Shown here: positions 1-44,008 of the stretch, piece after piece | Position numbering within the stretch: position 1 is the stretch's first letter | Layout: each line of letters opens with the position of its first letter | Assembly (NCBI GenBank): GCA_026390655.1 | Contig: JAPLFN010000121.1 | Coordinates: forward strand, 35,488 to 79,495 | Direction: 5' to 3' | Length of the DNA: 44,008 bases | From: Candidatus Kapaibacterium sp. | GTDB taxonomy: Bacteria > Bacteroidota > Ignavibacteria > Kapaibacteriales > Kapaibacteriaceae | Position numbers and translations under genes: made by a program | The notes under the pieces: generated by a model | The model's input: only the letters and a program-made list of their open reading frames with translations | The model's database searches: none | What the model was told of the DNA's origin: nothing

Positions 1-597
1 ATTATTGAGCACACGGACGATCCTCGTCTCTTTATTGCTCGTGCACTCTCGCCTGCAAAGGTTCGTGACGTGCAGATCAGTGAGGAAGGACGTCATGCAA
101 CAGTCATCGTTCCTGACGATCAAGTATCACTTGCCATTGGCAAGCAAGGACAGAATGTTCGATTGGCATCGAAGCTCACAGGATTCTCTCTTTCCCTTGT
201 GAAAGAAGGCGCTGAGGACGTTGAGTTGATCGAATTCCGTGATGAGATCGGGCGCGAGTTGTTCGACAAACTCATTCAAGCCGGAATCGATACCGCACGC
301 GAGTTCCTCGAAGCCGAACCATCGTTGTTGCTTTCAATAGCACCAAAAGAAAAGATCGTACACGTTCGCAAGATCATGTTCGAAGAATTCGAAGAGCGCG
401 AAGACCAAGGATATCTCACGGCACTGGAGGACGCTGCTGTGGCAGCGGAGACAAGTGCGGAAGTCTCCGAAGAGTCAGATGATATTGCAGAGTCATACGC
501 CGAAGACACTCCTGAGGTGGATGATTCTGTAGAAGTAGAAGTGACACCAGATGCAGAAGTTGTATCAGAGGATGGCGAAGAAAAGGTTGAGGATTAA
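1..597 (+). CDS. nusA: Transcription termination/antitermination factor NusA, C-terminal part
   Basis: The reading frame is open from base 1 to the TAA at 595-597, so the gene enters from the left and only about 198 residues are present. The fragment starts inside the second KH domain: its GxxG loop lies in a stretch reading VSLAIGKQGQNVRLASK, typical of NusA KH2, which binds RNA behind RNA polymerase. It continues with a helical region and ends in a tail of about 60 residues rich in Glu and Asp. Twelve bases separate it from infB, the usual nusA-infB order of the translation operon. The internal ATG at 70 is not the start, because KH sequence continues upstream of it. The identification is secure from motif and context; the acidic tail is lineage-variable. 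Confidence 0.95.
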   Translation: MIEHTDDPRLFIARALSPAKVRDVQISEEGRHATVIVPDDQVSLAIGKQGQNVRLASKLTGFSLSLVKEGAEDVELIEFRDEIGRELFDKLIQAGIDTAREFLEAEPSLLLSIAPKEKIVHVRKIMFEEFEEREDQGYLTALEDAAVAAETSAEVSEESDDIAESYAEDTPEVDDSVEVEVTPDAEVVSEDGEEKVED

Positions 598-609
598 CTG
601 TAAGGGTGT

Positions 610-3225
610 ATGTCAGGGACTGTTGGAAATAAACTCTTTAAGATCGCGAGTCAGATCAATATTGGTCGCGATGCGATCGTTGAGCATCTTGCCTCGAAGG
701 GTCATAAGATCGAGAACAAGGCCACAACGGTCTTGTCCGAAGAGCAATATGACATCGTGATCGATAAGTTTGCGAAAGAACTCAAGACCGCGGAAAAACA
801 ACGCGAAAAGGTTCAACGCCAACATCAAATACGCAAAACTCAGCTTGAGCAAGGGAGCGCAGTATCGATTGATACGATCGCCGAAGCTCATGAGCGTGAG
901 CGTGAGATCGAGGAGCGTTTAGAGCGCCCGGCTACAGTTGCTGCCCCTGCAGCGCAGGTTGAAGATGTTGTAGAGCCAGCGCCACCTCAGGTTGAAAAGC
1001 CGGAGCCTACGGCTATTCCGCAAGCCCCTTCTGTAACCGTCACGCCCGAGCCGGTATTGCAAGAACCAGCACCGGAAGTGACTGGTCCTGCTGTTGGCGT
1101 CGTTATCGACCTAGCGGCAATCGCTAAGACAGACGTCAAGCAGGTTCGTGAAGATCCAACGAAGAAGACCAAGGCAAAACAAGCACCAGCCGCGAAGGTC
1201 GATGTACCACCACCGACGCCGGCAGAGTCTCCTGCAGTGGTAGAACCCGAGGCCGCCAAAGCGGTTGTTGCGGATGATGCAGTAGACGCTACAACGCCTG
1301 TTACCGAAGATGGCAGCGCAGACACTGATGAGAAAAAAGGAAAACGGAAACGCAAGGGTGTTATCGAGGTCGAGTACAATTCTGGTGGCAACGCTCAACT
1401 GCGCGGACTTACCGTACTTGGTAAGATAGACCTTGCTCCGAAAGCCGTGCCTCGTCCTAAACGCAATGAGCGTGGACCCGGTGGTGGTGCGGCAGGGGGC
1501 TCACGCGGCGCAATAGGTGACGCACTCGCGGCACGCAAGGGCCCGGGTCAGACAGGAACAGGAACGGGAACAGGAACAGCATCAACCGGAGCACAAGGTG
1601 GATACGATCCAAATCGTCCTCGCCGTCCGGCCGGTGGTGGCCCAACTAGCCCAGGCCTCGGACAGTCTGCTGCAGCAAAAAAGGCTGCTGATAAGAAACG
1701 CAAAACGCCGGCAAAGGGTATGCGGACTCAGGTATCCGACTCCGATGTAGAACGCGCGATTCGTCAGACACTTTCAGGAATGGAACTCAATCCGACTGGA
1801 GGACGTGCGAAGCTTCGTCAGCGCAAGCGGATGGAGCGCGAAGAGAAGGAAGCTATCCGTCAAGAAGAACGCGCACGTGAAGACAACATTCTCCGTCTGT
1901 CAGAGTTCGTAACGACGGCTGACCTCGCGAACCTCATGCAGGTGACGGCTTCTGATATCATCATGAAGTGTATGGGGCTTGGATTGATGGTTTCCATCAA
2001 CCAACGTCTCGACAAAGACACGATCACACTCATCGCCTCAGATTACGGCTTTGAAGTGACGTTCCTTGATGGTCAGGCTGAACAAGACATTGAAGACGAC
2101 GTTGACGATCCGGAAACTCTCCAAGGTCGTTCGCCGATCGTTACGATCATGGGTCACGTTGACCACGGTAAGACGTCGTTGCTCGACTACATTCGTAATG
2201 CGAATGTTGTTGCAGGTGAAGCAGGCGGAATCACGCAGCACATCGGTGCATATCGTGTAGAGACTCCATCCGGGCGTGCCGTTACGTTCCTCGATACACC
2301 GGGTCACGAGGCCTTTACGGCCATGCGCGCACGCGGTGCACAAGTAACAGACATCGTTGTACTCGTTGTTGCGGCCGATGATAGTGTGATGCCTCAAACA
2401 ATTGAAGCCATTTCACACGCACAAGCAGCGAATGCTCCGATCATTGTTGCTATCAATAAGTGCGATCGCCCTGAAGCAAATCCAGATCGTATACGTCAAC
2501 AACTGACGGACCATGGTGTCCTCGTTGAAGACTGGGGCGGTAAGTATCAGGTAGTTGAAGTCTCGGCAAAGCTTGGAACAAACGTTCCCCAACTGCTCGA
2601 AAAGATCCTTCTTGAAGCAGACCTCCTTGAGCTCAAGGCGAATCCCGAACGCAATGCTCGTGCTGCCGTTATCGAAGCACATGTTGATAAGGGGCGCGGT
2701 AATGTTGTAACAGTGATCGTACAAAAAGGTACTCTCAATGTCGGCGACATCTTCGTCTGTGGTCAGTTCGCTGGTCGCGTGCGTGCGATGTTTGATGAGC
2801 GCGGCAACCGTTTGGACTCGGCCGGACCTTCCATGCCTGCTCAGGTAACGGGATTTGACGGACTTCCAAATGCCGGTGACATTCTGATCGAAATGGAAAC
2901 GGATGCCGATGCCAGAGACGTGGCAACGCGCAGACAGCAACTCCGCCGTGAGCAACAGTTCCGCGGTATGCGCCACATCACACTCGATGATATTTCGGCA
3001 CAGATACAGATCGGTGGCGTAAAGGAACTTCGACTCATCGTTCGCGCAGATGTGAGCGGATCTATCGAAGCCCTCTCCGATTCGTTGCAGAAACTCTCTA
3101 CCAACGAAGTCAAGATCAACATCATCTTTAAGGCAGTGGGCGCGACCACCCAGAGCGACATCATGCTCGCCGCCGCATCACAGTGCCTCCTGCAACACGC
3201 AAGCTTGCAGAATCCGAAGAAGTAG
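610..3225 (+). CDS. infB: Translation initiation factor IF-2, N-terminal and GTPase part (frame-broken)
   Basis: IF-2 is the GTPase that brings initiator fMet-tRNA to the 30S subunit. The protein has a long Ala/Pro/Lys/Glu-rich N-terminal region (about residues 1-440) with a short Gly-Thr repeat. The G domain follows, with GHVDHGKT near residue 513 (G1), DTPGHE near 562 (G3) and NKCD near 615 (G4), then domain II. The true IF-2 frame ends at LAAAS (codon 3178-3180). The last 14 codons to the stop at 3225 are out of frame and unlike IF-2. The rest of domains III-IV continues in another frame from about 3183. About ten residues normally found between the two parts are absent, so this is a deletion rather than a single-base slip. 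The start ATG at 610 lies 12 nt after nusA. Confidence 0.93.
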   Translation: MSGTVGNKLFKIASQINIGRDAIVEHLASKGHKIENKATTVLSEEQYDIVIDKFAKELKTAEKQREKVQRQHQIRKTQLEQGSAVSIDTIAEAHEREREIEERLERPATVAAPAAQVEDVVEPAPPQVEKPEPTAIPQAPSVTVTPEPVLQEPAPEVTGPAVGVVIDLAAIAKTDVKQVREDPTKKTKAKQAPAAKVDVPPPTPAESPAVVEPEAAKAVVADDAVDATTPVTEDGSADTDEKKGKRKRKGVIEVEYNSGGNAQLRGLTVLGKIDLAPKAVPRPKRNERGPGGGAAGGSRGAIGDALAARKGPGQTGTGTGTGTASTGAQGGYDPNRPRRPAGGGPTSPGLGQSAAAKKAADKKRKTPAKGMRTQVSDSDVERAIRQTLSGMELNPTGGRAKLRQRKRMEREEKEAIRQEERAREDNILRLSEFVTTADLANLMQVTASDIIMKCMGLGLMVSINQRLDKDTITLIASDYGFEVTFLDGQAEQDIEDDVDDPETLQGRSPIVTIMGHVDHGKTSLLDYIRNANVVAGEAGGITQHIGAYRVETPSGRAVTFLDTPGHEAFTAMRARGAQVTDIVVLVVAADDSVMPQTIEAISHAQAANAPIIVAINKCDRPEANPDRIRQQLTDHGVLVEDWGGKYQVVEVSAKLGTNVPQLLEKILLEADLLELKANPERNARAAVIEAHVDKGRGNVVTVIVQKGTLNVGDIFVCGQFAGRVRAMFDERGNRLDSAGPSMPAQVTGFDGLPNAGDILIEMETDADARDVATRRQQLRREQQFRGMRHITLDDISAQIQIGGVKELRLIVRADVSGSIEALSDSLQKLSTNEVKINIIFKAVGATTQSDIMLAAASQCLLQHASLQNPKK

Positions 3226-3608
3226 ATGTGCGCCTCTATTCCATTATCTACGACTGTATCAACGAAGTTCAGCTAGCCCTCGAAGGTATGCTTACTCCGG
3301 ATATCAAGGAAGAGATCACCTCTGGCATCGAAGTTCGCGCGATCTTCAAGATCAGCAAATTGGGTACTATCGCGGGTTGTATGGTGCAGTCCGGTAAAAT
3401 CACTCGGAATGACAAGGTTCGCGTACTTCGCGATGGCTTCGAGATCTTCAAAGGAACACTGGCATCTCTCAAGCGCATCAAGGATGATGTTCGTGAAGTA
3501 GACTCCGGTTACGAGTGCGGTATTGCTCTCAATGGCTTCAATGACCTAGAAGTAGGAGATATCATTGAAGGCTACAAGACCACTGAAGTGAAACGAAAGC
3601 TCTCCTAA
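3183..3608 (+). CDS. infB: Translation initiation factor IF-2, C-terminal part (continuation after frame break)
   Basis: This frame carries the missing C-terminus of IF-2, about 141 residues. It begins at VPPATRKLAESEEVDVRLY, matching the conserved segment after the GFxVR motif in other IF-2 proteins. It then covers domains III and IV, including the fMet-tRNA-binding C2 domain, with YECGIAL and DLEVGDIIEGY near the end. It is unlikely to be an independent gene: the GTG at 3183 is simply where the frame resumes. Together with the preceding part it would give a protein of roughly 1000 residues. It ends 2 nt before rbfA. Confidence 0.88.
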   Translation: MPPATRKLAESEEVDVRLYSIIYDCINEVQLALEGMLTPDIKEEITSGIEVRAIFKISKLGTIAGCMVQSGKITRNDKVRVLRDGFEIFKGTLASLKRIKDDVREVDSGYECGIALNGFNDLEVGDIIEGYKTTEVKRKLS

Positions 3609-3610
3609 CC

Positions 3611-3991
3611 GTGTCGATTCGTACCGAAAGAGTATCCGTAGAGATCCAGAAGGCATTAGCAGTGCCCCTTAAGTCGATCTCTGAAGAGATATCGGCGGGT
3701 TTTATCACCGTTACAGAGGTGAGACTCTCCCCGGATCTTCAGACGGCTCGCGTCTACATCAGCGTGTTCGGCGGTAAGCGGACTCCGGCTGAAGTGTTGC
3801 ATCACATTGAACAACATGAATCCGGACGCCTTCGTCATCACATTGCTAAGGCGGTCAGACTTCGGTATGCTCCTACATTGAAATTTTATATCGACGATTC
3901 GCTTGATCGTGCAATGCGCATCGAAACCCTACTCGATAGTGTGAAACCAAAGGACGATGGATCCGTGGACGGTGAACCAGATGGTGAATGA
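3611..3991 (+). CDS. rbfA: 30S ribosome-binding factor A
   Basis: RbfA is a small KH-fold protein that binds the immature 30S subunit and helps process the 5' end of 16S rRNA, important in the cold. The 126-residue product has the family layout: SIRTERVSVEIQKAL at the N-terminus, the ITVTEVRLSPDLQTARVYISVFG strand region in the middle (quoted from its two halves, about residues 32-54), and FYIDDSLDRAMRIETLL near the end. It starts with GTG, 2 nt after the infB stop, consistent with translational coupling. The acidic tail is unremarkable. The order infB-rbfA-truB is the classical one. Confidence 0.93.
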   Translation: MSIRTERVSVEIQKALAVPLKSISEEISAGFITVTEVRLSPDLQTARVYISVFGGKRTPAEVLHHIEQHESGRLRHHIAKAVRLRYAPTLKFYIDDSLDRAMRIETLLDSVKPKDDGSVDGEPDGE

Positions 3992-4031
3992 CAGACTTCT
4001 TTTGGATCGATCTTCCCTCAACACTCTCGAT

Positions 4032-4718
4032 ATGTGGTTAGAAGCAGCACGAACAGACGGTGCGATAGCGCTCATTGACAAAGAAGAAGATTGGACCTCG
4101 TTTGATTGCGTAGCAAAACTGCGCGGTCTCACGAGAGTGAAACGTGTAGGTCACGCCGGAACGCTTGACCCGCTTGCTACGGGGCTTCTTGTTATCTGCT
4201 TCGGTAAGGCCACGAAGGACCTTGCTCACCTGCAGGACGATGACAAGGAATATGAAGTAGAGATCATGCTTGGTGCAACCTCTACCACAGACGACCGCGG
4301 TGGCGAGATAGAGGTCATGCATGACGTCGCTGTGCCAACGATAGATGAGATCACGAAGGCGTTGACTCTCTTCACAGGTGTGATAGATCAGATACCGCCG
4401 GCATTCAGTGCGATCAAACACGATGGGAAGCGGCAATATGAACTCGCTCGCCAAGGCAAGGAGTTCACGCCGAAACTGAGACAGGTGACTGTTCATTCAA
4501 TCGATAAGATCACAGTTACCTGGCCAGTGGTATCGTGCACGATCAAATGCTCCAAGGGCACATACATCCGATCGATCGCACGCGATCTCGGACAGCAGCT
4601 TGGCTGCGGCGGATATGTTTCGGCGTTGCGCAGAACCGTAAGTGGTGGATTTGGTGTTGATAAAGCACTCCGTGTTTCTGATGTTCAGATCGCTCTATCT
4701 GAAAAGGTGGCCGTATGA
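4032..4718 (+). CDS. truB: tRNA pseudouridine(55) synthase TruB
   Basis: TruB isomerises U55 in the T-loop of tRNAs. The signature GHAGTLDPLATG contains the catalytic Asp at about residue 46. The later KGTYIRSIARDLG motif and the PPAFSAIKHDGKR segment are also typical. The frame is open further upstream (possible starts at 3957, 3981 and 3984, overlapping rbfA). I chose the ATG at 4032 because it leaves about 20 residues before the WTSF motif, as in Bacteroides homologs, and gives 229 residues. The stop overlaps the ribF start (ATGA at 4715), indicating one operon. Confidence 0.92.
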   Translation: MWLEAARTDGAIALIDKEEDWTSFDCVAKLRGLTRVKRVGHAGTLDPLATGLLVICFGKATKDLAHLQDDDKEYEVEIMLGATSTTDDRGGEIEVMHDVAVPTIDEITKALTLFTGVIDQIPPAFSAIKHDGKRQYELARQGKEFTPKLRQVTVHSIDKITVTWPVVSCTIKCSKGTYIRSIARDLGQQLGCGGYVSALRRTVSGGFGVDKALRVSDVQIALSEKVAV

Positions 4719-5674
4719 ACATTGTACGCTTTGGAAAGGATGCAATTCCATTCGATACAAAGACTGCGATCACAGTTGGCACGTTTGACGGCGTACACTG
4801 CGGACATCAGGGGATCATCAAACGAATGCGCGAAGTGGCTCAACAACAGGAAGAACGCATCGTTGTTGTGACCTTTGATCCACATCCACAGATCGTGTTG
4901 GCAAAACCTGATCGCGAACCCCTTCAATTGCTCACAAGTATCGAAGAGCGTTGCGATCTGCTTGAGAGTGTCGGAGTGGATACTGTAGTGATTCTTCCGT
5001 TCTCACGAGAGTTTGCGGCAATGCCTGCGGATGAGTTTGTTCGGAGTGTGATCGTTGAGTCAATCGGTGTACAACATTTCTTCATTGGTCATGATCATTC
5101 CTTTGGAAAGGATCGTGGCGGTAATGAAGAGCTGTTGCAACAGCTTGGAAAAGAGTATGGCTTTGAGGTGGAACACATTTTGCCGCTGGTTTGTGACGGT
5201 GTAGTCGTGAACAGTACAAAAGTGCGAGCCGCGTTAAAGTCTGGTAACGTAGATGAGGCCAGTGTAATGCTCGGTAGACCCTATGCCGTGCGTGGTGTTG
5301 TTCAGCATGGTGATGGCAGGGGGCGAACACTAGGCATACCCACTGCAAACATCAAGCCCCCTGACGAGCATAAACTGCTTCCAGGTAACGGCATCTACGT
5401 TGTCTCATCTGTGATCGATGGGCAGAAGTTGATCGGCATGGCAAGTGTTGGTGTCCGCCCAATGTTCACACAGGATGTAGTTGCAACATTAGAAGTGAAT
5501 TATCTCGATATCGACGTGGACATCTATGGGAGGACGCTCGATGTGGAGTTTTATTCGAGACTTCGTGACGAGATCAACTATGCAAGTGTAGACGAACTTC
5601 TTCTTCAGATCGAAGTAGACAAACAACAAACAAGAATGTATCAACAACTCATTATCGAACGGAGTACATCATGA
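4715..5674 (+). CDS. ribF: Bifunctional riboflavin kinase / FAD synthetase RibF
   Basis: RibF converts riboflavin to FMN and then FAD. The N-terminal nucleotidyltransferase domain (about residues 15-180) shows the HxGH-type signature in GTFDGVHCGHQG and GHDHSFGKDRGGN near residue 125. The C-terminal kinase domain (about 185-310) shows GDGRGRTLGIPTANI with the conserved PTAN element. Its 319 residues are a normal length. The start overlaps the truB stop and the stop overlaps the rpsO start, both by ATGA, so no FMN riboswitch leader is possible directly upstream and none is seen. Confidence 0.95.
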   Translation: MNIVRFGKDAIPFDTKTAITVGTFDGVHCGHQGIIKRMREVAQQQEERIVVVTFDPHPQIVLAKPDREPLQLLTSIEERCDLLESVGVDTVVILPFSREFAAMPADEFVRSVIVESIGVQHFFIGHDHSFGKDRGGNEELLQQLGKEYGFEVEHILPLVCDGVVVNSTKVRAALKSGNVDEASVMLGRPYAVRGVVQHGDGRGRTLGIPTANIKPPDEHKLLPGNGIYVVSSVIDGQKLIGMASVGVRPMFTQDVVATLEVNYLDIDVDIYGRTLDVEFYSRLRDEINYASVDELLLQIEVDKQQTRMYQQLIIERSTS

Positions 5675-5937
5675 TCACCAAAGAGCGTAAAGCCGAACTC
5701 GTGCAGATGCATGGTGGATCGGATAGCAATACCGGCAAGCCGGAAGTACAGATCGCAATCTTGACCGAACACATCAAGCTGTTGTCCGGCCATTGCGAAA
5801 CACACAGAAAAGACCACCACTCACGTCGTGGCCTTATCATGCTCGTTGCAAAGCGGAAGAACTTGCTTTCGTATCTCCAAAAGAACGAATTGCCACGTTA
5901 CCGCGAGATTCTCGCAACACTCGGACTTCGCAAGTAA
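5671..5937 (+). CDS. rpsO: 30S ribosomal protein S15
   Basis: This 88-residue protein binds the central domain of 16S rRNA and bridges to the 50S subunit. Recognisable family segments include TGKPEVQIAILTEHIKLL, the DHHSRRGL motif in the middle, and RNLLSYL-like sequence (here KNLLSYLQKNELPRY). It begins in a 4-nt overlap with ribF and is followed directly by a strong terminator and then pnp, the widely conserved rpsO-pnp order. Confidence 0.97.
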   Translation: MITKERKAELVQMHGGSDSNTGKPEVQIAILTEHIKLLSGHCETHRKDHHSRRGLIMLVAKRKNLLSYLQKNELPRYREILATLGLRK

Positions 5938-5945
5938 TTTCAATG

Positions 5946-5978
5946 GACGACGGCGCTTTATGCGCCGTCGTCTGTTTC
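5946..5978 (+). terminator. Intrinsic terminator after rpsO
   Basis: A perfect 11-bp GC-rich stem, GACGACGGCGC pairing with GCGCCGTCGTC around a 5-nt loop (TTTAT), is followed by a T-rich stretch (TGTTTCTG). It starts 8 nt after the rpsO stop and would end the nusA-rpsO transcript. The T-run is weak, so some read-through into pnp is likely. Confidence 0.8.
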
Positions 5979-5996
5979 TGACCTAGGGCAACAATG

Positions 5997-6038
5997 AGCC
6001 CCTTTCAACGGCATCGTGACACTCTTTGTCAAGGGGCT
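5997..6038. repeat. Inverted pair of the over-represented word AGCCCCTT / AAGGGGCT in the pnp leader
   Basis: AGCCCCTT at 5997-6004 and its exact complement AAGGGGCT at 6031-6038 flank a 26-nt loop in the rpsO-pnp gap. They could form an 8-bp stem in the 5' leader of pnp. The same word is strongly enriched elsewhere in the window. Two roles are possible: a leader stem for pnp autoregulation, as known in E. coli, or a paired copy of a genome-wide word. Confidence 0.6.
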
Positions 6039-6107
6039 ATCTTAGCCTCCTGACAAGGAGTGATGGATGATCGCGATGCCCAACACCCAATTACCTGTAG
6101 GTTTTTC

Positions 6108-8474
6108 ATGCATACGGTCAAAAAGACCATCAACGGCAAAGAGCTCTCGTTAGAGACCGGTCGCTTTGCCAAACTCTCCGCAGGAGCCGTCATGGTTCGC
6201 TACGGAGATACAATGGTTCTAGTAGCTGCCAACTCGGCAACAGAACCAAAGCCTGATCTCGACTTTCTCCCGCTCACGTGTGAGTATCGCGAGAAGCAAG
6301 CATCGTCTGGCAAGATCCCGGGCGGATTTTTCCGTCGGGAAGCTCGTCCATCGAACAAGGAGATCCTTTGTTCACGTCTTATGGACAGACCTCTACGTCC
6401 ACTCTTTCCAAAGGACTGGCGTAGCGAGATCCAAGTGATCGGAACGGTCTATTCGTACGATCTCGAGAACGAACCGGATATGCTTGCCGTTATCGGTGCT
6501 TCAGCAGCGCTTATAACGAGTGACATTCCATTCAAGGGTCCAGTTTCCGAAGTACGCGTTTGTCGCGTTGACGGAGAGTTTGTGATCCTTCCAACATTCG
6601 AACAAATGGAAGCATCTGATCTTGAGATCATCGTTGCCGGATCAGACGCATCGATAGTGATGGTCGAAGGGTCGAGCAAGGAAATCTCTGAAGCAGACTT
6701 CGTTGCAGCGATGGAGTTTGCGCACACGTGGATCCGCGAGATCAACGCATTGCAACTCGAGCTTGCTGCTCTTGTGAACCCAACGAAGCGCGAAGTAGCT
6801 TCTACGGCACCACCGGAAGAGATCGTTAGCGCAATCGACGCCGCCATTGCAGAACGCATTCGCAAGCAGATCCGCATCAATTCCTCCAAGGAAGAGCGTA
6901 ATGCCTTCCGTTCTGAAGTGAAGAAGCTTGCGTTGGAAGCTGCAACGGCGGTTGTTGCGGGCGACGCAGAGAAGTTTGCAGCCGTTAAGGTTGACAAGGT
7001 TGTCGGTGGTGTTGTTAAGAAGATCGAAGCGCGCGAAATGCGCGAAATGATCCTTAGCGAAGGCCGCCGTCTCGATGGTCGTAAGACCGACGAAATCCGC
7101 CCGATCACGGTAGAGACAGGCGTTTTGCCACGTCCGCACGGATCGGCTCTGTTCACGCGTGGTGAAACACAATCACTTACCACCGTTACCCTCGGTACAA
7201 AGAAGAGTGCGCAGCTTGTTGACGGACTCCGTCCGACGTATGAGTTGAAGTACATGCTGCACTACAACTTCCCGCCGTTCTCTACTGGTGAGACTGGACG
7301 TTTTGGTTTTACAAGTCGTCGCGAAACAGGTCACGGCGATCTTGCAGAGCGTGCACTTGAGCCATTTCTTCCAAATGATGTGGACTTCCCGTATACCATA
7401 CGTGTAGTGTCTGACGTTCTCGAGTCGAATGGTTCTTCCTCCATGGCAACGGTATGCGCTGGTTCACTTGCGTTGTATCATGCGGGTGTGCCGATGACGA
7501 ATGCCGTTTCCGGCATCGCAATGGGTCTCATCCTTGAAGGCGATCGTTTTGCCGTTCTCAGCGACATCCTCGGTGATGAAGACTTCTTGGGCGACATGGA
7601 CTTTAAAGTCACCGGTACTACTACCGGTATCACGGCGTGTCAGATGGACATCAAGGTTGAGGGATTGTCGGTAGACATCATGCGCAAGGCTCTTGCACAA
7701 GCGCGCGACGGTCGCCTTCACATCCTCGGCATCATGAATGCCCACATGAACAAGCCTAATGATGATCTCTCGCAATTCGCGCCGAAGCTTACAACGATCA
7801 TGATCCCTGTGGAGATGATCGGTGCGGTTATCGGACCAGGCGGCGAGATGATTCGTAGCATTTGTAAGGACACCAACACAGAGATCAACATCGAGGACGA
7901 TGGTTCTATCACGATCGCGGCCATCGATGGCGCGAGTTGTGACGCGGCTATCGCGAGAATCCGTGATATCACACGTCCGATCGAGATCGACACCGTCTTT
8001 ACCGGAAGAGTCAAGGAGATCCGTGAAGGTCTTGGTGCCTTCATCGAGATTCGTCCAAAGAAGGAAGGCCTGCTTCACATTTCTCAACTCGACCACCGTC
8101 GCGTTGAAAATGTAGGCGACGTTCTCAAGGTTGGCGAGATGATCGAAGTAAAGGTTATCGAAGTACAGCCGGACGGTAAGGTACGCCTCTCTCGCAAGGC
8201 ACTGTTGCCACTACCGGAAGGTATGGAAGCATCTGAGGATCGTCCACGTTCACCACGTCCTTCATACGGCGGTGGTGGTGGGGATCGTGGCGGACGTAGT
8301 GGCGGAGACCGTGGTGGTGACCGTTACGGCCGTGGCGGTGGTGGTGATCGCGGACGTGGTCCACGTGATGATCGTCCTCGTGACGACCGTCCTCGTGACG
8401 ACCGTCCTCGTGACGACCGTCCACGTGATGATCGTCCTCGTGATGATCGTCCAAACGACGATCGTCCACGCTGA
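6108..8474 (+). CDS. pnp: Polyribonucleotide nucleotidyltransferase (PNPase)
   Basis: PNPase degrades RNA 3' to 5' by phosphorolysis. Order of domains: first RNase PH core (about residues 5-215), all-alpha region, second RNase PH core with the metal-site segment LSDILGDEDFLGDMDFKVTG near 480, KH domain with GAVIGPGGEMI near 570, and S1 domain beginning TGRVKEIREGLGAFIEI near 630. After residue about 705 there is a long tail: a Gly/Arg-rich RGG-like stretch followed by seven five-residue P-R-D-D-R repeats. I chose the ATG at 6108 (MHTVKKTI) over the in-frame GTG at 6060, because family homology begins here. The product is 788 residues. Confidence 0.95.
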   Translation: MHTVKKTINGKELSLETGRFAKLSAGAVMVRYGDTMVLVAANSATEPKPDLDFLPLTCEYREKQASSGKIPGGFFRREARPSNKEILCSRLMDRPLRPLFPKDWRSEIQVIGTVYSYDLENEPDMLAVIGASAALITSDIPFKGPVSEVRVCRVDGEFVILPTFEQMEASDLEIIVAGSDASIVMVEGSSKEISEADFVAAMEFAHTWIREINALQLELAALVNPTKREVASTAPPEEIVSAIDAAIAERIRKQIRINSSKEERNAFRSEVKKLALEAATAVVAGDAEKFAAVKVDKVVGGVVKKIEAREMREMILSEGRRLDGRKTDEIRPITVETGVLPRPHGSALFTRGETQSLTTVTLGTKKSAQLVDGLRPTYELKYMLHYNFPPFSTGETGRFGFTSRRETGHGDLAERALEPFLPNDVDFPYTIRVVSDVLESNGSSSMATVCAGSLALYHAGVPMTNAVSGIAMGLILEGDRFAVLSDILGDEDFLGDMDFKVTGTTTGITACQMDIKVEGLSVDIMRKALAQARDGRLHILGIMNAHMNKPNDDLSQFAPKLTTIMIPVEMIGAVIGPGGEMIRSICKDTNTEINIEDDGSITIAAIDGASCDAAIARIRDITRPIEIDTVFTGRVKEIREGLGAFIEIRPKKEGLLHISQLDHRRVENVGDVLKVGEMIEVKVIEVQPDGKVRLSRKALLPLPEGMEASEDRPRSPRPSYGGGGGDRGGRSGGDRGGDRYGRGGGGDRGRGPRDDRPRDDRPRDDRPRDDRPRDDRPRDDRPNDDRPR
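8361..8465 (+). repeat. 15-bp tandem repeat encoding the PNPase tail
   Basis: Seven in-frame 15-nt units of the type CCTCGTGACGACCGT follow each other without gaps. Units 2, 3 and 4 are identical, while others differ by a few bases, mostly at third positions. Each encodes Pro-Arg-Asp-Asp-Arg. Identical neighbouring units suggest recent slippage or unequal exchange, so copy number may vary among strains. Confidence 0.9.
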
Positions 8475-8501
8475 TAGCATCAATCATCTGTTGTGAATAA
8501 A

Positions 8502-8540
8502 AAACGTAGCGTATCAAGCAATTGATGCGCTACGTTTGTA
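8502..8540 (+). terminator. Hairpin terminator between pnp and sbtA (16-bp stem, GCAA loop)
   Basis: AAACGTAGCGTATCAA (8502-8517) pairs with TTGATGCGCTACGTTT (8522-8537), with one T-G wobble, around a GCAA tetraloop of the stable GNRA class. An A-rich run precedes it (AATAAAA) and T-rich sequence follows, so it can work in both directions. It ends only 6 nt before the sbtA start codon. Confidence 0.8.
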
Positions 8541-8543
8541 TAT

Positions 8544-9506
8544 ATGAATCTTCAGATCCTGATCTCGAACCTAACGAATCCTACGTTGCTGTTCTTCCTT
8601 TTAGGAATAATTGCAGTGAGGGTAAAAAGCGATCTCGAGATTCCGGCATCAACTGCCAAGTTCATCAGTTTGTACCTGTTGTTCTCCATTGGGTTCAAGG
8701 GCGGACAAGAGCTTGCCCATAGCCCCTTCACAGCAGAGATTGCATGGTCGTGCCTCGCTGGATTAGTGATTGCGTCTGTCATACCTGCCTACACGTTCTT
8801 CATTCTCAAACGCAAGCTCACAGTTGCTGACGCGGGTGCAGTTGCCGCTGCGTATGGATCGGTGAGTGCGGTCACTTTTGTTGCTGCAACAACATACCTA
8901 GAGAGTCAAGGACTTACGTTCAGTGGCCATATGGTAGCGGTGATGGCCTTGATGGAATCGCCCGCGATCATCGTTGGTGTCATTCTCATCACTTTCTATG
9001 ATCGTGACAATCAAGGGGCCCTTGGAGTTCGCGACATCATTCATCACTCATTCACGAATGGAAGTGTGTTGATGATCACCGGTAGTCTCATCATTGGCAT
9101 CATCGCCGATGAAAAGGCAGCACTTGGAATCAAGCCATTCACAACAGACATCTTCAAAGGTTTTCTCGCCATCTTTTTGTTAGAGATGGGGCTTGTAGTG
9201 GGTAACAAACTGAAATCATTCTGGAGGTATGGCGTGTTCGCGATCGCCTTTGCGATCCTCATGCCCCTTATCAATGGCGTGGTGGTAGCGTACGCGAGTC
9301 AACTCATCACCCTTGACGTTGGCAATCGATTCATGTTTGCCGTCCTTGCCGCGAGCGCTTCCTACATTGCCGTTCCGGCTGCTATGCGACTAGCTTCGCC
9401 TAAGGCGGACCCAGGCCTCTATATCCCTATGGCCCTTGGTGTGACCTTCCCATTCAACATCACGGTGGGAATGCCGATCTATATGTGGATAGTTACGAGT
9501 TACTAG
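8544..9506 (+). CDS. sbtA: Sodium-dependent bicarbonate transporter family permease (SbtA-like)
   Basis: The 320-residue product is almost entirely hydrophobic, with roughly ten membrane segments. It shows family features of SbtA (DUF897): an N-terminal segment NPTLLFFLLGIIAVRVKSDL, then GFKGGQEL, a central AAAYGSVSAVTFVAATTYLE and VMALMESPAIIVG. SbtA proteins import bicarbonate with sodium, in cyanobacteria under control of a PII-like SbtB. No sbtB is seen nearby, so the substrate here is inferred. The start fits the family N-terminus, yet lies directly behind the terminator hairpin. The stop codon sits inside a GTTAC repeat and abuts the convergent DUF3817 gene. Confidence 0.85.
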   Translation: MNLQILISNLTNPTLLFFLLGIIAVRVKSDLEIPASTAKFISLYLLFSIGFKGGQELAHSPFTAEIAWSCLAGLVIASVIPAYTFFILKRKLTVADAGAVAAAYGSVSAVTFVAATTYLESQGLTFSGHMVAVMALMESPAIIVGVILITFYDRDNQGALGVRDIIHHSFTNGSVLMITGSLIIGIIADEKAALGIKPFTTDIFKGFLAIFLLEMGLVVGNKLKSFWRYGVFAIAFAILMPLINGVVVAYASQLITLDVGNRFMFAVLAASASYIAVPAAMRLASPKADPGLYIPMALGVTFPFNITVGMPIYMWIVTSY

Positions 9507-9513
9507 TTACGAG
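9491..9513. repeat. Three-unit AGTTACK repeat holding two stop codons
   Basis: AGTTACG, AGTTACT and AGTTACG follow each other at 9491-9511. The TAG stop of sbtA (9504-9506) and, on the other strand, the TAA stop of the DUF3817 gene (9507-9509) both lie inside these units. The units resemble the GTAAC array further right and the sucD-ndk spacer. Confidence 0.7.
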
Positions 9514-9773
9514 GGAGACTTGTTTGCAATCCGGATCGGTCCCAGTGGCAGAATCCCGGCGAACAATCCACATAACGTCTGTTTCCACGACCAGTCTTCT
9601 GCGTTCGACCTGCGAATGACCATGAAACAGTAGGCAACGAAAAGGACGCCATGGATCGGTCCTAGGATTTTCACACCCATAGGCTCATTGGCAAAGTACT
9701 TTAGTGGGACGGCTACAAGCAGTAGGAGCAAATAGCTTGTAACCTCGAGATAGGCGATTGTCGTGAAGAGCAT
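9507..9773 (-). CDS. DUF3817 family small integral membrane protein
   Basis: The 88-residue protein has three predicted membrane helices and the family pattern: an N-terminal LEVTSYLLLLLVAVPLKYF, then a central KILGPIHGVLFVAYC, and a C-terminal LCGLFAGILPLGPI. DUF3817 proteins (YdzA-like) are small membrane proteins without a defined function. The frame is open up to 9824, but I prefer the ATG at 9773 (MLFTTIAY) because the upstream 17 residues are hydrophilic and unlike the family. It is convergent with sbtA and shares no spacer with it. Confidence 0.8.
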   Translation of the reverse strand: MLFTTIAYLEVTSYLLLLLVAVPLKYFANEPMGVKILGPIHGVLFVAYCFMVIRRSNAEDWSWKQTLCGLFAGILPLGPIRIANKSPS

Positions 9774-9832
9774 GGTTGCAACGATACGGCAGCCATCGCG
9801 ATTTTCATTCGTGCAGAAAACCAAATTTGCCC

Positions 9833-9840
9833 TATATTTG
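9833..9840 (+). promoter_or_regulatory. Bacteroidota-type -7 element of the tRNA-Asn promoter
   Basis: TATATTTG matches the TAnnTTTG -7 consensus of the Bacteroidota housekeeping sigma factor. It ends 9 nt before the first base of the mature tRNA, the right distance for a start site near 9847. The -33 TTTG element is not clear; TTCG lies 21 nt upstream. Confidence 0.6.
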
Positions 9841-9849
9841 CAGTCCTAT

Positions 9850-9923
9850 TCCGCAGTAGCTCAGCTGGTTAGAGCATCTGACTGTTAATCAGAGGGTCCG
9901 GGGTTCAAGTCCCTGCTGCGGAG
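9850..9923 (+). tRNA. tRNA-Asn (GTT anticodon)
   Basis: The 74-nt cloverleaf is complete. The acceptor stem TCCGCAG (9850-9856) pairs with CTGCGGA (9916-9922), and the discriminator is G. The D-arm is GCTC...GAGC, and the anticodon arm is TCTGA-CTGTTAA-TCAGA with anticodon GTT at 9884-9886. The T-arm is CGGGG-TTCAAGT-CCCTG. The 3' CCA is not encoded, so it must be added after transcription. Its own promoter and terminator make it a single-gene unit. Confidence 0.97.
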
Positions 9924-9929
9924 CAGATG

Positions 9930-9965
9930 AAAGCGTCTTTTCACATCGTGAGAAGACGCTTTTTC
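9930..9965 (+). terminator. Strong intrinsic terminator after tRNA-Asn
   Basis: AAAGCGTCTTTTCAC pairs with GTGAGAAGACGCTTT (one T-G wobble) around a 3-nt loop, followed by a T run. The stem begins 6 nt after the tRNA 3' end. Confidence 0.88.
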
Positions 9966-10004
9966 GTATTCCCGAACATTGCTCGCATCTCCGTAACTCT
10001 GTTA

Positions 10005-10024
10005 CATCGGGCTAAAGCCCGATG
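10005..10024. repeat. Perfect 9-bp palindromic hairpin beside the GTAAC array
   Basis: CATCGGGCT pairs with AGCCCGATG with two bases between. It lies between a GTAACTCTGTTAC element (9992-10004) and the first unit of the tandem array. It may be a weak terminator or part of the repeat element; there is no T-run. Confidence 0.55.
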
Positions 10025-10027
10025 CTA

Positions 10028-10174
10028 GTAACCCGTAACCCGTAACCCTGTAACCCCGTAACCCCGTAACCCCGTAACCCTGTAACCCCGTAACCCCGTA
10101 ACCCCGTAACCCCGTAACCCTGTAACCCCGTAACCCTGTAACCCTGTTACCCCGTAACCCTGTAACCCCGTAAC
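10028..10174. repeat. GTAACCCY tandem array (two 7-mers and sixteen 8-mers)
   Basis: The array begins with two GTAACCC units, continues with sixteen 8-nt units (GTAACCCC or GTAACCCT, one GTTACCCC), and ends with a partial GTAAC. It lies in the gap between tRNA-Asn and recO and ends 7 nt before the recO ATG. The complementary strand reads GGGGTTAC repeatedly, so it offers many closely spaced G3-4 runs able to form G-quadruplexes. Frames through the array give repetitive Gly-Val-Thr peptides but these are not genes. Variation between the C and T ending units shows it is not a perfect recent expansion. Confidence 0.92.
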
Positions 10175-10181
10175 TTCCACT

Positions 10182-10883
10182 ATGATTGTATCTACGGAAG
10201 CAATTGTCCTCCATTCTCGTCGGTATGGCGACTCCTCACGGATCGTTACGCTGTACACGCGCGATCTTGGGAAGGTCTCGGTAGTAGCAAAAGGTGCACG
10301 GACCCTAAAGTCCTCCTTTGGGGCGGCCTTGGAGCCCCTTGGATTTATTCGGTGCACGATTTACCATGGTAGGAACAGGGACCTTCACACGCTGTCCGCT
10401 GCCGAAACACTTGCTACCAGACGTCGGCTAGGGGGCTCCTTGGACCTCTTGCGTGCCGGACTTCTCATGTGCGACTCTCTTGTGCGAACACAGGCTCCTG
10501 AGCAGCCTGATGGTAGAGTGTTTGAATTGTTGAAAGAATCTCTCGAACAACTCGAGATCACCGAAGAGTCACATGCCTATAGTTTAAGTCTTTCCATGCG
10601 CCTTTCTCTGGCGGAGATCATGGGTTTTGGTCTACCCGCCTCACCGTCTCCAATGGGATCTGTAGTGCGTATTGACGTCACAGATGGTGTTGCACGACGT
10701 GATGGTGAAGAGGGGTTGCGCTTATCACACACAGTGTATTCTCACGTACTCACCGCCCTAGAATGCGATACGACGGAGATCGCCGAACAGGATCAGATGG
10801 AGCTGGAAAGTTTCATTTCTCTCTACTTTTCCCACCATCTTGGTAAGCGCATCACCTCAAGCGCATTTAATGCGCTCCGCTGA
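10182..10883 (+). CDS. recO: DNA repair protein RecO
   Basis: RecO anneals single-stranded DNA and, with RecR, loads RecA at gaps. The 233-residue product starts with the family's OB-fold segment: TEAIVLHSRRYGDSSRIVTLYT, here residues 5-26 (split as TEAIVLHSRRYG and DSSRIVTLYT), then GKVSVVAKGAR. The helical C-terminal part follows. The Cys-rich zinc-binding loop of many RecO proteins is not evident: the corresponding GFGLPASPSPMG region has no Cys. The start ATG sits 7 nt after the GTAAC array, so array length could affect the spacing of any upstream promoter. Confidence 0.88.
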   Translation: MIVSTEAIVLHSRRYGDSSRIVTLYTRDLGKVSVVAKGARTLKSSFGAALEPLGFIRCTIYHGRNRDLHTLSAAETLATRRRLGGSLDLLRAGLLMCDSLVRTQAPEQPDGRVFELLKESLEQLEITEESHAYSLSLSMRLSLAEIMGFGLPASPSPMGSVVRIDVTDGVARRDGEEGLRLSHTVYSHVLTALECDTTEIAEQDQMELESFISLYFSHHLGKRITSSAFNALR

Positions 10884-10899
10884 AACCGTATATTGAGAC

Positions 10900-12192
10900 A
10901 TGGTCGGAAACATTGCTCTAACGCTGTTCTTTGTGTTCCTCAACGGGTTCTTTGTTGCGGCTGAGTTCGCGATCGTCAAGGTTCGCGCGTCGCAGATAGA
11001 ACTCAAGGCCCGGGAAGGCAATTTCCTTGCGGGCATTGCCAAACACATTCTCGAGCATCTCGACTCATACCTCAGCGCATCTCAGCTTGGAATAACGCTT
11101 GCCTCTCTCGGCCTGGGGTGGATCGGCGAAAGCGTGGTCTCTTCCATAGTACGAGATCTAGCCGTGAACATCGGTCTTACGCTTGAGCCGTCGATCCTTC
11201 ATACAGTGTCGATCATCATTGCCTTTGCCATCATCACTGTACTGCACATCGTGGTTGGCGAACAGGCACCAAAAACATTTGCGATACGACGTTCAGAAAC
11301 AGTGGCCCTCGCTGTTGCAATTCCGATGCGCATCTTCTTCATTGTTTTTCGTCCGCTGATCTACGTGCTCAATTGGATGTCAAACGCAATGCTTAGCATG
11401 GTAGGCATCGAGCCTGCAGCCGAACACGACGTCCACTCACCAGAAGAACTTCGCTACCTTATCGCTGAAAGCTCCAAGCAAGGGGCTCTGGAGATCTCTG
11501 AACAAGAGCTCATTGATAACGTGTTTGAATTCACGGAGACAACGGCCGCGCAGGTGATGGTTCCGAGATCAAAGATCGTTGCATTGGATCACGCATTGCC
11601 TGTTGATGGACTTCTTGACCGCGTGATGAATGAGGGATATTCCCGACTGCCTGTCTACAAGGGGTCGATCGATCACATCGTAGGGATCGTGTATGCGAAG
11701 GATCTTCTGACGCTTATGCACCATAAGGATCTCATCATCCTGCAGGATATTCTACACGCCCCCTATGTTGTCCAGGAAGATGTGAAGATCAAGCGACTGC
11801 TGAGAGATATGCAGCGCGATAAGGTGCATCTCGCCATCGTGATCGATGAGTATGGCGGCACTGCCGGTATGCTCACTCTTGAAGATATCATCGAGGAGCT
11901 TGTTGGAAGTATTCAGGATGAATATGACGACGAAGCACCTCTCGTACAACAGCACGTCTCTGGAGTGTACGAACTTGATGCTTCAATCCGCATCGATGAA
12001 GCCAATGATCTTCTACCGATTGCTCTTCCAGAGAGAGAAGACTATGAGACGCTCGGTGGATTGATCAATGTCTGGGCGGGCAGAATACCGCCTACAGGCG
12101 ACGTGGTACTTCTCGATGATTATGAATGCACGATCCTAGAGAGCACACCTCGACGTGTGGAACGTGTCCGACTTATTGCACGTAGCGTATAG
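10900..12192 (+). CDS. CNNM/CBS-domain membrane protein (hemolysin-C / CorC family)
   Basis: The 430-residue protein has an N-terminal CNNM (DUF21) domain with about four membrane segments, beginning ALTLFFVFLNGFFVAAEFA and including ASLGLGWIGE and HIVVGEQAPKTFAI. Two CBS domains follow: VMVPRSKIVALD begins the first, near residue 220, and GYSRLPVYKG is typical of it. The C-terminal CorC_HlyC domain contains DEYGGTAGMLTLEDIIEEL. Family members are linked to magnesium or other cation efflux and to metal tolerance; the hemolysin name is historical. It starts 16 nt after recO and the next gene follows within 3 nt, suggesting one transcript. Confidence 0.9.
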   Translation: MVGNIALTLFFVFLNGFFVAAEFAIVKVRASQIELKAREGNFLAGIAKHILEHLDSYLSASQLGITLASLGLGWIGESVVSSIVRDLAVNIGLTLEPSILHTVSIIIAFAIITVLHIVVGEQAPKTFAIRRSETVALAVAIPMRIFFIVFRPLIYVLNWMSNAMLSMVGIEPAAEHDVHSPEELRYLIAESSKQGALEISEQELIDNVFEFTETTAAQVMVPRSKIVALDHALPVDGLLDRVMNEGYSRLPVYKGSIDHIVGIVYAKDLLTLMHHKDLIILQDILHAPYVVQEDVKIKRLLRDMQRDKVHLAIVIDEYGGTAGMLTLEDIIEELVGSIQDEYDDEAPLVQQHVSGVYELDASIRIDEANDLLPIALPEREDYETLGGLINVWAGRIPPTGDVVLLDDYECTILESTPRRVERVRLIARSV

Positions 12193-12194
12193 AA

Positions 12195-13523
12195 ATGATG
12201 ATACGCTCGGCCTTCTTGTTCTTCTGCGTTTACTTGGTTTCCGCGTGCTCTTCGGTGCCGCCGCGTTTGGCCGGGTTGAAAAACTGTCCGCAAGCCAGCG
12301 TCGTTACTACGATGAAGGTGCCGTATCCGATCATCCTCCTTCATGGCCTTGGACAAAAAGCTGATGTGTGGCATGGAGCGGCAACTCAGTATTTCTCCAA
12401 GGACCTCGGACTCTCGTACGGTGGCGATCTCCGCGTAGATAGCACAGGTAGGCTCAACGTGGCTGGACCTAATGGAGGGGATGCGGATTTCTATACAGTT
12501 GCGTTCTCCGATCCACACGATTCAGTGAACGCGTGGCGCGATGAACTCGAGACCTGTATCGCCCATGTCCTTGCTGCAACTGGTGCAGATCGTGTGATCC
12601 TTGTGGGCTATAGTATGGGCGGCCTAGCGGCACGCGCATATCTCGTTAAGCGCTTCACAGATCATCATGTAAAGAGACTGATCACGATTGGTACGCCCCA
12701 TCTCGGATCTCCGTATGCTCGCATCTGGACGTGGAAAGCGGCAATGGAGGAGTGCGTTCGCCAGCAGAATGTGATCATTGCACAGCCATGCAAGGCTGCA
12801 CTTGCTGCAATACAGGGCTCCGAGGGAGACGTACCCTATGATGCGCCCGCGGTGAGAGACCTACGAAGACCGGAAGATGGAGGCGACTTCTTGCGCAAAC
12901 TTTCCAAGTACGCGCACCCGCTCGATGTGGAGTACGTGAGCGTCATTGGCGATGTGAATCTTCTCGATGAGGTCAAGAATTTGCGCAGCGGCTCTGTTCA
13001 GGAGATCCTGAGAAAGGTGCTTTCTGTTGGAGGGGGCTCTGTGTCTGAACTCTTTGAATCGGGAGACGGAGTGGTGAGTACAAAGAGTCAGGACATCATG
13101 AACATTGAATACTTTACCGTTGACAGATCTCGCAGAAGAATGGCTCGCGTTATCAACGTTGGAAGTATTCACGTAGATCATCTTGCCAAGAACACAGATG
13201 TACAACGGATGATTCTTGATGAGAAGGCAGAGTACAAGGGTTCATCAATGTGCATCATTGATGGCGTGCCAAACGCGGTCGTTGATATTGCCGATCACAT
13301 TCCTGCCCAATGCGAAGTATCGATCGACGTAGTCGGTGAGAGATCTTTTCGATTTCATGCACCACGCGGTAGTGCGCAACTCTGCAGAACATCGGATGGA
13401 ATTGTTGCTCGTTTTCTTGTCCCGATAACGGGCGTTCCCCTCGAGACAACATCCCCATATACCATCAAGATCACGATCACGAATACCTTTGGGTATACAA
13501 CTACGGCTTCGGTGCTGTGGTGA
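12195..13523 (+). CDS. Lipase-like alpha/beta hydrolase, lipoprotein
   Basis: A short N-terminal signal ends in a lipobox (VSACSS), so the mature protein is probably a lipoprotein of about 425 residues. The alpha/beta-hydrolase core shows PIILLHGLGQKADVW near residue 45 and the nucleophile elbow GYSMGGLAARAY with Ser near 140. TIGTPHLGSP follows, as in triacylglycerol lipases and PGAP1-like enzymes. A GDGVVS segment and a later HVDH could supply the acid and His of the triad. The C-terminal about 100 residues look like an extra beta domain. The substrate is not predictable. It starts 2 nt after the CNNM gene and overlaps the convergent DUF3298 gene by 23 bases. Confidence 0.8.
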   Translation: MMIRSAFLFFCVYLVSACSSVPPRLAGLKNCPQASVVTTMKVPYPIILLHGLGQKADVWHGAATQYFSKDLGLSYGGDLRVDSTGRLNVAGPNGGDADFYTVAFSDPHDSVNAWRDELETCIAHVLAATGADRVILVGYSMGGLAARAYLVKRFTDHHVKRLITIGTPHLGSPYARIWTWKAAMEECVRQQNVIIAQPCKAALAAIQGSEGDVPYDAPAVRDLRRPEDGGDFLRKLSKYAHPLDVEYVSVIGDVNLLDEVKNLRSGSVQEILRKVLSVGGGSVSELFESGDGVVSTKSQDIMNIEYFTVDRSRRRMARVINVGSIHVDHLAKNTDVQRMILDEKAEYKGSSMCIIDGVPNAVVDIADHIPAQCEVSIDVVGERSFRFHAPRGSAQLCRTSDGIVARFLVPITGVPLETTSPYTIKITITNTFGYTTTASVLW

Positions 13524-14268
13524 TTACTTCTGAATAAGGGATTGTAACTTTGATTTGCCCCATTGAGTAGGGGGCTATCTCGTACTGATTATAGAGCAGA
13601 ACGAAACCCGATGAATCTACCCCGATCTCCTTCGGAAGCACAAACTTTTCGTCTTTGAACCAAAAGCCCTTGCTGTCATACGTCTCAGATGGTCTCATTC
13701 CTTGCTGTGCACGAAATGCATGCTCTGCTACGGTAGAAAACGCAACCGTATCGGCAACGAGATCTTTCCATTGAAGTGAAGCGCCATCGGCGCTCCGAGC
13801 AATGAGGAAATGAATGGTCGTTGATCCATGCGCGCCACCGGTGAACATATAGGCGTGTTGCAGAAGACATACGATGCTGTCCCAGCGCAACACTGTGTCC
13901 TTGCCGATCATCGTCCACATGCCGGAAGCAGCCTCAGGAAACTCGTTTCTGAACGCCATACATCTCGACATAAACGACTCCGCTGCTGTTCTAACATCGT
14001 GCGGCATAGGACTCTCGCTGTGATAGTCTACTAGCAGGTCAATGTAGAATGACGAGGTTCGATCATGAATTGCATGCGTGAAAACAGTGTCGCCTGTAAA
14101 CCGAACCAATGATATCCGGACACCCTCACCTGAATCAGGTTTTATAGATACGATCGAATCATGATATGAATGTTGTGCCGGCACGACGACAGGGGGGCGA
14201 GAGGTGCAGCAAACAAAAACGGCGACCAAAAAGGCCGCCGTTGTGATCGTCTTTAAAAACAAAAACAT
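13501..14268 (-). CDS. DUF3298/DUF4163-type lipoprotein (RsiV C-terminal domain-like)
   Basis: The 255-residue product has a signal with a lipobox-like VFVCCTS. Family features are the TGGAHGSTTIHF motif of DUF4163, about residue 150, and the C-terminal LYNQYEIAPYSMGQIKVTIPY segment of DUF3298 (in parts NQYEIAPYSMG and IKVTIPYSEV). These domains occur in Firmicutes anti-sigma factor RsiV, which binds lysozyme, and in many exported proteins of unknown role. The function here is unknown. It is 3 nt downstream of the T9SS cargo gene on the same strand and is probably co-transcribed with it. Confidence 0.78.
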   Translation of the reverse strand: MFLFLKTITTAAFLVAVFVCCTSRPPVVVPAQHSYHDSIVSIKPDSGEGVRISLVRFTGDTVFTHAIHDRTSSFYIDLLVDYHSESPMPHDVRTAAESFMSRCMAFRNEFPEAASGMWTMIGKDTVLRWDSIVCLLQHAYMFTGGAHGSTTIHFLIARSADGASLQWKDLVADTVAFSTVAEHAFRAQQGMRPSETYDSKGFWFKDEKFVLPKEIGVDSSGFVLLYNQYEIAPYSMGQIKVTIPYSEVITTAPKP

Positions 14269-14271
14269 TCC

Positions 14272-14967
14272 TTACTTCGCAAGCATGAGGGGCTTGGTGT
14301 CTGTGAAGCCCGGAGCGGACATCACAACGTAATACAGCGCTGAGCTCATGTTGCTGTCTTTAGTGTTGATCGTAACGCTGTGGTCGCCAGCAGGAAGTAC
14401 GTCGTTCACAACTGTTGCAACAACGTTGCCTACCAGATCAACAATGCGGACTGTTACCATCGCCGTTTCGCGTGTGGTGAATCCTACCATCGCGCTCTCG
14501 TGAACCGGATTTGGCGACACGTCCTTTAACTCAAAGGCCGAGGTTGTTGTACCATTTGTTCCGGCCACACCTTGATCGTTTCCAATCTGAGAGTTGACCT
14601 GGAATGCGCGACGCTCTACCGTTACACGTATAGGATTTGACTCAACGGTTGCACATGGACTTGCCATCTTGACCGTGTACACCCCGTTCATTTCCGCAGA
14701 AGCGATCGGATACTTCAAGTCCTGGCCTGTTTCGTTGGGGATCATCACGCCATCCTTGAACCACTGAATGCGGTAAAAGCTGACATCCTGACCCTTGTTC
14801 ACTGTCAAAAGGAACTCACCACCGGCAGGCATGAGCTTTACTGTGGCACCTGTAGCACCGTCCACATTCGCGTGGCGCGGGGTTGGGATTATCGTAATGG
14901 ATATGCCCGCTGAGGCCATTGAAACCAGAGCGGCAAACGAGACGATGGCAGTAATGAGACGACGCAT
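14272..14967 (-). CDS. Small secreted protein with Ig-like domain and T9SS sorting domain
   Basis: The 231-residue protein has a signal peptide (about residues 1-20, ending SMASAG). An Ig-like segment follows, with SFYRIQWFKDGVMIPNETGQ and a GVYTVKMASPCATVESNPI strand region. The C-terminal domain starts at LKDVSPNPVHESAMVGF and has the build of T9SS type A sorting domains: SPNP, then a VRIVDLVGNVV strand, then LPAGDHSVTIN. T9SS cargo crosses the outer membrane and is anchored or released at the surface. The ligand or role is unknown. It is divergent from lpxB with 65 bases between starts. Confidence 0.8.
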   Translation of the reverse strand: MRRLITAIVSFAALVSMASAGISITIIPTPRHANVDGATGATVKLMPAGGEFLLTVNKGQDVSFYRIQWFKDGVMIPNETGQDLKYPIASAEMNGVYTVKMASPCATVESNPIRVTVERRAFQVNSQIGNDQGVAGTNGTTTSAFELKDVSPNPVHESAMVGFTTRETAMVTVRIVDLVGNVVATVVNDVLPAGDHSVTINTKDSNMSSALYYVVMSAPGFTDTKPLMLAK

Positions 14968-15032
14968 AGATATTCCTGTATTGGTCAGTGACTCGAATAT
15001 ACCGAGTTTGCAGTCATCATTTAACGTGCCAA

Positions 15033-16148
15033 ATGCCCATCGACCCTCATCACGGTACTAGAATCTTCATAACCGCCGGCGATCCCTCGGGAGACGCCCA
15101 TGCCGCGCGGTTGATGGCAGAGATCCGAAAACGCATTCCTGACGTGATTTTTGAGGGTTTTGGCGGTCAGGCCATGGAGCTCGAGGGTCTGCGATCCCTG
15201 GCCCACATCAAGGATCTTGCTGTAACGGGCTTCTGGGAGGTCGCCAAACGATACCGGTATTTCAGCTCCCTCTTAAAGAAATGCGAACACGTAATAGCCA
15301 AAACCAGGCCCGTGCTTTTCATCCCGGTGGACTATCCGGGCTTTAACATGCGTCTTGCCGCGCGAGTCCACTCGCACCGGCTACGAGTGGCATGGTACAT
15401 TGCTCCACAGTTGTGGGCATGGGGCGAAAAACGCGCAAAGGAATTGGCGCGTGCTGTGGACCGGCTGCTCGTGGTGTTTCCCTTCGAAGTTGAGTTTTTT
15501 GCCAAGCATGGTATTCGTGCTGAGTATGTGGGCCACCCACTTTCGGAGACCTCTGACCAATCTGCGGCGTCTGCCCGTTCGAGTACGCAGATCCTCTTGA
15601 TGCCCGGTTCTCGGAAGCAAGAGATCCATCATCACGTTCCTCTTTTAGCGGACGTAGTGGATCGGCTTCAGAATTCACATCCAGAGCTAACATTCGTTGT
15701 GGCAAAAGCGCGTAACGTAGACACACGAAGTTTGAAGCCCCTTGAAAAGCGTGGAGTGACTATCACAGAAAACGTTGAATACGCGATGCAAACGTCATGT
15801 GCAGGGTTGATCAAGGCCGGCACTTCCACCTTGGAAGCGGCGATAAGGGGGCTACCCTTTTCTACCTTCTACCGCACGTCACCAATAACCTACCAGGTGA
15901 GCAAGCGACTTGTGAACGTGACGTCAGTTACGATGATGAATCTTCTTTTGAACAAACAGGTGATTCACGAGTTCATTCAAGGTAACGCAACGGCTGAGAA
16001 CTTAGAGGGTGAAGTACGCGAACTTGTCTTCGGTGAAGAGCGACGTAAGGAATTGCTATCAGCAATGACCGAAGTACGCTCGATGCTTTCAGGGGGCGGA
16101 GCAAGTGCGCGCGCAGCCGAAGTTATTGCTGCGATGGTGCAGCGATGA
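15033..16148 (+). CDS. lpxB: Lipid-A-disaccharide synthase
   Basis: LpxB joins lipid X to UDP-2,3-diacylglucosamine to form the lipid A disaccharide at the inner membrane. The product (371 residues) has ITAGDPSGDAHAARLM at the N-terminus, PVDYPGFNMRLA near 95, YIAPQLWAWGEKRAK near 120, EYVGHPL near 165, LLMPGSRKQEI near 190, and AGLIKAGTSTLEAAIRGLPF near 260. The frame is open back to 14988, but the family begins at GTRIFITAGDPSGD, so the ATG at 15033 is preferred. It overlaps the next gene by ATGA and forms a lipid A operon with it and lpxK. Confidence 0.94.
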   Translation: MPIDPHHGTRIFITAGDPSGDAHAARLMAEIRKRIPDVIFEGFGGQAMELEGLRSLAHIKDLAVTGFWEVAKRYRYFSSLLKKCEHVIAKTRPVLFIPVDYPGFNMRLAARVHSHRLRVAWYIAPQLWAWGEKRAKELARAVDRLLVVFPFEVEFFAKHGIRAEYVGHPLSETSDQSAASARSSTQILLMPGSRKQEIHHHVPLLADVVDRLQNSHPELTFVVAKARNVDTRSLKPLEKRGVTITENVEYAMQTSCAGLIKAGTSTLEAAIRGLPFSTFYRTSPITYQVSKRLVNVTSVTMMNLLLNKQVIHEFIQGNATAENLEGEVRELVFGEERRKELLSAMTEVRSMLSGGGASARAAEVIAAMVQR

Positions 16149-16735
16149 AGTCGACCATTGCTTCTGCTGCGATACGTGCTCTTGCTCGCACATGGTCGGT
16201 GACGATCGAGGGGAGGTTCCCTACCGGACCGTGCATCGTTGCGTTCTGGCACGGTGAAATGCTTCCGGTGTGGTTTGCCTTCCGTGCGCTGAGACCAGTG
16301 GCATTAGTAAGTCCGAGTACCGATGGTGCCATCCTCGCTACATTACTATCAGACTGGGGCTATGAGGTGGTGATAGGGTCCTCTTCTCGCGGGGGTAAGG
16401 AAGCCTTGCAGGTGCTTGTGGAGCAGGCAGCGCACAATGTTGTCCTCATTACACCTGATGGACCGCGTGGTCCGGCACATGTTGCCAAACCGGGAGCGGT
16501 TATCGCAGCGCATCGTGCGGGCGTACCGTTGATCCTTGTTCGCATGCGCTCAACACGAACGAAGTCCTTCACAAAATCATGGGACCGATTTCAACTTCCG
16601 CTTCCATTCGCTCAGATTACGCTTCATGTTTCTGCTCCAATTGATGTTCCCGCGCATCTCTCGCGTGAAGAGATCGATGCGATGATCATTGAGGTCACCG
16701 AACATTTGCATCGGTTGGGGAGTGTAACGTGCTAG
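16145..16735 (+). CDS. DUF374 lysophospholipid acyltransferase family protein
   Basis: The 196-residue protein shows the DUF374 pattern: IVAFWHGEMLPVWFAF near residue 31, STDGAILATLLSDWGYEVVIGSSSRGG near 57-83 (in parts STDGAILATLL and VVIGSSSRGG), then VLITPDGPRGPAHVAKPG near 98. These proteins are relatives of LpxL/PlsC acyltransferases, and a role in lipid A or glycerolipid acylation is inferred from its place between lpxB and lpxK. It overlaps both neighbours (ATGA with lpxB, 7 nt with lpxK). Confidence 0.88.
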   Translation: MKSTIASAAIRALARTWSVTIEGRFPTGPCIVAFWHGEMLPVWFAFRALRPVALVSPSTDGAILATLLSDWGYEVVIGSSSRGGKEALQVLVEQAAHNVVLITPDGPRGPAHVAKPGAVIAAHRAGVPLILVRMRSTRTKSFTKSWDRFQLPLPFAQITLHVSAPIDVPAHLSREEIDAMIIEVTEHLHRLGSVTC

Positions 16736-17715
16736 GAACTCTTTCTAAGCTCTACGGCGCTGTTGTTGCTCGGCGTAACGCGCAATTTGACAAACATCGC
16801 AGACCGATCGTTGAAGTGGAAGTACCCGTGGTGAGCGTAGGTAACATCTTGGCTGGTGGCACAGGAAAGACGCCCGTTGTTCAGATGATCGTCCGCATGC
16901 TGCAAGCGCAAGGCAGGCATCCCGCCATCGTCATGCGTGGCTATCGTCGTCGGTCTAAGGGGCTCCTCGTTGTGCACGATGGAATTAGTGTGATCGCAAG
17001 TGTTAGTGACGCAGGTGATGAAGCCTTTCTTCATGCAACATCGCTTGGCGTTCCGGTTGTAGTGTCAAGTGATAAAGTGGAGGCGGCAGCTCATGCAGCA
17101 GGAACGCTGCCGTGCGATGTGATCGTTGTTGATGATGGATATCAACACCGTGCATTGCACCGCGATTGTGATATTGTGTTGGTGGACCGTGCTACGATCA
17201 ATGGGACGCTTCTGCCAAGGGGTAGACTGCGTGAGCCCCTTTCAGGTCTTTGTAGGGCAGACGTTGTTTTGTGCATGGGGGATGTGCAAGAGCATGAGGT
17301 TCAGTCATTTGTTGCACCTGATGCACTTGTTTTACCGTGTAACATGCGAGCGGAAATTCCGCAATCGATACGAGATGCAAACATTACTCTGGCTCCCAAC
17401 AGTAAGGTTGTTGCGTTCTGCGGGATCGCCAACCCGCGCCGATTTGTTAATGGCTTAGCGAAAACAGGCTTCGAGGTTGCATCCTCACGGATGTTCCCGG
17501 ATCATCACCGATATTCACACGCAGAGTATCGAGATCTTTGTGGGATTGCACGAAAAGAAAACGCATCGCTTGTGACAACAGAGAAAGATCTTGTAAAGAT
17601 TCGAGAGTTTATTCCGTTGACAAATGATGATTCACGATTGTATGTTGTTCCGCTAAAGGTTGTTGTAGATGATAACCGATTAGCAGAACTTCTCACACAA
17701 AGGACTTCCCAATGA
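16729..17715 (+). CDS. lpxK: Tetraacyldisaccharide 4'-kinase
   Basis: LpxK phosphorylates the 4' position of the lipid A precursor at the inner membrane. The 328-residue protein carries a Walker A motif in VGNILAGGTGKTPVV (about residues 37-51). Family signatures follow: MRGYRRRSKG, VVSSDKVEAA, VIVVDDGYQHRALHRDCDIVLVD (in parts) and LLPRGRLREPLSGL. FPDHHRYSHAEY and VTTEKDLVKI are near the end. It starts with GTG overlapping the previous gene, and its stop overlaps the following C26 gene by ATGA. Confidence 0.94.
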   Translation: MLGTLSKLYGAVVARRNAQFDKHRRPIVEVEVPVVSVGNILAGGTGKTPVVQMIVRMLQAQGRHPAIVMRGYRRRSKGLLVVHDGISVIASVSDAGDEAFLHATSLGVPVVVSSDKVEAAAHAAGTLPCDVIVVDDGYQHRALHRDCDIVLVDRATINGTLLPRGRLREPLSGLCRADVVLCMGDVQEHEVQSFVAPDALVLPCNMRAEIPQSIRDANITLAPNSKVVAFCGIANPRRFVNGLAKTGFEVASSRMFPDHHRYSHAEYRDLCGIARKENASLVTTEKDLVKIREFIPLTNDDSRLYVVPLKVVVDDNRLAELLTQRTSQ

Positions 17716-18443
17716 AGATCGCCATATCAAAAGCATCAGGTAGTGATGGATTCCTTAAGTATGGACGCTGGCTCCATGCCGTTGATCCGGATGTGGAAAT
17801 TGTTGACCTCGTTGGGCATGCGCCCGAAGATGCGCTCGCCATGCTCCGCACGTGTGATGGGCTGATACTATCCGGCGGCCCAGACGTTGATCCCGATCGA
17901 TATGAAGAGCCCGCCAAGCGTGCATTGTGCGGTCCGATCGACGCAGAGCGTGATGTTCTGGAGTTTGCCCTTGCAGAAGGCGCGCGCGAACTTTCAATGC
18001 CTGTACTTGGAATTTGCAGAGGCGCGCAGGTACTCAATGTTGCCTATGGGGGATCACTTCATCCGGACCTACCAACAACCAAGCCAAGCGAGATTGAACA
18101 CAGACAGCTCAACGGTGTTGACAGTCAGCACGAAGTACATGTTGAACCAGGTTCTATCCTGAAACACATTGCAGGAGTGTTGGATGCAGGCGTCAATTCC
18201 GTTCATCATCAAGCAGTTGAGAGACTCGCTTCGATCTTTACGCCATCGGCACTCTCACCCGATGGAGTGATCGAAGCGTTTGAATGGGGCGATGCAACCA
18301 TGGGTGGTAAGCCCTTCCTCCTTGCAGTGCAGTGGCACCCTGAGCGGATGAGCTATGAGGAGCCCCTTTCCCTGAACATTGCCAGACACTTTCTTCATGA
18401 AGCAGATGCGTACTCGGTATTGATCAGGACCGCATCAGAATAG
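17712..18443 (+). CDS. Gamma-glutamyl-gamma-aminobutyrate hydrolase family protein (peptidase C26)
   Basis: This class I glutamine amidotransferase-fold enzyme of 243 residues has the nucleophile Cys near 101 in LGICRGAQVLNVAYGG. GLILSGGPDVDPDRY lies near 56, HEVHVEPGS near 137, VNSVHHQAV near 158, and the His of the triad is in AVQWHPERM near 210. C26 enzymes hydrolyse gamma-glutamyl conjugates such as gamma-Glu-GABA in putrescine breakdown. No other putrescine gene is present, so the substrate is open. It is coupled to lpxK by an ATGA overlap and overlaps the convergent HhH gene by 9 bases. Confidence 0.85.
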   Translation: MKIAISKASGSDGFLKYGRWLHAVDPDVEIVDLVGHAPEDALAMLRTCDGLILSGGPDVDPDRYEEPAKRALCGPIDAERDVLEFALAEGARELSMPVLGICRGAQVLNVAYGGSLHPDLPTTKPSEIEHRQLNGVDSQHEVHVEPGSILKHIAGVLDAGVNSVHHQAVERLASIFTPSALSPDGVIEAFEWGDATMGGKPFLLAVQWHPERMSYEEPLSLNIARHFLHEADAYSVLIRTASE

Positions 18444-20162
18444 AAAGCCTGCTCTTTTGGATGGGAGAAATGTAATGTCCACCTGAAGTGTCGCCGACAT
18501 TTCAGAACGACTCTGTCCGTCAACAACTCTTGAATCATGGTGAATTGCACATGAGAGCGCAAGCCACGATGTTGCCTGCAATCGTGCAGTGATGGTACGG
18601 CGGGTGCCAATCCCATTTCCCGTTACGGTTTGCAGTGCGCCTGCAACTGTAGCATCAAGCATGCGCGGAGCAATGTCACCAGAGGTTGACGAGAATTGTG
18701 CCCAACGAGCGCGCAATGATAGTGCAGTAAAGATCTGCCAACGCAGATCAATGAACATCAGAGCACCGCGGTCACTGAGCGCCGAGCGCCACCAATGTAA
18801 GCTGCGAAGGTCTACACGCAATCGTCCCTTAAGACTGGGTACGATAGGGAAATCGATATCAGTACGAAAGGTAAACGCAGTTGAGATATCCATACGCCGG
18901 AGATCATTCTCGGCGTGTGCGTCAGTGTTTCGCTCGTATCGCAGCCTAGTGCTTATCACAACACCCTTCATTGGTCTACACGAGATGTCCGTTGTTATGT
19001 TTACAGCGGTGGTAGGAAGAGGCACCAAGAAGGATCTACTGATCCGCCCTCCATAGAGGAGTGAAACAGCTCCCGTGAACATTGGTGACGGATGGAATCT
19101 GGTTGCAACAAGGATGCCTGTGTGATTGACAGGTGAGGACACAGTGTTCGATGTTGAGCCGTATGGTGCGTGGAAGTTTGGCGAATACCACCACAACGCC
19201 GCACCAAGATCTACGGTTCGCGTTGCGTAGTGTGCATTCGCTTGCAGCGCGAGTTGCTGAGCCCCGTCCAATGCGGCTTCGGCGACAATGCTGCCACCCT
19301 CGAATTCATGGGACGTGCCGATTGAGGCGCTTGTCTCCTGCATCCCGGTGACAACGGACGTGGTTAGTGAGGAAGCTCCAGTGCGCAGCGAACTAGAGAA
19401 TGCAATCAACGTCTCCCGTTTGTTCTCAACAACCATGGTGCTAACTGCGCCGATCACATCAATGGGTGAAGACGGAATGGATGCATGCACAGAGATGCCT
19501 CGCAATGCACCGTCTGTTGTGGAAGAGGTCCATGGCCGCATTTGCCATTGAGTACTCCTCGATGTCAATACATCAGAGGCGTTGCGAGATAGTCCGCGTG
19601 CCGTGCCCATTATGAGCCCGGTGTTGAGACGAAGTGCATAGTCGCCAATAACAATGTCAACCTCAGAGACTCTCGCGGTGGCCCACGCGCCTGAAATCTG
19701 CGTGTCATCGGCACTACGGGCAGCATAGATTGCACCCGCACGTCCGAGTGCATAGTCTACATCTACTCTTGCCATGGTTGTTCCGGTGGACGAAGTGGGT
19801 GCTCGCATTCGCGAGTCAACTGCGCGAATGATTCCCGCACAAGAACCGTCAAGTGTTGTGCATGACGTAAGGAGAACAAACTGATCGGACGTCAGACAGA
19901 GAGTATCGGCAAGTTGCTCGATAGATCGCACGTTCCCGGCGTTGACCGTTCGGATGATTGCATGGGCCGTGCGCTCCGAGATACCCGGTATCTCCGTGAG
20001 GTCCTGCGCCGTGCAACAACGGAGGCACATGGGATTTTCTCGTCTACGCTCCAAAATGTCAAGTGCCGGCGCAGCCCACGGACCATCAAGAAGATCGTCG
20101 AGTTGTGCCAGAGTTAGGCATGGGGCTATCCAGAATGCCCACGCTACCATGAATCTTACCAT
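18435..20162 (-). CDS. Exported helix-hairpin-helix protein with predicted outer-membrane beta-barrel
   Basis: The 575-residue protein has a signal peptide (about 1-19, ending LTLAQ). A Cys-rich stretch (CLRCC) follows, then a ComEA-like HhH motif DLTEIPGISERTAHAIIRTV (residues 54-73) and a second helical half. From about residue 130 to the end the sequence is Ser/Thr-rich and made of alternating polar/hydrophobic strands with many aromatic residues, ending in Phe. I infer an outer-membrane barrel. HhH motifs bind DNA without sequence specificity; in ComEA this holds incoming DNA. A role in DNA binding at the surface is plausible but unproven. Its start overlaps the stop of the upstream small barrel gene by 7 bases, so the two are probably translated together. 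Confidence 0.62.
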   Translation of the reverse strand: MVRFMVAWAFWIAPCLTLAQLDDLLDGPWAAPALDILERRRENPMCLRCCTAQDLTEIPGISERTAHAIIRTVNAGNVRSIEQLADTLCLTSDQFVLLTSCTTLDGSCAGIIRAVDSRMRAPTSSTGTTMARVDVDYALGRAGAIYAARSADDTQISGAWATARVSEVDIVIGDYALRLNTGLIMGTARGLSRNASDVLTSRSTQWQMRPWTSSTTDGALRGISVHASIPSSPIDVIGAVSTMVVENKRETLIAFSSSLRTGASSLTTSVVTGMQETSASIGTSHEFEGGSIVAEAALDGAQQLALQANAHYATRTVDLGAALWWYSPNFHAPYGSTSNTVSSPVNHTGILVATRFHPSPMFTGAVSLLYGGRISRSFLVPLPTTAVNITTDISCRPMKGVVISTRLRYERNTDAHAENDLRRMDISTAFTFRTDIDFPIVPSLKGRLRVDLRSLHWWRSALSDRGALMFIDLRWQIFTALSLRARWAQFSSTSGDIAPRMLDATVAGALQTVTGNGIGTRRTITARLQATSWLALSCAIHHDSRVVDGQSRSEMSATLQVDITFLPSKRAGFLF

Positions 20163-20935
20163 GGCATTTGCAGGGCGATGTGTGGTGAAAAGCCTAGCCC
20201 CTCAAAGTGCTGCAAGCCCACAACCACGGCGAGGTCTCCGAAGGCAGATATTCGCCCATCTAGCCGAATAGTCGTGGGTGCGGTTAGAAGGCCAAGAACC
20301 AATTCCAACACCGGGACGGGACGCCATACACCAGTGAGCAAGAGCCCCATCTCATTGGTACTGTTCATGATGACGTCTAGGGCGAGATCGTAGAAGTCGA
20401 GGTTGACCATTGCGGCGACCCTAACCCACGGAGCAGCCCGAGAACCCACTACCGCAAGATCATCGATGGATGCCCCAAAAGTCCACTCTTTTCGTCGAAA
20501 AACGGCGTTTATGCCCACTTTTGCGGCACAAACGCTCGAAAAACCACGAAAAACGCTCAGATTCAATGATGACCGGACCCCGATTCGAAAGTCCGTTCCA
20601 GCGGACCAATTGGAGAATCCGCCTACTGTAAGATTTGACCAACCCTCGGAAGCACTACCAGACACCCACAGAAGAAGGGGGATATGAGGCAGAGAAGCTG
20701 CAACAGTGCCTCTGGACAGCTCGGTGAGGCCATATGGGGCTGGTTCAGCACTTGCAGCCCATGTGCTATCAATGGCCCGTGCCGGAACAGCAATTGCATC
20801 AATTGGCGTCAAGATTCCACATCCCGAGGCACTCTGTTGGGCATAGGCAATTACCATCAACGTATTCCAACATATAGCCGTCACCACAAGGGTGCGTAGA
20901 TTCGCTGGTACCCACTTTTGTCGAGATGGTTTCAT
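20156..20935 (-). CDS. Exported beta-strand-rich protein of unknown function, partner of the HhH barrel gene
   Basis: The 259-residue product starts with a positively charged N-terminus and a hydrophobic segment ending IAYAQQS, a likely signal peptide of about 33 residues. The remainder is rich in short alternating strands (for example FRIGVRSSLNLSVFRGFS and WVRVAAMVNLDFYDLALDV) and ends in a Trp residue, as small outer-membrane barrels often do. I do not recognise a family. The stop overlaps the start of the HhH gene. The start codon overlaps that of the divergent porD gene (shared CATG at 20933-20936), so its promoter must lie inside porD coding sequence or the true start is downstream. Confidence 0.6.
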   Translation of the reverse strand: MKPSRQKWVPANLRTLVVTAICWNTLMVIAYAQQSASGCGILTPIDAIAVPARAIDSTWAASAEPAPYGLTELSRGTVAASLPHIPLLLWVSGSASEGWSNLTVGGFSNWSAGTDFRIGVRSSLNLSVFRGFSSVCAAKVGINAVFRRKEWTFGASIDDLAVVGSRAAPWVRVAAMVNLDFYDLALDVIMNSTNEMGLLLTGVWRPVPVLELVLGLLTAPTTIRLDGRISAFGDLAVVVGLQHFEGLGFSPHIALQMPW

Positions 20936-21839
20936 GACAGTGCTTTTGCGTTCGATTTTCCTCTTCGGTGTGTTTCTCGGTCTTAACGTGACATTAGTCG
21001 CGCAAGAACTCGATCCAACGGTGACGGTAAATGTTGATGCTTTGCCCTCAGATCAGCGTCAAGAATTGCTTTCTATGGCAAGTGTCGTGAAGATGTACCT
21101 GCAGACAAACAGGTATACGAATGCGGATTGGGATGGCCCAAGGATCCCGATCGACATTACGATCTATGTGAACTCTCGTAACGAAAACCGATATACCGGC
21201 AGATTGTCTGTTGTTAGTAAGAGGCTCATTAACAACACCCCGGGCACGGGCGGTGGGTTATTGCGAATCTTCGATCAGGACTGGACATTTGAATGGGCAT
21301 TCAATCCTACGTTGTCCTATCAGCCCCTTCGCTACGATCCCTTTACAAGTGTTATCGACTTTTACATGTTACTGGCTATCGGTCTAGACATGGACACGTA
21401 TGATGACCTTGGTGGGACGAACATGTATAAGGTTGCTCAACAGATAGCGCAGACCGGTAATGCAATAGGGATCTCGCAGTTCAGTACAGTGTATCAGCCT
21501 GGACAGTTTACGCGCATGTCGCTCGTTACTGAATTCAATGACCAGCGATACCAAGGACTCCGCAGGCTCATTTTTGACTACCACGATGCCGTCGATCAGT
21601 ACGCAGTGAATAAGGACAAGGGCATCCACCAGATCGAATCTGTGATCCACGGCATTGCCGAGTTTAAGCGAACAAAGATCTCAAACCGTAGTGTGCTCCT
21701 ACAGGCGTTCTTTGATGCCAAGACCTTGGAGCTGGCCGACATATTCCGTGGATACAAGGGGCAAGAGATCTGGGCAGATCTTCGATTCCTCGATGCCGGA
21801 CATACACAGCAGTACGAAGCAGCACGTCAGGGCAACTAA
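20934..21839 (+). CDS. porD: Type IX secretion system protein PorD (DUF4835)
   Basis: The product (about 301 residues) starts with a signal peptide ending LVAQELD. It shows the DUF4835 layout: TVNVDALPSDQRQELL near 30, PIDITIYVNSRNENRYTG near 72, then FEWAFNPTLSYQPLRYDPFTSVIDFYMLLAIGLDMDTYDDLGG (read in parts), and a C-terminal SNRSVLLQAFFDAKTLELADIF. PorD proteins are associated with T9SS in Bacteroidota, though their exact role is unclear. This agrees with the four sorting-domain proteins in the window. I chose the ATG at 20934 because it opens the signal peptide; an upstream in-frame start at 20892 adds an unlikely extension. Confidence 0.85.
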   Translation: MTVLLRSIFLFGVFLGLNVTLVAQELDPTVTVNVDALPSDQRQELLSMASVVKMYLQTNRYTNADWDGPRIPIDITIYVNSRNENRYTGRLSVVSKRLINNTPGTGGGLLRIFDQDWTFEWAFNPTLSYQPLRYDPFTSVIDFYMLLAIGLDMDTYDDLGGTNMYKVAQQIAQTGNAIGISQFSTVYQPGQFTRMSLVTEFNDQRYQGLRRLIFDYHDAVDQYAVNKDKGIHQIESVIHGIAEFKRTKISNRSVLLQAFFDAKTLELADIFRGYKGQEIWADLRFLDAGHTQQYEAARQGN

Positions 21840-21840
21840 C

Positions 21841-23058
21841 GTGTCTGAAGTAGCACGGAAGCACGACGAATATATGCGTGAGGCACTTGTTTTAGCAGCA
21901 TCAGCTGCTGAAGCAGGAGATGTGCCCGTTGGATGTGTGGTCGTACGGGGCAATGAGGTTGTGGGACGCGGTGCGAATGAAATTCAAAGATCGGGCGATC
22001 CAACCAGGCACGCAGAAATGGTAGCGATCGAAGAAGCCGTCCGAACGATCGGCGAAAAGTTTCTGGAAGAGTGCACCCTTTACGTAACGCTCGAGCCATG
22101 CGCAATGTGCGCAGGGGCGATCGTGCTCGCGCGAATACCCACAGTAGTGTATGGCGCAGCAGATGAAAAAACCGGTGCCTGCCGAAGCGTGTTTGAGATC
22201 CTGGACAACCCACAACTCAACCACCGCGCTACTGTACGAACCGGTATTCTTGAGCAGGAGTGCTCAGCGATTCTCAGTGACTTTTTTACCGTACAGCGTA
22301 AGCGCGAAACCACTGATAATGTTGTGAAGACACAGGCCGAGTATGGAACATCCTCAGTGAAGCCGGGTGGCGTGTTGTGGCTTGTGCCAACACCTATTGG
22401 CAACCTTGATGACATGACATTGCGTGCCGTGAAGACGCTTCGAGAGGCAGATGTTATCGTCTGTGAGGATACGCGACACTCAAGCCCCATGCTCAAGAGA
22501 TATGATGTTCCCAAGAAACCATTGTTGAGCTATCATGAACACAACGAGCGTGATCGTGCTCGCGAGATCGTGGAGCGAGTAGCCTCCGGCCAACGTGTTG
22601 CTCTTATAAGTGACGCCGGAATGCCGGGTATCAGTGACCCTGGGTATCGTGCTGTCCGCGCATGTATTGAAGCCGGGCTCACAGTGACGGCGTTACCCGG
22701 CGCTTCGGCAATGATCACTGCGGCTGCGGCTTCTGGCCTACCAACGGACATTCTCACATTTGTTGGATTCCCTCCACAGAAGAAGGGGAGGACGGCTTTC
22801 CTTGAACGAGTCCTTCGTCAACCGGGAACGATCATTATGTATGAGTCGCCGTATCGGATCGTTGACCTTATGCGAGACATTGAGCAGATAACCGGACCCG
22901 ATCGTCAGGCAGTTGTTGCCAGAGAACTATCTAAGCTCCATGAGGAATATGTTCGGGGCACCGTTCATTATGTGATAGATGTTCTCGCTTCTCGCGCATC
23001 TGTCAAGGGTGAGTGCGTTGTGTTGATAGGGGGCGAAATAGAAGTGGGAGAGTCCTAA
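21841..23058 (+). CDS. tadA-rsmI: Fusion of tRNA-specific adenosine deaminase TadA and 16S rRNA methyltransferase RsmI
   Basis: One uninterrupted frame of 405 residues encodes two enzymes. Residues 1-155 are TadA, which deaminates A34 to inosine in the tRNA-Arg anticodon. The zinc site is visible as HAE at 57-59 and PCAMC at 86-90. Residues about 177-405 are RsmI, which 2'-O-methylates C1402 of 16S rRNA, with LVPTPIGNLDDMTLRAV, CEDTRHSSPML, LISDAGMPGISDPGYR, LPGASAMITA and MYESPYRI. A linker of about 20 polar residues joins them. The two are normally separate proteins. It begins with GTG one base after porD; an ATG at 21874 is an alternative. The stop overlaps tmk (TAATG). Confidence 0.88.
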   Translation: MSEVARKHDEYMREALVLAASAAEAGDVPVGCVVVRGNEVVGRGANEIQRSGDPTRHAEMVAIEEAVRTIGEKFLEECTLYVTLEPCAMCAGAIVLARIPTVVYGAADEKTGACRSVFEILDNPQLNHRATVRTGILEQECSAILSDFFTVQRKRETTDNVVKTQAEYGTSSVKPGGVLWLVPTPIGNLDDMTLRAVKTLREADVIVCEDTRHSSPMLKRYDVPKKPLLSYHEHNERDRAREIVERVASGQRVALISDAGMPGISDPGYRAVRACIEAGLTVTALPGASAMITAAAASGLPTDILTFVGFPPQKKGRTAFLERVLRQPGTIIMYESPYRIVDLMRDIEQITGPDRQAVVARELSKLHEEYVRGTVHYVIDVLASRASVKGECVVLIGGEIEVGES

Positions 23059-23684
23059 TGTTTGTTTCCTTTGAAGGCATTGACGGAAGTGGCAAGAGCA
23101 CGCAACTCGTCTTGTTACGAGAAGTACTCGAGCAACGAGGACATACCGTTGTGACGATCCGCGAACCAGGTGCTACACTTCTGTCAGAATCTATTCGCGA
23201 GATCCTCCTCAGCACGAAGCAGACCATTACACCAACGGCCGAGCTCCTACTGTTCAGCGCTGCCCGAACCCAGCTTGTAGAGAAGGTGATCCAACCAACA
23301 TTGGAAAGGGGCTCATTCATTCTTTGTGACCGCTACGTAGACAGTACTACAGCGTATCAGGGATATGGGCGAATGTTGGATCTAGAGAGTGTTCGTCTCT
23401 GTAACAGGATGGCCACAAAAGGGGTCATGCCTGACGTGACGTTCTTCATCGATGTGGGATTTGAGCAGGCTCAGCAACGGATGCAGTTCGACTCATCAGT
23501 CGGCGATCCTGATAGGATGGAACGGTCTGGGCGTGACTTCTTTGAGCGAGTGCGAAACGGATATTTAGCGATTGCCATTGATGAGCCACACCGATTCGTT
23601 GTCATTGATGGTCTACGGGAGCGTTCAGAAATTCATGACGACATTGTTTCTTCATTGCAGCAGCGTTCTGCATTCAGTATCTGA
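23058..23684 (+). CDS. tmk: Thymidylate kinase
   Basis: Tmk phosphorylates dTMP to dTDP. The 208-residue protein has the P-loop FEGIDGSGKST at the N-terminus, IREPGATLLSE near 35, the LLLFSAARTQL segment, CDRYVDSTTAYQGYGR near 93 (DRY/H motif) and DVTFFIDV near 128. The start ATG overlaps the tadA-rsmI stop in TAATG. The frame is open upstream to 23013, but the family starts at MFVSFEGIDG. Confidence 0.95.
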   Translation: MFVSFEGIDGSGKSTQLVLLREVLEQRGHTVVTIREPGATLLSESIREILLSTKQTITPTAELLLFSAARTQLVEKVIQPTLERGSFILCDRYVDSTTAYQGYGRMLDLESVRLCNRMATKGVMPDVTFFIDVGFEQAQQRMQFDSSVGDPDRMERSGRDFFERVRNGYLAIAIDEPHRFVVIDGLRERSEIHDDIVSSLQQRSAFSI

Positions 23685-23687
23685 CCT

Positions 23688-26243
23688 ATGATGAAAAGCA
23701 TTTTACACGTATCTCTCACAGTTGCTCTGGTGTTAATCTCATGTGTCTCTGCTCACGCGCAGAACACTGTGGACGCACGGTTGCTGTTCACACCGAATGC
23801 CGTTTCTAAATCCGCGATCAATGCTCAGCAGACCACGTTTATACGGCCGATGCTCTTACAACATCGTGTTGCACGTGAGGCATTTGAAGCTGAGAGCAAA
23901 GAGGTGACACTTACGAATTTCCCTTTGCCGGCAAATGAGTCTGCGACGTTGATCTTGGAGCGCACTCCTGAGGTTTTTGACGCGAACACAGAGTTCTACA
24001 CATACACGAAGGACGGTAAGATCCCAATCAGGGTCCGTCCGATCGTATCGTACCGTGGCACTGTGAACGGCGACGTGAACACAACGGTGTCTCTTCACTA
24101 TAGCGAAGGAAACATCACTGGGTACATTCTCGCAGCCAGCGGCAGGCGCACGGTGATTGGTCGTGATTTTTCCGGTGAGCGCTCCGAAGAAGCAACGCCT
24201 CATGCAATAGCTGATGAAAAAACAATGTTTGGTGTTGATCCACTTTCGCGATTCGTCTGTGGAAATGATGAGCTTCCGACTGATGGAAAACGAACAATGG
24301 AGCAGATGACTCTTCTGTCAAAGTCCAAGAGTACAGAACGAGTGCAGGCCGATGATCTCCATGAGTTTAGAATGGCAATGGTGCTCCGTGAAGACATCGA
24401 CAGCGTAATGAAGGTTCGTGGAGAAACGGACGAAGAGATTGCACAATACTTTATGAAGATCGTAGCAGCGATGGCACAGGCCTATCAGCAGGACATTGGC
24501 GCGATGCTTTATGTTGGGTACTTCGAAAAATTCACAAAAGCGTCGCCCTCCGGATTTGTTAACAATGGACGTCAACCTGGGCAACTTCTCACGGAATTCT
24601 CTCGCAAGTGGTCGCAAACCAAGGGGTCTGTGTCCCGCACGGTTGCACATTGCTATACGTTGATTCGTCCGTCTGGCGGACAGTTCGTTGGTGGTATCGC
24701 TTTCCTGGATCAGATGTGCAACTACAACTATGGCGGTGGCTATGGCGTGTCGACAATGTTCCTAGACGCGCCGCAAATACCCGGCGATCCAAACAAGGCT
24801 AACGCATTTGTATGGGACGTTTTTGTGAGCGCACATGAAATGGGGCACAACATTGGCGCCTACCATACACACAGCTGTTTTTGGAATCCCCCAATAGATA
24901 CATGCCAACTTCAACAGGATGGCACGGATGCGTGTCTCGATGATCCCTCCCTTCGGAATGTGATTCCAGGCACGATCATGAGTTACTGTCATTTGGTGAA
25001 CGGCCAAAGTACACCACTTACCTTCGGTCCTCGTGCCTCTGCATACATGCGAGAGCTTGTTGCAGCTTCCAATTGTACCCCCCTCGTCACAAAGCCAACG
25101 GTTCAAATCACGGAGCCGCGCGGATCTGAGTCGTTTGCCCTCGGTGAGAAACTGACCATTCGGTGGGTTTCTGCGCGCGTGTCTCGCGTGAACTTGGAAT
25201 GGGGCAAAGCCTCTACAGGTCCATGGACGAGTATTGTAAAGAATGTGAATGCCTCCGACGGGATGTTTGTGTGGACTATCCCTGTAGTTCCTTCCGAAAC
25301 ATTTTGGATCCGCATTCAGGACGCCACGAGCACCTCAGTGAGTGACACATCGGTGGCTAGTTATCTCTACGTTGCGCCAGTGATCCTTGATGCCCCTAAG
25401 GGTGGCGAGCGTCTTGGTCAGGGTTCGATTTTCACGATTCGATGGTCGAAGCGCGAAGGGGTTGGCAATGTTAAGCTCGAGTTCGCTCCCGATGGTACAA
25501 CGTATCAAACGATTGATGCATCTTCAAGCGGCACATCGTTCGAATGGACTGTGCCCGTGATCTTGACAAGCACGGCGCGTGTGAAAGTTTCGTCCATTGC
25601 AGCTCCTGAAGCCCCTTCTACAAGTGGGGCGTTCTCGATCGGCGTTCGGAGATTTGCACTTGAGATACCCCTCGAGAATTCTTTCATCTGCAAGAACAAA
25701 GCGAATCAATACAGTTGGAGCTCGGACTTCGTGCAGTCAATCCAGATCCAGTACTCTACCGATGACGGGAGTAATTGGCGAAGTGCGACTCAGCAAACCA
25801 CTACGAATGCTACGTTAGGTACGGTTACAAGTCGCAACGTGAACATGAACAGTGTTCCCGGTGGTACACCGATTCGAATCCGCGTGATCGAGGCAAAAAC
25901 AAACGAGGTTTTGGACACGCGTAGTTCTATGCGGTTGGATTCTTGTAGTCTGGTTTCAGTGGACGAAGTAACCGATACCGAGCCATTTGCAATTGCGTCG
26001 GTGAGCCCAAATCCTGCTGTATCGATCATACGACTTCTTGTACGGTCAGACCATACTCGGCAGTGTGCTGTTGTGCTGGTAACGAATGATGGCAAAGAGA
26101 TAGCTCTCTCGAGTGCTGTATCTTTGCCGGCTGGATCGTCAACAGTTGAGGTTTCTCTCAATGATGTTCCTTCGGGATCATATCAGCTGAGTATGAGAGA
26201 CGGGAACGCTCAGTCTACTGTATCCGTTGTAGTAACACGATAA
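23688..26243 (+). CDS. Secreted metzincin metalloprotease with T9SS sorting domain, copy 1
   Basis: The 851-residue protein starts with a signal peptide ending SAHAQN. Residues about 30-200 look like a propeptide. The reprolysin-like (M12B) catalytic region follows, with zinc motif HEMGHNIGAYHTH near 382 and Met-turn TIMSYCH near 430. Three strand-rich modules (about 465-760) contain ITEPRGS, LDAPKGGERLG and LEIPLENS as boundaries. The end is a T9SS-like domain starting SVSPNPAVSIIRLLV. It is predicted to be exported and surface-bound or released, with unknown substrates. It starts 3 nt after tmk and is the first of three tandem paralogs. Confidence 0.87.
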   Translation: MMKSILHVSLTVALVLISCVSAHAQNTVDARLLFTPNAVSKSAINAQQTTFIRPMLLQHRVAREAFEAESKEVTLTNFPLPANESATLILERTPEVFDANTEFYTYTKDGKIPIRVRPIVSYRGTVNGDVNTTVSLHYSEGNITGYILAASGRRTVIGRDFSGERSEEATPHAIADEKTMFGVDPLSRFVCGNDELPTDGKRTMEQMTLLSKSKSTERVQADDLHEFRMAMVLREDIDSVMKVRGETDEEIAQYFMKIVAAMAQAYQQDIGAMLYVGYFEKFTKASPSGFVNNGRQPGQLLTEFSRKWSQTKGSVSRTVAHCYTLIRPSGGQFVGGIAFLDQMCNYNYGGGYGVSTMFLDAPQIPGDPNKANAFVWDVFVSAHEMGHNIGAYHTHSCFWNPPIDTCQLQQDGTDACLDDPSLRNVIPGTIMSYCHLVNGQSTPLTFGPRASAYMRELVAASNCTPLVTKPTVQITEPRGSESFALGEKLTIRWVSARVSRVNLEWGKASTGPWTSIVKNVNASDGMFVWTIPVVPSETFWIRIQDATSTSVSDTSVASYLYVAPVILDAPKGGERLGQGSIFTIRWSKREGVGNVKLEFAPDGTTYQTIDASSSGTSFEWTVPVILTSTARVKVSSIAAPEAPSTSGAFSIGVRRFALEIPLENSFICKNKANQYSWSSDFVQSIQIQYSTDDGSNWRSATQQTTTNATLGTVTSRNVNMNSVPGGTPIRIRVIEAKTNEVLDTRSSMRLDSCSLVSVDEVTDTEPFAIASVSPNPAVSIIRLLVRSDHTRQCAVVLVTNDGKEIALSSAVSLPAGSSTVEVSLNDVPSGSYQLSMRDGNAQSTVSVVVTR

Positions 26244-26279
26244 GTAATTTTCTCTCAACATATCTTTTGTAGTGACATA

Positions 26280-28838
26280 ATGGCAAGTACCCTGACTCGA
26301 GTTGGTGTTTTCTTTGTAAGTCTCATCATGTTTTCATCGTTGCTAACCGCACAGAAGACCGTCGATGCCAGACTCATGTTCTCTCCGATCAATGTGGGGA
26401 AGAACGTACCGAATGCCCAAGTAAACTCGTTCGTTCGCTCAATGATGTTGCAGAACGAGCTGGCCAACACCGCTTTTGATTCGCGGGATCAGCGCCTCAA
26501 CCTTTCGAATTTCCCAATGCCCGGCAACGAGTCGGGTACGCTTGTTCTTGAACGTACGCGTGCCGTCTTTGATGCCAATACTGAGTTCTACACTCATACG
26601 AAGGCAGGAAAGGTCGCATTCAAAGTGAGGCCGATTGTGTCGTACCGTGGCACTGTCGATGGTGATAAGTCAACGCAGGTCTCTCTGCACTATAGCGAAG
26701 GGAATCTCACAGGCTTTGTTATAGGAGCCAATGGAAGACGCACCGTTATTGGTCGCGACTATTCGCTTCATCGCACTTCAGATGGGACTCCTCACGCTAT
26801 TGCTGATGAGGTTACGATGTTTGGCGTGGATCCTCTTTCTAAATTTCTCTGTGGCCAAGAAGAACTTCCGGTAGACCAAGACGCAATGGCGCGTCAGATG
26901 TCAGTTCCCTCACGACTGAAGGGGGCGGAGAAGACGCAAGCTGAGTATCTGCGCGAGTTCAAAGTTGCAATGGTCCTCCGCGAAGACATTGACAGTGTAA
27001 TGAAGTTGCGCGGCGAGACTGACGAAGAGATTGCTCAATATTTTATGAAGATCGCGGCCTGCATGGCGCAGCCATATCAGCAGGAGCTCGATGCCCTACT
27101 CTATGTTGGGTACTTTGAGAAGTTCACGAAGGACGAACCTTCAGGGTACGTCTATGACGGTAGAGAGCCGGGTAAACTGCTTCAAGAGTTTTCCAGAAAC
27201 TGGGCCAGCGTAGCGAATAATGTCGATCGGACTGTAGCCCATCTCTATGCCTTGGTTCGTCCTGTAAACGGTACGTTTGTTGGGGGCATTGCCTATCTAG
27301 GCCAGCTCTGCAATAAGAAATTTCAAGGTGGTTACGGAGTCTCTACGATGTACCTCAACGCATCTCCATTGCCGGGAGACCCGAATAGGTCAAACGCGTT
27401 CGTATGGGATGTCTATGTAAGTGCACATGAGATGGGACACAACATTGGGGCATATCACACGCATTCTTGCTATTGGAGCCCCCCGATCGATACATGCCAG
27501 TTGAAGTCCGATGGCACTGATGCGTGTTACGATCTCCCTTCGTTGCGTCGAGTCATTCCAGGCACGATCATGAGCTATTGTCACCTTGTGAACGGCAGTA
27601 GCACGCCAATGACGTTCGGAGACCGCGCCTCGGAACGCATGCGTGGGTGGGTGGCTGCTTCTCAGTGTACTCCATTGGTGACCACACCAACGATTCACAT
27701 TACAGAGCCACGCGGTTCGGACTTCTTCAATGTTGGCGATAAGATGACCATTCGGTGGTCGTCCGCTCGTGTGTCCGCAGTAAACATCAGCTGGGGTGGC
27801 TCTGACAGGGGGCCATGGACAGACATTGTCTCTAACGTTAACGCGGCAGATCGCCAGTATGTTTGGACCATGCCTGTTATTTCCGCGTCGCCATTCTGGA
27901 TCCGCGTTTCTGACGCCTCCAACGAGTCTGTACGCGATACGTCCATCGCAAGCTATCGCATAAACATCCCAGTGGTCCTCGATGCTCCAAAAGGTGGCGA
28001 GCGAATTGGTGGCGGATCTGCATTTACTGTGAGATGGACAAAGGGTGCTGGTGTTGGAAATGTAAAGGTCGAATTCGCGCCAGACGGTGCAACGTTTGAA
28101 ACACTCGTGGCCTCATCTGCTGCCACGTCGTTCGCATGGACCGTTCCGGTCATTACAACGGAGAACGCACGCATTCGTGCGTTTGCCATCAATGCTCCAA
28201 CCGCTGCTTCAACAAGTGGTTCTTTTGCGATCGGTGTCCGCCGGTTTGCACTTGAGATCCCGGTAGAAAATGGTTCTCTATGCAAGAATCAATTGAATCA
28301 GTATCGTTGGAGTGCAGACTTTATTCCCACCATTCGAATTCAATACTCTACTGATAATGGGGCTAATTGGCGCAATGCAACTCAACAATCCACGATCGAC
28401 GCTGCATTGTGGCAAGTGTTTAGCCGTAACATCAACATGAGCGGAGTGCCGAAAGGCACAAAGCTGAAACTTCGCGTGATCGACGCGGTAACTGAAGAAG
28501 TTCTAGATACCCGCAGCAACCTGACGATGGATTCGTGTGATGCTCCTGTGTCCGTTAGCGAGCTTGCTGGAGAAGTGCCCTTTACCATCACATCGGTTTC
28601 CCCTAACCCAGCGTCATCTTTTGTAAGGATCGGCGTCAGCTCCAGCGAGAATCTAGGTGCCAAAGTACTTTTAGTGACCAGCGACGGACGAGAGATCGAG
28701 CTTCGTTCCGAACTCATGCTGAATTCCGGGTCCTCCACCGTCGAGATCCCGATTGGTGACGTTGCCGCCGGGATGTATCGCCTGGTTATCCGAGTTGGTG
28801 CTGCCCAGTCCTCAGCATCAATTACCATAGTGAGGTAG
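26280..28838 (+). CDS. Secreted metzincin metalloprotease with T9SS sorting domain, copy 2
   Basis: The 852-residue paralog has the same architecture as copy 1: signal peptide ending LLTAQK, propeptide-like region, HEMGHNIGAYHTH near 382, TIMSYCH Met-turn, strand modules and a C-terminal domain starting SVSPNPASSFVRIGV. Its catalytic half is closest to copy 1 (shared FVWDV, HSC and VIPGTIMSYCHLVNG), while everything from ITEPRGS (near residue 473) onward is nearly the same as copy 3. This switch suggests recombination between copies. The spacer to copy 1 is 36 bases with a TATCTTTT sequence that could be a weak -7 element. Confidence 0.87.
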   Translation: MASTLTRVGVFFVSLIMFSSLLTAQKTVDARLMFSPINVGKNVPNAQVNSFVRSMMLQNELANTAFDSRDQRLNLSNFPMPGNESGTLVLERTRAVFDANTEFYTHTKAGKVAFKVRPIVSYRGTVDGDKSTQVSLHYSEGNLTGFVIGANGRRTVIGRDYSLHRTSDGTPHAIADEVTMFGVDPLSKFLCGQEELPVDQDAMARQMSVPSRLKGAEKTQAEYLREFKVAMVLREDIDSVMKLRGETDEEIAQYFMKIAACMAQPYQQELDALLYVGYFEKFTKDEPSGYVYDGREPGKLLQEFSRNWASVANNVDRTVAHLYALVRPVNGTFVGGIAYLGQLCNKKFQGGYGVSTMYLNASPLPGDPNRSNAFVWDVYVSAHEMGHNIGAYHTHSCYWSPPIDTCQLKSDGTDACYDLPSLRRVIPGTIMSYCHLVNGSSTPMTFGDRASERMRGWVAASQCTPLVTTPTIHITEPRGSDFFNVGDKMTIRWSSARVSAVNISWGGSDRGPWTDIVSNVNAADRQYVWTMPVISASPFWIRVSDASNESVRDTSIASYRINIPVVLDAPKGGERIGGGSAFTVRWTKGAGVGNVKVEFAPDGATFETLVASSAATSFAWTVPVITTENARIRAFAINAPTAASTSGSFAIGVRRFALEIPVENGSLCKNQLNQYRWSADFIPTIRIQYSTDNGANWRNATQQSTIDAALWQVFSRNINMSGVPKGTKLKLRVIDAVTEEVLDTRSNLTMDSCDAPVSVSELAGEVPFTITSVSPNPASSFVRIGVSSSENLGAKVLLVTSDGREIELRSELMLNSGSSTVEIPIGDVAAGMYRLVIRVGAAQSSASITIVR

Positions 28839-28909
28839 TTCACTAGAAGGCATGAGGGAGCCTCCCGCCATTGCGTATCTTTATGGGATCTACCAACAGA
28901 GAGATCTAT

Positions 28910-31465
28910 ATGATACACAAGGCAGTTTTCTCCTTGATCTTTCTTCTAACCCTTTGCTTTTCTGGGTTAGCTGTAAAAGCTCAGACAACGCTTGATGCTC
29001 GATCGCTGTTCATACCTGCGCAAGCGTCAAAGAACTCGCTTGATGTACAAACCAATGGCTATATCAAGTCAATGATGTTGCAACATAGTGTTGCTCGATC
29101 TGTGTTTGAAAAGCAAGATCGGTACGTCACGCTAAAGAATTTTGAATTGCCCGGTGACGTTACCGGCGATCTCGTGTTGGTGAGAACGCGTGCTGTGTTT
29201 GACGCCAATACGGAGTTCTACACGCATACGAAGGCGGGCAAGGTTGCCATGAAAATACGTCCCGTTGTTTCCTATATAGGAACAGTCAACGGTGATCGAA
29301 AGACGAAGGTCTCCATTCACTATAGTGAGGGTGAGATTACTGGCTATATCCAAACCGCAAATCGCAAACTCACCCTTATCGGCCGCGACTTTAGCAAACC
29401 GCGCAGTGAAGGGGCAACTGCGCACACGATTGCAGATGAAGAAACGATGTTGAGTCTTGACCCGATAGCACGGTTCATATGTGCGAGCGAAGATCGGCCA
29501 TTAGATCCTGAGACCGTTATAAGAAGTATGTCGATTGCGCCAAAAGCCAAGAACGTCGAAGCGAGTCAAGCCGACTATCTCCGTGAATTCAAGCTTGCGG
29601 TGGGCTTGCGGGAAGATATCGACAGCGCAATGAAGGCACGTGGACAAACGGACGAAGAGATCACTCAGTACTTTGTCAAGATCGTGGCGGCGGTTTCGCA
29701 AACATTTGAGCAGGAACTTGACGCTACGATCTACTTGACGTACTTCGAAAAGTATACCAAGGATGAACCAACCGGGTACTTCTACGATGGAAGGAACATT
29801 CCTTCGTTGATTCAGGAGTTTGCACGGGACTGGTCGCAGTCGCACAACAGCGTGAATCGAACCGTAGCCCACTTGTTCGCACTCTATCGCGGAGGGGGCT
29901 CAAATGTTTTGGGGATCGGTTATCTAGGTCAGATGTGTAACAAGAAGAACGACGGTGGGTATAGCGTAACCGGCATGTTCATGAACGCGTCTCAGATACC
30001 GGGCGACCCGAAAAGGTCAAATGCATATGTCTCTGACGTTGAAGTTGTTGCACATGAGATAGGTCACAACATCGGCGCATATCACACGCATAATTGTTAT
30101 TGGAGCCCACCTATCGACACGTGTATGCTTCAATCAGATGGTACTGACGCTTGCTTTAAGGATGCTAATCTGAGACATATTGTCGATGGCACCATCATGA
30201 GCTACTGTGAAGATGTGAATGGTGAGCGAGTTCCTATGACGTATGGCGACAAGGTTGGAGAGAGAATGCGCGGCTGGATGGCAGCTGCACCGTGCAATTT
30301 GCTTATTACCAGTCCAGCGATACATATCTCGGAACCTCGAGGATCTGGGCTTTATAACCTGGGCGAAAAGATGACCATTCGTTGGTCGTCTGCGCGTGTT
30401 TCAACGGTCAACATCAGTTGGGGTGGTTCAGACAAGGGGCCATGGACCAACATCGCTACAAATGTTGACGCTGCTGACCGGCAGTATCTCTGGACAATTC
30501 CGGGCATTCCCGTGTCCCCATTTTGGATTCGCATCTCAGATGCTACGAATGAGGCAGTGCGCGACACGTCCATTGCGAGTTATCGAATCAATATTCCCGT
30601 TGTCCTCGATGCACCGAAAGGTGGAGAGCGTGTCGGTGGCGGATCAGCATTCAACATTAGGTGGACAAAGGGTGCCGGTGTTGGAAATGTCAAGCTTGAA
30701 TTTGCGCCTGATGGCGTGACGTTTGAGACATTATTGGCTTCATCGAGTGCTACGTCCTACACGTGGACCGTTCCGATCATCGCTACAGAAAACGCACGTG
30801 TGCGGGTGTTTGCGTTTAGTTCACCGGATGCCCCTTCTACAAGTGGTGCTTTTGCGATTGGTGTCCGACGGTATGCGCTAGAGATCCCTGCCGAGAACGC
30901 ATCGCTTTGTAAGAATCAGTTGAACCAGTATCGTTGGAGTGCAGATTTCATTCCCACCATACGAATTCAATACAGTACGGACGATGGGGCTAATTGGCGC
31001 AACGCCACGCAGCAGTCTACGATCGAGGCATCAATGTGGCAGGTGTTTAGCCGCAATATCAATATGAGTGGTGTACCGAAAGGCACAAAGTTGAAACTCC
31101 GTGTGATCGATGCCACAACGGAAGAGGTTCTTGATACACGTAACAACTTGACGATGGATTCGTGTGATGCTCCTGTGTCAGTTAGCGAGGTTGCTGAAGA
31201 CGTACCATTTGCCATCACATCGGTGTCCCCAAACCCAGCGTCGTCCGTGGTTCGAATTGGTCTCGCCACTTCAGAGTCACGTCAATATGATATCATTCTC
31301 ATCTCGAGCGAGGGCAGGGAGTTAGTACTTCGATCCGATGTTTCTATCGCTTCCGGTTCTACCATAGTAGAAGTTCCGCTCAACAACGTTGCAGCAGGTT
31401 CGTACCGAATTGCTGTCCGAGGCGATGGTATGCAGGTGGTTGCTCCCGTAGTTGTCATTCGCTAA
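28910..31465 (+). CDS. Secreted metzincin metalloprotease with T9SS sorting domain, copy 3
   Basis: The third paralog (851 residues from the ATG at 28910) has a signal peptide ending AVKAQT, propeptide-like region, zinc motif HEIGHNIGAYHTH near 381, Met-turn TIMSYCE, three strand modules and a T9SS-like domain starting SVSPNPASSVVRIGL. Its catalytic domain is the most divergent of the three (EVVAHEIGH; NLRHIVDG), hinting at a different substrate. The frame is open to 28871, but the signal peptide begins at MIHKAVFSLIF. No terminator is seen before the proline dehydrogenase gene 22 bases downstream. Confidence 0.87.
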   Translation: MIHKAVFSLIFLLTLCFSGLAVKAQTTLDARSLFIPAQASKNSLDVQTNGYIKSMMLQHSVARSVFEKQDRYVTLKNFELPGDVTGDLVLVRTRAVFDANTEFYTHTKAGKVAMKIRPVVSYIGTVNGDRKTKVSIHYSEGEITGYIQTANRKLTLIGRDFSKPRSEGATAHTIADEETMLSLDPIARFICASEDRPLDPETVIRSMSIAPKAKNVEASQADYLREFKLAVGLREDIDSAMKARGQTDEEITQYFVKIVAAVSQTFEQELDATIYLTYFEKYTKDEPTGYFYDGRNIPSLIQEFARDWSQSHNSVNRTVAHLFALYRGGGSNVLGIGYLGQMCNKKNDGGYSVTGMFMNASQIPGDPKRSNAYVSDVEVVAHEIGHNIGAYHTHNCYWSPPIDTCMLQSDGTDACFKDANLRHIVDGTIMSYCEDVNGERVPMTYGDKVGERMRGWMAAAPCNLLITSPAIHISEPRGSGLYNLGEKMTIRWSSARVSTVNISWGGSDKGPWTNIATNVDAADRQYLWTIPGIPVSPFWIRISDATNEAVRDTSIASYRINIPVVLDAPKGGERVGGGSAFNIRWTKGAGVGNVKLEFAPDGVTFETLLASSSATSYTWTVPIIATENARVRVFAFSSPDAPSTSGAFAIGVRRYALEIPAENASLCKNQLNQYRWSADFIPTIRIQYSTDDGANWRNATQQSTIEASMWQVFSRNINMSGVPKGTKLKLRVIDATTEEVLDTRNNLTMDSCDAPVSVSEVAEDVPFAITSVSPNPASSVVRIGLATSESRQYDIILISSEGRELVLRSDVSIASGSTIVEVPLNNVAAGSYRIAVRGDGMQVVAPVVVIR

Positions 31466-31487
31466 TTCTTGTGAACGTGGGGGAAGT

Positions 31488-32393
31488 GTGAGTCTGTTTA
31501 CGAAGCTCGTTGTTGTCAGTCTCCCGATCATTCCGAAAAGCATAGTTCGTCTTGTGGCTCAGCGATACATCGCTGGGCCACATCTCGTTGATGCTGTTGC
31601 CGTTACGAAGGACCTTATGGCTCGAGGTGCATCGTCTACGATCGACGTGCTCGGTGAATTTGTTTCGTCGCGGGAGCGTGCAATAGCTGATACTGCTATA
31701 CAAGCGTCGGTTATTGATGCAATTCATGGCAATGGCCTCGCATCGTACTTGAGCGTTAAGCTCACGTCATTGGGGCTGGACATTGATCATGACTTTGCCT
31801 ACGAGAACGTTTCGTCTCTCGTCAAGAAGGCCGCCGCCCTCGGAGTGTTTGTTCGCATGGATATGGAGAACACGCCATATACCGACATCACTCTCGACTT
31901 TTATAGAAGGCTGCGGCGAGATGGGCACAACAATGTCGGCGTGGTAATCCAGGCATATCTGCGTCGCTCCGAAGCGGATGTCTTGTCCCTACTAGCGTAT
32001 GATCCGTCTGTACGCCTCTGCAAGGGGATTTATGTGGAGAGCGAAGACCATGCATTTAAGGACCCGGAGGAGATCCGTTCCAGTTATCGGTCGCTGTTGC
32101 GACTCCTACTTTCCGCAAAAGGTCAAACCCACATTGCTACCCACGACGAGGCACTCATTGTTGATGCGGAGAAGCTGCTCGCTGAAAGACTACTGCCAAA
32201 AGAACGGTATGAGTTTGAAATGCTGCTTGGCGTGAGAGAGGATCGGCGAAACATCCTCATCCGCAATGGACATCCTGTCCGTATCTATGTGCCTTTTGGT
32301 GAAGATTGGTATGGATACTCTACACGTCGCCTCAAGGAGAATCCGCAAGTAGCGGGCTATGTTGCAAAGGCCATACTAACGGGAAGAGGATGA
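31488..32393 (+). CDS. Proline dehydrogenase
   Basis: The monofunctional proline dehydrogenase oxidises proline to pyrroline-5-carboxylate with FAD, at the membrane. The 301-residue protein has family signatures: SVKLTSLGLDID near 95, FVRMDMENTPYTDITLDFYR near 125, GVVIQAYLRRSEAD near 150, VRLCKGIYVES near 175, HIATHDEAL near 218, FEMLLGVRED near 244 and RIYVPFGEDWYGYSTRRLKE (FAD/substrate site) near 267. I prefer the GTG at 31488, preceded by GGGGGAAG, over the TTG at 31452, which overlaps copy 3. No P5C dehydrogenase lies nearby. The stop overlaps the next gene by ATGA. Confidence 0.9.
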   Translation: MSLFTKLVVVSLPIIPKSIVRLVAQRYIAGPHLVDAVAVTKDLMARGASSTIDVLGEFVSSRERAIADTAIQASVIDAIHGNGLASYLSVKLTSLGLDIDHDFAYENVSSLVKKAAALGVFVRMDMENTPYTDITLDFYRRLRRDGHNNVGVVIQAYLRRSEADVLSLLAYDPSVRLCKGIYVESEDHAFKDPEEIRSSYRSLLRLLLSAKGQTHIATHDEALIVDAEKLLAERLLPKERYEFEMLLGVREDRRNILIRNGHPVRIYVPFGEDWYGYSTRRLKENPQVAGYVAKAILTGRG

Positions 32394-33271
32394 AAACAAC
32401 TACATGGGCCATGTGTGTGTTGTCGTTGTTGGCACTCACATCGTGCCAGTCACCACAAGGCGCACCCGACACAACAGTAAACATCGGCACGTTCAACGTT
32501 GAGTGGCTTGGCGATGGGCTTGACGACAAGAAGCCCCGTACCGATCAAGAATGCCTTCTCATTGCCGATGTGATATCACGATCCGGCGTGGATGTTCTCG
32601 GGCTGCAAGAGGTTGAGAACGATGGCGCTTTGCGACGCGTACTGCGCTACCTTGATGGGTATGATGGCTTCATTACAGATGCAGGCATTAAGCAAAATGT
32701 TGGAGTGATCTTTCGCAAGGGGCTTTCCGTTGAAAAGCTCGGAGTCTTTCAGCCCCTTACACTCGGCCGCACCGGCATGCGCCCGGGCCTCGTCTTGCAT
32801 TGTCAAAAGGGTGCGTTCGATTGGACGATGATGGTTGTTCATCTGAAGAGCACTTCGCGTTACGACAGTACCAACCAGATGAGAGACGAATCTAGAGTGA
32901 TGCGCACGAAGCAAGTGGAAATGCTTCGTGCATGGTCCGACTCGTTGATAGCTAGTGGTCCGGAAAAAGATATTATGATCGTCGGTGACTTCAACGATTT
33001 CACTGCACGACGTCAGCAGGCAACTCTTACGTCGCTGATGGAAAGCGACAACATGATCTTTCTAACAAGCACTCTTAAGAGCTGCAAGAATGATCAGTGG
33101 ACAACGATCGACCAGGTAGTTGTATCGAAGAGCGCCCGCGATAGGGTCATCAAAGGGTCTGAGCGCATGGAGGACTTCCGCTCGTTCCTCAAGGAGAACA
33201 TTGCGGATGCAGTAAGCGATCATTGCCCAGTCTTGGTTCGATTTAGCACAATTGGACCCGACAACGACTAG
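32390..33271 (+). CDS. Endonuclease/exonuclease/phosphatase-family lipoprotein
   Basis: The 293-residue protein has a lipoprotein signal (LLALTSCQS). The EEP fold follows, with NIGTFNVEWLG near residue 31, the metal-ligand Glu in VLGLQEVEN near 70, MMVVHLKS near 146, the catalytic IVGDFNDF near 198 and the terminal DHCPVLV. EEP proteins cleave phosphodiester or phosphomonoester bonds. As an exported lipoprotein it could act on extracellular nucleic acid or phospho-compounds; the substrate is unproven. The gene contains an inverted pair of the enriched 8-mer (32717-32724 and 32751-32758). It overlaps the convergent GAF/GGDEF gene by 4 bases. Confidence 0.85.
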   Translation: MKTTTWAMCVLSLLALTSCQSPQGAPDTTVNIGTFNVEWLGDGLDDKKPRTDQECLLIADVISRSGVDVLGLQEVENDGALRRVLRYLDGYDGFITDAGIKQNVGVIFRKGLSVEKLGVFQPLTLGRTGMRPGLVLHCQKGAFDWTMMVVHLKSTSRYDSTNQMRDESRVMRTKQVEMLRAWSDSLIASGPEKDIMIVGDFNDFTARRQQATLTSLMESDNMIFLTSTLKSCKNDQWTTIDQVVVSKSARDRVIKGSERMEDFRSFLKENIADAVSDHCPVLVRFSTIGPDND

Positions 33272-35679
33272 GCAAACACCGTAACCTTGTTCCCAGACTT
33301 CTTGCTCACCTCAAGTGCTGCATGAGCATGCGCAATGAGATCATCCCATGTGTCGCGTGGCTCTGATTGCGCAATGCCGATGGACACGGTGAACGACAAA
33401 CGCTTCCCATCAATCTCCACGGGCGTGCTCGCAATTTCACGACGCATCGTCTCTGTCCAATTCTGTGCCTCCTGTAGGCGATAGCCAACGAGGCCGAGGG
33501 CAAGGCGGTCCGGTTCCACACGAGCAACGATGTCATACTCACGAAGCTGCTCCTTCACCAAGCGGAGAACGTGCAAAACTGCGTGTTCACGCTGTTCACC
33601 GGTGGTGCGTGAAGCATCGAGATGCAGCATGCAGAGTGTGAGAGGCAAATTGTAATCCACGGCGCGTGCAAACTCTTCTCGCACACGCATTTCAAACCCC
33701 GGCGTGTTGAGTACGCCGGTAGCGGAATCGAGCAGGGCCGAGCCTTCGAGACTTTCCGACATGCGGAGATGTTCAAAGAGCGGGCCGGCGAGCTCACCTA
33801 ATACTTCCACCAAGGCAATGTCTGTTTGCGACAACGTAGACTCGAGATTCTCTAGAAAGAGGGCTCCATACGAGTCCGATGATGTGCAGATCGGTACAGC
33901 AATGAACTGACCTTGGTCGATCACCGGCTCGCGAGCGAGCACACGAATGCCGTTGAACTCTTCAGTATGCGTCACCGTTGTCGCTGAGTTTATCGCGTGC
34001 CCTACAGCAGACGTAGCTAGGTCCACACCATGACCAACGTTTGAACGATAGTCATCATCCATCGCGGATCGTGCGTCCGTAAGCGTCCAGGACCGTTGTG
34101 ATACGTCGTAACTCACAACACCTACTCTACTGATGTCCATGTGCTGGATGAGTGTTGCGAACAGTGCACGAGTGATTTGTTGGACCGATGTTGGGACGCC
34201 ACCAATATGCTCACGGAAGTGCTTCGTAGCCTCAAGCGTTGCAGAAGCAAGAAGCAGGTCGTACTTCGATGTGTAGGACGAGACCAGACCTGATATGAGT
34301 TTGGTGAATTGACCGAAGAAGCCAACTGTGATGTCGGAATAGGCATCCTCAATGAGGGAGTCTGCACACAGAATCCCTACAACGTTACCACCGTAGTATA
34401 CCGGAACACCGATGAAAGACATCGTGTTGGCCGGCTGATCATAATACGGAATGAGCTCAAGCTCTGCAGTTGGACTGATTTGCGTGATGATCTCCGGGCG
34501 TCCCTCGCGGGCGATCTGGCTTAAAGCATCATACCCCATCGGGATCTTACGCTCAGTAGTGAACTCTGCTTCAGCCTCAGTAATTTTTGCTTCAACAACA
34601 AGCTGTTGACGTTCACTGTTTACCCAAAGGAACGCGGCTGTACGTGCATTCGTAACAGAACGGATCACCATCAAAACACGGTTGAGCAGGTGATCGAATT
34701 CGCGGCGTGGTTCTTGTGATGTGAGATCTTCATCTGCTTCTTCATTGACAAACGTCTTGAGGTCTACTGAAGAGGAGCGGCGGAATGTTTCTCGCGGAGC
34801 AACAACGTGCTCGGGCTCATCCTGGATTGCCGCTTCAGACACTGGCTCGAACTCAGATTGCAGCACGGTGAATTCGTCCGATTCTATTGTGTCTACAATC
34901 TCGACTAAAGGATCAGCCGCCGATGCTGGCTCGAAGTCGATCGCTTCAGGAGCAGGCTCCGGAGCAGGTTCTTCGATCTTTGTGCGTGAGAGCGGACGAA
35001 CAATAACATCATCTGAGAGCTGTATCTCTTCCTTCACGGGACCCGTGATCACTGCCGTAGACGATGAAAATGCCGGTACTTCGGCATCGCTCTGAGCAGC
35101 GAGGTCGGCCAGATCCTTGCGTGCTCGTTCCTGCCGTAACTCGCTCACAAGCTTTGGAGGAGCGGTCTTTGTCCCTGTGCGCTTGCCCATTACACGAACA
35201 CTCGATTCTCCATCGAGGTGCTCAACGAATGCATCGGCTGTTTTTAATGGGGCTTCTGTCTTTTTGGAAAGTATCGTTGGAGGAGAAGTCTTCGTGATGA
35301 TCGTGACTTCGTCTTCGAAGAGGTCGATCTGATTTTCATCGACAAACAAGGACTCGCCGGATTCAGATTCGCCAAACGATTCACGATAGTCGTCAGGGTC
35401 AAATGTCTGAGACTTCTTGTCTACATCCTGTACAGTGCGCGAACCGATATCGGGAGTTTGCGATGGTCGTACCGGCGCTATGATCTGAAGATCGGTCAGG
35501 CGGGGAGACACGATCATGAAGAGTGCCACGCCTCCAAGAACAGTGACGCAGATGCCGATAAGGCGAACTGACATCTCGTCGAGAAAGAGGGCTATGAACA
35601 ATCCTATCGCGATCACAAGAAACGCGATGGAGTCGCTCGGTTGGAAGACCTTACGCAGGTCCACTTTTTGTTTCGGCAT
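33268..35679 (-). CDS. Membrane protein with two GAF domains and a degenerate GGDEF domain
   Basis: The 803-residue protein starts with two membrane helices (about residues 16-60). A long acidic, Pro-rich linker follows (about 65-330), then a first GAF domain (about 345-490, with SFIGVPVYYGGNVVGILCADS), a second GAF domain (about 500-630, with FIAVPICTSSDSYGALFLEN) and a GGDEF-like domain (about 640-803). In the last, the expected RYGGDEF is RVEPDRL and the GTP-binding DxxxGH is also absent. Diguanylate cyclase activity is therefore unlikely, and a regulatory or c-di-GMP/GTP-sensing role is more probable. The start is ATG at 35679, five bases after the stop of the next upstream gene in the same direction. 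Confidence 0.82.
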   Translation of the reverse strand: MPKQKVDLRKVFQPSDSIAFLVIAIGLFIALFLDEMSVRLIGICVTVLGGVALFMIVSPRLTDLQIIAPVRPSQTPDIGSRTVQDVDKKSQTFDPDDYRESFGESESGESLFVDENQIDLFEDEVTIITKTSPPTILSKKTEAPLKTADAFVEHLDGESSVRVMGKRTGTKTAPPKLVSELRQERARKDLADLAAQSDAEVPAFSSSTAVITGPVKEEIQLSDDVIVRPLSRTKIEEPAPEPAPEAIDFEPASAADPLVEIVDTIESDEFTVLQSEFEPVSEAAIQDEPEHVVAPRETFRRSSSVDLKTFVNEEADEDLTSQEPRREFDHLLNRVLMVIRSVTNARTAAFLWVNSERQQLVVEAKITEAEAEFTTERKIPMGYDALSQIAREGRPEIITQISPTAELELIPYYDQPANTMSFIGVPVYYGGNVVGILCADSLIEDAYSDITVGFFGQFTKLISGLVSSYTSKYDLLLASATLEATKHFREHIGGVPTSVQQITRALFATLIQHMDISRVGVVSYDVSQRSWTLTDARSAMDDDYRSNVGHGVDLATSAVGHAINSATTVTHTEEFNGIRVLAREPVIDQGQFIAVPICTSSDSYGALFLENLESTLSQTDIALVEVLGELAGPLFEHLRMSESLEGSALLDSATGVLNTPGFEMRVREEFARAVDYNLPLTLCMLHLDASRTTGEQREHAVLHVLRLVKEQLREYDIVARVEPDRLALGLVGYRLQEAQNWTETMRREIASTPVEIDGKRLSFTVSIGIAQSEPRDTWDDLIAHAHAALEVSKKSGNKVTVFA

Positions 35680-35684
35680 AATAC

Positions 35685-36620
35685 TTACGGCAACAGTTCT
35701 ATCTCGTAGCGTGAATTCTGTGCCTGTGAAACGGTCTTCCGCTCGCCCTTCGGCGAAACGATTGTTGCCGTCACAGAAAACCTAATAGCGTTCGATTTTG
35801 AGATTGTGTAGCCCCCTTCAACATCGAGAAGGGAGCGCGACGTGCCAGTGATGGACGAGGCATCGATCCTCGCGGAGAATGGCGCGTTTTTCGGTAGGGG
35901 GCGAACACGTATAGCACCATCGATCGTTGCTGCTATCGACGCCATCCGTCGATTGCCAAGCGCTTTCACATCGACAATGTGGTAGTTCGCCATGGTGGAG
36001 ACAAGAAAAAGTTCGGCAAGGGGCGTTGTCATCGCGTTAGACCAATTGCCATTTGAATCAATCTTCACGGCAGGATATGGAATGATTTCTTGCCCATGGA
36101 ATGACCCATAAACAGCCGATTTTACCTGCTCTGCCAGCTGATTCATTAATTCCGGCGAGATTGCTTGCTTAGCACTTGCGACCATCTTCTTGACAATTGG
36201 TGATACGTCGCCAACCTGTAAAAGAGCGCCACGTGGAGATACATAGATTGAGACCTCTTCACCGATGATGGCGTTGAACTGTACGAAGTCTGGATTTGTG
36301 CGCTGCACACTACGGCCATCGGATCGTACAGCGCGAACGGTTTTCGTATAGACGTGCGAGCTGGTAGTTGATGAGACAGCTGAGTCGGGACCGGCCTCTG
36401 AGAACTGTCGAACGCGATACTGAAACACATCGCCTTTCTTATAGCGCAACACAAATGAATCGAGCTTTGCCTCGGCGAACGCGATCGTTGTGGCACTTGC
36501 AGTATCTGCTGCAGTCAGATCGCCGGAGCCCGCCTTGGCTGCCTCATGGGGTGAATCGTTCCCAGTGCAGGCTGCTATGACGGCCGATAGAATTAGGAAG
36601 GCGAGAAGTCGAGTTACCAT
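35685..36620 (-). CDS. Exported lipoprotein of unknown function (DUF6263-like)
   Basis: The 311-residue product has a lipobox (VIAACTG) after a short hydrophobic segment. The frame is open to 36704, but I chose the ATG at 36620 (MVTRLLAF) because it opens the signal. The mature part begins with a Ser/Thr/Ala-rich linker, then a strand-rich domain with FQYRVRQFS, TKTVRAVRSDGRSVQ, VSIYVSPRGALLQVGDVS and VKIDSNGNWSNAM. The order resembles the neighbouring upstream gene, so the two may be diverged paralogs. I cannot assign a function. It overlaps the upstream gene by 7 bases and is followed by the GAF/GGDEF gene. Confidence 0.62.
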   Translation of the reverse strand: MVTRLLAFLILSAVIAACTGNDSPHEAAKAGSGDLTAADTASATTIAFAEAKLDSFVLRYKKGDVFQYRVRQFSEAGPDSAVSSTTSSHVYTKTVRAVRSDGRSVQRTNPDFVQFNAIIGEEVSIYVSPRGALLQVGDVSPIVKKMVASAKQAISPELMNQLAEQVKSAVYGSFHGQEIIPYPAVKIDSNGNWSNAMTTPLAELFLVSTMANYHIVDVKALGNRRMASIAATIDGAIRVRPLPKNAPFSARIDASSITGTSRSLLDVEGGYTISKSNAIRFSVTATIVSPKGERKTVSQAQNSRYEIELLP

Positions 36621-37591
36621 TGATATTGACCTGTCAGTTTCCACTGAGTGGTGGTGGTAATACGGTGCATGAATGCCTCGTTGAGAATCTTTGCACGGAA
36701 CCAAGCATTCGTCACGGTGGTCACTTCGTTTATCGTACCACTGGCAGAGAGGGTAAGGGTATTGTCGACAATAGCCCCACCGTCATTTACCGTACTCAGG
36801 TATGGAATGCCGTAAATATGCACGACCTGTTTCTTCCGAACAGGAATAGTATCCTTTGTGATCAGCGAATAGAGTCCGCCCGCGTACGACGCAAACCGGG
36901 AGGTCACCTTGCCATCAAAGACAACGCCATCTATCCTAAGAGTAAGGTTGTGATTCCACGTCGAGTCAACGGCTTTACGAAGACCGGGAATAACACGCTT
37001 TTGAAGATCGCCATATTGTAACAAGTTCTCACGGTCCAGAGATTGCATCCAAATTGAATACACCACGGTGTCGAGATCTGCGGAATTCTGCTGCAAATAG
37101 TCCCGCCAATACTCCACCTGGTCTCCAGAGATTTTTGTGACTTCGCCATACGGACTGACCGTGAGTTCAAAGGTCCTGTTGAGCGGTCCAATGTAGTTGT
37201 TTAGGTCGGCGAAGTTTTTAGGCGTTATATCCTTCTGAGAGTCGTACGTGATCTGCTCGCCCTTTGCCTTAAAGGCATAGATGAGTGAATCAATATTTAC
37301 TACAAGCTTGGCAATGCCATCCAATGATTCAATGCAGCGAACAGTTACGAAGTAGGTCACCTTGCGTTCATATGTCTTTTGTGAAGAGTCGCTATGAGTC
37401 CGTTCTACCGTTGTTTGTTCAACAACTTCGTAATTCTGGGCGATACCCGATCGGTACAGCGCTTGAAGACGATACTCTCGTCCGGCAGGCGCGGTGCCCG
37501 ATTGTTGGGCAACCACCATGCCAGCCATAGACACTGCGCATAAGGCGAAAGCGAAGAGGGGTCTTAATGTCATTGTGATGCGTTGAATCAT
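36614..37591 (-). CDS. Exported protein of unknown function, probable paralog of the adjacent lipoprotein
   Basis: The 325-residue protein has a signal peptide (ending GMVVAQQS). An ATG at 37573 is an alternative start giving a cleaner signal. The mature part shows QNYEVVEQTTVERTHSDS, TYFVTVRCIESLDGIAKLVV, FELTVSPYGEVTKISGDQ and DSTWNHNLTLRIDG, a series that parallels the neighbour: strand, VSPxG, then Asp-Ser-x-Trp/Gly. I do not recognise a characterised family beyond a weak DUF6263-like look. It is the first gene of the minus-strand run towards the GAF/GGDEF protein. Confidence 0.6.
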   Translation of the reverse strand: MIQRITMTLRPLFAFALCAVSMAGMVVAQQSGTAPAGREYRLQALYRSGIAQNYEVVEQTTVERTHSDSSQKTYERKVTYFVTVRCIESLDGIAKLVVNIDSLIYAFKAKGEQITYDSQKDITPKNFADLNNYIGPLNRTFELTVSPYGEVTKISGDQVEYWRDYLQQNSADLDTVVYSIWMQSLDRENLLQYGDLQKRVIPGLRKAVDSTWNHNLTLRIDGVVFDGKVTSRFASYAGGLYSLITKDTIPVRKKQVVHIYGIPYLSTVNDGGAIVDNTLTLSASGTINEVTTVTNAWFRAKILNEAFMHRITTTTQWKLTGQYQW

Positions 37592-37624
37592 GGAAATCTA
37601 CTACAAAACGTGCACAAACGAGAA

Positions 37625-37644
37625 GAGGGCGGAATACCGCCCTC
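37625..37644. terminator. Hairpin in the gap between ndk and the exported-protein gene
   Basis: GAGGGCGG pairs with CCGCCCTC around AATA. On the minus strand it is followed by TTCTCGTTTG, a weak T-rich tail, and it lies 44 nt after the ndk stop. It probably ends the sucD-ndk transcript. Confidence 0.65.
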
Positions 37645-37687
37645 GCTATAGAACAACTGACGCGAACATCCGTTTCGTGTTGTGATG

Positions 37688-38110
37688 TTAGGCGTTGTTG
37701 ATCAGTTCGCTCTCTGCAAAGAAAAAGGCCACTTCGCCGAGGCCATTCTCAACAGAATCGGAGCCGTGAACTGCGTTCTCGCCCTTGCTGGTAGCGTATG
37801 CGCGACGAATCGTGCCTTCAGCTGCCTCCGCAGGATCGGTAGCGCCGATCAGCGCGCGCCAGTCAGCGATTGCGTTCTCTTTTTCAAGGGCGATCGGAAC
37901 GATTGCTCCGCTCGACATGAAGTTCACGAGCTCGCCATAAAACGGACGTTCTTTGTGAACAGCGTAGAACTCGCCGGCAACTGAGGCAGAGATGCGTGTA
38001 AGCTTCATACCGAGGATGCGGAATCCGGCTGCTTGGATCATCGCAACGATATTGCCGATGTTGTTATTGCGGACACCGTCCGGCTTGATTATACAGAGAG
38101 TACGTTCCAT
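37688..38110 (-). CDS. ndk: Nucleoside diphosphate kinase
   Basis: Ndk balances NTP and dNTP pools through a phospho-histidine. The 140-residue protein shows [18 protein letters not shown] at the N-terminus, the [17 protein letters not shown] segment near 52, and the active-site His115 in [13 protein letters not shown]. Length is normal. It lies 31 bases downstream of sucD, separated by a GTAAC repeat spacer and probably in the same transcript. Confidence 0.96.
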
Positions 38111-38123
38111 TGGGGATTTCTTT

Positions 38124-38145
38124 GGTTACAGGGTTACAGAGTTAC
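38124..38145. repeat. GTAAC-unit spacer between sucD and ndk
   Basis: On the minus strand GTAACTCT, GTAACCCT and GTAACC follow each other with an 8-nt period. The sucD stop codon TAA (38144-38142) is the TAA of the first GTAAC unit. The units are the same as those of the long array beside recO. Confidence 0.7.
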
Positions 38146-39173
38146 TTCTTCTTTTTCGCATTAGCCTTCTTCACCGGGACAGCCTTTGTTGGTTTCTTTG
38201 CTTCTTGCTTCCTTGCTGCCGGTTTTGCTTCTTTTTTTGCAGTTGCTTTTGACGGCGCCTTAGCCGGAGTCTTTTTACCCGACATTACATTCTTCATCGT
38301 AATACCGATTGTTGCCGGAGACTCAACAACATGGATGCCACATGCACGCATGGTTGCCATCTTGTCTGCAGCTGTGCCCTTACCGCCGGAAATGATCGCA
38401 CCGGCGTGACCCATGCGACGTCCGGGAGGAGCTGTTTGGCCCGCAATGAAGCCAACGACGGGCTTCTTGACATACTTCTTGATGTATTCTGCGGCCTCTT
38501 CTTCTGCACTGCCACCGATCTCACCGATCATAACAATAGCAAGCGTTTTAGGGTCTTCATTGAAGAGTTTGATCGCATCGATAAACCGTGTGCCGATAAT
38601 AGGATCGCCCCCTATGCCGATACACGTTGTCTGTCCGAGACCAACGTCCGACAGTTGGCGAACTGCTTCATATGTGAGTGTACCAGAGCGCGACACCAAT
38701 CCAACAGGACCTTGCGTGAAAATGAAGCCCGGCATAATGCCGATCTTACATTCGCCGGGAGTGATGATGCCGGGGCAGTTTGGACCGATCAGGCGGCTAG
38801 ACGAATTCAATAGCGCTGCCTGAACCGGTATCATGTCCTTGATTGGAATTCCTTCTGTAATACAGACGATCACATCAATTCCCGCATTGATAGACTCGAG
38901 GATTGCATCTGCTGCCATCGGAGCCGGTACAAAGATGATCGAGACATCACAGCCTGTGGCTGCTTTTGCTTCAGATACAGTATTGAAGACGGGAACCGGT
39001 CGAGTAAAGGTATCTTCCCCCTTGCCGGAGTACATTGTACCTCCCTTGCCGGGCGTAACGCCTCCGACAACGTTTGTACCATACTGCAGCATCTGAGAGG
39101 CGTGGAACGTACCTTCGCTTCCAGTGAGGCCCTGAACGATGATTTTAGATTTTTTGTTGACGAGAACGCTCAT
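38142..39173 (-). CDS. sucD: Succinate-CoA ligase (ADP-forming) subunit alpha
   Basis: SucD, with SucB/SucC, interconverts succinyl-CoA and succinate with nucleotide formation in the TCA cycle. The protein shows [20 protein letters not shown] at the N-terminus, [20 protein letters not shown] near 113, [20 protein letters not shown] near 130, and the phospho-His region [18 protein letters not shown] near 250. The core ends near 292, like normal SucD. About 50 further residues rich in Lys, Ala and Pro follow, with [18 protein letters not shown] as an example, making 343 in total. This tail is not part of the catalytic fold. The beta subunit gene is not in the window. Confidence 0.94.
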
Positions 39174-39239
39174 ATTGACAAGTCCTTTGTGGGATAGAAC
39201 ACAAATTTACGGACAAACCATCAACGACAGGAGTTTTCA

Positions 39240-39641
39240 ATGGTTGAAATGACACTGATCTACGAAGGCGAGTTGCGCTCCACCGCAACGCATGGCCCGT
39301 CCGGCACTACGTTAACGGCCGATGCCCCTGTCGACAACCATGGAAGGGGCGAGAGTTTTTCCCCAACGGACCTCCTAGCAACGGCCCTAGGCTCTTGCAT
39401 GCTCACCTACATTGGGTTGGCTGCCAATAAGCACGATTGGGACGTACGGGGCACCAAGTTGACCGTCAAAAAGGAGATGGTGGCCGATCCCCTGCGCCGT
39501 ATCGGCCGGCTCATCGTAGACATTAAGCTCAACAAGCCATTTGACGATCACGATGTTATGATTCTGACCAATGCCGTCAATACCTGTCCAGTAAAACTGA
39601 GCATTTCAGAGAAGATCCAGGTGCCGATCACGTTTGTGTAA
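39240..39641 (+). CDS. OsmC family peroxide-reductase-like protein
   Basis: The 133-residue protein has the OsmC/Ohr layout. SPTDLLATALGSCMLT contains the first catalytic Cys (53), and NAVNTCPVKLSISEKIQV contains the second (116). OsmC-type proteins reduce organic hydroperoxides through this pair of Cys. The short form without Ohr signatures is of the YhfA/OsmC type. It is divergent from sucD with 66 bases between, and its 3' end overlaps gatA by 14 bases. Confidence 0.9.
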   Translation: MVEMTLIYEGELRSTATHGPSGTTLTADAPVDNHGRGESFSPTDLLATALGSCMLTYIGLAANKHDWDVRGTKLTVKKEMVADPLRRIGRLIVDIKLNKPFDDHDVMILTNAVNTCPVKLSISEKIQVPITFV

Positions 39642-41037
39642 GAACGGTCACCTTCCCAGCAACCCTCATCAACATCTCATCACTATTCATCGGACCCTGC
39701 AGCTGCATGCCAATAGGGAGCCCGGCGGCATCGGTGCCGAATGGGATGCTTAGAGCTGGTATTCCGGCGATGTTGGCCGACACGGTGAAGTAGTCGCTAA
39801 GCCACATACTTACGGGATCGCTCTTTTCGCCAATACCAAAGGCGGTGGTAGGCGTAGTGGGCATGGCCAAGACATCCACATTCTTAAAGATGTCAACGTA
39901 TGAATCGCGGATAAGTCGACGTGCCTTTTGCGCCTTGCCGTAATACGCATCGTAATACCCACTCGAAAGAACGTAGGTGCCTAACATGATGCGACGTTTG
40001 ACCTCTGTGCCAAAGCCTGTGGTTCGCGATGACGTTGTTACGTTGCCGTCTTCGGCTGTGACGCGGAGTCCATAGCGGACGCCGTCAAACCGGGCTAGGT
40101 TGCTCGAGGCTTCAGCGGTTGCAAGGATAAAGTAGGTTGGGATCCAGGTCTCACTATGTGGAATCGTAATGTCCTCAACGCTCGCACCCGTGGCTCGCAA
40201 TGCATCGAGGTATCTGCCGTATGCATCGATCACTGACTGCTCACACCCGGAGAGTTGCGATAGAGGCATGGCCCCAACGCGGAGCAGCCTATCTGACGGA
40301 ATATGCACCAATAAAGGGGCTTCAACCGATGTAGAGTCCATGGGATCGTGTGCAGCGATCACTTCAAAAACGGCCTGCATGTCTTCGATGGTCCGAGAAA
40401 AAATGCCGATCTGATCAAGGGAAGACGCAAAAGCAACAAGGCCATACCGGGAGACCCTACCGTACGAAGGCTTGAGACCGTAGGTGCCGCAGAAGGCTGC
40501 CGGTTGACGGATAGATCCACCCGTATCAGAGCCAAGCGCAATGTGGCACATACCGTCGGCTACGGCTACCGCAGAGCCCCCTGACGAACCTCCGGGCACG
40601 CGAGCAGGGTCGAGTGGGTGCTTCACCGGACCAAATGCCGATGTCTCGTTGGATGAGCCCATGGCAAACTCATCCATGTTGGTTTTCCCAATGAATATCG
40701 CACCAGCGTCGCGGAGCCGCTCAACCACTGTTGCGTCATACAGCGGCTTGAACCCCTCGAGCATGCGCGAAGCGCAGGTCATGGGGAGACCCTTGAAGGA
40801 AATGTTGTCCTTGAGCGCAACAACGATTCCCTCAAGCGGCCTTTGCAGTGCAGTAGCGAATCGCTCGTCTGCAGCCTCAGCAGCCGACTGAACCGATTCA
40901 TTATCAGAACTTATAAATACATTTAGTTCTTTTCGATCTGCAATCCTTTGCAAGAACGATGCGGTTCGTCGTTGTACCGTTGATGAACCATTCGCAAAAT
41001 TATCTCTGTCACCGCTATACGCAGACTGTTCGATCAT
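39628..41037 (-). CDS. gatA: Aspartyl/glutamyl-tRNA(Asn/Gln) amidotransferase subunit A
   Basis: GatA is the amidase that releases ammonia from Gln for conversion of Glu-tRNA(Gln) or Asp-tRNA(Asn). The 469-residue protein has the amidase-signature triad: Lys76 in VVALKDNISFKG, cis-Ser in VPGGSSGGSAVAV near 150, and the nucleophile Ser in LGSDTGGSIRQPAAFCGTYG near 174. FNVDVLAMPTTPTTAF (here NVDVLAMPTTPTTAFG) is near the end. The start overlaps the Tat protein gene by ATGA. gatB and gatC are not in the window. Confidence 0.95.
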   Translation of the reverse strand: MIEQSAYSGDRDNFANGSSTVQRRTASFLQRIADRKELNVFISSDNESVQSAAEAADERFATALQRPLEGIVVALKDNISFKGLPMTCASRMLEGFKPLYDATVVERLRDAGAIFIGKTNMDEFAMGSSNETSAFGPVKHPLDPARVPGGSSGGSAVAVADGMCHIALGSDTGGSIRQPAAFCGTYGLKPSYGRVSRYGLVAFASSLDQIGIFSRTIEDMQAVFEVIAAHDPMDSTSVEAPLLVHIPSDRLLRVGAMPLSQLSGCEQSVIDAYGRYLDALRATGASVEDITIPHSETWIPTYFILATAEASSNLARFDGVRYGLRVTAEDGNVTTSSRTTGFGTEVKRRIMLGTYVLSSGYYDAYYGKAQKARRLIRDSYVDIFKNVDVLAMPTTPTTAFGIGEKSDPVSMWLSDYFTVSANIAGIPALSIPFGTDAAGLPIGMQLQGPMNSDEMLMRVAGKVTVLTQT

Positions 41038-41342
41038 GGAGTGTCAGTGTCTAGAGGTTCAACAGGTTCTGCTACCGAAGGTTCTGAGGCACCCCTCGAA
41101 ACGCTGTCATCAGGAGGAGAGATCACTACAGGGGGCTTTGCAGAGGCGACATTGGTTGCATCTCGTACGGCAACATCTGCGGAGATATCGCGGATCTGCT
41201 GGGTTAGGTCTTCCTGGGCCTTTCGGAACTGCCTGATACCTCGACCCACCTGTTGAGCGAATTCGGGGATCTTCTTGGGACCAAAGAGGAGAAGGATAAC
41301 GAGAAAAATGAGCACAAGCTCGCCGCCACCTACATCAAACAT
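41034..41342 (-). CDS. Twin-arginine translocase TatA/TatB-type protein
   Basis: The 102-residue protein has a single N-terminal membrane helix (GGGELVLIFLVILLLFG), the hinge PKKIPEFAQQVGRGIRQFRK and an amphipathic helix, then a Pro/Ser-rich acidic tail. The FGPKKIPE motif is typical of the TatA/B/E family; whether it acts as A or B cannot be settled by sequence. The frame runs up to 41414, but family homology begins at MFDVGGGE (41342). It is directly downstream of another TatA gene (1-nt gap). Confidence 0.86.
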   Translation of the reverse strand: MFDVGGGELVLIFLVILLLFGPKKIPEFAQQVGRGIRQFRKAQEDLTQQIRDISADVAVRDATNVASAKPPVVISPPDDSVSRGASEPSVAEPVEPLDTDTP

Positions 41343-41343
41343 G

Positions 41344-41538
41344 TTAGTTCGCTGAGTCTTGGTTCGAATCGTTCTTTGGGCGGGGGATCTCTTCGTCCTT
41401 ACCGGACGAAGCATTTTTGAACTCCCGTATTCCAGAGCCGAGACCCTTCATGAGTTCAGGGATTTTCTTTGCACCGAACAAAAGGACAATCACGAAGAGG
41501 ATCAAGATCCACTCCATACCGCCAGGTAATCCGAACAT
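41344..41538 (-). CDS. tatA: Twin-arginine translocase TatA-type protein
   Basis: The 64-residue protein has the membrane helix [15 protein letters not shown], the hinge [19 protein letters not shown], and a short charged tail. It is typical TatA/E in size and forms the pore part of the Tat export system for folded proteins. TatC is not in the window. It is the first of two adjacent Tat genes in the purQ-gatA run. Confidence 0.88.
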
Positions 41539-41549
41539 GGATCGCTCCG

Positions 41550-42254
41550 TTAAATGAGAATAGAATGTGCTACGTGAAGATCTAAACTAGCAAAGACACT
41601 TACGCCGTCAGCAGAACCCAGAATTGGCTCGCAGGCCCTTTCCGGGTGAGGCATCATCCCCATAACGTTGCCACGTTCGTTGATGATTCCGGCAATGTTA
41701 TGAATGCTTCCATTGGGATTCGACTCAGGAGTTGCATCTCCCGTGGCCGTCGTATACCGATAGAGAACCTGACCATTGCCTTCAATACGGTCAATCGTTT
41801 CCTGTGGGGCTGTGAACCTGCCATCTCCATGTGCAACAGGAACCCGCAACACGGTGCCGAGTTTCACCGTACACGAAAACGGTGTTACACTGTTTTCAAC
41901 GCGAAGATGCACATCCTTGCAGACAAAGGAGAGATTCTCATTGCGGATGAGACCTCCAGGGAGGAGGCCAGACTCGCAGAGGATTTGGAAGCCGTTGCAA
42001 ATTCCAAGAACCAGGCCACCGCTATTTGCAAAACGAAGTACTTCGTTCATGATCGGCGAGAATCGCGCGATGGCGCCTGTCCGCAAATAGTCACCGTAGG
42101 AGAAGCCCCCTGGCAATATGATCACGTCAAGACCAAGTGGCAGAGATGTCTCCTTGTGCCAAAGCTGAATCGCATCATTGCCGGTTACCGTTGCACCATA
42201 GCGTGCATCGGCGTCGCAATTAGAACCGGGGAAGGTTACTACACCGATCTTCAT
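41550..42254 (-). CDS. purQ: Phosphoribosylformylglycinamidine synthase subunit PurQ
   Basis: PurQ is the glutaminase subunit of FGAM synthase in purine synthesis. The 234-residue protein begins [16 protein letters not shown] and has [18 protein letters not shown] near 46. The nucleophile Cys86 lies in [13 protein letters not shown], and PVAHGDGRF and the terminal MPHPERA supply the catalytic His. The frame extends to 42332, but the family start and the 4-nt overlap with purS place the ATG at 42254. Confidence 0.95.
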
Positions 42255-42523
42255 GCAGGTACTCCGGATGCCTTCTCCATGATGTGGACGCTGAAGTCCT
42301 CCATCACAGGGTTGGAAAGGAGCTTGCTGCACGCATCCATCACAAGGCCATGCGCCGTTTCCTTGTCAGGAGCTTGCACGTCAAGCTCAATGTGCTTGCC
42401 GATGCGAACGTTGCCTAATGCCGGCATGTGCAGAGAATGGAGTGCATGTTCAACGGCCTTACCTTGAACATCAAGGATGGCTCGGCGGAGCGTTACTGTT
42501 ATCGAGGCGGTGTAGGTTTTCAT
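42251..42523 (-). CDS. purS: Phosphoribosylformylglycinamidine synthase subunit PurS
   Basis: PurS (90 residues) bridges PurL and PurQ in the three-subunit FGAM synthase. Family features are YTASITVTLRRAILDVQGKA at the N-terminus, then VRIGKHIELDVQAPD in the middle, and KLLSNPVMEDFSVHI near the end. It overlaps purQ by 4 bases and lies 4 bases downstream of pssA. purL is not in the window. Confidence 0.93.
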   Translation of the reverse strand: MKTYTASITVTLRRAILDVQGKAVEHALHSLHMPALGNVRIGKHIELDVQAPDKETAHGLVMDACSKLLSNPVMEDFSVHIMEKASGVPA

Positions 42524-42527
42524 ACAA

Positions 42528-43289
42528 TCACATTGTGAACGGATCTGGGTCTGCTTCTTCTACTGAGTCGTCACTATCTGAGCGGTCTCGCATAAAGAGT
42601 ACCAGGTGCCGGATAGCGCCGCCGATGAGATAGACAACCATGAACGGGAAAAGCGCCTTGCCGCCAGTGACTACGGACGAGACAATGCCTATCAAAAATA
42701 CGGAAAAGACGATGGGTCGTTGCCGTAAGCTACGCCATGACGGGCGCGGAATGTTGTCGTACTTAACGGTACTTACCATCGCCGCGGCCGTAAAAACGGT
42801 CACGAAAACGATCATCAATGGCTTCCAATCGGGTGGGAGGATGTCCGACGTATGCCATAAATAAACGTAGGACACAATTGTGAATGCCCCAGCCGGAATG
42901 GGCATGCCACGGAAGTACAGCTTGTCCTCCATGCTCGTGAGTTGCACGTTGAAGCGGGCTAGGCGCAGGACTCCGGCGAGAGCAGGAAGTGAAGAAAGCA
43001 ACAAACCCCATTGATGCCACTGACTGAAGAACACCACATAAAGGATGGCCGAAGGGGCTACGCCAAAGGAGACCGCGTCGCAAAGGGAGTCCAGCTCCAC
43101 GCCGAACTCAGACGTGCTCTTTGTGATCCTAGCAACTACACCGTCCAGCATGTCGAAAATGCCGGCCATCACCACGAGGAGGGTTGCCTGACTGATTCGA
43201 CCTTCAAACGCGGCTACAATTGCCGCAAAGCCGCAAAACAGATTGGCCAGAGTAAAGAGGTTTGGGATGACGGATCTAGTTACTCGCAT
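42528..43289 (-). CDS. pssA: CDP-diacylglycerol-serine O-phosphatidyltransferase
   Basis: PssA makes phosphatidylserine from CDP-diacylglycerol and serine in the inner membrane. The 253-residue protein has several membrane helices and the CDP-alcohol phosphotransferase motif DGVVARITKSTSEFGVELDS with the following DAVSFG, i.e. DGx2ARx8Gx3Dx3D, near residues 49-70. FNVQLTSMEDKLYFRGMPIPAG is typical of the Gram-positive/archaeal-type subclass. It follows psd directly (3-nt gap), so phosphatidylethanolamine synthesis is encoded in one unit. Confidence 0.93.
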   Translation of the reverse strand: MRVTRSVIPNLFTLANLFCGFAAIVAAFEGRISQATLLVVMAGIFDMLDGVVARITKSTSEFGVELDSLCDAVSFGVAPSAILYVVFFSQWHQWGLLLSSLPALAGVLRLARFNVQLTSMEDKLYFRGMPIPAGAFTIVSYVYLWHTSDILPPDWKPLMIVFVTVFTAAAMVSTVKYDNIPRPSWRSLRQRPIVFSVFLIGIVSSVVTGGKALFPFMVVYLIGGAIRHLVLFMRDRSDSDDSVEEADPDPFTM

Positions 43290-43292
43290 GGC

Positions 43293-43964
43293 TTAGGCTG
43301 TTGCGCTGCGAAGGCGAGCGAGAATTGTGTGGGCACTAATGACTTTATCGCCCGGACGCACGAAAACGTCTGCACTGGCGGGAACAACCACGTCCATACG
43401 CGACCCAAATTTCATCATTCCGAATCTCTTTCCAACGGTTACAACGTCTCCAACCTGGGTGTCATAAACGATCCTTCGAGCAAGAAAACCGGTGATCTGC
43501 TGATAGGCAATCCTACCGACGGCGTTTTCCAGAACGAAGATAGACCGCTCGTTTTCCGTGCTGGACTTTGGGTTGAACGCCATAAGATAGGCCCCGGGGA
43601 TGTATCTCGCTTCGAGAATGGTTCCAGAGGCCGGGTAACGATTCACATGGAGGTTCAACGGAGATAAGAAAATGCTGATCTGGGTGCCCGCTCCACCCAA
43701 TTCAGGGCTAAAGGCAACGGAATCGACATTGACCACCTGACCATCGGCTGGGGACATGATAAGGGCAGGATTTGTTGCCGCTTCAGAAAGTAGGGGGCGC
43801 TCGGCATCCCGGAAAAACCACAGCGTAAAACTGATGGTTAACACGCCAAAGGCGATGAGAATCACCTGCATAGCAGTGCCTACAGGCGATAGTGCCAGCA
43901 GAAGAAGGCAGGCGCCAATGCCCAACATGAGGAATGCGTTGTTATGTCCGTACGGGGTCAGCAT
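43293..43964 (-). CDS. psd: Phosphatidylserine decarboxylase proenzyme
   Basis: Psd turns phosphatidylserine into phosphatidylethanolamine and cuts itself to form a pyruvoyl group. The protein (about 224 residues) is the short Bacteroidota/Chlorobi type: two N-terminal membrane helices, LIMSPADGQVVNVD near 87, ISIFLSPLNLHVNRYPASG near 115, and the self-cleavage site in GMMKFGSRMDVVVP near 186 (GS). The frame stays open upstream to the window edge without a stop. The ATG at 43964 (MLTPYG) fits the family N-terminus, but a longer protein starting outside the window cannot be excluded. Confidence 0.88.
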   Translation of the reverse strand: MLTPYGHNNAFLMLGIGACLLLLALSPVGTAMQVILIAFGVLTISFTLWFFRDAERPLLSEAATNPALIMSPADGQVVNVDSVAFSPELGGAGTQISIFLSPLNLHVNRYPASGTILEARYIPGAYLMAFNPKSSTENERSIFVLENAVGRIAYQQITGFLARRIVYDTQVGDVVTVGKRFGMMKFGSRMDVVVPASADVFVRPGDKVISAHTILARLRSATA

Positions 43965-44008
43965 CACAGTTGAGAATTGGTCGGGGCGAAAGGTTGTAGG
44001 GTCATACC

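Follow-up and report, generated by a model that had tools for sequence, protein, structure and literature searches.

How has the middle one of three neighbouring genes for secreted metzincins come to resemble the upstream gene in one half of its length and the downstream gene in the other? The question is raised by a genome of an uncultured Candidatus Kapaibacterium (131 contigs totalling 2.63 Mb, completeness 92%), in which the 44,008 nucleotides of contig C39 that were analysed, here called the window, carry tmk, then three co-directional metzincin genes on the plus strand, then proDH:

23013..23684, plus strand: thymidylate kinase (tmk), the conserved left neighbour
23688..26243, plus strand: copy 1, an M12B-type metzincin of 851 aa, orthologue of the first such gene of the related genome G010
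26280..28838, plus strand: copy 2, 852 aa, with a canonical catalytic half and an Ig half common to copy 3
28871..31465, plus strand: copy 3, 864 aa counted from TTG, with a catalytic half orthologous to the second gene of G010
31452..32393, plus strand: proline dehydrogenase (proDH), the conserved right neighbour

For copy 3, an ATG at 28910 is more likely the start than the TTG. A scan for promoters and terminators returned sites no more frequently than in shuffled sequence. A chimeric assembly was considered and appears unlikely, as the copies differ by about 20% even inside the patch described below, which speaks against a mis-join driven by identity. Elsewhere in the window, an apparently second tandem pair is formed by two adjacent DUF6263 proteins on the minus strand (35685-37591), kept in most relatives, and another two minus-strand neighbours (18435-20935) lack a Pfam match at 1e-5, are present in most family genomes and evolve fast (22-53% identity).

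The three copies share an architecture of prodomain, catalytic domain, three Ig-like domains and type IX sorting tail. The structure model of copy 2 (mean pLDDT 79.8, pTM 0.61, 24 rows; domain bounds set by eye) predicts a signal segment, a beta-rich prodomain (aa 26-181), a catalytic domain (about 224-463), an Ig-like region (about 466-752) and a tail (766-852):

26355..26822, plus strand: prodomain of copy 2, aa 26-181, from the structure model
26949..27668, plus strand: catalytic domain of copy 2, about aa 224-463
27426..27458, plus strand: zinc-binding motif HEMGHNIGAYH of copy 2
27675..28535, plus strand: three Ig-like domains of copy 2, about aa 466-562, 563-653 and 655-752, from the secondary structure of the model with bounds by eye
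28575..28835, plus strand: type IX sorting domain of copy 2, about aa 766-852, with PF18962 below the Pfam cut-off and a match to the mirolase CTD

An HExxHxxGxxH zinc site and the Met-turn MSYC are present in all three copies, Reprolysin_5 (PF13688) scores above the Pfam cut-off in each and the catalytic fold compares with snake venom M12B enzymes at a Z of about 22; judged by motifs and modelled fold, copies 1 to 3 are M12B/reprolysin-like metzincins and predicted proteases. With respect to secretion, PF18962 remains below the cut-off for each whole protein (E 7e-5 to 5e-4), copy 3 lies above and copies 1 and 2 just below the cut-off in a sorting-domain scan of the genome, and the tail matches the mirolase CTD 8qb1 (E 0.0044; for the structure of the mirolase tail see excerpts of PMC11285876). 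SprA_N scores above the cut-off in the host genome, and with a sorting tail and the SprA of the host both found, the three copies are predicted to be exported by type IX secretion. Genome-wide (G000), 100 sorting-tail matches were obtained at E<=0.001, three of which are these genes; for a genome of only 2.63 Mb this is an extensive repertoire of type IX cargo. Read by eye, all 13 genus copies whose start is complete (e.g. 26280-26354) have a small residue and then a glutamine where the signal segment is probably cleaved (AQ 12 times, GQ once), which resembles the Q-rule described for Bacteroidetes in an excerpt of PMC5837995.

The proform resembles that of an animal protease. The human ADAM17 zymogen was the top solved match to prodomain and catalytic domain together (Z 26.0, rmsd 3.9, 333 aligned), and the profile of the proform matched ADAM17 over both domains (E 4.2e-9). 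The prodomain model alone aligned with the ADAM17 prodomain at a Z of 8.8 (rmsd 4.4, 129 aligned), tied with the unrelated first row of that structure search, 6o38_K (Z 9.2); the prodomain profile alone found ADAM17 first at an E of 0.042, which is suggestive only, and a Pfam scan of 24 prodomains returned no credible family. One residue stands out in the alignment of the two proforms:

26850..26852, plus strand: codon of C191 of copy 2, invariant in 24 of 24 aligned relatives and placed opposite the cysteine of VCG in the alignment with the ADAM17 prodomain

C191 is probably a cysteine switch, by which the enzyme would be held latent. The likeness to ADAM17 lies in the fold of prodomain and catalytic domain taken together, more tentatively in the prodomain by itself, and in the placing of this invariant cysteine, whereas the identity amounts to 14% and the catalytic domain is followed here by Ig-like domains and a type IX tail.

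Over its whole length copy 2 is 62% identical to copy 1 and 65% to copy 3, an identity that is unevenly distributed: 80% with copy 1 and 61% with copy 3 at aa 401-470, then 60% with copy 1 and 77% with copy 3 at aa 471-560, 63% and 79% at aa 561-650 and 61% and 90% at aa 651-765. The best single breakpoint is located at aa 484 of copy 2 (2-lnL range 471-494, nt about 27690-27760), a range that includes the peptide ITEPRGS at nt about 27700, where the catalytic domain ends. None of 20000 shuffles of the protein alignment reached the observed max-descent statistic. Since the modules of a protein differ in evolutionary rate, single-copy orthologues were scored in the same way for comparison: z did not exceed 5.3 among 354 tests within the genus and 5.1 among 1320 within the family, compared to 8.4 for copy 2, which places the mosaic beyond ordinary rate variation. 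With silent sites alone, shuffling gave the switch no significance, its statistic being reached by 2343 of 5000 and 2545 of 5000 shuffles. The first G010 gene, treated as a child of copies 1 and 3, has a z of 6.2, likewise above the controls, which weighs against the reading favoured below.

The two halves of the proteins support incompatible trees. With aa 26-470 (N-half), copy 2 joins the pair of copy 1 and the first G010 gene (98/96; the pair itself 94/90), and copy 3 groups with the second G010 gene (100/100); with aa 471-765 (C-half), copies 2 and 3 group together (100/99), as do copy 1 and the first G010 gene (98/96). AU tests, which took in 10 family outgroup rows, rejected copies 2 plus 3 (p 2e-6) as well as copies 2 plus 3 plus the second G010 gene (p 0.019) for the N-half, and for the C-half rejected copies 1 plus 2 plus the first G010 gene (p 2.8e-4) and copy 3 plus the second G010 gene (p 0.013); with 14 genus rows only and aa 466-786, the latter two groupings had p values of 0.0017 and 0.006. 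Copy 2 changes partners between the halves, from copy 1 in the catalytic part to copy 3 in the Ig part. A preliminary description of this DNA had proposed three tandem secreted metzincins with copy 2 as a mosaic of the other two and had named a uniform profile and one tree for both halves as observations that would contradict it. The peptides it quoted were all found in their places, the profile is not uniform, with a switch at aa 471-494, and a common tree is rejected by the supported topologies and the AU tests alike, so that the mosaic is confirmed by profile, breakpoint and trees. Among the groupings not rejected are a clade of copies 1 and 2 in the N-half (p 0.082), so that the tree does not fix the age of copy 2, and one clade of copies 1, 2 and 3 with the first G010 gene in the C-half (p 0.254), which together with a 30 to 21 split of the G010-informative sites allows either copy 2 or copy 3 to be the donor.

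The region shared by copies 2 and 3 was delimited by fitting one block of raised identity between them. On proteins the block covers aa 488-785 (84% identity inside vs 56% outside; 2-lnL range of the start 472-493, of the end 777-786); on nucleotides it gains 51 lnL units, compared to 32 at most in 9 other pairs, none with these bounds:

27735..28613, plus strand: patch in copy 2, 79% nucleotide identity to copy 3 inside and 59% outside, uncertainty about 27693-28637
30362..31240, plus strand: matching patch in copy 3, converted from copy 2 coordinates with an offset of +12 aa

The patch of about 0.9 kb comprises the three Ig-like domains and has its 3' end near the start of the sorting tail. 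The likeness had been described as extending from ITEPRGS onward; its start is upheld, but it stops at aa 777-786 and does not run to the end of the gene. In the tree of the sorting tail copy 1 groups with copy 2 (85/87) and copy 3 with the second G010 gene (81/83), and copies 2 plus 3 were not rejected by AU tests (p 0.096 and 0.118); the 3' bound of the tract therefore rests on the drop in identity, the 5' bound being firm. Copies 2 and 3 share an internal tract with a tree of its own, one of the features expected of gene conversion between paralogues.

With nine single-copy genes of the genus as polarising set, the two likenesses differ in age. Copies 1 and 2 agree against copy 3 at 90 sites of aa 26-470; at 64 of them the shared state is present in the single-copy orthologues and the copy 3 state absent, at 11 the shared state is absent from them, and the fourfold sites of copies 1 and 2 are saturated in this segment (43 of 154 identical). 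At aa 471-765 copies 2 and 3 agree at 77 sites, copies 1 and 2 at 16 and copies 1 and 3 at 15, with 17, 5 and 4 shared states, respectively, that are absent from the single-copy genes; states exclusive to copies 2 and 3 number 12 in aa 471-786 and 4 in aa 26-470. In segments picked after the protein profile was seen, copies 2 and 3 are identical at 49 of 93 fourfold sites in aa 561-765 vs 49 of 149 in aa 26-560 (p 0.003) and vs 21 of 70 for copies 1 and 2 in aa 561-765 (p 0.004), and have no silent excess in aa 471-560 (13/37). Retained ancestral states and saturated silent sites indicate that the match of copies 1 and 2 is mostly inheritance and that of copies 2 and 3 younger; the former, which had been noted as part of the exchange, is present, but is mainly composed of retained ancestral residues. 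The polarised sites suggest that the catalytic cleft of copy 3 is the derived one and that copies 1 and 2 kept the ancestral type. As about half of the fourfold sites differ in aa 561-765, the exchange between copies 2 and 3 is not recent; their longest identical run, at about aa 758, measures 31 nt, and the non-significant shuffle test on silent sites and the missing silent excess in aa 471-560 imply an old exchange, or an older first part.

Copy number was compared among relatives, which are mostly Kapabacteria/Ignavibacteria MAGs. The tmk-proDH slot is syntenic in 22 of 22 other family genomes as far as the contigs extend, and contains one gene in 19 of them and two in G010, contig ends cutting the slot in G020 and G022; a whole-genome search with copy 3 (E<=1e-100) gave one match in 21 of the 22 and two in G010. 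A comparison of copy number, suggested in the preliminary description as a check, accordingly finds relatives mostly single-copy, G010 with two and the window genome with three. In a tree of five neighbour genes, G010 adjoins the window genome with G002 outside both (SH-aLRT 99 and 100). In the catalytic half the first G010 gene pairs with copy 1 and the second with copy 3, so that orthologues of copies 1 and 3 are present in G010, arranged alike, and copy 2 is what the window genome has in addition. A duplication before the origin of the genus was assessed by asking whether the five copies from duplicated loci form a single clade: the N-half is compatible with such a clade (p 0.318), the C-half rejects it weakly (p 0.0375), and there the five together with G002 form a weak clade. 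A contig search with copy 2 alone as query gave no matches; with an alignment of relatives it gave 108 loci, 80 of which were retained. In a genome of the same order, locus L034 (G031:C42:7040-12055) shows two neighbouring same-strand matches to the copy 2 query and is possibly an independent tandem pair.

The reading that best accommodates copy numbers and synteny, the incompatible trees and the bounded patch, all of them observed, is tandem duplication, a second A-type copy and later gene conversion of the Ig stretch between copies 2 and 3, to which we assign a probability of about 0.75; mechanism and order of events are what we infer. The ancestral state would be a single secreted metzincin gene in the tmk-proDH slot, duplicated for the first time, most simply, in the common ancestor of the window species and G010. 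Lineage A, lying upstream and comprising copies 1 and 2, would have kept the ancestral catalytic domain and the downstream lineage B (copy 3) altered its cleft, and copy 2 would be a second A-type copy derived from a further duplication. After the split from G010, gene conversion, in which homologous recombination leaves the flanks unexchanged, would have made the Ig stretch of about 0.9 kb alike in the adjacent copies 2 and 3, while the catalytic halves and, probably, the sorting tails stayed apart. The path with the fewest steps would be to duplicate A first and to convert the Ig region afterwards.

An unlikely alternative, though the least unlikely of three, has copy 2 arise as a duplicate of copy 3 with its 5' half overwritten by an A-type gene, which would yield the same hybrid and agrees with a donor that could be copy 2 or copy 3. 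Against such 5' overwriting, saturation at fourfold sites is seen between copies 1 and 2 in the 5' half but not between copies 2 and 3 in aa 561-765, so that the 3' likeness is the younger one, and the sorting tail leans to copies 1 plus 2. Still less probable is a single unequal crossing-over, which had been proposed side by side with gene conversion for the boundary of catalytic and Ig parts: tandem direct repeats and a sharp 5' switch would suit it, but from [A][B] it produces A, B5'/A3', B, the opposite hybrid of the observed A5'/B3' middle gene, which is the deletion product, and the A-B order in G010 and the termination of the shared tract within the gene argue against it as well. The proposed exchange is supported, and gene conversion fits better as its mechanism. 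That no exchange occurred and that unequal rates, fast in the catalytic half of copy 3 and in the Ig half of copy 1, mimic the mosaic is disfavoured as very improbable: most of the 5'-half sites common to copies 1 and 2 are ancestral and no end branch of the genus is longer in the C-half tree than that of copy 1 (0.41), but the AU tests with family outgroup rows, the orthologue controls, which never match the copy 2 score, and the silent-site excess in aa 561-765 oppose it.

Under duplication followed by Ig-stretch conversion, the catalytic novelty at the locus would reside in copy 3. At 18 positions where the 12 other genus copies do not vary, copy 3 and the second G010 gene share a change; the positions are confined to aa 181-436, the Ig domains and the tail being free of them. 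Among the changes are those directly after the Met-turn:

30209..30214, plus strand: E-D directly after the Met-turn MSYC of copy 3 (position converted)

Of 26 family rows in which the motif occurs, 24 have H-L here, and E-D is confined to these two genes. The 18 changes further include CA in place of CG next to the invariant cysteine, CG being the state of 22 among 24 rows in which the pattern was found. Such substitutions may have changed the cleft, specificity and latency of copy 3. An origin of its catalytic domain outside the genus was considered and rejected, as it falls inside the genus clade (90/93, catalytic tree), which makes divergence in place simpler. The suggestion in the preliminary description that exchange pairs a new catalytic domain with a shared surface-display module is not borne out, as the shared part is the Ig stalk and not the surface-targeting sorting tail, and as copy 2 carries the canonical catalytic domain, the changed one being that of copy 3. 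It is a tentative and rather doubtful idea that the tandem serves as a specificity workshop, in which the clefts diverge and the Ig stalk is repeatedly homogenized as a cassette, the same docking or display stalk being kept by proteases that differ in specificity.

This kind of event is already known; what characterizes the present case is that the tract lines up with the stalk. Excerpts of PMC5266723 describe modules of the gingipains RgpA and Kgp and of HagA of Porphyromonas gingivalis with identical repeats within and between genes in combinatorial order, for which gene conversion was proposed. Gingipains are likewise type IX cargo, built of propeptide, catalytic domain, Ig fold and then repeated modules (PMC5266723), but are clan C25 cysteine peptidases with adhesin repeats and strain-level variation, whereas the three genes here are tandem M12B metalloproteases with 79% nucleotide identity in the patch in one genome. 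The KLIKK proteases of Tannerella forsythia combine, according to excerpts of PMC4404884, different catalytic domains with a common C-terminal region, for which fusion and recent tail acquisition were suggested. Several secreted proteases with differing catalytic domains and one common region are found in both cases; the near-identical part of KLIKK proteases is, however, the sorting tail, which is among the least alike parts here (CTDs 45-51% alike, with ends other than KLIKK), the Ig stalk being shared instead. Concerted evolution in prokaryotes, with paralogues of the same genome closer than orthologues as an excerpt of PMC6053082 has it, is alike in paralogue likeness, but affects here only one gene module in one genome. 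None of the papers listed in literature searches deals with these genes.

The locus offers a delimited case of concerted evolution acting module by module on secreted proteases in an uncultured lineage, in which single-copy relatives polarise the changes. The proform of copy 2 (26355-27668) and its relatives may have a bearing on the source of ADAM-type proforms. If the likeness of the stalks is kept by selection, the ligands of Ig modules on type IX proteases would be approachable by comparison of copies 2 and 3 with copy 1.
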